Below are positions 1 through 36,368 of a DNA stretch of 36,368 nucleotides, piece after piece. Source of the DNA: Leptolyngbyaceae cyanobacterium SM1_4_3 (GTDB lineage: Bacteria > Cyanobacteriota > Cyanobacteriia > Elainellales > Elainellaceae); contig JAAUTN010000025.1 in NCBI GenBank assembly GCA_012031415.1, positions 1-36,368 on the forward strand, read 5' to 3'. The notes under the pieces are model-generated. The model was not told the origin of the DNA and did no database searches. It was given only the letters and a program-made list of their open reading frames with translations. The first letter of the stretch is position 1, and each line of letters starts with the position of its first letter. The translations under genes and the position numbers were made by a program.

Positions 1-99
1 CATGCACCCCTACGCAATTCATATCCAAAGTCAACTGTAGGATGTACTGGTGCGTTACGACTTCGCCCATCCTACGCACAGCGCACCCCCCCCAAGCTT

Positions 100-134
100 A
101 AGATCTGCGACTTCTCGAAGAAATCGCAGATCTT
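100..134. terminator. Strong inverted repeat, probable terminator
   Basis: Two perfect 11-base arms, AAGATCTGCGA (100-110) and TCGCAGATCTT (124-134), enclose a 13-base loop that can itself form a TTC/GAA mini-stem. On the + strand the hairpin is followed within ten bases by a run of six T. That fits a Rho-independent terminator for a + strand gene lying left of the window. On the - strand it sits just after the stop of the DUF2996 gene but has no T run there, so it could at most act bidirectionally. A second, weaker repeat (GTAGGATG at 37-44 with CATCCTAC at 68-75) lies just upstream. Confidence 0.55.
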
Positions 135-153
135 GTTGACTGTTTTTTATCTC

Positions 154-981
154 CTAGTTTCCAACCAGCCACTTCTGACCATTGAGCCGTTGAGCCGTGT
201 AAAGCACTAGCAAGTCTAAGCTGACTCTGCGCTCGTCAATCATGAATGACTCCAGGGTGCTTGGCTTGCCGCCGTTGTCAGCATAGGTAAAGACCTTTGA
301 ACCCTGAATGTCTTCCTTGAGGAAACCAATATTAAACTGACGCTTACCGCTTTTCCAATGACCGATTACCTGCCAGCATTCAGGGTTTTCGTCCAAGCCG
401 CTAATCGGCAGCTTTTGCCTTTCAAACTTCAGGTCTAGATCTGCAATGCCCTGCTTTGCCAGGTTTTCCTTTAGGGTTGGCAGAAAATGCTGGTTGATAA
501 ATTCGGCAAAAGGCTTATCTTCTAGAGCGGGAGGCTTTTCCTTCTTAGCCTTAGCAGCAGGTTGGGCATCGCCATCCGTCGCCTTTTCCTTTGCTGCTTT
601 TGCCGCCGCAGCTTTGGCTTTTCTTTCTTCAGGAGAGGGTTTGTCTCCATCTGTAGCAGCGGGCTTTTCACCTGCGGGTGCTTGCGCTTGCGCGTCTTCT
701 GGAGTTGGCTTGCGCTCTGGCCCAGTTGGGTCTTCGTCAGGCTTGTTTGCAGAAGGCAGCGGAGTTGCTTCTGGCTCATCTGAACTGGGTGCGTTGTCTT
801 CTGACACTTCGGGAGTGTGAGCAGTGCCAGCCGCAGGGTTTGCAACTTCTTCTCGTTGAGCCGCTTCAGACACCGCTGGCTTTTCGGCTGCATCGGTCAC
901 GGCTTCATTCCCATCGGCGGGAAGGTCGGCGGGTTTTGCCTCGGAATTTTCCCCAGAGTTTGATTTAGCTTCTTCTGCCAT
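154..981 (-). CDS. DUF2996 family protein with long low-complexity N-terminus
   Basis: This 275-residue protein has two parts. Residues 1 to about 150 are a highly charged stretch rich in Ala, Glu, Lys and Pro that is almost certainly disordered. Residues about 158-275 form a compact domain beginning FAEFINQHFLPTLKENL and ending GQKWLVGN. I recognise the C-terminal part as the cyanobacterial DUF2996 family, whose biochemical role is not established. No signal peptide or membrane segment is visible, so it should be cytosolic. The ATG at 981 has an AAGGA element about ten bases upstream. The gene stands alone, divergent from tRNA-Ser and cdsA. The Ala/Pro/Lys-rich tail is much longer than the domain needs and probably varies between species. 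Only the family assignment is firm. Confidence 0.8.
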   Translation of the reverse strand: MAEEAKSNSGENSEAKPADLPADGNEAVTDAAEKPAVSEAAQREEVANPAAGTAHTPEVSEDNAPSSDEPEATPLPSANKPDEDPTGPERKPTPEDAQAQAPAGEKPAATDGDKPSPEERKAKAAAAKAAKEKATDGDAQPAAKAKKEKPPALEDKPFAEFINQHFLPTLKENLAKQGIADLDLKFERQKLPISGLDENPECWQVIGHWKSGKRQFNIGFLKEDIQGSKVFTYADNGGKPSTLESFMIDERRVSLDLLVLYTAQRLNGQKWLVGN

Positions 982-1176
982 TGTGAGGTGAGTCCTTACG
1001 TGAATCTCGACGGCTTAGCTTCTGATGCCTGTATGCCTTCATACGTTCTCATCTTAATGAATAGTGGCTTTGTTGCTCAACTTGCTGCGGACGAAAATTC
1101 TAATAGCAGCTATAGCTGTTGCCCCAGGTGTAGAAGGGATGCACCCTCGCCATATTTGCCAAAACTATAGAATCGG

Positions 1177-1206
1177 TTGTGACGAGAACACGACAGACCA
1201 GATAAT
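1177..1206 (+). promoter_or_regulatory. Likely sigma-70 promoter of tRNA-Ser
   Basis: A -35-like TTGTGA (1177-1182) and a -10-like GATAAT (1201-1206) are separated by 18 bases. Initiation about seven bases downstream would leave a leader of roughly 30 bases before the tRNA at 1244. The call rests only on motif similarity and position. Confidence 0.4.
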
Positions 1207-1243
1207 ATAGTTAAGGCTTGACTAACAAAATAATCAGGCACCT

Positions 1244-1328
1244 GGAGAGGTGGCAGAGCGGTTGAATGCGGCAGACTCGAAATCTGTTTAAGGGAAACCT
1301 TACGGGGGTTCGAATCCCCCCCTCTCCG
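1244..1328 (+). tRNA. tRNA-Ser (anticodon CGA)
   Basis: An 85-base class II tRNA. The acceptor arm GGAGAGG (1244-1250) pairs with CCTCTCC (1321-1327), leaving discriminator G1328. The anticodon arm CAGAC-TCGAAAT-CTG carries CGA, which reads UCG serine codons. A variable arm of serine type (TTTAAGGGAAACCTTA) follows, and the T arm is GGGGG-TTCGAAT-CCCCC. All stems are intact. No CCA is encoded at the 3' end, so it must be added after transcription. The gene stands alone between the DUF2996 gene and cdsA. Confidence 0.97.
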
Positions 1329-1555
1329 TTGAGAAATCAGAAGCGAGAAGCAGGTTAAGGGCTATCAAAATCAGTTTAATCTAGGCTTAATCAGAAGAAA
1401 TGATTTGCCTCGTAGAACCTGGATGCAGATGGGAGCTACAGCACGGATTTAAGTTTTCTTGGGCTTAACTTGAATCTGTTGTGAATTTCTCTTCATCATG
1501 GTTATTAGGTGAATCTGAATCAATCTGAGTCTTGAACTGTTTTACTTAGAACCTT

Positions 1556-2428
1556 ATGCCGCTGTCTCGTGTCCTCAGTGCTATTGTTGCGATCGCCCTT
1601 GCTCTGGGGATGATTGTCTTGGGGGGATGGTACTTCACCCTCGGTTTCGGCATCATCATCTATCTGGGGCAACTGGAATATTTTCAGCTTGTTCGCGCAA
1701 AGGGAATTGCTCCAGCCGCAAAGACGACTTTGGTAGTCAGTCAGGCACTTTTGATTATTTCAACGGTTTATCCTACTACGCTAGCTGACGCAGTTTTGCC
1801 CGTCGCGGGAACTTTTATCTGCTTCTACTTGCTGTTTCAGCCCAAGCTTGCCACGATCGCCGATATTTCCGCTTCAATTTTGGGATTGTTCTATGGCGGC
1901 TACTTGCCAAGCTACTGGGTGAGGTTGCGATCGCTCGGCAATGCCGCAGTCAGCAACTTACCTCTAGGTGGCTACTTTCCCACCTCCCTCGAAAGCCTGC
2001 GCGATCTTCCCATTGGGCTAACGACAACTTTACTAGCCTTTGGCTGCATCTGGGCGGCAGACATCGGCGCTTATGTCTTTGGCAAGCTGTTTGGCAAGAC
2101 TCGGCTCTCTGATATCAGTCCCAAGAAAACGGTTGAAGGAGCCGTGTTTGGGGTAGCAGGCAGCGTTGGTGTCGCAATCGTAGGGGCGTGGTATCTCGGC
2201 TGGACGGGATGGCCACTCTCCGGCATGGCGTTAGGTTTACTGATTGGCATTGCCAGCTTGCTCGGCGACCTAACCGAATCGATGATGAAGCGAGATGCTG
2301 GAGTGAAAGATTCGGGGCAGTTGATCCCCGGTCACGGCGGCATTCTTGACCGAGCAGACAGCTACGTTTTCACGGCTCCGCTAGTTTACTATTTCGTCAC
2401 TCTGCTGCTACCGCTGCTGCCTAATTGA
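1556..2428 (+). CDS. cdsA: Phosphatidate cytidylyltransferase (CDP-diglyceride synthase)
   Basis: CdsA condenses CTP with phosphatidic acid to give CDP-diacylglycerol, the branch point for phosphatidylglycerol, which thylakoid function needs. The 290-residue product is almost entirely hydrophobic, with about eight predicted membrane helices, and belongs in the inner membrane. The family signature is complete at residues 242-268: Ser242, Lys245-Arg246-Asp247, Lys251-Asp252, then PGHGG and a closing DRAD. These residues bind Mg2+ and CTP in the family. The length is usual for cyanobacterial CdsA. The ATG at 1556 has no clear Shine-Dalgarno sequence but matches the expected N-terminus. The gene converges with the DUF2993 gene, separated by a stem-loop. 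It appears monocistronic. Confidence 0.95.
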   Translation: MPLSRVLSAIVAIALALGMIVLGGWYFTLGFGIIIYLGQLEYFQLVRAKGIAPAAKTTLVVSQALLIISTVYPTTLADAVLPVAGTFICFYLLFQPKLATIADISASILGLFYGGYLPSYWVRLRSLGNAAVSNLPLGGYFPTSLESLRDLPIGLTTTLLAFGCIWAADIGAYVFGKLFGKTRLSDISPKKTVEGAVFGVAGSVGVAIVGAWYLGWTGWPLSGMALGLLIGIASLLGDLTESMMKRDAGVKDSGQLIPGHGGILDRADSYVFTAPLVYYFVTLLLPLLPN

Positions 2429-2480
2429 AGGATTACGAGGATATTTGAAAAGTCTAATCTGTAACCCAAAAAACCGTAGG

Positions 2481-2542
2481 GGCGCGGCATTCGGCAGGTA
2501 GATCCTGGAATAAACCGAAAATCCTTGCCCGAATGCCACGCC
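2481..2542. repeat. Stem-loop between convergent genes
   Basis: Arm 2481-2498 (GGCGCGGCATTCGGCAGG) pairs with 2523-2542 around a 24-base loop, with one G-T-type difference and two single-base bulges. The core GGCATTCGG/CCGAATGCC is perfect. It lies between the stops of cdsA and the opposing DUF2993 gene, where it could end transcription from both sides. Its sequence style, a GC-rich palindrome flanked by GTAGGGG and CCTTTAC, also resembles dispersed intergenic repeats of cyanobacteria. No T tract follows on either strand. Confidence 0.55.
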
Positions 2543-2578
2543 TTTACAGGGGACATTCGCTACGTTTCAAACACCCTC

Positions 2579-3337
2579 TTAAGGAATCACATTGATTTTG
2601 CCCTGACAAAAAAGCTGTCCTGACTCCAAAGTCAACGTTTGAATATCGACTTCTGATCCCAGGTCAATCAAAAAACCATGCAGATCGGTTAGGGGTAATC
2701 CTCGCTTTGCCTGAGCGTGAGGCAGCCATTGAGGATGAGTCATCTGCAACTCATGTCCGCTGACTAGCTGTAGTCCCGTGCGAATCACCAAAAGCGTTGT
2801 TTCACCGCTGACCGAAACTAGGTTTGCGCTTAACGTCAGCTGATCTGCGCCAATTAAAATCTTGAGGTTTTGCAGATTTAAGGATTGCTCTTCGCCGTTC
2901 TCCGCTAAGCCTGTAGCATCACTCGATCGCAGCAAATTCACCACAAACTCAGTCACAGCATTTGCCAACAGCGGAGCCTGCAAGGAAGCGTTTAGCTCTG
3001 CCTCTCGCAGCAACAGTTCACCCCAAACGGGTACCACTTCTAAGAGTCGTAGTGGCTTTCCTTTAATCACCTGCCCCAAGTTGACTCGAATGCCCGATCC
3101 CGTCAGGTCAATGCGGCTAAGGTGTAGCCCCTGATAAATTACACCCTGAGCCGAGATCAAGACTTGAGGAATGTGTCCGGTGAGCAATTGGCGATCGCCT
3201 CCCTCAATCTCAATCTCTAGCTGATCGACCTTCTCGACTTGCGATCGCAGCCATAGTCCCACGGCTGGAGATAGGAAGCTGCCAATAATTCGACTCTGCT
3301 TAGCTGGAGCCGAGTTTTTATCTTGCTCTAAAGGCAA
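2579..3337 (-). CDS. LmeA-like phospholipid-binding protein (DUF2993)
   Basis: A 252-residue protein of the DUF2993/LmeA family. It is built of amphipathic beta-strands, with a typical early segment about residues 20-75 (FLSPAVGLWLRSQVEKVDQL, then the QLLTGHIPQVLISAQGVIYQGL strand region). Actinobacterial LmeA binds phospholipid and acts in envelope mannoglycan assembly. The cyanobacterial members are widespread but not assigned a function. No cleavable signal peptide is seen. The chosen start is TTG at 3337. It has a strong AGGAG nine bases upstream and no better ATG lies nearby, so a non-ATG start seems real. The gene converges on cdsA, which hints at a lipid theme without proving it. Confidence 0.8.
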   Translation of the reverse strand: MPLEQDKNSAPAKQSRIIGSFLSPAVGLWLRSQVEKVDQLEIEIEGGDRQLLTGHIPQVLISAQGVIYQGLHLSRIDLTGSGIRVNLGQVIKGKPLRLLEVVPVWGELLLREAELNASLQAPLLANAVTEFVVNLLRSSDATGLAENGEEQSLNLQNLKILIGADQLTLSANLVSVSGETTLLVIRTGLQLVSGHELQMTHPQWLPHAQAKRGLPLTDLHGFLIDLGSEVDIQTLTLESGQLFCQGKINVIP

Positions 3338-3852
3338 TGGCGTTGTCTCCTAAGCAGCTTAAATTCAATCAAAGCCAACTCAAATAATGAAAAGGCTATC
3401 CCAACTGGACTGAGAGCAGCTTACAGCACAGGATGTTCTTCCGTATACAGACCTGGAAATCTTAAATCAGTTGTCAGAGGAGTAGATCAAATCTCTACAA
3501 GAGTGTCTTACAAAAAAGTAATTAAACCGTAACTTAAGCTGATCCCACTCTCGATCCCCATGAAGAACAAATGTCACCAAATTTTGACATAACGATCCCG
3601 CTTGTGCTTATAAAACCGTTAACCTCCCAAGAATCAAGTTTCTGCCCCCCTTGATCTCCTCCTTAATTTTTTGCAATATAAACCCAACGGCTGATCCCCA
3701 TGATCCCAAAAAAAACCTGTCTTATCCTCTTGAGACTTAAAGCCTGATACCTGCTTGGACTAGAAACTCATCCACACAAAGGGTGAGTCGCTGTCCAAGC
3801 GGAATCACTCAGAGCAAATCGACCCGACATAGAAACTACCGGAGATTGAATC
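3338..3852 (+). other. Long intergenic region and 5' leader of the DUF4912 gene
   Basis: This 515-base stretch has no convincing ORF. It contains repeated GATCCC/GATCCCC words (around 3541, 3554, 3592, 3693 and 3701) and a good promoter at 3584-3613. A leader of about 230 bases follows that promoter before the ATG at 3853. The leader has no T-run hairpin that I can recognise. A leader of that length leaves room for post-transcriptional control, but no known riboswitch was recognised. Confidence 0.5.
3584..3613 (+). promoter_or_regulatory. Consensus-like sigma-70 promoter
   Basis: A perfect TTGACA (3584-3589) is followed 18 bases later by TTATAA (3608-3613), with further A residues just downstream. 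This is the closest match to a housekeeping promoter in the window. It points at the Rho_N/DUF4912 gene and implies a 5' untranslated leader of roughly 230 bases. Confidence 0.6.
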
Positions 3853-5091
3853 ATGGCAAATGAACGCCTACCCCTAGAGGAAATGACGCTAAGACAGCTT
3901 CGCAAGATTGCCAGCGAATATGGCATATCTCGTTACAGTCGGATGCGTAAAGAGCAGTTGTTGACCTCAATTCAGGAAGCTCAGAGAGCAAAGTACCCGC
4001 CCAGTTCACCCCGCACTTTGGAGGCACAGGAAGAAGTGGAAGCAGCAAAATTTGATGTCGGACAGACCGATCGCACAGGTGGTTTACTAGCAGTCGTAGA
4101 TGAGGGGCTTGCTGACCTCCCTGAAGGCTATGGCGAGAGCCGGATTGTGCTGATGCCTCGTGATCCCCAGTGGGCTTATACCTATTGGGATGTGCCGAAT
4201 GGTCACAAGGAAGACCTACGTCGGCAGGGTGGATATCGGCTAGCGTTGCGCTTTTACGACGTGACCGACATCAATTTAGACTATCAAAGACCCCACAGCC
4301 TTCAGCAGTATGAGTGCGACGAACTGGCGCGGGAATGGTATTTGCCTATCCCTGTGAGCGATCGCGACTACATGGTTGAGATTGGCTACATTGCTGGCGA
4401 TGGTCGCTGGCTCGTCCTGGCTCGTTCAGCCCTCGTGCGGATTCCGCCTGTCTATCCCTCCGATTGGATCGATGATCAATTTATCACCGTGTCTTGGGAA
4501 GAAGATTTGCGCGGCAAAAAAATTGTCGAATTGGTTCCTCCCAGCAAGCAAGTTGCAGCAACGGCGGCTGGGGCAACGAGTACTGACAATGCCCTTTACA
4601 ATGAGATTTTCGGCATGGCTCAATCTGCCGAAGCTCAGCGAGTCGCCGGATCGCTGTTTGGCTCAATGCAGCAGGTGCCTGAGCAGGCAGTTAGTTCTTA
4701 CGTCTTCCCGTCTGGCGTTGGTATGTGGGCAGTTCCTACCATGTCAGGGCTATCCATGTCGGGAGTTGGTATGTCTGGGGTTGGTTTCTCGGCTTCCGCT
4801 CCTCCGATTCGCCCGCGTCAGTTTTGGCTGGTTGCTGATGCCGAACTGATTGTCTACGGTGCAACGGAGCCTGACGCAACAGTAACGATTGGCGGTCGCC
4901 CAATCAAGCTCAACCCCGATGGCACTTTCCGTTTCCAAATGTCCTTCCAGGATGGGCTGATTGACTACCCGATTATGGCGGTTGCCGCTGACGGTGAGCA
5001 GACCCGCTCAGTTCACATGAAGTTTACTCGCGAAACCCCAGAGCGCAACACCAATACTAAAGCAGAGGCCGTTCAGGAATGGTTGGTGTAA
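3853..5091 (+). CDS. Rho_N/SAP-like plus DUF4912 domain protein
   Basis: This 412-residue protein has three visible parts. Residues 5-45 (starting PLEEMTLRQLRKIASEYGIS) form a helix-extended-helix like the Rho termination factor N-terminal or SAP fold, which usually binds nucleic acid. Residues about 95-225 match DUF4912, opening with RIVLMPRDPQWAYTYWDVP. The C-terminal part, about residues 320-405, repeats a beta-rich carbohydrate-like module (QFWLVADAELIVYGATEP). A Gly/Ser/Met-rich linker lies between them, with the near repeat MSGLSMSGVGMSGVGFS at about 297-313. No signal peptide is seen. Function is not established; a nucleic-acid-associated or regulatory role is inferred from the Rho_N part only. 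The gene is monocistronic, with the strong promoter described and a hairpin after its stop. Confidence 0.75.
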   Translation: MANERLPLEEMTLRQLRKIASEYGISRYSRMRKEQLLTSIQEAQRAKYPPSSPRTLEAQEEVEAAKFDVGQTDRTGGLLAVVDEGLADLPEGYGESRIVLMPRDPQWAYTYWDVPNGHKEDLRRQGGYRLALRFYDVTDINLDYQRPHSLQQYECDELAREWYLPIPVSDRDYMVEIGYIAGDGRWLVLARSALVRIPPVYPSDWIDDQFITVSWEEDLRGKKIVELVPPSKQVAATAAGATSTDNALYNEIFGMAQSAEAQRVAGSLFGSMQQVPEQAVSSYVFPSGVGMWAVPTMSGLSMSGVGMSGVGFSASAPPIRPRQFWLVADAELIVYGATEPDATVTIGGRPIKLNPDGTFRFQMSFQDGLIDYPIMAVAADGEQTRSVHMKFTRETPERNTNTKAEAVQEWLV

Positions 5092-5119
5092 GTCTGTTTA
5101 GCTAGTCTAGAGCAATAAA

Positions 5120-5142
5120 GGGTGGGAGTGCGCCTCTCACCC
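5120..5142 (+). terminator. Hairpin downstream of the DUF4912 gene
   Basis: GGGTGGGAG (5120-5128) pairs with CTCTCACCC (5134-5142) with one mismatch around a 5-base loop, 28 bases after the stop codon. No U tract follows, so it could be a weak or Rho-assisted terminator or a 3' stabiliser. Confidence 0.45.
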
Positions 5143-5232
5143 GTTGCTTCATGCCCTAGCACTCTTTCCCTTTGGTTCTGCCTGTATGATTACAGCTATA
5201 TAAGATGAAGAAGCAGGGTAAGGATAAGGTGG

Positions 5233-5796
5233 ATGACTCCCCAAGAAATCACCGATACTCTAAAAGCTCTATTTGGCAATGCTGTTGAGGCATCTGAGCC
5301 TGAATCTTGGCAGGTGGAGGCAGACAATGTTCGGTTGCTAGTGTTGCTGTCTGAAGATCAGTCGTGGTTGCGATCGCTCGTCTCGATTGCCCCCGCTCAA
5401 GAAGCGCTTCCCTACCTGGAGCAATTGCTTGAAACCAACTTTGACGAAACGCAGGAGACGCGTTACGCTCTGTACCAAAATGTACTTTGGGGAGTTTTTC
5501 AGCATAACCGAGCAAGTTTAACGCCAGAGGACTTTAAAGCAGCGATCGCCCGATTACTGGCACTTCAGCAACAAGGTTTGTCAGTCAGCTTCAGCCGATT
5601 GGCCGAAACTCAAATTCGCCAGATTATCCAGGTAGCCAAACTTCAAGGACAATCGCTGGAGGCAACCTTACAAACACTAGATAGGTTTTATCAAGAAGGT
5701 GTGATGGGAGAAATTGACCAGGATGCATCCCAGCGAGAACAAGTCTTAGCAGCTTGGCGATATCAACTAGAACGTCTTTGGAACGAAGAAATTTGA
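5233..5796 (+). CDS. Conserved cyanobacterial protein, possible YbjN/CesT-like fold
   Basis: A soluble 187-residue acidic protein. I do not recognise a named family. The segment at residues 30-120 alternates strands and helices (VRLLVLLSEDQSWLRSLVSI, then a helix and TRYALYQNVLWGVFQHN, then LTPEDFKAAIARLLAL). That pattern recalls the small chaperone-like fold of YbjN and type III chaperones; this is an impression, not a match. The C-terminal 60 residues are helical. The ATG at 5233 follows AAGGATAAGG, a reasonable ribosome site. There are no transmembrane helices. The neighbours on both sides have their own promoters, so the context gives no functional hint. Confidence 0.65.
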   Translation: MTPQEITDTLKALFGNAVEASEPESWQVEADNVRLLVLLSEDQSWLRSLVSIAPAQEALPYLEQLLETNFDETQETRYALYQNVLWGVFQHNRASLTPEDFKAAIARLLALQQQGLSVSFSRLAETQIRQIIQVAKLQGQSLEATLQTLDRFYQEGVMGEIDQDASQREQVLAAWRYQLERLWNEEI

Positions 5797-6000
5797 AAGT
5801 ACAAAGCTATTAAGTTCATTGTAATCAGATCCGGCTATTCAAACCTGGTAAATTACACTATGTGTTTCTTTTTAGGAAGCAAAATCGTTTTAAGCGTCTG
5901 ATAATATCTCAGCCTGATTGCTCAATCACATCAGCCAACTTGCACATTTATTTGATTCACCTGTAAATTAGGGTGAAGGCATAATACTTGAGATCGAGTT

Positions 6001-6408
6001 ATGGAGAAACGCATTCTTTTCATAGAAGATAACGATGATCATCGTTTCTTGACTCAGGATATGCTTGAACATTATGGATACACCGTATCCAGTTCACCGA
6101 GCGGAGCAAACTTCCTGCAACTGATTGCAAACTTTAAACCGCACGTCATTCTACTCGACCTCAAGCTGCCTGACAAAGATGGATTTACATTACTGGAAGA
6201 GCTACTTCATTCGGGATGGCAAAACATTCCGGTAATTGTAGTTTCTGCCTTTACATTCCGCCGAGAGAAAATGAGAGCCTTGCATTTAGGGGCGCGTCGC
6301 TATTTAACTAAGCCAGTAAATTTGAACACGCTAACTCAAGCAATTGATGCGGAAATTGCTAGCTCTAAGCCTGACCTTCATCTTGTTGCTGGCTTTCTTG
6401 GCGACTAA
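6001..6408 (+). CDS. Single-domain response regulator
   Basis: The 135 residues form one CheY-like receiver and nothing else. Acidic pocket residues Glu9-Asp10, phospho-acceptor Asp53 (ILLDLKLPDKDG), Ser82 and Lys104 (LTKPV) are all present, so it should be phosphorylated normally. With no output domain it must act by protein contact, as a shuttle in a phosphorelay or on a partner protein. No kinase is adjacent; the nearest are the hybrid kinases 5-17 kb away. The last 44 bases overlap the small opposing ORF at 6365-6565. The ATG at 6001 lacks a clear Shine-Dalgarno sequence. Confidence 0.92.
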   Translation: MEKRILFIEDNDDHRFLTQDMLEHYGYTVSSSPSGANFLQLIANFKPHVILLDLKLPDKDGFTLLEELLHSGWQNIPVIVVSAFTFRREKMRALHLGARRYLTKPVNLNTLTQAIDAEIASSKPDLHLVAGFLGD

Positions 6409-6565
6409 TGAATTCGTCAACTACTTCATTCATTCTTGAGTAGTCTGCGGAGATGAGCGAAATTAACTCCTCAAATTGTGAGGTTAAATCTGCGAGAGTT
6501 TGAAGATGATTGCCTAAGTCATTTTGTGATTCTAAATAGGCTTCTCTGAATTCTTGTGGAGTCAT
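6365..6565 (-). CDS. Small acidic coiled-coil-like protein, hypothetical
   Basis: The ORF encodes 66 residues starting MTPQEFREAYLESQNDLG. The sequence is strongly helical and acidic, with heptad-like hydrophobic spacing (LQTLADLTSQFEELISLI) and a Gln-rich end. Its composition looks like a true protein rather than a shadow frame, and most of it lies outside the neighbouring gene. It runs head-on into the response regulator, overlapping its final 44 bases. No ribosome site is obvious. I do not recognise a family. A partner or modulator of the receiver is conceivable but is only inferred from position. Confidence 0.5.
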   Translation of the reverse strand: MTPQEFREAYLESQNDLGNHLQTLADLTSQFEELISLISADYSRMNEVVDEFISRQESQQQDEGQA

Positions 6566-6841
6566 TGCTGAATATCTAGGTAGTCCGTTACATCTACAAT
6601 TCTCTGTACAACTGTTCTAAAACTAATCGGCTGAATTGCTTAACTCCTACTCCCAAAATGATGTAGAGCGTTGATCATTTTTTCTACTTTCAAGAAGTTT
6701 GTGTAAAGTTTGCGATCGCCCCTGTATCTGCTGATGTTTGCTCTCCTAAGAAAATACATCATTCTGGATTGGGTAATGGATTAATTTATAGACTGTCGAT
6801 GACATTCGCTAGCAGTAGCTAGTAATTGTTTTTCATCTGCC

Positions 6842-7657
6842 CTATTTTCTCAACGCTTGCTGAGCAATTTGAGTTACTTGCTCCATCTCTGCCAGTGTAG
6901 GGGCTGCCGCTGAACTGTCCATTTGCAGCCACAGCAAATATTCAATATTGCCAGCCGGACCTAGCAACGGCGACCAGGTTAACCCACCGTATTGCCAGCC
7001 TAAATTTTGGGCTGACTCTAGGACTTGGGCGATCGCCCCTGCCTGATCCTGTAAATCTCGCACTACACCTTTTTTTCCCACCTTTTCTCGCCCTACCTCA
7101 AACTGAGGTTTGACCAGCAGCACAACCTCCCTCGGAGCCTGGAGCAAATCCCACAGTGCAGGGAGAATTTTTGTTAGGGAAATAAACGAAACATCTGCAA
7201 CACCCAGATTTGGGTAAGGCTGGTCGGGAGGATAAAGATCTTCGGGTTTCAGGTTTCGCAGGTTTGTCCGCTCACGCAGCACCACACGCGCATCCTGACG
7301 CAAACTCCAGGCAACCTGTCCGTAGCCCACGTCTACGCCATACACCTGGTCTGCGCCCGCCTGAAGCAGGCAATCAGTAAAGCCTCCCGTAGAAATTCCT
7401 GCATCTAAACAAGTTCGCGCTGTCACCGAAATTTGGAAAACCTGGAGTGCTCTTGCCAGTTTCTCGCCGCCTCTAGAGACAAAGGGCGATCGCTGCTTCA
7501 CCTGAATCTGAGCCGAAACCTCTATTTCAGTTCCGGGCTTATCTACAACTTGTTGATTGACCATCACTTCCCCCGCCCGAATCAAGCGCTGCGCCTGTTG
7601 TCGGGAGGTAGAGAGGTTCAGTTCTACTAGAAGAGTGTCAAGTCGCTGTTTAGCCAA
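6842..7657 (-). CDS. tlyA: TlyA family rRNA (cytidine-2'-O)-methyltransferase
   Basis: TlyA-type enzymes use S-adenosylmethionine to 2'-O-methylate cytidines in 16S and/or 23S rRNA. The product has an N-terminal S4 RNA-binding domain (AKQRLDTLLVELNL to about residue 60) and an FtsJ-like methyltransferase fold with the SAM loop LDAGISTGGFTDCLLQAGA. Downstream come DVSFISLTKILPAL and LLVKPQFEVGR, which supply the conserved Asp/Lys. I place the start at TTG 7657, giving 271 residues and the family-typical beginning (M)AKQRLD. The same frame stays open to an ATG at 7744, which would add 29 residues without resemblance to the family. Some homologues are called haemolysin A, but the rRNA methylase role is better supported. 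Confidence 0.9.
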   Translation of the reverse strand: MAKQRLDTLLVELNLSTSRQQAQRLIRAGEVMVNQQVVDKPGTEIEVSAQIQVKQRSPFVSRGGEKLARALQVFQISVTARTCLDAGISTGGFTDCLLQAGADQVYGVDVGYGQVAWSLRQDARVVLRERTNLRNLKPEDLYPPDQPYPNLGVADVSFISLTKILPALWDLLQAPREVVLLVKPQFEVGREKVGKKGVVRDLQDQAGAIAQVLESAQNLGWQYGGLTWSPLLGPAGNIEYLLWLQMDSSAAAPTLAEMEQVTQIAQQALRK

Positions 7658-7855
7658 GTTTGGGAATGAGGTAAGGGAAACTGAGATGATTTCACTCCTT
7701 ATCTTAAGGGCGTTACAGGCGGGTAGTGACAGGGCGATCGCCAAATCGTTTGACCGCTAGATTTTAGAAATAGCCTTGCTCTACCCGGACTTGTAAAGGC
7801 GAACTGTCTGTCAGTGTCACTCAGATCATGACAGACCATATATTAAACAATTTAA

Positions 7856-7928
7856 CGCCCCAGGCTGGACTCGAACCAGCGACCAACTGCTTAGAAGGCA
7901 GTTGCTCTATCCACTGAGCTACTGGAGC
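7856..7928 (-). tRNA. tRNA-Arg (anticodon TCT)
   Basis: Read on the minus strand, GCTCCAG (7928-7922) pairs with CTGGGGC (7863-7857), including one G-T pair, leaving discriminator G7856. The D arm is GCTCAGTGGATAGAGC. The anticodon arm ACTGC-CTTCTAA-GCAGT gives TCT, which reads AGA/AGG arginine codons, and the T arm is GCTGG-TTCGAGT-CCAGC. The 73-base cloverleaf is complete. CCA is not encoded. Confidence 0.97.
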
Positions 7929-8347
7929 ATTCCGGAGGTTCTAAGGCAATCAGGTTACTAAGGCTGCTTTCGCTAAGAGGCTGCAAGCGATCGCCTTGAG
8001 CAAATTTAGCAATCAAACTTTCCTGTATCAACTTCTAGAACCAATATATAGTATCAAAACAAACGTTATATTGGTTCAGCTAATACCTCATACCGCTATA
8101 CCGTTTCTATGTAAAGCTGCATCTTTTGCAGCCTTAAAGAGAATTGGTATTGACAGCTTTCAGTTCAACAACAGATGTACACTGAAAACCAACTTAGATT
8201 TGTTTTAGGTGAGATAGTAAGGTTAGTTGAGGCGATCGCCCACCATCAGCCTAACCTGGATGGCACTTCCCATTTGGAGGGTTTGTCCGCATGAGTCCCG
8301 CATCTACCCCATGTTCCCAGTCTTGACAGGAGTAAATTGGCAGCGTC
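7929..8347. other. Intergenic region between tRNA-Arg and the conserved 223-aa gene
   Basis: The 419 bases hold no supportable gene. An open frame at 7996-8208 exists, but its translation has no protein-like composition. A perfect 11-base inverted repeat (GAACCAATATA at 8038-8048, TATATTGGTTC at 8067-8077) with an 18-base loop lies in the middle. It resembles an operator or an RNA hairpin. Confidence 0.4.
8038..8077. repeat. Perfect 11-base inverted repeat
   Basis: GAACCAATATA (8038-8048) and TATATTGGTTC (8067-8077) are exact reverse complements separated by 18 bases. The AT-rich arms and spacing could serve as a dyad operator, or as an RNA hairpin upstream of the gene at 8348. Nothing else in the sequence identifies a ligand or regulator. 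Confidence 0.45.
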
Positions 8348-9019
8348 ATGTTTATCCTAAAGAGGCAGGATGTTGAGATTTCAAGCGTTCAGCATCCCAA
8401 AAGGGATCAGCAAATTCCAATTCTGCAATATCAGGGGCAAACTTTTCGTCTGATTAGCGTCTTCAACGCCTCCCAGGAAGAGGAGGCTAAAGCCTTCTGG
8501 CGAGATTTGACCGATAACCGGGGTAAAGCCTGCGTCTTACTAGAGGAGCCTGAGCGCTACAGCGTGTGGGGCAAGGTGCGCCTGGAGCAGCTTGGAGTTG
8601 ACCCTGACGCTCACGCAGATAGCGACGAGACTACGCCACATTTCATTCAAGCCTGTCTGCTGCTGTTACAGGCTATGTACATCGACATTGAAGACTTGCT
8701 GGGAGCCAGACAAGTCGGTTTATTTCAAAAAGAAATTACAGCGGTTTTTCAGCAGGGGCGCTTCCCTCAAACCGAATCTCCTGCCGCAATCAACCAACTC
8801 CTGACCATAGACCCGCTAGCCTCGCTACAGATTCCTTCCTGGCAAGAGCATCATCTAAATATTTTGCTGCGAGAACTGCACCGCATTGGTAAAGAGCATT
8901 TCGGCAATGCGACCTTCACAGAACGAGTTATGGATGCGCTAGAGGATATGCCCACCAAAGACCGAACGCAGTTTTTAGGCTGGATGAAACAATCTCCGAA
9001 TGGGAAAGACTGGCTGTAG
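8348..9019 (+). CDS. Conserved cyanobacterial protein (resembles Npun_F0813 family)
   Basis: A soluble 223-residue protein. Its beginning (MFILKRQDVEISSVQHPKRD, then YQGQTFRLISVFNASQEEEA) agrees with what I remember of the Npun_F0813 family, a uniform group confined to cyanobacteria with no assigned function. The N-terminal half is beta-rich. The C-terminal half is helical and ends in a motif-like segment, MPTKDRTQFLGWMKQSPNGKDWL. No catalytic or metal-binding motif, signal peptide or membrane helix is visible. The ATG at 8348 follows an AGGAG about 20 bases upstream, a little distant. The gene has its own upstream region and is separated from the DCC gene by 103 bases. Confidence 0.7.
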   Translation: MFILKRQDVEISSVQHPKRDQQIPILQYQGQTFRLISVFNASQEEEAKAFWRDLTDNRGKACVLLEEPERYSVWGKVRLEQLGVDPDAHADSDETTPHFIQACLLLLQAMYIDIEDLLGARQVGLFQKEITAVFQQGRFPQTESPAAINQLLTIDPLASLQIPSWQEHHLNILLRELHRIGKEHFGNATFTERVMDALEDMPTKDRTQFLGWMKQSPNGKDWL

Positions 9020-9122
9020 CTTGCTAGAAAAGGTTAAATGTTAAGTTTTGTAAGGTTAGACTATAGAAGGATACTTATCACCCCTATCGGATTTTTAGTT
9101 TCAAGTCTCTAGCTTCAAATTT

Positions 9123-9620
9123 ATGTCCCCTTCCAACTCTCAGAAATCGATAGTTACAGCATCCCCTATGTCTTCTACACCCGCATGGCAGATTAAGCTG
9201 CTGTATGACGGCGAGTGTCCACTGTGCTTACGAGAAGTAAACTTTTTACGAAAGCGGGATGCGGGTCGCGGGCGGGTCGCATTTGTTGATATTGCGGCTG
9301 AAGACTACACCCCCATAGCCAACGGCGGCGTTGACTTTGAAACTGCAATGGGGCGAATTCATGCTGTGTTACCCGATGGCACGGTGATTAAAAACGTTGA
9401 GGTGTTTCGTCGCGTTTACGAAATTTTGGGAATGGGCTGGATCTATGCCATCACTAAACTGCCTATTGTTGGTCGCTTTGTCGATTGGCTGTATGAAATT
9501 TGGGCAGATCGACGGCTTGCTCTAACCGGACGACCAGACTTGGCTACCCTCATTGCCGATCGCCAAAAGCGACTTGAATGTGACACTCCCGATCGCTGTC
9601 GCTTGCCCAATAGCCCATAA
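9123..9620 (+). CDS. DCC family thiol-disulfide oxidoreductase (DUF393)
   Basis: The 165-residue protein carries the hallmark DGECPLC motif, with Cys32 and Cys35 as the redox pair (LLYDGECPLCLREVNFLRKR). The rest follows the DCC/YuxK pattern: a conserved FVDIA strand, FETAMGRIHAVLPDG, and a C-terminal amphipathic region ending in a basic, Cys-containing tail. Members are predicted thioredoxin-like disulfide oxidoreductases; substrates are mostly unknown. The ATG at 9123 is used here, but Met16 (ATG at 9168) would start closer to the conserved domain, so the first 15 residues are uncertain. Confidence 0.85.
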   Translation: MSPSNSQKSIVTASPMSSTPAWQIKLLYDGECPLCLREVNFLRKRDAGRGRVAFVDIAAEDYTPIANGGVDFETAMGRIHAVLPDGTVIKNVEVFRRVYEILGMGWIYAITKLPIVGRFVDWLYEIWADRRLALTGRPDLATLIADRQKRLECDTPDRCRLPNSP

Positions 9621-9692
9621 GCTCGGCGCTCTAGTAACCTGAGCGGGCGATCGCCTTACCATAAACCTATACGAACCTATGCGCTTCTCAGG

Positions 9693-9744
9693 GTGTCGCA
9701 AATCTGGTGTGTCGCAAATTTATAGAGTGGGCGTTGCTCACTCT
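9693..9744. repeat. Direct repeats and hairpin upstream of the invertase gene
   Basis: GTGTCGCAAAT occurs twice, at 9693-9703 and 9709-9719, 16 bases apart centre to centre. Next comes a hairpin, AGAGTG (9724-9729) with CACTCT (9739-9744), extended by GC/GC inside. The block ends 31 bases before the TTG start of the invertase. The tandem spacing, about one and a half helical turns, fits a regulator binding site; alternatively the hairpin may end transcription of the DCC gene. Confidence 0.4.
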
Positions 9745-9775
9745 TCTCGGTCTGTAGCTTAGAGAGGACTAAAGC

Positions 9776-11152
9776 TTGAGCGATCGCTTAATCACAGAGC
9801 AGGCGTGGGATGCGCTTGAACATTCGATCATTTACTACCAGGGTCGTCCCGTTGGCACGATCGCTGCTTGCGATCCAGACATCTCAGCATTGAACTACGA
9901 TCAGTGCTTCATTCGAGATTTTGTTTCCTCGGCACTAGTTTTTCTAATCAAGGGAAAGACCGAAATTGTTCGCAACTTCCTGGAAGAGACGCTGAAATTG
10001 CAGCCTAAAACAGGACAGCTTGACTGCTCAAAACCCAGTCGCGGACTGATGCCCGCCAGTTTCAAAATTGCTTCCCAAAACGGCAAAGAATACGTAAAAG
10101 CAGATTTTGGTAACCATGCGATCGGTCGAGTTGCGCCAGCAGATTCTTGTCTCTGGTGGATCGTCTTGCTCCGAGCCTACGTCATTGCCAGTCAGGATAC
10201 GGATCTGGCTCACCGCATCGACTTTCAAGAAGGCATTCGCCTCAGCCTGGAGCTTTGCCTCGTGACCCGCTTTGATATGTACCCGATGGTACTGGTTCCC
10301 GATGGCGCAGGTATGATCGATCGCCGCATGGGGCTTTACGGACATCCTCTAGACATCCAGGCGCTATTCTATGCGGCTCTGCAAGCCAGCCTGGAACTTT
10401 TGCTGCCCAGCCCAGAAAATCAATACATGATTCAGGCAATCAAAACCCGTTTGCCTCCTTTGCTCAGGCAGCTTCGAGAAAATTACTGGCTCGATTCCGA
10501 TCGCCTCAATGTAATCTACCGCTTCCAGGTCGAGGAATATGGAGAAGAAGCGCTCAACCAGTTCAACATCTACTCTGACTCTATTCCGTTTTATCGACTG
10601 GCAAAATGGTTGCCTGAAGCGGGCGGCTATCTAGCAGGCAACTTAGGACCTTCTCAGTTGGACTGTCGCTTCTTCTCTCTAGGAAATTTGCTAGCCGTTA
10701 TCACTTCCCTGGTCAATGAGCAGCAGTCTCACAGAATTTTGAACTTGATTGAGTTGCGCTGGAGTGATTTAGTCAGCCATATGCCCATGAAACTCTGCTA
10801 TCCGGCGCTAGAAGACACCGATTGGAAAATCGTCACGGGTGCTGATCCCAAAAATCGCCCCTGGTCTTACCACAATGGCGGAAGCTGGCCCGTGTTGCTG
10901 TGGATGCTGACGGCAGCGGCTAAAAAGATGGACAGAGGTGAGTTAGCTCACCATGCGATCGCCATTGCAGAACGCCGACTCATCCAAGACAACTGGCCCG
11001 AATACTACGACGGGCCAGACGGACGGCTCATCGGCAAAGAAGCCCGAAAATATCAAACCTGGACAATTGCAGGCTACCTGCTTGCTAAGGAACTGATTGC
11101 AGACCCAGAACACCTGAAACTAATCGTTTTTGACTCTATTGTACCTGCGTAA
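9776..11152 (+). CDS. Alkaline/neutral invertase, glycoside hydrolase family 100
   Basis: GH100 enzymes hydrolyse sucrose to glucose and fructose in the cytosol and are specific for sucrose. In cyanobacteria they set sucrose turnover. The 458-residue length is normal. Landmarks include [18 protein letters not shown] near residues 40-57, the [20 protein letters not shown] block with Asp182, and [12 protein letters not shown] with Glu409. These two residues sit about 227 apart, the spacing of the catalytic acid and nucleophile known for the Anabaena InvA family. There is no signal peptide, as expected for a cytosolic enzyme. The start is TTG at 9776, giving [14 protein letters not shown]; no upstream ATG is in frame. 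Direct repeats and a hairpin lie just upstream. The small zinc-ribbon gene follows after 29 bases. Confidence 0.95.
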
Positions 11153-11181
11153 AAATTTTCCCCTTTAGTAAATCATTCCTT

Positions 11182-11370
11182 ATGCAGAACACAGCAGAAT
11201 ATGGATGCGCCTACTGTGGGGAAACTAACCTCACTTTTGTTGACCTGAGTGCAGGCAGCCAACAATCCTACGTCGAAGACTGCCAGGTGTGCTGTCGCCC
11301 CAACATTCTCTACGTTCAGATTGACGAAGATACCCTGGATATTGAAATCGATAGTGAATACGAAGGATAA
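11182..11370 (+). CDS. CPXCG-motif cysteine-rich protein
   Basis: A 62-residue acidic protein with a zinc-ribbon-like arrangement: Cys9-x-x-Cys12 (GCAYCGE) and Cys34-x-x-Cys37 with an extra Cys38 (DCQVCCRPN). The C-terminal tail is Asp/Glu-rich. It matches the small CPXCG family, which has unknown function, although the Pro of the first motif is Ala here. It lies 29 bases after the invertase and is probably co-transcribed with it. The 52-codon membrane ORF follows after six bases. Confidence 0.85.
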   Translation: MQNTAEYGCAYCGETNLTFVDLSAGSQQSYVEDCQVCCRPNILYVQIDEDTLDIEIDSEYEG

Positions 11371-11376
11371 ACCTGT

Positions 11377-11535
11377 ATGCCGCTCATCATGCTTGCTCTT
11401 AGCTTAATTCTGGGATTACTGGTACTGGATGCGATAGCTTACCTCCCTATAAATTTGTTAGGTTTGTTTCAACCTTCAAAATGGCTAATCCTAAGTGTTG
11501 TTTTCATTGTCGCTGCGTGGTGCATTGGTGAATGA
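11377..11535 (+). CDS. 52-residue two-helix membrane protein
   Basis: Translation from the ATG at 11377 gives MPLIMLALSLILGLLVLDAI, then AYLPINLLGLFQPSKWLILS, then VVFIVAAWCIGE and a stop. Two hydrophobic segments (about residues 3-22 and 36-50) flank a short loop containing PSK, a convincing small membrane protein. It starts only six bases after the CPXCG stop, which suggests translational coupling in one operon with the invertase. I do not recognise a family. Hydrophobic composition and tight spacing make it more likely real than chance. Confidence 0.6.
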   Translation: MPLIMLALSLILGLLVLDAIAYLPINLLGLFQPSKWLILSVVFIVAAWCIGE

Positions 11536-11586
11536 GGCAGCGTGAAAGGGCGCTTTTGCTAACTGTGCTAACTGTTCGCTAATCAC

Positions 11587-14500
11587 ATGACGCAACACCA
11601 ACAGGCAGAATTAGAACTGAAGCGGTGCAACCAACTGCTTCAAGGCGTTGCGCGAGTTACCAACCAACTCCTAACCAGCACAAACTATCGGCTGGCAATT
11701 GATCAGGCTTTGCAGATTCTTGGGCAAGCTGCTGAGGTTGATCGAATCCGCATTTTTGAGAATCATCTTGTTCCTGGGCAGACTGTGTTGCATACTAGCC
11801 TTCGCTATGAGTGGACACGAGATTCTTCTCTTGCTCAGCTAGATAATCCAGCCTTACAAAACTTGCCTTACAAGGACTCCTGCTACTGGTACAACACGTT
11901 AAGTCAGGGCAGGACGATCGCCAGTCCGGTTAAAGACTTACCCTCTCCTGAGCAATCCATCCTCAAAACACAGGGAATTCTATCTGTTTTGGTGGTGCCA
12001 ATTTTAGTCAACGGCGATTTTCATGGATTTATTGGATTAGATGATTGCCACTCTGAACGTCAGTGGTCTGAGGCAGAGGAATCAACATTACTAGCGCTGG
12101 CAGGCGGCATCGGCAGTATTTTAGAGCGCCGACGCGCCGAAGCAGAATTGCAGCGTCAAAGTCGGCGATCGCAACTTCTATCAGATACCACCCTTCGCAT
12201 TCGACAGTCGCTCAACCTGGAAGAGATTTTGACCACCACAGTGGCAGAAGTCAGACGCTTTCTTCAGGCTGATCGCGTGCTGGTTTATCGGTTTGAGCCT
12301 GACTGGGTAGGTAAGATTGTCGTTGAGTCAGTAGAGTCGCCCTGGATAGCTGCATTAGGTTCAGTGGTGCAAGATACCTGCTTTAGAGATGGGCAAGGTG
12401 AGCAGTATCGTCGAGGACGGATTTGGGCAGCCGACGACATCCAGCGGGCAAACCTGACTCCCTGCCACTACGCTTTACTAGAACGCTTTCAGGTACGGGC
12501 AAATCTGGTAGTACCGATTCTTATAAGCCATCAGCTTTGGGGCTTGCTCATTGCTCATCAGTGTGGCGCTCCCCGCCATTGGCAAGAGTTTGAAGTGGAA
12601 TTTTTAGGACAGCTTGCCAACCAGGTAGGAATTGCGATTGTTCAAGCGCGGTTGCTGACTCAAGAAGTTCAGCAGCGACAGCAACTTGCCCAGCAAAACT
12701 TGGCGCTAGAGCAGGCCCGCAAAGAAGCAGAGCAGGCTTCTCAAATGAAAAGTACGTTTCTGGCAACCGTCAGTCACGAAATTCGTACCCCCATGAACGC
12801 CGTTCTGGGTATGACGGGGCTGCTGCTAGATTCTTGTTTGAGTCCAGAGCAGCGAGATTTTGTAGAAACCATTCAAATGAGTGGGGATAGTTTGCTGATG
12901 TTAATCAACCAAATTCTCGATTTCTCTAAATTGGAAGCTGGAGAAATGGAGCTAGAAGTTTTAGATTTTGATTTGGCAAATTGTATTGAAGAAGTTGCTG
13001 AACTTTTAGCTGCTAAAGCACACGGAAAAGATGTTGAATTAGCGACGTTAATCTATCGCAATGTGCCGACCTACCTTCGCGGCGATGCTAACCGTTTGCG
13101 GCAAATTCTGACAAATTTAGTAAATAACGCAATTAAGTTTACAGATGTTGGAGAAGTTATTATTCAAGCTGCTTTAGTTACAGAAACATCCACTTCAGCA
13201 ACTATTGTTTTCTCAGTAATTGACACAGGAATTGGAATTTCGCCGGAAGCTCAGGCAAGGCTGTTTCAACCATTTTCTCAGGTCGATGCTTCGACCACTC
13301 GTAAGTATGGAGGAACGGGATTAGGGTTAGCAATCTCTAAACAGCTTGTTGAACTGATGGGCGGACAGATTGGACTGGAAAGTACGTTGGGGCAAGGCTC
13401 AAAGTTTTGGGTTTCGCTCACGTTTGATAAGCAGGCTGTTCCTCCCTCCCTAGAAATTCAGGCACTAAGTGGGCTGAGGCTGCTGATTATTGACGATAAT
13501 GCTACCTACCGTAGGATTTTGCGCTACCAGGCAATGGTTTGGGGAATGCAGGTCGCTGAGGCTGAGAATGGAGCGATCGCCTTGCAACAGTTGCAACAGG
13601 GTGCTATTTCTGGTGCCCCGTATGATCTGGCGCTTTTGGATATTCAAATGCCAGGAATAGACGGAGAATTGCTGGGTCAACAGATAAAAGCAGACTCTAC
13701 CCTGACAGCAACCCAGTTGATCCTGATGATGACCTCTGTTAACCTGGCAAGCGGCGTTCATCGCGCTTTAGAATCAGGCTTCTCTAGCTATTTGGTAAAG
13801 CCTATCAAACAGTCACGACTTCTGGAATGTTTTCTGTCTCTCGCATCTGGCGGTTTTACCAGAGCAGAAGTTCCAGCGATAACCGTTCGGAAGGCATCGC
13901 CAGATAGCCCAACGTCTACCTCAGTTGGCGAGTCTAGCCTCAAAATTTTGCTAGTTGAGGACAATATTACCAATCAAAAGGTTACGCTAAAGCAACTTAA
14001 TAGTTTGGGGTTTGAAGCAGATCTAGCCGCCAATGGTCAAGAAGCAGTAGAGGCGATCGCCCGGATTGACTACGATATTGTTTTAATGGACTGCCAAATG
14101 CCCATGCTAGACGGATATCAAGCAACTCGCCTGATTCGTCAAATGGAACAAGAAAAGCTGAAGCACCCAACCATAATTATCGCGGTGACAGCAAACGCGC
14201 TTCAAGAAGACCAGGAACGAGCGATCGCGGCTGGAATGGACGATTATTTGAGCAAACCTGTACGCAAGGATAGATTAGCTGCCATGCTAGATCGTTGGGG
14301 AAAAGCCATTCTGACCAACTCAGCCGCTTCGCAAACTCAGCCCACAGCGCCTGATGCAGATCGCGATGCCCTTAGCTCTCAACTCAACTGGAGACACCTG
14401 CACCAAATCTCTGATGGCAACCGCGAGTTTGAACTGGAACTGCTGCAAGTTTTTGTTGAAGATAGTCAGATTCACCTCGAAGCGTTGAAGAGGGCGATCG

Positions 14501-14706
14501 CCAATCGTGAGATTTGGGAAGTCGAACAAGCTGCCCATCACATTAAAGGAGCCAGCGCCAATGTGGGTGCCAAAATCATGCAAGCCGCTGCCGAGCAGCT
14601 AGAACAGCAGGCACGCCAAAATCAGATCCAGACCCCAGATCGCTTCCTGACAGAAATTGAGCAGTCTCTCAACCAAATTCAAGCCTTCGTTCAAGCCAAA
14701 ATTTGA
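11587..14706 (+). CDS. Hybrid histidine kinase with DXCF-type cyanobacteriochrome GAF
   Basis: A 1039-residue cytosolic hybrid kinase. Domains in order: GAF (about 15-182), phytochrome-family GAF (about 200-355), coiled linker, HisKA with His397 ([11 protein letters not shown]), HATPase (N box about 507-517, [16 protein letters not shown]), receiver with Asp685, receiver with Asp835, and a C-terminal HPt with His984 (AHHIKGAS). The second GAF has the canonical bilin Cys-His pair (Cys293-His294 in [20 protein letters not shown]) and a DXCF motif (Asp263-Thr-Cys265-Phe). The two cysteines are 28 residues apart, as in TePixJ. It should therefore bind a linear tetrapyrrole by two thioether links. 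All phosphorelay residues are intact. The start ATG at 11587 gives [14 protein letters not shown]. It is followed tail-to-tail by the anti-sigma kinase gene. Confidence 0.93.
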
Positions 14707-14765
14707 GCTACAGCAGTCCTAAGCTATGTGCGTGGCGCTACAGCCTTAGACTCAAAGCCAAAGTA

Positions 14766-15200
14766 TTAAGCCTCCTCACCCTCAAGCTTCTTCACAATCA
14801 ATAAACAATTGCGGCGATCGCCAGTTTGGGTATAGCTTAGTAAATCCGACATTTGCTGCATGAGCTTTAAGCCTCGTCCCCCTTCAGCATCCTGATCGAT
14901 TTCCGGCGGCATCTCATCTAATTTTTGGCTTAAATCAAATCCCGCGCCAATATCCCAAATACGAATCTCTAATGCTTGATCAAACAGCGTAATTTCCATA
15001 TCAATAGGTGTTTCTTCAGGACAGTTTTGATGAGCGTGACGTACCGCATTGGTAAAGCCTTCTGCTAATGCCAACTGACACTGTAACCAAACTGACGGCG
15101 GAATAATGGCACTGTTGAATTGGTCAAACCAGGATAAAACCTGAGTCAATTCACTAAGATCTGTATTAACTTGAAGATGCGCCTTCTTAAAGACTTTCAA
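14766..15200 (-). CDS. RsbW-like anti-sigma regulatory factor (serine/threonine kinase)
   Basis: A stand-alone GHKL ATPase of the RsbW/SpoIIAB type, which binds a sigma factor or other target and phosphorylates a STAS antagonist. The ATP site is complete. Counted in the longer frame from 15272, the N box is EGFTNAVRHAH (Glu71, Asn75, His79), G1 is DIGAGF (107-112) and G2 is GGRGL (131-135). No ATG exists at the 5' end. I prefer TTG at 15200, giving (M)KVFKKAHLQVNTDLSEL and 144 residues, because AAGG lies nine bases upstream. TTG at 15272 would add 24 residues unlike the family. It is divergent from the receiver-phosphatase gene, which with the STAS gene completes a partner switch. Confidence 0.88.
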   Translation of the reverse strand: MKVFKKAHLQVNTDLSELTQVLSWFDQFNSAIIPPSVWLQCQLALAEGFTNAVRHAHQNCPEETPIDMEITLFDQALEIRIWDIGAGFDLSQKLDEMPPEIDQDAEGGRGLKLMQQMSDLLSYTQTGDRRNCLLIVKKLEGEEA

Positions 15201-15320
15201 TTGAGAACACCTTGATATAGAACCTATGTGGAACTTGACGAAGCGGTGTTTCACAAGAACACAATTTTGCAAGATTAAACCTTGAAATTACAGTAGAGCG
15301 TTAGATATTAATACTGATTT

Positions 15321-16451
15321 ATGGCACAAATATTAGTCATTGATGATGATCCAGTTATTAGATTAATTTTAAGAAAATCTCTTCAGGGCCAAGGACATAT
15401 TGTTACAACGGTAGACAATGGTGAATCTGGGCTTGTGCAGGCAAAAGCTTTGCACCCAGCGCTAATTATTTGTGACTGGATGATGCCTGGAATTGATGGG
15501 TTAGAGGTCTGTCGCCAAGTCAAGGCAAACCTGGAACTTTCTACAACGTTTTTTATTCTACTAACGGCTCGTGGGGCAACGGCTGATCGCGTTCAGGGTT
15601 TGGATACAGGCGCAGATGATTTTCTCGCTAAACCGATTGAGCTAACCGAGCTACAGGCACGAGTCCGGGCTGGCCTACGGCTACACCAACTCACTCGTGA
15701 CCTGCAAACCCAAAAGCAGCTTTTAGAAGCCGAATTAGCAGAGGCAGCCGAATATGTGCGATCGCTTCTTCCCGCTCCCCTAGATGGCAAAATTGCGATC
15801 GATGCCCGGTTTATTCCTTCTCGCCAACTGGGAGGAGACTGCTTTGACTACTTTTGGCTTGACCCAGACTATCTGGTGATCTATCTACTTGACGTTTCAG
15901 GACACGGATTAGGAGCCGCTCTACCATCAATTGCAGTGCTAAACTTGCTGCGATCGCAATCCTTGCCCGATGTCAACTTCTATCAGCCCCATGACGTACT
16001 GAGAGGGTTGAATGAAACCTTTCAAATGAATAGCCAGAATGAAAAATACTTTACCATCTGGTACGGTGTTTACAACCAGGTCAAGCGCCAAATGACTTAC
16101 GCTAGCGCTGGACATCCCCCCGCCGTTTTATCATTTAACGCCGGAGACGAAACTCTAGAAGTTCAGCTACTCAAAACTCCAACCTTGCCGATTGGAATGT
16201 TGACAGATGTTTCTTTCATAAGCAGTCGTTGCGAGATTCCAGCGGGAAGCAACCTGTATGTCTTTAGCGACGGTGTGTATGAAGTCCGTCAAACCAACGG
16301 AGAAATTTGGGGATTAGAATCATTCATTGAGTTGTTAACTGAACGAGGAAGTACATCCGGTTTGGATGAACTATTGGAGACGGTTCATTCACTCAGCTAT
16401 GAAACAACCTCTAATGATGATTTATCTCTACTCAAAGTTCACTTTGATTGA
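15321..16451 (+). CDS. Receiver-PP2C (SpoIIE/RsbU-type) phosphatase
   Basis: A 376-residue protein. Residues 1-120 form a receiver domain with the acidic pocket DDD (8-10), phospho-acceptor Asp52 (ICDWMMPGIDG), Thr82 and Lys104 (LAKPI). A coiled linker (about 121-150) leads to a SpoIIE-type PP2C phosphatase domain (about 160-375). Its metal ligands are visible at GGD (171-173) and DVSGHG (Asp191). Such proteins dephosphorylate the STAS antagonist of a partner switch, and phosphorylation of the receiver tunes activity. The ATG at 15321 gives MAQILVIDDDP. The gene is divergent from the RsbW-like gene and converges on the STAS gene, so all three parts sit within 2.1 kb. The nearest phosphodonor is the hybrid kinase just upstream. 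Confidence 0.92.
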   Translation: MAQILVIDDDPVIRLILRKSLQGQGHIVTTVDNGESGLVQAKALHPALIICDWMMPGIDGLEVCRQVKANLELSTTFFILLTARGATADRVQGLDTGADDFLAKPIELTELQARVRAGLRLHQLTRDLQTQKQLLEAELAEAAEYVRSLLPAPLDGKIAIDARFIPSRQLGGDCFDYFWLDPDYLVIYLLDVSGHGLGAALPSIAVLNLLRSQSLPDVNFYQPHDVLRGLNETFQMNSQNEKYFTIWYGVYNQVKRQMTYASAGHPPAVLSFNAGDETLEVQLLKTPTLPIGMLTDVSFISSRCEIPAGSNLYVFSDGVYEVRQTNGEIWGLESFIELLTERGSTSGLDELLETVHSLSYETTSNDDLSLLKVHFD

Positions 16452-16525
16452 CCGCAAGATAATCTTGAGCCTGCATAAAGCAACTCAAGTGAACCACGCT
16501 GTAAGTCTTCCACTAGAGGCTAGCC

Positions 16526-16861
16526 TTACAAAGAATTGGGGTTAACCAGCAAAATTTGCTGATTAAATTCTGCCTGATCTATAAATACTTCAAACACCTG
16601 ATTCATGCTGGTTAGCTCAAACAGCATCTTGACCTGGTCGTTGATTGAGCAAATGTAGAGTTTGCCGCCTGCTGCTCGAACGGTTCTAAGGGCGACAACC
16701 AAAGCACCCAAGCCAGAACTGTCAACGAAGGTTACATCTTTCAGATCAATCAGTACAATTCCTGCATCTTGCTCCACCACATCAGCAACTTCACGTCGGA
16801 TTTGGGTTGCTTGTACGCCGTCCAGGATGCCAACAGGCTGTATTACTTTGATAGTTGTCAT
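16526..16861 (-). CDS. STAS-domain anti-sigma factor antagonist
   Basis: The 111-residue protein is a single STAS domain of the SpoIIAA/RsbV type. The phospho-acceptor loop is intact: LKDVTFVDSSGLGALVVA, with Ser48/Ser49 in the DSSG motif at residues 47-50. The unphosphorylated form should bind the RsbW-like kinase and free its target. The phosphorylated form is the expected substrate of the receiver-PP2C protein encoded beside it. The ATG at 16861 is clear. It is convergent with the phosphatase gene, with 74 bases between the stops. No sigma factor gene is adjacent, so the final target may lie elsewhere or may not be a sigma factor. Confidence 0.93.
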   Translation of the reverse strand: MTTIKVIQPVGILDGVQATQIRREVADVVEQDAGIVLIDLKDVTFVDSSGLGALVVALRTVRAAGGKLYICSINDQVKMLFELTSMNQVFEVFIDQAEFNQQILLVNPNSL

Positions 16862-17357
16862 AGCTTGTATCGGTTGTGGCGTTGGACAAAGACACTTATC
16901 TTTTCATATTGCCCAACATATCCCTGGTGCTAACGTATAAGAATATGGCGCTGTGCGCTTGCCCTACGGCTTTGCGTGACAAACTAAGACAGAAACTGAA
17001 AAACAGGTGACGTTTGGGTAGAACACCTGCTATGAATTGGGAAACAGTTCTGTCACCTTGAAGCCTGCGGTCTTCTATCTTAGCGATTGCTGGGGTGCCG
17101 TAAGCTTAGCTCAGGCTGATCAAAACTAGACGCTTTAGCGAAGTTTTAATCTTCATCTTGTACCCTACTCTCAAACTGGAAATTATGCCCTGACCGCCAA
17201 AGATCCGGATCAGGCTGTTTTGCAGAGGGATGGTAACAAAGCAATGGGCTTAAAAATTTCTATATAAGTGCCCAGGGGAACTGCAAATTCGACCGCAAAC
17301 CGAGAAATTTGTGAAATCCCAAGATACCGTACATTAAATTTTGCGGACGCAGTGCAG
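16862..17357. other. Intergenic region upstream of PBP2
   Basis: About 500 bases between the STAS gene, which reads away, and the PBP2 start. AGGTGAC (17006-17012) and GTCACCT (17052-17058) form a 7-base inverted repeat with a 39-base gap. No clear promoter or small gene could be supported. An in-frame GTG at 17268 extends the PBP2 frame into this region. Confidence 0.4.
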
Positions 17358-19133
17358 ATGGCTAGTGGAATTTCTTATGCATCCGATAGACGCTCTGCCA
17401 AAACCTCCCTGCTGCGATCATCCAGCCGGGATAAGTTGGCATGGCGTGGAGTATTTTTAATGCTCTTTATGACTGCAATTATGAGTGCATTTGTAGTGCG
17501 GCTTACCCAATTGCAGCTAGTTCAGGGCGAGTATAACCAGCGCCTTGCGGAGCAAAATCGAGTTCGCCTGATTCCGATCCCTTCAGATCGGGGCAATATT
17601 ACTGATCGCGACGGTAAACTGTTTGCGGCCAATCGGCTGGCCCGTTCTGTGTATTTGTGGCCACGCCAGCAGCCGCCCGAACAGTGGCAGGTGACGGCTT
17701 CTCGCCTTGGACCTTTACTGAATATGCCAGCTTCGGAGATCATTGAGCAATTAGAGAAGGTGGGCTATAACTCGCCAATGCCTGTGCGAATTACTCAGCA
17801 GCTTAGCCAAAATGCGTTTGTAGCTTTGGCTGAGCAGTCGATTCAATTTCCTGGTGTAGAAACGATCGCAGAGTCAAGTCGCTATTATCCGCATGGCGAT
17901 CTGGCGGCTCATGTGCTGGGCTACATCGGTGAGGCGACTCAGGAAGACCTGAAGGAAAACCCAGAGTATCCCTATGGCATGATCGTAGGACAAATGGGGG
18001 TGGAGCGGCTGGTCAATGCGGAGCTAGACGGCCGATGGGGGAACCGCAAGGTGGAGGTGAATGCACGGGGACAGGAGTTGCGCTGGCTTGGTACGGAACC
18101 TGCTTTGGCAGGCAACCAGGTACGGCTAACGCTGGATTTAGACTTACAGCAAACGGCTGAACGGGCACTGGCCCAGCGGCGAGGGGCAGTGGTGGTGATG
18201 GATGTGAAGACAGGGGCGGTGTTGGCGATCGCCAGCGGACCCAGCTTTGACCCCAATATTTTTACCCGCCGCGTCACCGAGTCAGAGTGGCAGCAACTCA
18301 ATGGAGAAAGCCAGCCATTCTTAAACCGGGCTTTGCAGGGCTATCCTCCGGGCAGCACCTTTAAAATTGTCACGGCGGTAGCGGGATTACAGTCGGGCAA
18401 GTTCTCACCTGACTCAATTGTGAATACCTACGCCTCAATGAATGTGGGCGGTACAGTTTTTAATGAGCATAGCGGTGGCTATGGCCCAATCGGGTTTCGT
18501 AAGGCGATGGCGGTTAGCAGCAATACCTTTTTCTATCAAGTTGGCATTGCTGCTGGACCGGAGCAAATCGCGCATTGGTCAGAAGCTCTAGGTATTGGAG
18601 TCACGGATTTAGGATTAGATGGCGGCAGCCGAGGCTCTGTGCCTACGCCAGCACAAAAAGAAGAACTGTATGGCGAACCCTGGTATACGGGTGACACGGT
18701 GAGTATGTCGATTGGGCAGGGTTTAGTACAGGTTACGCCGCTAGAGATGGCAGTTGTAGTGTCAGCGATCGCCAATGGCGGCTGGCGCGTCAACCCCCAC
18801 CTGCTAACCCATCAAACAGAAGCAATGGCAGCGGAGCGAGTGTCAACAGGCATAACTCCAGAGAACCTGGAAGCCGTTAGAGTTGGGTTAGTTGCAGCCG
18901 TGCAGGAAGGAACAGCCCGTCGGCTGAACGATGGCTCAATTCCTCTAACGGCTGGTAAAACGGGTACGGCAGAGGTTCCTGGACAAGAGGATAATGCGGT
19001 ATTTGTGGGCTATGGCCCAGTTGATGATCCTCAAATTGCGATCGCCGTAGTCGTTGAAAATGGTGGTTTTGGCGGGGTAACGGCTGTCCCGATTGCCCAT
19101 GAAGTTTACAAAACCTACTTTGGTCAGCGCTAA
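17358..19133 (+). CDS. mrdA: Penicillin-binding protein 2 (cell elongation transpeptidase)
   Basis: PBP2 cross-links septum-independent peptidoglycan as part of the elongation machinery with RodA. One membrane anchor is visible (GVFLMLFMTAIMSAFVVRLT, about residues 31-50 from this start). It is followed by the dimerisation domain (IPSDRGNITDRDGKLFAANR) and the transpeptidase. Catalytic motifs are intact: SxxK at Ser333 (PPGSTFKIVTAV), SxN at Ser387-x-Asn389 (SSNTF) and KTG at 534-536 (KTGTAEV). I start at the ATG at 17358 (591 residues). The frame continues up to a GTG at 17268, which would add 30 residues before the anchor. There is no rodA in the window. It converges on cobO with only 17 bases between stops. 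Confidence 0.92.
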   Translation: MASGISYASDRRSAKTSLLRSSSRDKLAWRGVFLMLFMTAIMSAFVVRLTQLQLVQGEYNQRLAEQNRVRLIPIPSDRGNITDRDGKLFAANRLARSVYLWPRQQPPEQWQVTASRLGPLLNMPASEIIEQLEKVGYNSPMPVRITQQLSQNAFVALAEQSIQFPGVETIAESSRYYPHGDLAAHVLGYIGEATQEDLKENPEYPYGMIVGQMGVERLVNAELDGRWGNRKVEVNARGQELRWLGTEPALAGNQVRLTLDLDLQQTAERALAQRRGAVVVMDVKTGAVLAIASGPSFDPNIFTRRVTESEWQQLNGESQPFLNRALQGYPPGSTFKIVTAVAGLQSGKFSPDSIVNTYASMNVGGTVFNEHSGGYGPIGFRKAMAVSSNTFFYQVGIAAGPEQIAHWSEALGIGVTDLGLDGGSRGSVPTPAQKEELYGEPWYTGDTVSMSIGQGLVQVTPLEMAVVVSAIANGGWRVNPHLLTHQTEAMAAERVSTGITPENLEAVRVGLVAAVQEGTARRLNDGSIPLTAGKTGTAEVPGQEDNAVFVGYGPVDDPQIAIAVVVENGGFGGVTAVPIAHEVYKTYFGQR

Positions 19134-19150
19134 TCGAAAGCAACTATGGC

Positions 19151-19852
19151 TTAAAACTCAACTCCGGCTTGGGCTTTGACTCCTTGCTCTTTGAAAGGAT
19201 GTTTGATCAGGGTCATTTCAGTAACCAGGTCCGCTCGCTCAATCAGCGCCGCAGGTGCGCCTCGTCCAGTCAGAATGACATGGGAATCGTCAGGCTTTTG
19301 CTCTAATCCTGCTAAGACCTGTTCGATCTGCAAATAGCCTAGCTTAAGGGCAATGTTTATCTCATCTAGCAGCACAGTTCTAAAGTCTGACTGCATGAGT
19401 GAGAGAGCTTTGTCCCATGCAGCCTGGGCTTTTTCAATGTCTCGCTGACGATCCTGAGTTTCCCAGGTAAAGCCCTCACCCATCGCATAAAATTCTAGCT
19501 GGGGTGCATTACCCTCTTTGGCTTCTGTCCAGGGAGCAAGGGCAGCTTTTTCGGCGGGTTCCCAGGCTCCTTTGATAAACTGAACGATCGCCACTCGATA
19601 TCCATGACCCAGCGATCGCAAGACTATTCCTAACGCAGCAGTCGTTTTGCCCTTGCCGTTGCCCGTATGAACAATGATCAGTCCTTTCTGATTCGTTTTT
19701 TCTGCTAACCGCTGTTCTTGAATTTGCTTACGTCGCTGCATCTTGCGCTGATATTGCTCATCGGTCAGTTCCGCAGAGGAACGCTCAGAGGAAATCTGGT
19801 CGAGCGCTGTTTCTCCATTTGAGCTTTGATCTAATTCGGGGGCGTTTTCCAT
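19151..19852 (-). CDS. cobO: Cob(I)yrinic acid a,c-diamide adenosyltransferase
   Basis: CobO/BtuR transfers the 5'-deoxyadenosyl group of ATP to the corrinoid cobalt on the way to adenosylcobalamin. The nucleotide loop GNGKGKTTAALGIVLR follows LIIVHT, as in CobO/CobA. Downstream motifs FIKGAWEPAE, FYAMGEGFTWETQDR, LLDEINIALKLGYL and LTGRGAPAALIERADLVTEM are typical. The N-terminal 40 residues are low-complexity with a basic QRRKQIQEQR helix. I start at the ATG at 19852 (233 residues); a TTG at 19891 would add 13 residues. It shares strand with the small gene upstream (stop at 19922) and probably an operon with it. No other cobalamin gene and no B12 riboswitch is seen. Confidence 0.92.
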   Translation of the reverse strand: MENAPELDQSSNGETALDQISSERSSAELTDEQYQRKMQRRKQIQEQRLAEKTNQKGLIIVHTGNGKGKTTAALGIVLRSLGHGYRVAIVQFIKGAWEPAEKAALAPWTEAKEGNAPQLEFYAMGEGFTWETQDRQRDIEKAQAAWDKALSLMQSDFRTVLLDEINIALKLGYLQIEQVLAGLEQKPDDSHVILTGRGAPAALIERADLVTEMTLIKHPFKEQGVKAQAGVEF

Positions 19853-19921
19853 CGGACTTATTTTTGAAGGCGCTTTCTTAGAATCGCGCAAAACCTGGCA
19901 CTTGTCTGCGGAAAAACTGGA

Positions 19922-20212
19922 CTAGAGAAGCTGCTCTTCCAATTCTTCAACCAGTTGCGCCATGTCGCCCTGATAATTTTGGTTGATGGCGATCGCCCTC
20001 TGCCTTAAGTGAGTTGGCACATAGCGCAAATGCACAGGCAAACCATGCAGCAGCAAAAACTCTGCAAGCTGATCCGAGTCAATGTAAATTCCTTCTTGGT
20101 GAAGTCGTCGCAAAATTCCCTCAAAGGAATGCCAGGTCTGGGCGGCTGAAATCTGGGTTGAACTTCGCACACTGTTAACTGCCAAAGTGACGAATGCGAA
20201 AGAGTCTGGCAT
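19922..20212 (-). CDS. Conserved small cyanobacterial protein, unknown function
   Basis: A 96-residue soluble protein starting MPDSFAFVTLAVNSVRSSTQ. It is mostly helical, with YIDSDQLAEFLLLHGLPVHL and a C-terminal LVEELEEQLL that look like protein-binding helices. I do not recognise a named family. Composition, ATG start and placement 69 bases upstream of the preferred cobO start on the same strand (30 bases from the alternative start) all support a real gene. A joint role with cobO is only suggested by position. An overlapping frame at 20005-20256 is a shadow. Confidence 0.65.
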   Translation of the reverse strand: MPDSFAFVTLAVNSVRSSTQISAAQTWHSFEGILRRLHQEGIYIDSDQLAEFLLLHGLPVHLRYVPTHLRQRAIAINQNYQGDMAQLVEELEEQLL

Positions 20213-21049
20213 GACTGAATGATCCCCAAATTAAAATTGAAGTGAATAAATCTCAAAAAATCTGGACAGAACTTGCAGTCAAAACTGAGCTAGCTTAATG
20301 CTACAGCAACTTGCCGATCAGTCCTGTTGAATAGACCCTCTTAAAAGAGATGTGAATAAGGTGATTCCGAGGATAGCGGCAGGAGGTATTGGTGTTAAAA
20401 TATGGATATGTAATGTTGCAAAAGGTTGCATAAAGCGTTGAAACTCCTTGCTTTTACTGGCTATCCCTGGATGCCCCTGTGGTATCTGGAAATGAAACTA
20501 AAGCGGAGACGGCGATGTGACCCGGCTCTCTCTTGGGCAGACCGCTGTGAGGGGCCCAGTATCGGCTGATCGACCTGTAACTACAGGTTTGCGGAGTGTA
20601 TGACTGCACGAGCTATGGCAATTAGCGCCGCTTTTAGCTCACCCGCAAGCTGGGTCGATCAGTTTATTTGCAAACTTGAAGAATTTGGGTAACTAAGTTT
20701 TGAGCCTGGGATGGTGGATATTTCACCTTTTTTCAGGTGGCGATCGCAATTGCTTTGAGCGGGAGCGATCGCTGGGAATGCTAGGTTTATTGCCTTTCTC
20801 TGTCCAGTGTGAATTGGAGCAGTAGGGGCGATCGCACTTACTGCTCCAATTCCATCATCAAAGCTGATTCAGATTTCTTGCAAATTGACCTTTCGATTGG
20901 CGTAAGCAACCTTATCGCCAATCCTGGCTCTTTGTGAGATCAGACTGGATTTTTGGCTTACCTAAAGATGCAGTTTGCAATGCGATTCATCCTTCAAAGG
21001 CGCACCCTCACCGTTTCACAGTTGATGCTTACCAATTGGGAGTGTACCA
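20213..21049. other. 837-base intergenic region with candidate structured RNA
   Basis: No protein gene is supportable. The left 230 bases are AT-rich. The centre (about 20474-20670) is GC-rich and full of nested inverted repeats (listed separately). The right part contains several HIP1-type words (20741, 20766, 20828) and then the SpeY-like gene leader. A GGGAG ribosome site lies eight bases before the ATG at 21050. Confidence 0.5.
20474..20670 (+). ncRNA. Candidate structured non-coding RNA, about 195 bases
   Basis: The block is GC-rich compared with both flanks and folds on paper. An outer stem pairs CTGATCGACC (20566-20575) with GGTCGATCAG (20653-20662), a perfect ten base pairs. Inside it TTGCGG (20589-20594) pairs with CCGCAA (20643-20648) and GAGCTA (20610-20615) with TAGCTC (20635-20640). 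The 5' half has TGGGC/GCCCA near 20534-20558. The 3' stem is followed by TTTATTTG, which could end transcription. A TTGAAA lies at 20438-20443 with a weak -10 18 bases on. The size is near that of 6S RNA, but I could not find the closing stem that 6S needs, so I leave it unassigned. Confidence 0.4.
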
Positions 21050-22252
21050 ATGTCTAAATTGCTTAGCCACAAGATTGCACCTGCTCCAATGCCTAAGGAG
21101 ATTAGCGTCGTCGATTTGATTGACGGCTACTTCACCGCCTATAACTCGGCCCGTCTACGAGAAATCTGTCACTTGCTCAGCCGTGAGGTTATGCGTGAAG
21201 GCGTTACGGTCGGACTGACCTTATCAGGAGCGATGACCCCCGCCGGATTTGGCGTATCGATTTTGGCTCCGCTGATTCGCAACGGCATGATCGATTACAT
21301 CATCAGCACTGGGGCAAATCTGTATCACGATATGCACTATGGTCTGGGATTAGATCTGTTTGCCAGCAATCCCTTTGTAGATGATGTTAAGCTCCGTCAG
21401 GAAGGACGGATTCGGATTTATGACATCGTATTTGACTATGATGTGCTGCTCGAAACCGATGCCTTTATCCGCGAACTGCTGCGTTCTGAACCTTTCCAGA
21501 AACGCATGGGAACGGCTGAGTTTCATCACCTATTGGGTAAATATGTCAGTGAAGTTGAGAAAAGACGCGGCGTACAGCATCCTTGTCTGCTTTCTACGGC
21601 TTACGAATGCGGTGTTCCAATTTACACCTCTTCTCCTGGCGACAGTTCAATTGGCATGAATGTTGCGGCACTGGCTCTGGAAGGCTCTAAGCTGGTGCTT
21701 GACCCGTCGCTAGATGTGAATGAAACAGCGGCGATCGCCTACAGCGCCCGTAACTCAGACCTTCCTGGAGTAGAAGGTAAGAGTGCTGCGGTGATCATCG
21801 GTGGTGGCAGTCCTAAAAACTTCCTGCTGCAAACCCAGCCGCAAATTCACGAAGTGTTGGGTCTAGAGGAACGCGGTCACGACTACTTCATTCAAATTAC
21901 TGATGCTCGTCCCGACACGGGCGGACTCTCTGGCGCAACCCCCACCGAAGCTGTAAGTTGGGGCAAAATTGACCCGAATGAGCTACCCAGCACGGTAGTT
22001 TGCTACACCGATAGCACAATTGCCCTGCCGATTCTGACGGCTTATGTGACCAACCAGTGTCCTCCCCGTCCGCTCAAGCGACTCTACGATCGTCGTGAAG
22101 AACTGCTAGAACGACTGCGGCAAGACTACCTTGCCGTGCAGCAGCAGCCTCAACAGGATTTGTCACCCGTTGTCAGCGCACCCGTCGCCGCAATGCGTGA
22201 ACCCGTCGCAACTTACCCCTGTGGTACTCCGATTCATCATGCTCAGCGCTAA
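21050..22252 (+). CDS. Deoxyhypusine synthase-like protein (SpeY-type, probable homospermidine synthase)
   Basis: A 400-residue protein of the deoxyhypusine synthase fold, which uses NAD and a lysine-bound aminobutyl intermediate. The active-site region [15 protein letters not shown] carries the Lys expected for the imine intermediate, and [11 protein letters not shown] precedes it. NAD-binding features such as [21 protein letters not shown] and [11 protein letters not shown] are present. Bacteria lack eIF5A, so this enzyme does not make hypusine. Bacterial homologues are reported to make homospermidine from putrescine. That function is inferred here from the family. The C-terminal 50 residues are Pro/Gln-rich and probably disordered. 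The ATG at 21050 has GGGAG upstream. A strong terminator follows. Confidence 0.85.
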
Positions 22253-22343
22253 GGCGGTTGTGGCTGGGGTGAAACCCGTGCCAGTTTTGTACAAGAATCT
22301 GCCGCATCTTTAACTCAAATGGGTAGGCGCTACGCGCCATGTT

Positions 22344-22378
22344 TTCAGCGTGGAGCATAGTCTTCACGCTGAATTTTT
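22344..22378 (+). terminator. Rho-independent terminator after the SpeY-like gene
   Basis: TTCAGCGTG (22344-22352) pairs perfectly with CACGCTGAA (22365-22373) around a 12-base loop and is followed at once by TTTTT (22374-22378). The position, 92 bases after the stop, fits. A second short stem GGCGC/GCGCC lies just before it at 22327-22339. Confidence 0.75.
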
Positions 22379-22440
22379 AAGGGCAGGCGCAGATTGTTGC
22401 GGTTCTGACTGTCAGCAGGACTTCCGCACTTCTCCTGGGG

Positions 22441-22464
22441 AACAAGGGGCTTAAGCCCCTTGTT
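22441..22464. repeat. Perfect 24-base palindrome
   Basis: AACAAGGGGC (22441-22450), central TTAA, and GCCCCTTGTT (22455-22464) form an exact palindrome. It gives a ten-pair hairpin with a TTAA loop. Similar ACAAGGGGC-type palindromes are frequent between cyanobacterial genes, so it is probably a member of a dispersed repeat family. Confidence 0.6.
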
Positions 22465-22633
22465 AGCGTGGCGATCGCCTGATTTTGTATTCTGCTTGCA
22501 TAAGTTCTGGTCAAGTTCCTCAGTAACAGGAAATTTGCAGGGTTTCCCGAAAATATAATTGAAAGGATGGGGTTTCTCCCTAAACCTCCTCGTGATTTAT
22601 TTCATAGTCTATTTAGAATCATGGATTAAATGA

Positions 22634-22694
22634 AACCTGACATTTTTTTGGAAGTGCTGCGCGGAGTGCGGCACTTCCAAAAAAATGTCAGGTT
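22634..22694. repeat. Long perfect inverted repeat (24-base arms)
   Basis: Arm 22634-22657 is the exact reverse complement of 22671-22694, including a run of seven T matched to seven A. The intervening 13 bases extend the stem by three pairs (T-G, G-C, C-G), leaving a seven-base loop GCGGAGT. The hairpin of 27 pairs is the most stable in the window. It lies 54 bases before the ATG at 22749. It may be a MITE-like element, a regulator of the downstream gene, or a transcription barrier. Confidence 0.75.
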
Positions 22695-22748
22695 AATCAA
22701 TTCGCGATTCTTAGTACAGGCGATCGCCGACCTTCCTGATAATCTGGT

Positions 22749-23063
22749 ATGTCTGAATTTTTAAATGGTTTGTTTGCTTCCAATAGTTTTATTCCACACG
22801 GACATTGCTATCTCTGGAAACCAGAATTGGTAGGGCTTCATGTAAGTTCTGACCTATTAATTGGGTTCGCCTACTTTGCAATTTCGGTAACGCTCGTTCA
22901 CCTGGTTCGCAAAATTCAGCTTCCGTTTCATGGAGTTTTTCTAGCATTTGGGCTGTTTATTGCAGCCTGTGGCGCAACCCATTTTATTGAAGTGTGGACG
23001 CTCTGGCACCCAACCTACTGGCTGGCGGGTGGGGTGAAAGTGGTGACGGCGATCGCTCCGTGA
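22749..23063 (+). CDS. N-terminal fragment: ethylene-receptor-like membrane sensor
   Basis: This part encodes 104 residues with three membrane helices, including SDLLIGFAYFAISVTLVHLV and FLAFGLFIAACGATHFIEVW. It ends in a stop at 23061-23063, where the family would continue. The first reading frame after the HIP1 site gives ...VVTAIAP and stops. Restoring one base gives a run-on VVTAIA-SVITALSLPPL, expected for the third helix. As it stands it could also be a stand-alone sensor, since the next frame has a GTG that overlaps this stop (GTGA at 23060-23063). Confidence 0.75.
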   Translation: MSEFLNGLFASNSFIPHGHCYLWKPELVGLHVSSDLLIGFAYFAISVTLVHLVRKIQLPFHGVFLAFGLFIAACGATHFIEVWTLWHPTYWLAGGVKVVTAIAP

Positions 23064-25447
23064 TTACCGCTCTCTCACTGCCTCCGCTAATTCCTCAGGT
23101 GCAAGGTTTGGTTCGTAGCGCAAAACTAGCTGAGGAGCGCAGACTTCAACTAGAACTGGCTAACCAGGAGCTAGCTACGCTGTACGAACAGCTTAAGCAA
23201 ATGGATCAGGTCAAAACTCAGTTTTTTGCAAACGTTAGCCATGAGTTGCGAACGCCGCTGACGCTGATACTGGGACCGACAGAGCGTTTGCTAAGGGAAG
23301 ATGCCGCCCAGCCCTTTCGCCACAGCTTAGAGAGCATCGACCGCAACGCTCACACCTTGCTGAAGTATGTCAACGATCTGTTGGACATTTCAAAGCTAGA
23401 AGCAAACCGGATGGGCTTACGCTGGGTTCAGTTTGACCTGGCGCAGTTGTTACGGCTGGGTGCTTCACAATTTTCCCCACTGGCAGAAGAACGTCAAATT
23501 AACTTTGTCGTTGAAACGCCTTCTAGCCTCTTAGCTCAGGGAGATGTCGAAAAGCTACAGCGGGTTTTTCTAAACCTGCTTTCCAATGCGTTTAAGTTTG
23601 TGCCAGTCGGTGGAGAGGTGCGCTGTACCTTACAGCTTCTTGAAGCTGGGAGTTCTACGAACTGGGTAGACGAAGCCGCCAGACAAGTCAAAATAACGGT
23701 ACAAGATAATGGTCCGGGAGTCTTACCAGAACTGCGGCAAATCATTTTTGAGCGCTATCAGCAGGGCGATCGCCAGTCTAGCCAACCCTCCGGTGGAACT
23801 GGGTTAGGACTAGCGATCGCCAAAGAGTTTGTCGAACTGCACCAGGGCACCATAGCGGTAGAAGATGCGCCAGGAGGCGGGGCCAGCTTCATTGTCATCC
23901 TGCCACTCTTTACTAACGGCACTTCTAGTACCAGCACTTCCAGCAATGGAAAGTCTGCCCGATATGCAGATGCGGCGGTCGAAGTCGAGATAGACCAGGC
24001 GATCGCCCGACAAACGCTAGCAACTCTGGAAGTAGGCAATAGTCAAGCGACACTTGAAACTTCACCAGCTGCTTTGTCAGAAGATGCAACCCGTCCGCTG
24101 GTGCTGGTTGTAGAAGATAATCTTGACATGAGACGGTTTATCTGTGAAACGCTACAGACGGAATATCGCGTTACAGCGGCTCACAACGGTCAGGCTGGGC
24201 TAGAGCAGGCGATCGCCCTTCGCCCCGACCTGATTTTGACTGACCTGATGATGCCTCAGATGAGCGGCGACCAACTGGTGAAAGCGCTGCGGACGTATCC
24301 GGAGTTAAACAACACGCCCGTCATTCTGTTGAGCGCCAAAGCAGACGACGACCTGAGAACTGATCTGCTGCGACATGGCGCACAGGACTACTTAATCAAA
24401 CCTTTCTCCATAGACGAACTGCGGGCAAGAGTCTCTAACCAGGTTGCCGTTAAACAATTTCGGGACGTGTTAGAGCATGAACTGACTACCCGCAATCAGG
24501 ACACAATCACCCTGACCGAGAGCATTGCCAATCGACAGCAAGAATTGCAGGCAGCACTGGTTGCCTTGCGCCAGAGCGAAGCCCGGTTTAGACAGGTTGC
24601 CGAGTCAAACATGATTGGCATCATGTTTTGGAATTTGAACGGCTATATCACCGAAGCCAATCAAACCTTTCTGCAAATTACAGGTTACACCGAGGCAGAT
24701 TTGCGGGCAGGAGAAGTCAACTGGAGAAATATGACACCTCCAGAATTCTACGCCCTGGATGAAAGCGCTATTGCCGATTTGCTCACTTCAGGTGGATTTA
24801 CGCCCTATGAAAAAGAATACGTTCGCAAAAACGGTAGCCGTGTGCCGATTCTAATTGGTGGAGCCTTCCTGGAAGAATCAAGACAGTATGGTGTTTCCTT
24901 TTTGTTAGACATTACTGAACGAAAACAGGCTGAGTCGGCGCTGAAGCAAGCCCATAACGAACTAGAGCTACGGGTAGAGCAGCGTACAGCAGAACTTTCT
25001 AACGCTAAGGCTGCACTGGTACGAGAACAAGAATTTCTCAATGCCGTACTAGACAATGTAAATGCTGGAATCGTTGCCTGTGATTCTGATGGAGTTTTGA
25101 CTCTTTTCAATCGGGCGACTAGAGAGTTTCACGGACTGCCAGAACGAGCGTTACCGCCAGAGCAGTGGACAGAGGCGTACAACCTGTTTTTGCCTGATGG
25201 ACAAACCCCTTTATCCAAAGAGCAGATTCCGCTGTTTCGGGCGTTGCAGGGAGAGTATGTGCATAACCAGGAGATGATGATTTTGCCCAAGCAGGGAAGC
25301 GCCCGAATGGTGCTAGCGAGTGGGCAGCGATCGCCGACCCACAGGGCAAGAAACTGGGAGCCGTTGTGGTCATGCACGACATTACAGAGCGCAAACAGGC
25401 TGAAGCCCAGATTCGCGCCCTCAACGCTGAACTGGAACAGCGAGTAA
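23060..25447 (+). CDS. Middle fragment: HisKA-HATPase-receiver-PAS-PAS
   Basis: The frame is open from before 23060 to 25447. Its first family-like codons are GTG ATT ACC at 23060, overlapping the previous stop by GTGA, so coupled translation is possible. It encodes HisKA (NVSHELRTPLT), HATPase ([24 protein letters not shown]), a receiver (ILTDLMMP) and two PAS domains. The last about 40 residues after 25327 are out of frame and unrelated (HRARNWEPLWSC), which shows where the second base is missing. About 795 residues, of which about 755 are sensible. Confidence 0.75.
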   Translation: MITALSLPPLIPQVQGLVRSAKLAEERRLQLELANQELATLYEQLKQMDQVKTQFFANVSHELRTPLTLILGPTERLLREDAAQPFRHSLESIDRNAHTLLKYVNDLLDISKLEANRMGLRWVQFDLAQLLRLGASQFSPLAEERQINFVVETPSSLLAQGDVEKLQRVFLNLLSNAFKFVPVGGEVRCTLQLLEAGSSTNWVDEAARQVKITVQDNGPGVLPELRQIIFERYQQGDRQSSQPSGGTGLGLAIAKEFVELHQGTIAVEDAPGGGASFIVILPLFTNGTSSTSTSSNGKSARYADAAVEVEIDQAIARQTLATLEVGNSQATLETSPAALSEDATRPLVLVVEDNLDMRRFICETLQTEYRVTAAHNGQAGLEQAIALRPDLILTDLMMPQMSGDQLVKALRTYPELNNTPVILLSAKADDDLRTDLLRHGAQDYLIKPFSIDELRARVSNQVAVKQFRDVLEHELTTRNQDTITLTESIANRQQELQAALVALRQSEARFRQVAESNMIGIMFWNLNGYITEANQTFLQITGYTEADLRAGEVNWRNMTPPEFYALDESAIADLLTSGGFTPYEKEYVRKNGSRVPILIGGAFLEESRQYGVSFLLDITERKQAESALKQAHNELELRVEQRTAELSNAKAALVREQEFLNAVLDNVNAGIVACDSDGVLTLFNRATREFHGLPERALPPEQWTEAYNLFLPDGQTPLSKEQIPLFRALQGEYVHNQEMMILPKQGSARMVLASGQRSPTHRARNWEPLWSCTTLQSANRLKPRFAPSTLNWNSE

Positions 25448-26694
25448 TTGAACGCACTGCTCAACTGCAAGCAGCAAATCGAGCCAAAGATGAATTGCTG
25501 GTGCGCGAACAAACTGCTCGTGCCGACGCAGAGGCGGCAAACCGAATGAAAGATGAGTTTTTAGCCACGCTTTCCCACGAACTGCGGACACCGCTCAATG
25601 CCATTCTGGGTTGGGCGCAACTGCTCCGCACCCGCAAGTTCGATCCCGATACGATCAATCGGGCACTCGAAACGATTGAGCGAAATGCGCGATCGCAAAC
25701 GCAACTAGTTGGCGACATTTTAGACGTATCGCGAATCATTCGCGGCAAGGTGCGACTTAACATTCGGTCGATCAGGCTAAGTCCGCTAATTGAGGCAGCA
25801 TTAGACTCTGTTCGCCCTGCGGCTGAAGCAAAGATGATCGACCTACAGGCGATTTATGATTCCACGAGTCAGCCGATTTCTGGCGATCCAGAACGCATCC
25901 AGCAGGTTATCTGGAATTTGCTGTCTAACGCAATCAAGTTTACGCCCCAAAATGGCAGAGTCGAAGTTCAGCTATTGCAAGGTAGTCGCTCCATTAGTAT
26001 TCAAGTCAGCGACACAGGCAGGGGCATCAATCCAAAATTTCTGCCGCACGTGTTTGATCGATTTCGACAGGCAGATAATTCGATTACTCGCTCTCACGGT
26101 GGGCTGGGACTGGGATTGGCGATCGTTCGACACCTGGTAGAACTGCACGGCGGCACAGTGCAAGCAGAAAGCGCCGGAGAAGGTCAGGGCGCGACCTTTA
26201 CAGTCACTTTTCCACTCGTCTCACCGCCCGATTCAGAAACGGCAGAATCTTCTTCATTGTCGTTGGGACAAAAAACAACCTGCCATCCAGACAAGCTAGC
26301 CGGACTACGCATTCTGGTTGTGGATGATGAGGCAGACACCCGCGACTTCCTCACTACGCTTCTAGAGCAATCTGGTGCAACAGTGATTGCGCTGGAGTCT
26401 ACCCGTATGGCGGTCGATTTCCTGACCGGGGCAACTGACCAGATTCCCAATTTGTTGGTCAGCGATATTCATATGCCTGAAGAAGACGGATATGCTTTGA
26501 TTCGACAGGTGCGGGCGATCGCCAGCGATCGCAATCTGATTTTGCCCGCAGTGGCGCTCACTGCCTGCGCTGGTGTAGAAGACCGCACTCAACTGTTGCT
26601 AGCAGGTTTCCAAATTCACGTGCCCAAACCAATTGACGCAGAGGAATTTATGGCAGTGATTGTAAATTTGACTGGAAGGGCTAGTAGCGTGTAG
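25366..26694 (+). CDS. C-terminal fragment: HisKA-HATPase-receiver
   Basis: The frame starts formally at the ATG at 25366 inside a PAS-associated segment (MVMHDITERKQAEAQIRALN). Without the break it would continue from the second PAS. It encodes a complete kinase core (DEFLATLSHELRTPLNAI, NLLSNAIKF, GLGLGLAIV) and receiver (LLVSDIHMPEEDG). All catalytic residues are intact, so this fragment could still be an active hybrid kinase if translated. It converges on recQ with 19 bases between stops. Confidence 0.75.
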   Translation: MVMHDITERKQAEAQIRALNAELEQRVIERTAQLQAANRAKDELLVREQTARADAEAANRMKDEFLATLSHELRTPLNAILGWAQLLRTRKFDPDTINRALETIERNARSQTQLVGDILDVSRIIRGKVRLNIRSIRLSPLIEAALDSVRPAAEAKMIDLQAIYDSTSQPISGDPERIQQVIWNLLSNAIKFTPQNGRVEVQLLQGSRSISIQVSDTGRGINPKFLPHVFDRFRQADNSITRSHGGLGLGLAIVRHLVELHGGTVQAESAGEGQGATFTVTFPLVSPPDSETAESSSLSLGQKTTCHPDKLAGLRILVVDDEADTRDFLTTLLEQSGATVIALESTRMAVDFLTGATDQIPNLLVSDIHMPEEDGYALIRQVRAIASDRNLILPAVALTACAGVEDRTQLLLAGFQIHVPKPIDAEEFMAVIVNLTGRASSV

Positions 26695-26713
26695 GGGTGG
26701 TGATGGTCATCGG

Positions 26714-28930
26714 TTACTCGTCGGTAAGATGCGATCGCCTCCAGGCGGCTCTAACCAGACGAATCTCCGGATAGCTGTAAGCTTCTCCCAGGTGTTCGCG
26801 GATCAGGCGAAGGGAATCGGGGCCGGTGATGGCGATCGCTTCCTCAATGACTGCCTGCCGTTCTGGGGAAACGAGGGAATCCAAATCCACCCTCTGTCCG
26901 GCTTCCATCAAAATGCCCAGGTGATCGAAGATAGTGCTGAGGCGGAAGTTGCGCTGTTCGGCAATTTCGGCGGGAGATAGTCCCTGCTGGTGTAAGTCCA
27001 GCGTGTGCAGATGCGTGGTAGAAATCATTCCCTCCGGGGAGTCCGGTGAGGGAGCAGGTTCAGAGGCATCAGATTCGTCCTCTGAGCGAAGGGGAATGCC
27101 CTGCTCTTCACAAAAAGCCCGAATTTCCGCAGTAAATCGAGTGCCGTAGCGATCGCGCTTGTGGCTACCCACACCCGAAATTTTGGCGAATTCCTTCAAA
27201 GTTTGGGGTTGCTTTTGCGCCATGAGTCGTAGGCTGGAGTCAGCAAAAACAACATAAGGTGGCACCGATTGCTCATCAGCAATAGCTTTACGCAGCGATC
27301 GCAGCCGTTCAAACAGCATCTCTGCATCGGCTTTTGGCTGAGATACGTCCTCAACCTGACTGCCCAAACGAGGCGGCAGCACAATCTCAACCGTGCGCTG
27401 ACTCCGCATCACTTCCCAACTGGCAGCATTCAGCTTGAGTACCGAGTAGCCGTCGGGGGTTTCTTCGAGCAAACCCTGATGGAGGAGCGATCGCCCTAAA
27501 GCTTTCCAGGCATCAGCACTGCGATCGCGCCCGATTCCGTAAGTCGAAAGCTGATCGTGACCGTTTTTGAGAATGCGCTTGTCTTTGGAACCCCGCAGCA
27601 CATCGATAATGTACTTCATCCCAAAGCTTTCTCGACAGCGGGCAACGCACGACAAAAACTTTTGCGCTTCGACTGTCCAATCTTCTGTTGGGCGCGGATG
27701 CAGGCAATTGTCGCAGTTGCCGCAGTTGCCAATAAAGCTCTCGCCAAAGTAAGCCAGTTGAATCCGGCGGCGGCAGTCTGTTCCCTCGGCGTAGTCGATC
27801 ACCTGGCGCAACTGCTGACGGGCGATTTGCTGCTCATCAGGGTCAGGCTTCTGGTCGATCAAAAAATCAACCGTTTTAATGTCACCATAGCTGAAGTAGA
27901 GGGTGCATTGCGACGCTTCGCCATCTCGTCCAGCGCGTCCCGACTCCTGGTAGTAGCCTTCCAGGTTGCGCGGCAGGTCATAGTGAATCACAAAGCGCAC
28001 GTCTGGCTTATTGATCCCCATGCCAAAGGCGATCGTCGCAACCATCACCCGCACGTCGTCTCGGATGAAGCGAGTTTGGTTTTGCGATCGCTCTTTGTCA
28101 CCCAGTCCAGCATGGTAAGATAGCGCCTCAATGCCATCGCGCTGAAGCCGGTAGGTCAGTTCATCCACCTTGCGCCGACTGAGGCAGTAGATGATCCCCG
28201 ATCCAGGCGTTTGTCGCACCTGTTGCAGCAACTCTCCATAGGACTGCTTTTGCTTGGGGCGAACGTCATAGTACAGGTTTTGGCGGTTGAAACTGGCGAT
28301 GTGAATGGTGGGCGATCGCAACTCCAACTGCCGCACAATATCCTGTCGCACCCGCTCCGTTGCCGTCGCTGTTAGTGCCAGCACGGGCACGTCTGGGTAG
28401 CGATCGCGCAAACTGCGAAGCTGTCGATATTCTGGGCGAAAGTCGTGCCCCCATTCTGAAACGCAGTGTGCCTCATCGATCGCAAAGGCCGCAATTCCCA
28501 CCTTTGCCTGAATTTGGTCAAGCAGCGACAAAAATCGCTCTCCTAGCAAGCGTTCTGGCGCAACATAGAGCAACTTAACTCGCCCGCTAAAAATATCCGC
28601 CTCACGCTGACGCACCTCCGTCAAACTGACGCTGCTATTAAGAAAAGTCGCTCCAATGCCGTTATCTTGCAGCGCCTCAACCTGATCCTGCATCAGCGCG
28701 ATCAGCGGCGAAACGACGACCGTTAGCCCCGACTTGAGCAGCGCCGGAAGCTGAAAGCACAGAGATTTGCCGCCACCCGTGGGCATGATTACCAGCAAAT
28801 CCTGATCTTGCAGTGCCGCTTCAATGATCGGCTGCTGTCCCGGACGGAAGCGATCGTAGCCAAAAAAGTGCTTGAGCGCCTGCTCTAGTGAACTAAACTG
28901 AGAAGCGATCGGAGTTAAATTCAGGGTCAT
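26714..28930 (-). CDS. recQ: ATP-dependent DNA helicase RecQ
   Basis: RecQ unwinds DNA 3' to 5' in recombination and fork repair. From the ATG at 28930 the 738 residues contain Walker A at 50-56 (PTGGGKS), the DEAH box at 152-155 ([20 protein letters not shown]), later helicase motifs ([26 protein letters not shown]), the zinc cysteines of the RQC ([20 protein letters not shown], then CDNCLHP) and an HRDC domain ([20 protein letters not shown]). An added C-terminal helix-turn-helix-like region ends the protein. The frame also opens at 29020, adding 30 residues unlike the family and overlapping the MarR start, so I prefer 28930. That leaves 74 bases to hold two divergent promoters. Confidence 0.93.
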
Positions 28931-29004
28931 CGAATTGAGTACTGCATCCACCTTTCCATGTTGCCCTAAAACTCCCAGGAATAAAGTGGCAACCTTATCC
29001 TGAA

Positions 29005-29469
29005 ATGCCCACGTCCTCAAATGCCGATTTTCTTGACCAGTGGCGGTATGCTTTAGCGCCTTACAACTTGGGCTACAAAGTTAAGCTGGTCTCCCAGCTA
29101 ATGTATCGAGATTTTCTGGAGCGACTGGAACCTTATGGTCTGACTCCATTCCACTACCTTGTTTTGTGCTGCCTCTGGGAAGAGGATGGTCTTTCAACCA
29201 CTGGCATTGCTGACAAACTCAAGCAATTAGGGGCAACGCTCACCGGAGTCGTAGATCGAATGGAGAGCCGCAATCTAGTGTATCGAGAGCGTGATGCTGG
29301 CGATCGCCGCATTGTCCGCATCTGGTTGACCGACGAAGGCAAACGACTGATGCACATCCTACCCCCAATCGGCGCAGAGACTATTAAAAAGGCCACCCAC
29401 AACGTCTCTAAAGCAGAACAGGAATCCATTCTGAAGCTTCTCGATAAAATCGTTCACAATTTGCTCTAG
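29005..29469 (+). CDS. MarR family transcriptional regulator
   Basis: A 154-residue winged-helix protein of MarR type. The recognition helix and wing are visible: [20 protein letters not shown] with [20 protein letters not shown] following, and [18 protein letters not shown]- and C-terminal helices should form the dimer. MarR proteins usually repress nearby genes in response to small phenolic or oxidative signals. The divergent recQ and the downstream DUF2269 gene are the likely targets, but that is only inferred. The ATG at 29005 ([13 protein letters not shown]) is clear. Confidence 0.9.
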
Positions 29470-29598
29470 CAGCTTCAGCCTTTAAAGCATTGACTTCTTG
29501 AAAATTACTTAATACATTGACTATTAATACATTTAGTTTTTGCAGATCGAGCGTTCACAAACCGAAATTTATGACTCCGGTGTAACTACCCGTGATTT

Positions 29599-29604
29599 AG
29601 GAGG
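29599..29604 (+). promoter_or_regulatory. Strong ribosome binding site deciding the DUF2269-like start
   Basis: AGGAGG at 29599-29604 is four bases before the ATG at 29609, the only full consensus Shine-Dalgarno in the window. It decides for that ATG over the in-frame TTG at 29540. Most other genes here have weak or no such element. Confidence 0.7.
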
Positions 29605-29608
29605 AAGA

Positions 29609-30121
29609 ATGCCGAAGTTAAGCGTTCATCAAAAAAATTGGCTACTGTCGGCGCACGTTGGGTTTGCCGCCCTGTGGACAGGAGCCGTCTTGAGTATGTT
29701 TCTTTTATCACTCAGAAACACCAGTTCAACGAAGCCAGATGCGCTATACGCACTCAATTCCGCAATTACTCTGCTGGATGATTGGATTGTCATACCTTCA
29801 GCGATTGGTTCAGTGGTTACAGCAACATTTCTTTGCTGGGTGACAAACTATGGATTTACAAAGTTTTATTGGGTAATTACAAAGTGGGTTTTGACTACAG
29901 GGCTGGTAGTTTTTGGAACCTTCTGGCTGTTTCCCTGGGGCAACGTTGCTGCTGAGCTTTCGGGACAGGAAGGGCTGCAAGCTTTGGGCAATTCAACTTA
30001 CAGATTTGATGCTAGAGGCGTGTTATTTGGAACTATAATTCAAGTCCTTTTTCTCTTTATCATTATTGGAATCTCGGTTCTGAAGCCCTGGGGAAGACGA
30101 CCCATAAAGAAAGAGATTTAA
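29609..30121 (+). CDS. DUF2269-like integral membrane protein
   Basis: The 170-residue protein (start MPKLSVHQKNWLLSAHVGFA) has about four hydrophobic helices: AHVGFAALWTGAVLSMFLL, WIVIPSAIGSVVTATFLCWV, WVLTTGLVVFGTFWLF and GTIIQVLFLFIIIGISVL. The pattern fits the DUF2269 group of small membrane proteins of unknown function. The start rests on the strong AGGAGG. An upstream extension to 29540 has no membrane or family features. It follows the MarR gene on the same strand after 139 bases and may be its regulated partner. Its last bases overlap the opposing small gene by four. Confidence 0.75.
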   Translation: MPKLSVHQKNWLLSAHVGFAALWTGAVLSMFLLSLRNTSSTKPDALYALNSAITLLDDWIVIPSAIGSVVTATFLCWVTNYGFTKFYWVITKWVLTTGLVVFGTFWLFPWGNVAAELSGQEGLQALGNSTYRFDARGVLFGTIIQVLFLFIIIGISVLKPWGRRPIKKEI

Positions 30122-30462
30122 CTTTGATTACCCAGTCCAAGTTTTTCGTCAAGCAGGGCAGGTTCGTAGAAGGCTTCTGCGGCACAGAGTAAATCGATCG
30201 CCTGGTCAGCGCTAATCAGCCGCTTTAGCACCACCTGTCCGATCGCGCTAGCGTCGCCACTGGATTCATCTTCAGGCTTCACTTCTACCATCAGCACCTC
30301 ATCTTCGACGCGGTAGAGCCAAAGCTTCTCGCCCTTTTCAGCGATGCAAAGACTCAGGCGGCAAATGTGGGGTTTGCGCCGCCAAGCCACTTCATTCCAG
30401 AGTCCGCCCATTCCCCATACCCGTCCAATTGTCCAACCGTCTGAGAGAAAAAAGTATTTCAC
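30118..30462 (-). CDS. Conserved small cyanobacterial protein, unknown function
   Basis: A 114-residue soluble protein beginning MKYFFLSDGWTIGRVWGMGG from a GTG at 30462. The N-terminal half is rich in Trp and Arg (NEVAWRRKPHICRLSLCIAE), and a beta-rich core follows (LWLYRVEDEVLMVEVKPED). The C-terminal half is helical. No motif is recognised. It lies on the same strand as the sigma-like gene upstream (gap about 70 bases), possibly an operon. Confidence 0.65.
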   Translation of the reverse strand: MKYFFLSDGWTIGRVWGMGGLWNEVAWRRKPHICRLSLCIAEKGEKLWLYRVEDEVLMVEVKPEDESSGDASAIGQVVLKRLISADQAIDLLCAAEAFYEPALLDEKLGLGNQS

Positions 30463-30532
30463 GAGTCGGTAGTCCTCAATTCATTTTGAATTCTGAGAAC
30501 GTAGACTTACGGCGCTACGCGCATACCCTATG

Positions 30533-31222
30533 CTATTCCAAGCCCGACTCCAGCGGTACGGGATCAGTATTAGGCTTCCGCTGCTGACTCAACCCCTTTT
30601 TCTCTAGATAAATAGCGCGAATATCTGCGGGTAGCGCAGCTTCCAGTTTTTGATAGCCATCCTGAAGCTGCGTTTTGACCTCACCTGGTGAAATGGACTC
30701 GCCTTCTGCCTGCAAGTAGGCTGCAATGCGGGTTTCGCTCCAGTGAAACGTCTGCGCCATGACTATCATCAGCCGCTGCACGGGCGGCAGTTGGTCAAGC
30801 GCCTGCTCGGTGTAACACCACAGCGGCGGTGAAGCATCCTTCAGAGAATAGTGAATTGACTCGACCGCAGGCAGGTCTGCTCCATTGATGCAGACAGCGG
30901 TGACGTTAATTAACCAGCTTTGTAATGACAGCCCTGACTGGGGAGTAGCACCGGGAGAGGTGGCGGCGTATAAATCTAGCCCACCTAATTCGTGGTAAAT
31001 ATGCTTCCAGGTGATGGCAAACAGGTAGTCTGCCTGGACGGGCGATCGCGCCGAATGTCGAATCAACGTATAAACAATCGGACTATACCGACAAAAGATC
31101 GCCGTAAAGTATTGCCCCGCATCAGGATGCCGCTGAAACAGCGTCAGCAATTCTTGGTCGCTATAGTGAAACAGCGACTTTACGAGCGGATGACTACATT
31201 CAGGAAAATTTGGAACTAGCAC
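30533..31222 (-). CDS. ECF-like sigma-70 family protein
   Basis: The 229-residue protein reads like an ECF-type sigma factor. Residues about 22-84 (DQELLTLFQRHPDAGQYFTA and IFCRYSPIVYTLIRHSARSP) match region 2, and SWLINVTAVCIN follows a linker. Residues about 138-197 (EQALDQLPPVQRLMIVMAQT, then SETRIAAYLQAEGESISPGE) match region 4, with a helix-turn-helix. The C-terminal tail is basic and not part of the family core. It starts at GTG 31222. It is divergent from ndhA and no anti-sigma gene adjoins. Weak conservation of region 2 makes the call moderate. Confidence 0.65.
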   Translation of the reverse strand: MLVPNFPECSHPLVKSLFHYSDQELLTLFQRHPDAGQYFTAIFCRYSPIVYTLIRHSARSPVQADYLFAITWKHIYHELGGLDLYAATSPGATPQSGLSLQSWLINVTAVCINGADLPAVESIHYSLKDASPPLWCYTEQALDQLPPVQRLMIVMAQTFHWSETRIAAYLQAEGESISPGEVKTQLQDGYQKLEAALPADIRAIYLEKKGLSQQRKPNTDPVPLESGLE

Positions 31223-31749
31223 GTCTAATTAGTTGCAAATAGCTCGATCAAGATATCTAGTAAACACATTCAAGAATTTTGTTTAGTTTGGTAAATGCGT
31301 TCTCCAGGAATAGCTCCCACTATACCGACTGTCTTGCCCAGCCGAGACTTTTTTTTGAATTACCTCTTCCATTTGCACATTCTCGCCGATCGGGCTGCCA
31401 TAGCTGAAGCTCTATGGTTCAAATAGCGCTCAGTCAAGGCTTACACAAAGTTGTGAATAGACTTAAGCACAATTTATCCAATTCAGTAAAACTTCTCATG
31501 ATTTACCCATGATTTGAGTGCTAAGCGTCCCGTTCTGGAAACCGGGCAGCGATATACTAAGCAATAGAGTGCGTGAAGAATCTTCACAAATTAAAGAGGC
31601 GATTTAGCCTGGAAGACGACGAATATTGTACCCCGTTGTGCGATAGTCTGGCGGTTGGTCTAGCCGCTAAGTTGGACTTGGCGGTTCAGTGGATCAAGGT
31701 AGTTTGACGGCTAGATGAGTTGTTCTAATCGTTGCCCGTAATAGGAAAC
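31223..31749. other. Intergenic region upstream of ndhA
   Basis: A 527-base gap between the divergent sigma-like gene and ndhA. A TATACT (31553-31558) offers a possible -10 for the ndh operon, but no matching -35 is evident. CCCG/CGGG around 31530-31546 makes a small hairpin just before it. No ORF is supported. Confidence 0.4.
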
Positions 31750-32868
31750 ATGAACTCAGGAATTGATTTACAAGGAAGTTTTATTCAGCTCCTCGTCGAT
31801 CTGGGGCTATCCGCTGAGGCTGCTAGGGTCGTCTGGTTGCCCCTGCCGATGCTGTTGGTGCTAGTTGGCGCAACGTTGGGGGTGCTAGTGACAACCTGGT
31901 TAGAGCGAAAAATCTCAGCCGCCGCCCAACAGCGAATTGGCCCTGAATTTGCTGGACCACTAGGGATGCTGATCCCGATCGCGGATGGTCTAAAGCTGCT
32001 AGTCAAGGAAGACATCATTCCTGCTAAAGCTGATTCCTTGCTGTTTACGCTGGGTCCAGCGATCGTTGTCATTCCAGTATTTCTGTCATTCCTGATTGTG
32101 CCCTTCGGACAAAATTTGCTAATCACTGATTTAGGGATTGGCATCTTCCTGTGGATTTCGCTCTCTAGCATTGCACCAATTGGGCTGCTGATGGCGGGCT
32201 ATGCTTCAAACAACAAGTATTCACTGTTAGGCGGGCTGCGAGCTGCGGCACAGTCGATTAGCTACGAGATTCCACTGGCGCTGTCGGTGGTGGCGATCGC
32301 CATGATGTCCAACTCCCTCAGCACGGTAGATATCGTCCAACAGCAGTCTGGCTACGGCATTCTCGGCTGGAATGTCTGGCGGCAGCCAATCGGCTTCCTG
32401 ATTTTCTGGATTGCCGCCCTTGCAGAATGTGAACGACTCCCCTTTGACCTCCCAGAGGCAGAAGAAGAATTGGTCGCAGGCTACCAAACTGAGTATGCAG
32501 GCATCAAATTTGGGCTGTTCTATCTCGGCTCCTACGTCAACCTGGTACTCTCTTCTCTATTTGTTTCCGTTCTTTATTTAGGTGGCTGGAATTTCATTAT
32601 TCCTATTGAGGTTTTAGCCGATTGGTTAGGCGTGAGTGAGTCAACTCCCTGGCTCCAGGTTATCACCGGGTCGCTGGGCATCATCATGACGCTGCTCAAA
32701 GCCTATCTGCTGGTTTTCCTGGCAATTTTACTGCGCTGGACTCTGCCTCGCGTTCGCATTGACCAACTGCTAGACCTGGGCTGGAAATTCTTATTGCCCG
32801 TTTCCCTGGTCAACCTGCTGCTTACCGCAGCGCTCAAGCTCGCCTTCCCCTTTGCCTTTGGGGGGTGA
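31750..32868 (+). CDS. ndhA: NAD(P)H-quinone oxidoreductase subunit 1
   Basis: NdhA is the NuoH-type membrane subunit of NDH-1, where the quinone site meets the hydrophilic arm. The 372-residue protein from the ATG at 31750 starts [11 protein letters not shown], as usual. It contains [20 protein letters not shown], the acidic loop [20 protein letters not shown] and about eight membrane helices. A TTG at 31732 extends the frame by six residues without support. The gene leads the classical ndhA-ndhI-ndhG-ndhE cluster, whose subunits assemble together in the thylakoid membrane for cyclic electron flow and respiration. Confidence 0.97.
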
Positions 32869-32873
32869 TGTAG

Positions 32874-32989
32874 AAGGATGAGGGATGAGGGATGAAGGAC
32901 AAATGCATTTACAGCAACCCCTTCATCAGCACAATCCCCATTCCTTATCTTCTCCTTATCATTCCTCAACCCTCATCCTTCATCCTTGC
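32874..32989. repeat. Heptamer repeats and inverted repeat between ndhA and ndhI
   Basis: After the ndhA stop the sequence runs as near-identical heptamers (GGATGAG, GGATGAG, GGATGAA, GGACAAA; 32876-32903). Near 32970-32989 the complementary pattern CCCTCATCCTTCATCC returns, so the two ends can pair over about 18 bases with one wobble. It resembles the short tandemly repeated heptamers known from cyanobacteria. It could form a cruciform or an RNA stem that separates ndhA from ndhI translation. Confidence 0.6.
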
Positions 32990-33001
32990 TAGGTGACACT
33001 C

Positions 33002-33598
33002 ATGCTAAAGTTTCTTAAACAAGTTACCGACTATACCAAAGAGGCCGTTCAAGCTGCCCGATTTATTGGTCAAGGGCTGTCTGTCACCTTTGATCATATG
33101 CAGCGCCGTCCAATTACGGTGCAATACCCTTACGAAAAGCTAATTCCCTCAGAGCGGTTTCGGGGTCGGATTCACTTCGAGTTTGACAAGTGTATTTCCT
33201 GTGAAGTCTGCGTTCGGGTTTGCCCAATCAACCTACCCGTTGTGGACTGGGAATTTAACAAAGAAACTAAAAAGAAAAAGTTAAACCACTACAGCATTGA
33301 TTTCGGCGTTTGTATTTTCTGCGGCAACTGCGTCGAATACTGTCCGACAAACTGCCTCTCAATGACTGAAGAATACGACCTAAGTACCTACGATCGCCAC
33401 GAACTAAATTTTGATAATGTAGCGTTGGGGCGGCTACCTTACAAAGTGACTGAAGATCCGATGGTGCAACCCTTAAGAGAGTTAGCATACCTGCCAAAAG
33501 GTGTGCTTGACCCTCATGGATTGCCTCCTGGTTCTCGTCGTGCGGGTAAGCTTCCAGAAGAAATTTTGGAAGAAGCTGAAGGCAATGGCGCGAAGTAG
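33002..33598 (+). CDS. ndhI: NAD(P)H-quinone oxidoreductase subunit I (8Fe-8S ferredoxin type)
   Basis: NdhI carries electrons to the quinone site in the NDH-1 peripheral arm. From the ATG at 33002 it has 198 residues. Two 4Fe-4S ligand sets are complete: [12 protein letters not shown] (Cys64, 67, 70, 74) and [12 protein letters not shown] (Cys104, 107, 110, 114). A GTG at 32993 would add three residues; MLKFLKQV is the family start. It is the second gene of the cluster, with a 133-base repeat-bearing gap before it and 75 bases before ndhG. Confidence 0.97.
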
Positions 33599-33673
33599 AG
33601 GTCAAAGGGCGAAATAATTTAGATTTCGCTTTGTCTCATCCCCAGGTAAAAAAATGATGGAGATTAGCAAACC

Positions 33674-34321
33674 GTGAACTTAGCGGACGGAGTTCAGATT
33701 GTTTCCTTTGGCGTGCTGGCGCTGATGATGCTTGGTGCGGCTCTGGGTGTGGTGCTGCTTGAAAACATTGTCTATTCGGCGTTCTTACTGGGCGGCGTGT
33801 TTATTAGCATTGCAGGGCTTTACATTCTCCTGAATGCGGGCTTTGTCGCTGCGGCTCAAGTGCTGATCTATGTTGGAGCCGTGAACGTCTTGATTCTGTT
33901 TGGAATCATGCTGGTTAACAAGCGTCAAAATTTTGTCCCACTGCGGAACGCTTGGGTTGGCAAAGCTACAACAGCAGTTGTCTGCCTGGGGCTATTTGCA
34001 CTGTTGGGTGCGATGGTGCTATCAACGCCCTGGGCGATTTCCACTGCTCCGGTTGCTGGCGATACCTCTACAGTGGTGATCGGTCTTCACTTTTTTAGTG
34101 ACTTTTTGCTGCCGTTTGAGCTAGCTTCGGTGCTGCTGCTGATGGCGTTGATTGGGGCGATTGTGCTGGCGCGACGCGAGTTTCTGCCCGATGCTCTAGA
34201 AAGAGAGCAAACCCAGCAGCCCGTGCTGACCTTGCCAGAACGCCCACGCGAATTGGCTTCAGCCGCTCCTGGTAGTCCTGACCGAACGCTTGGCACTTCC
34301 CCTACAAAGCGCAACGTTTAA
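33674..34321 (+). CDS. ndhG: NAD(P)H-quinone oxidoreductase subunit 6
   Basis: The NuoJ-type membrane subunit. The 215 residues begin with GTG at 33674 (MNLADGVQIVSFGVLALMML) and span five membrane helices. The conserved YVGAVNVLILFGIMLVNKR block forms the helix near the proton channel. The C-terminal 40 residues are hydrophilic and Pro-rich. It sits between ndhI and ndhE, as in other cyanobacteria. Confidence 0.95.
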   Translation: MNLADGVQIVSFGVLALMMLGAALGVVLLENIVYSAFLLGGVFISIAGLYILLNAGFVAAAQVLIYVGAVNVLILFGIMLVNKRQNFVPLRNAWVGKATTAVVCLGLFALLGAMVLSTPWAISTAPVAGDTSTVVIGLHFFSDFLLPFELASVLLLMALIGAIVLARREFLPDALEREQTQQPVLTLPERPRELASAAPGSPDRTLGTSPTKRNV

Positions 34322-34360
34322 TTTCTGAAAATGTACCCCTACTGTAAGTTGTAAAAGCTT

Positions 34361-34666
34361 ATGACCCTTCAATACTTCCTTATCCTGGCAGCCGCGCTGT
34401 TTTGCATCGGCATCTATGGTCTGGTGACAAGCCGGAATGCGATTCGGGTGCTGATGTCGATTGAGTTATTGCTTAACGCGGTCAACATCAACCTGATGGC
34501 GTTTTCTAACTACCTCGACCCGGCTGGAATTAAAGGTCAAGTCTTTACGGTGTTTGTGATTACGATCGCCGCTGCTGAAGCAGCCGTTGGCTTGGCGATC
34601 GTGCTTTCAATTTACCGCAACCGCGATACGGTAGATATGGAGCAGTTCAATCTGCTCAAATGGTAA
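34361..34666 (+). CDS. ndhE: NAD(P)H-quinone oxidoreductase subunit 4L
   Basis: The NuoK-type subunit of 101 residues with three membrane helices and the conserved acidic residues in [16 protein letters not shown] and [19 protein letters not shown], which belong to the proton path. It starts at the ATG at 34361, ends the ndhAIGE cluster and is followed after 21 bases by NAD kinase. Confidence 0.97.
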
Positions 34667-34687
34667 TGCCTCTAGTAAGGTGAAGGC

Positions 34688-35608
34688 TTGGAGCTAAATC
34701 AGGTCATTATTGCTTACAAAGCTGGGGATTCCCTTAGCCAGCGCAGGGCAGAGCAGTGTGCTGAGCAGTTGGAAAACCGGAAATGTCGTGTCCTGGTCGG
34801 GCCGAGTGGTGCGAGGGACAACCCCTATCCGGTATTTTTGGCATCAGTACAGCAGAAGATAGACTTAGGACTGGTGTTTGGCGGGGATGGCACGACTCTA
34901 GCCGCTGCTCGTCACCTTGCGCCTGAAGGAATTCCAATTTTGGCAATCAACATTGGCGGACATTTGGGCTTTCTCACAGAATCTTCCGACTACTTAAAGG
35001 ACTCTGAGCAACTGTGGGATCGGCTGCTGCAAGATCGGTTTGCGGTGCAGCGACGCATGATGCTGCAAGCTTGCACCTTTGAGGGGGGACGCGAGAACCT
35101 GGAGCCAATGAGCGATCGCCACCTCGCCCTCAACGAAATGTGCGTTAAACCTGGCTCTGCCGATCGTATGATTACTTCTATCCTGGAAATGGAAATTGAC
35201 GGAGAAGTAGTCGATCAGTATCAGGGTGACGGTTTGATTATAGCCACTCCAACTGGCTCCACCTGCTACACTGTTGCGGCCAATGGTCCAATTATGCATC
35301 CCGGCATGGAGGCGATCGCGGTCACTCCCATCTGCCCCCTCAGCCTTTCCAGTCGCCCAATTGTTTTGCCTCCCGGTTCAGTTATCAGCATTTGGCCCCT
35401 GGCAGATCGAGACTTGACTACCAAACTGTGGATGGATGGCGTGTTAGCAACTTCAATTTGGCCGGGGCAGCGGGTAGACATTCGCATGGCAGACTGCTAC
35501 GCCAATTTCATCATCCTGCGCGAAAACTATTCTTATTACCAAACCCTGCGTGAAAAGTTGCAGTGGGCTGGTGCGCTGGTGCGCTACAGCAACAATCACC
35601 GCAACTAG
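34688..35608 (+). CDS. nadK: NAD kinase
   Basis: NAD kinase phosphorylates NAD to NADP, the acceptor of photosynthetic electrons. The 306-residue protein has the GGDG motif at residues 65-68 (LVFGGDGTTLAAARHL), NIGGHLGFLTE, and the conserved TPTGSTCYTVAANGP and PICPLSLSSRPIVLP segments. The start is TTG at 34688 (MELNQVIIAYKAGDS), 21 bases after ndhE, so it is probably co-transcribed with the NDH-1 genes. That puts NADP synthesis with electron-transfer subunits. A long hairpin lies downstream. Confidence 0.95.
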   Translation: MELNQVIIAYKAGDSLSQRRAEQCAEQLENRKCRVLVGPSGARDNPYPVFLASVQQKIDLGLVFGGDGTTLAAARHLAPEGIPILAINIGGHLGFLTESSDYLKDSEQLWDRLLQDRFAVQRRMMLQACTFEGGRENLEPMSDRHLALNEMCVKPGSADRMITSILEMEIDGEVVDQYQGDGLIIATPTGSTCYTVAANGPIMHPGMEAIAVTPICPLSLSSRPIVLPPGSVISIWPLADRDLTTKLWMDGVLATSIWPGQRVDIRMADCYANFIILRENYSYYQTLREKLQWAGALVRYSNNHRN

Positions 35609-35665
35609 AGAATAGATGAGTCTGACGCATTAGACCTCTTTCATTACACGCTTATTCCCAGGCAA

Positions 35666-35713
35666 TTTTGTGTGTAAAAGTCTCTACCCGTTCGGGAGCT
35701 TTCACACACAAAA
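35666..35713 (+). terminator. Long hairpin after nadK, probable transcription end
   Basis: TTTTGTGTGTAAAAG (35666-35680) pairs with CTTTCACACACAAAA (35699-35713) with a single mismatch, and CCCG/CGGG pairs inside (35687-35696). The position 58 bases after the nadK stop fits an operon end. The T run is on the 5' arm rather than after the stem on the + strand, so a terminator on the - strand is also possible. Confidence 0.5.
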
Positions 35714-35898
35714 ACTTCTTAATCAATGCCCATGACGCTATCTCTTATAAAGTTCTCTGCACCCTACAGAATAGGAGTGTAATTCTTGTTTGAAGACTCA
35801 GTGCTGAGACTGGGCACTAGCAGACAGGAACGGATAGTCTATCTTTAACCGAGTTTGGAAACTTTTGCAAACACCGGGAAACGACCAGGGTGTGCAGC

Positions 35899-35919
35899 TT
35901 TCTCTGCGGTGCAGAGAAA
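35899..35919. repeat. Perfect nine-base hairpin
   Basis: TTTCTCTGC (35899-35907) and GCAGAGAAA (35911-35919) are exact complements around GGT. Flanking GCAGC/GCTGC (35894-35898 and 35926-35930) can extend the structure with a gap. It lies 60 bases before the ATG at 35980 and might act in its leader. Confidence 0.5.
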
Positions 35920-35979
35920 TTTGTGCTGCTTTGAAATCTATCCGCATCGTCTATCTGCACATGAGCAAACCCAATCGGT

Positions 35980-36210
35980 ATGTATAAATTAAAACCCAGT
36001 ATCCAAGCTCGTTTGCTCTTTGTGACGACTTACCTCGTCCTGACCCTAGTTTGGCTACTTGGGGCATTTGCTCCAGCGGTGTTAGCAGCAAAAGAATATG
36101 TTCCGCCAGATGTTGGGCTGCCAGACCGCCGAGAATCAGGTGGCGCTCGCCTCCTGATCGAGCGTCAGCCGATCGATTTCTGGCAGGATGCTCCAAAAAA
36201 CCTCTATTAA
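35980..36210 (+). CDS. Short secreted or periplasmic protein, possibly truncated
   Basis: A 76-residue product from the ATG at 35980 has a typical signal peptide: basic start MYKLKPSIQARLL, hydrophobic core FVTTYLVLTLVWLLGAFAPA and likely cleavage after AVLA-A. The mature part is about 40 residues and begins KEYVPPDVGLPDRRESGGAR. That proline/glycine/arginine run recalls the start of DUF928-type secreted proteins, which are much longer, so the gene may be a remnant. It could also be a genuine short exported peptide. Not firm. Confidence 0.55.
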   Translation: MYKLKPSIQARLLFVTTYLVLTLVWLLGAFAPAVLAAKEYVPPDVGLPDRRESGGARLLIERQPIDFWQDAPKNLY

Positions 36211-36214
36211 CTTG

Positions 36215-36368
36215 CTATCGCTTTGCGTCTTGAGAATTACCGTAAATAGACTGAATTAGGGGCAGCGCTTCGGGTAGCCGACTGTAGCCTAACCAGATGG
36301 TACTTCCTCCTAGAATGCGATCGCCCAATCAATAGACGAGTCAACCACTTAACCTGAGAACGGAGCAG
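36215..36368 (-). CDS. C-terminal fragment of an unidentified gene entering from the right edge
   Basis: On the minus strand, a frame ending in TAG at 36215-36217 encodes ILGGSTIWLGYSRLPEALPL, then IQSIYGNSQDAKR. Upstream of the HIP1 site at 36317-36324 this frame is closed, but a neighbouring frame is open to the edge (SQVKWLTRLLIG). Removing one G beside the HIP1 site would join them into one sensible C-terminus. The product is not recognised. Only 154 bases are available, so both the gene and the break are tentative. Confidence 0.35.

Follow-up and report, generated by a model that had tools for sequence, protein, structure and literature searches.

Two bacterial leader peptides are, by analogy of function, most like the leader described here: SpeFL (ORF34) of speF and TnaC of tnaA. 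SpeFL/ORF34, from gammaproteobacteria (DUF2618, PF10940), is likewise encoded by a small leader ORF before a polyamine synthesis gene, and we model the new leader on its ligand-controlled arrest of the ribosome close to the stop codon (PMC8429421, PMC6386406). SpeFL controls putrescine synthesis, whereas the peptide reported here precedes enzymes of triamine synthesis; a further difference is the covarying RNA element located at the stop codon of the new leader. The new peptide is not a member of PF10940, as it has no Pfam match at E ≤ 1, and NCBIfam likewise yielded none at that threshold. TnaC, from the tna operon of E. coli, offers a second parallel as a termination-arrest leader in which Trp and Pro are conserved at a fixed spacing, although we saw no homology between it and the new peptide. 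TnaC acts in amino acid catabolism, and its output is Rho dependent. To our knowledge, Rho, which is also used in speF control, is absent from most cyanobacteria.

Outside the bacteria, plant and animal AdoMet decarboxylase (AdoMetDC) mRNAs carry a polyamine-responsive upstream ORF (uORF) before a triamine synthesis enzyme. In plants, the last residues of the uORF peptide before its stop codon are KPS, an ending reminiscent of the [GA]PS of the new peptide, but there is no demonstrable homology between the new peptide and the plant or animal uORFs. RNA alone can also exert polyamine control in bacteria, as evidenced by the spermidine riboswitch, a variant SAM aptamer (PMC10853860). The new leader is distinct from this riboswitch: its RNA has no Rfam match, and its constant part is a peptide. 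Established examples of direct triamine (spermidine, homospermidine) sensing by bacterial gene leaders are few, and the only bacterial leader peptide that we found to have a demonstrated role in polyamine synthesis senses ornithine or arginine. Moreover, according to a survey from 2016, attenuation in cyanobacteria lacked reliable data (PMC4833913). An earlier description of the present leader was not found in the literature searched, which covered few subscription journals.

The leader lies in a 36,368-nucleotide contig (hereafter, the window) of Leptolyngbyaceae cyanobacterium SM1_4_3. Comparison with its relatives shows selection on both a peptide and an RNA fold, with a fixed geometry between them and a fixed pathway downstream. 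The element is very probably a cis-acting 5' leader of a polyamine gene, and the fuller reading, in which that leader also contains an arrest-peptide sensor, is probable too, if less assured.

The leader ORF and the fold at its stop codon

Entries in the ORF list end at position 20212 and resume at 21050, leaving an 837-base gap. A first-pass annotation had placed an unassigned structured RNA within it, at 20474-20670, on the basis of a GC-rich island, a perfect 10-pair stem, and helices nested inside. The island is real, with a GC content of 0.55 to 0.60 against roughly 0.35 to 0.45 in its flanks. All 10 pairs of the stem (20566-20575 with 20653-20662) match, the nested helices are present in the minimum free energy fold, and a T-rich run (TTTATTT) does follow the stem. 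The annotation overlooked a conserved small coding gene (20438-20569) that makes up the 5' half of the island, and with it the fact that the stem starts at the stop codon of this gene. The features of the locus are as follows.

20393..20401, + strand: probable extended -10 promoter element (TGTTAAAAT); the leader transcript would start near 20408
20420..20425, + strand: probable Shine-Dalgarno (SD) sequence of the small ORF (AAAAGG), 12 nt 5' of the TTG, a rather long spacing
20438..20569, + strand: leader peptide ORF, with TTG start, 43 aa (MKLLAFTGYPWMPLWYLEMKLKRRRRCDPALSWADRCEGPSIG), and stop TGA at 20567-20569; intact in relatives
20566..20575, + strand: 5' arm of helix P1 (CTGATCGACC; RNA CUGAUCGACC, which includes the UGA), starting one base 5' of the leader stop TGA; covaries with 20653-20662
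20576..20585, + strand: one-sided internal loop TGTAACTACA; conserved, consensus UGYAACUnnA
20586..20592, + strand: 5' arm of helix P2 (GGTTTGC); covaries with 20645-20651
20645..20651, + strand: 3' arm of P2 (GCAAGCT); covarying helix
20653..20662, + strand: 3' arm of P1 (GGTCGATCAG); covarying, and the stem is perfect
21050..22252, + strand: deoxyhypusine synthase (DHS)-like homospermidine biosynthesis protein (SpeY type), 400 aa; PF01916, E 4.5e-69; NF001980, 575 bits against a cut-off of 450

Related DNA occurs once per genome in 32 of 36 genomes, covering all 21 genera of the family, and the matches span roughly 20436-20594 and look coding. Over 64 sequences, the in-frame pN/pS of the ORF is 0.22; the two alternative frames give 1.75 and 1.42 and are rich in stop codons. 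Aligned relatives share ten residues without exception (W, L, L, R, P, D, C, E, P, and S). Purifying selection is concentrated in the C-terminal 27 residues, whose consensus is WxLxxKLxxRRxxDPxLSWxDxCE[GA]PS; the N terminus and the start region vary, with TTG or GTG as start codons. Constraint extends to the codon at one position: the Ser after CE[GA]P is encoded by AGT in 68 of 68 leaders, while the invariant Leu and Pro positions are spread over four to six codons. A small ORF that is selected as protein and lies in the 5' region of a gene on the same strand is characteristic of control by a leader peptide, and this one is such an ORF. By eye, a motif like TG[TC]TA.A.T occurs at a similar distance 5' of the ORF in most relatives, and AAGG or AAGGTTG precedes the TTG start in many. 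The sigma-70 scan did not report the candidate promoter at 20393-20401.

The same conserved region bears on codon starvation, in which the ribosome would pause at an Arg/Lys run (KLxRRR) when arginine, the cyanobacterial polyamine precursor, is short. The run is present in nearly all leaders, and this kind of attenuation has been proposed for Salmonella orf34-speF, where two Arg codons of orf34 control speF (PMC6386406). However, almost half of the leaders have Lys in place of the middle Arg (R in 33, K in 30), conservation is strongest 3' of the run (DPxLSWxDxCE.PS), where attenuation by codon supply would not need it, and the anchor point of P1, the stop region, comes well past the run. We consider codon starvation a rather improbable basis for the leader.

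The RNA half of the locus also held up. Its minimum free energy fold on this strand reaches -77.2 kcal/mol (z, -2.2), a stability equaled in 2 of 200 shuffles. Folding energy by itself is modest evidence; the covariation across 45 relatives is strong. In the alignment of those 45 distinct sequences, 95.4% of P1/P2 cells are paired, eight pairs have changed on both sides, and 60 cells carry double changes, compared with 20.4 in shuffles (none of 500 as high); slid registers collapse. P1 pairs appear as U-A/C-G, A-U/G-C, and C-G/U-A, and P2 appears as GGUUUGC/GCAAACU, GGUUCGC/GCGAACU, and GGUUCAC/GUGAACU. The U, G, A, and A of the internal loop are invariant (alignment A4), and the apex of P2 is variable and unconserved. 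The 5' arm of P1, which overlaps the leader stop codon, covaries. Sequences without a recognizable P1/P2 (L060, L061, L084, and most of the DHS-B leaders) were omitted from this alignment.

We built a covariance model, R1, from the 45-sequence alignment. In the window's genome, 20566-20662 is its sole match at E ≤ 0.1 (E 1.2e-15). Among 292 genomes, 14 have an R1 match with E < 1e-5, and in all 14 the match is the leader locus. R1 also recovers DHS-B leaders absent from its training set, such as L277-L281 and L301-L305, and it has no match at any of 46 DHS loci that lack an intact leader peptide.

Downstream of P1, evidence for a conserved intrinsic terminator is not convincing: T-runs are mildly enriched (27% versus 7 to 15%), and a terminator-like hairpin in the window (20713-20727) looks broken in a sister species. 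Also unsupported is a hairpin inside the leader ORF (CUUGGG/CCCAG), whose pairing is broken by common TCC-TGG codon variants.

The first-pass annotation was right that this RNA lies outside the known classes. Rfam 15 finds only two tRNAs in the window; at the island, tmRNA, RNase P, SRP, and the other families have no match at the gathering score, and the weak matches, all far below cut-off, are not meaningful. 6S RNA (RF00013), which is about as long as the island and had been suggested by size, also has no match at its gathering score of 46.4, and the genome's own 6S RNA scores 92 bits elsewhere (C515:223-406). The stem observation thus stands and the 6S idea falls. An alternative origin in a decayed mobile element, which the annotation had named as grounds for dismissal, is excluded by single-copy conservation in every genus of the family, and a plasmid-borne or mobile element was rejected because there is no plasmid match and only a single copy per genome.

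The annotation had also raised a free-standing structured small RNA of about 195 nt. An isolated GC-rich island with a covarying fold would suit such an RNA, and termination or processing could free the leader as a short transcript. Coding selection in the 5' half, a constant position upstream of polyamine genes, and the separate 6S gene argue against it, and we regard it as very improbable; the element is instead a 5' leader, made up of a small ORF and an RNA fold, of the downstream homospermidine synthesis gene.

Genes downstream of the leader

The gene at 21050 falls within NF001980, named homospermidine biosynthesis protein, and SpeY is a DHS homologue that makes homospermidine (PMC9992855, citing Burnat et al. 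2018). Leader loci were searched by peptide sequence alone, ignoring their neighbors. In the first set, in which some genomes were counted twice, a same-strand PF01916 gene lies 3' of the leader at 69 of 72 loci. The exceptions are one locus at a contig end (L080), one followed by unrelated, proteobacterial-looking sequence (L063), and one followed by speD and speE (L084). The L063 metagenome contig appears chimeric, with proteobacterial-looking genes following the cyanobacterial leader downstream of position 3132. In a second set of largely more distant genomes, the count is 63 of 65, and both misses are one locus at a contig end. Wherever the downstream DNA is intact, a triamine gene follows on the same strand at a distance of 51 to 931 nt.

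The enzymes behind the leader are diverse. Two DHS-like subfamilies bear it, about 30% identical to each other: NF001980 (the window type, 575 bits) and NF002699 (583 bits), whose NCBIfam name is 1,9-bis(guanidino)-5-aza-nonane synthase. Two genomes (G213 and G417) have a separate leader before each of these two DHS types. In L084, from Oscillatoria SIO1A7, the leader precedes AdoMetDC and spermidine synthase, on one metagenome-assembled contig. Three enzyme types with different products thus carry the leader (the homospermidine type, the 1,9-bis(guanidino)-5-aza-nonane synthase type, and AdoMetDC plus spermidine synthase), and the factor common to them is triamine synthesis.

These data also bear on whether the small ORF encodes a stable micro-protein with a function of its own, such as binding the DHS-like enzyme, that is simply cotranscribed. 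Purifying selection on the C-terminal region and the constant gene pairing are consistent with this. Nevertheless, the same peptide stands before the nonhomologous speD, the N terminus and start region are variable, a single Ser codon is invariant, the stop codon lies inside P1, TTG or GTG is a weak start codon, and the conserved stretch has roughly the length of the ribosomal exit tunnel. We judge a stable micro-protein unlikely. The size of the peptide had also raised AtpTheta/Norf1, a cyanobacterial ATP synthase inhibitor micro-protein, which was dropped on distribution and gene context. Norf1 has been reported from Synechocystis and Anabaena 7120 and as lacking in thermophilic Synechococcus JA strains (PMC5126843); the leader peptide, in contrast, was not found upstream of the DHS-A genes of Nostocaceae type (family f6), and its gene context differs too.

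Sequence searches found the leader peptide in more than 100 cyanobacterial genomes, both small (2.5 Mb) and large. It occurs in about 19 of 292 genomes sampled across the phylum and in about 135 of 388 sampled at class level, a sample that includes many relatives of the window. For comparison, DHS is present in 70 of the 292 genomes and speD in 228. Across the phylum, speD and DHS-like genes look partly complementary, in that no speD match was obtained in many of the genomes with DHS, among them that of the window. All six DHS-B genes examined from the photosynthetic class are preceded by the leader. Because the f6 DHS-A genes lack it, the leader is dispensable for the enzyme as such. In another family, a degraded leader peptide (L158 in G263; 24.5 bits) lies upstream of DHS-A, an apparent leader loss. 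None of the leaders from the 292-genome peptide search could be placed at speD, which leaves L084 as the sole speD case in this analysis.

Farther downstream in the window, an ORF resembling the N terminus of the ethylene receptor ETR1 (22749-23063) overlaps a hybrid histidine kinase ORF (22994-25447) in a different frame, as if one sensor kinase gene had been split by a frameshift or sequencing error.

Leaders with altered stop codons or without P1/P2

Natural variants of the leader are of two kinds. The first comes from family f26 (L302-L305, mostly genus g77), where the leader stop of g77 is UGA in L303 and CGA in L302, L304, and L305; in the CGA variants, the ORF continues through the 5' arm of P1 to a UAA. 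Despite this difference, the position of P1 is fixed relative to CEGPSM in all four. Second, the peptide is kept without an R1 match in L099-L101, L105, L271-L276, L283, and L292. In the DHS-B leaders without P1, the predicted pairing partner of the enzyme gene's SD is the leader ORF, with a probability of about 1.0 in L105 and L292; in these two and in L100, none of 100 shuffles scored as high. Among 12 related DHS-B leaders tested, the pairing exceeds shuffles individually in only about half.

These variants are informative about a riboswitch, in which the P1/P2 RNA with its UGYAACUnnA loop would itself sense a polyamine or other metabolite and the small ORF would merely couple translation. 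The invariant unpaired nucleotides of the internal loop and the strong covariation of P1/P2 fit such a sensor, and a spermidine riboswitch class is known in other bacteria (PMC10853860). However, the peptide is conserved in the lineages without P1/P2 listed above, while P1/P2 was never found without the peptide (R1 across 292 genomes and at the 46 DHS loci); the speD leader of L084 retains P1 and has a changed internal-loop sequence; and no Rfam riboswitch matches. A riboswitch thus seems to us unlikely, to about the same degree as a stable micro-protein.

A possible nascent-chain sensor of triamine synthesis

We favor a ribosome-based mechanism because the final conserved Ser is AGT in every leader while invariant Leu and Pro residues use four to six codons, because P1 is fixed relative to CEGPSM whether the stop is UGA or CGA, and because pairing between the SD and the leader ORF is predicted in the DHS-B lineages without P1. 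We have moderate confidence that the leader peptide is an arrest-peptide sensor.

In the model that we propose, the C-terminal nascent chain would respond, from within the exit tunnel, to a polyamine or a precursor, and would thereby slow the ribosome or arrest it, either at the Pro-Ser codons or at the stop. An arrested ribosome would cover the 5' arm of P1 and so block P1/P2, while prompt termination would leave P1/P2 free to form. Once formed, P1 could act on downstream transcription, on the stability of the mRNA, or on how the enzyme gene is translated. In lineages without P1, the actuator appears to be the pairing of the enzyme SD with the leader ORF. The expected purpose of such a leader would be feedback control of the triamine level.

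Whether the leader represents an undescribed family of arrest peptides that sense polyamines, either ancestral to Cyanobacteria or widespread among them, is to us an even bet. Such a family would serve three kinds of triamine synthesis enzyme (SpeY, the bis(guanidino)azanonane synthase type, and SpeD-SpeE) through two actuators (the stop-codon-anchored P1/P2 and SD-leader ORF pairing). If true, bacteria would have a triamine sensor that acts through the nascent chain, and cyanobacteria would offer a clear example of control by a leader peptide. A gene below ORF length cut-offs and an RNA absent from Rfam would be the two halves of one regulator. The leader supplies a defined peptide, fold, and set of genes and occurs in genomes both small and large, so that nascent-chain polyamine sensing is directly testable.

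Finally, several complementary segments were observed between the leader and speY. A perfect 9-bp complement (TTGCAAACT/AGTTTGCAA; 20668-20676 with 20972-20980) connects the segment immediately 5' of speY with the end of the RNA element, and GCAAAC at 20670 could compete with P2 for GGTTTGC. At 20811-20852 lies a 21-nt inverted repeat without a spacer, its arms 90% complementary (GAATTGGAGCAGTAGGGGCGA/TCGCACTTACTGCTCCAATTC), with a GCGATCGC site at mid-repeat.
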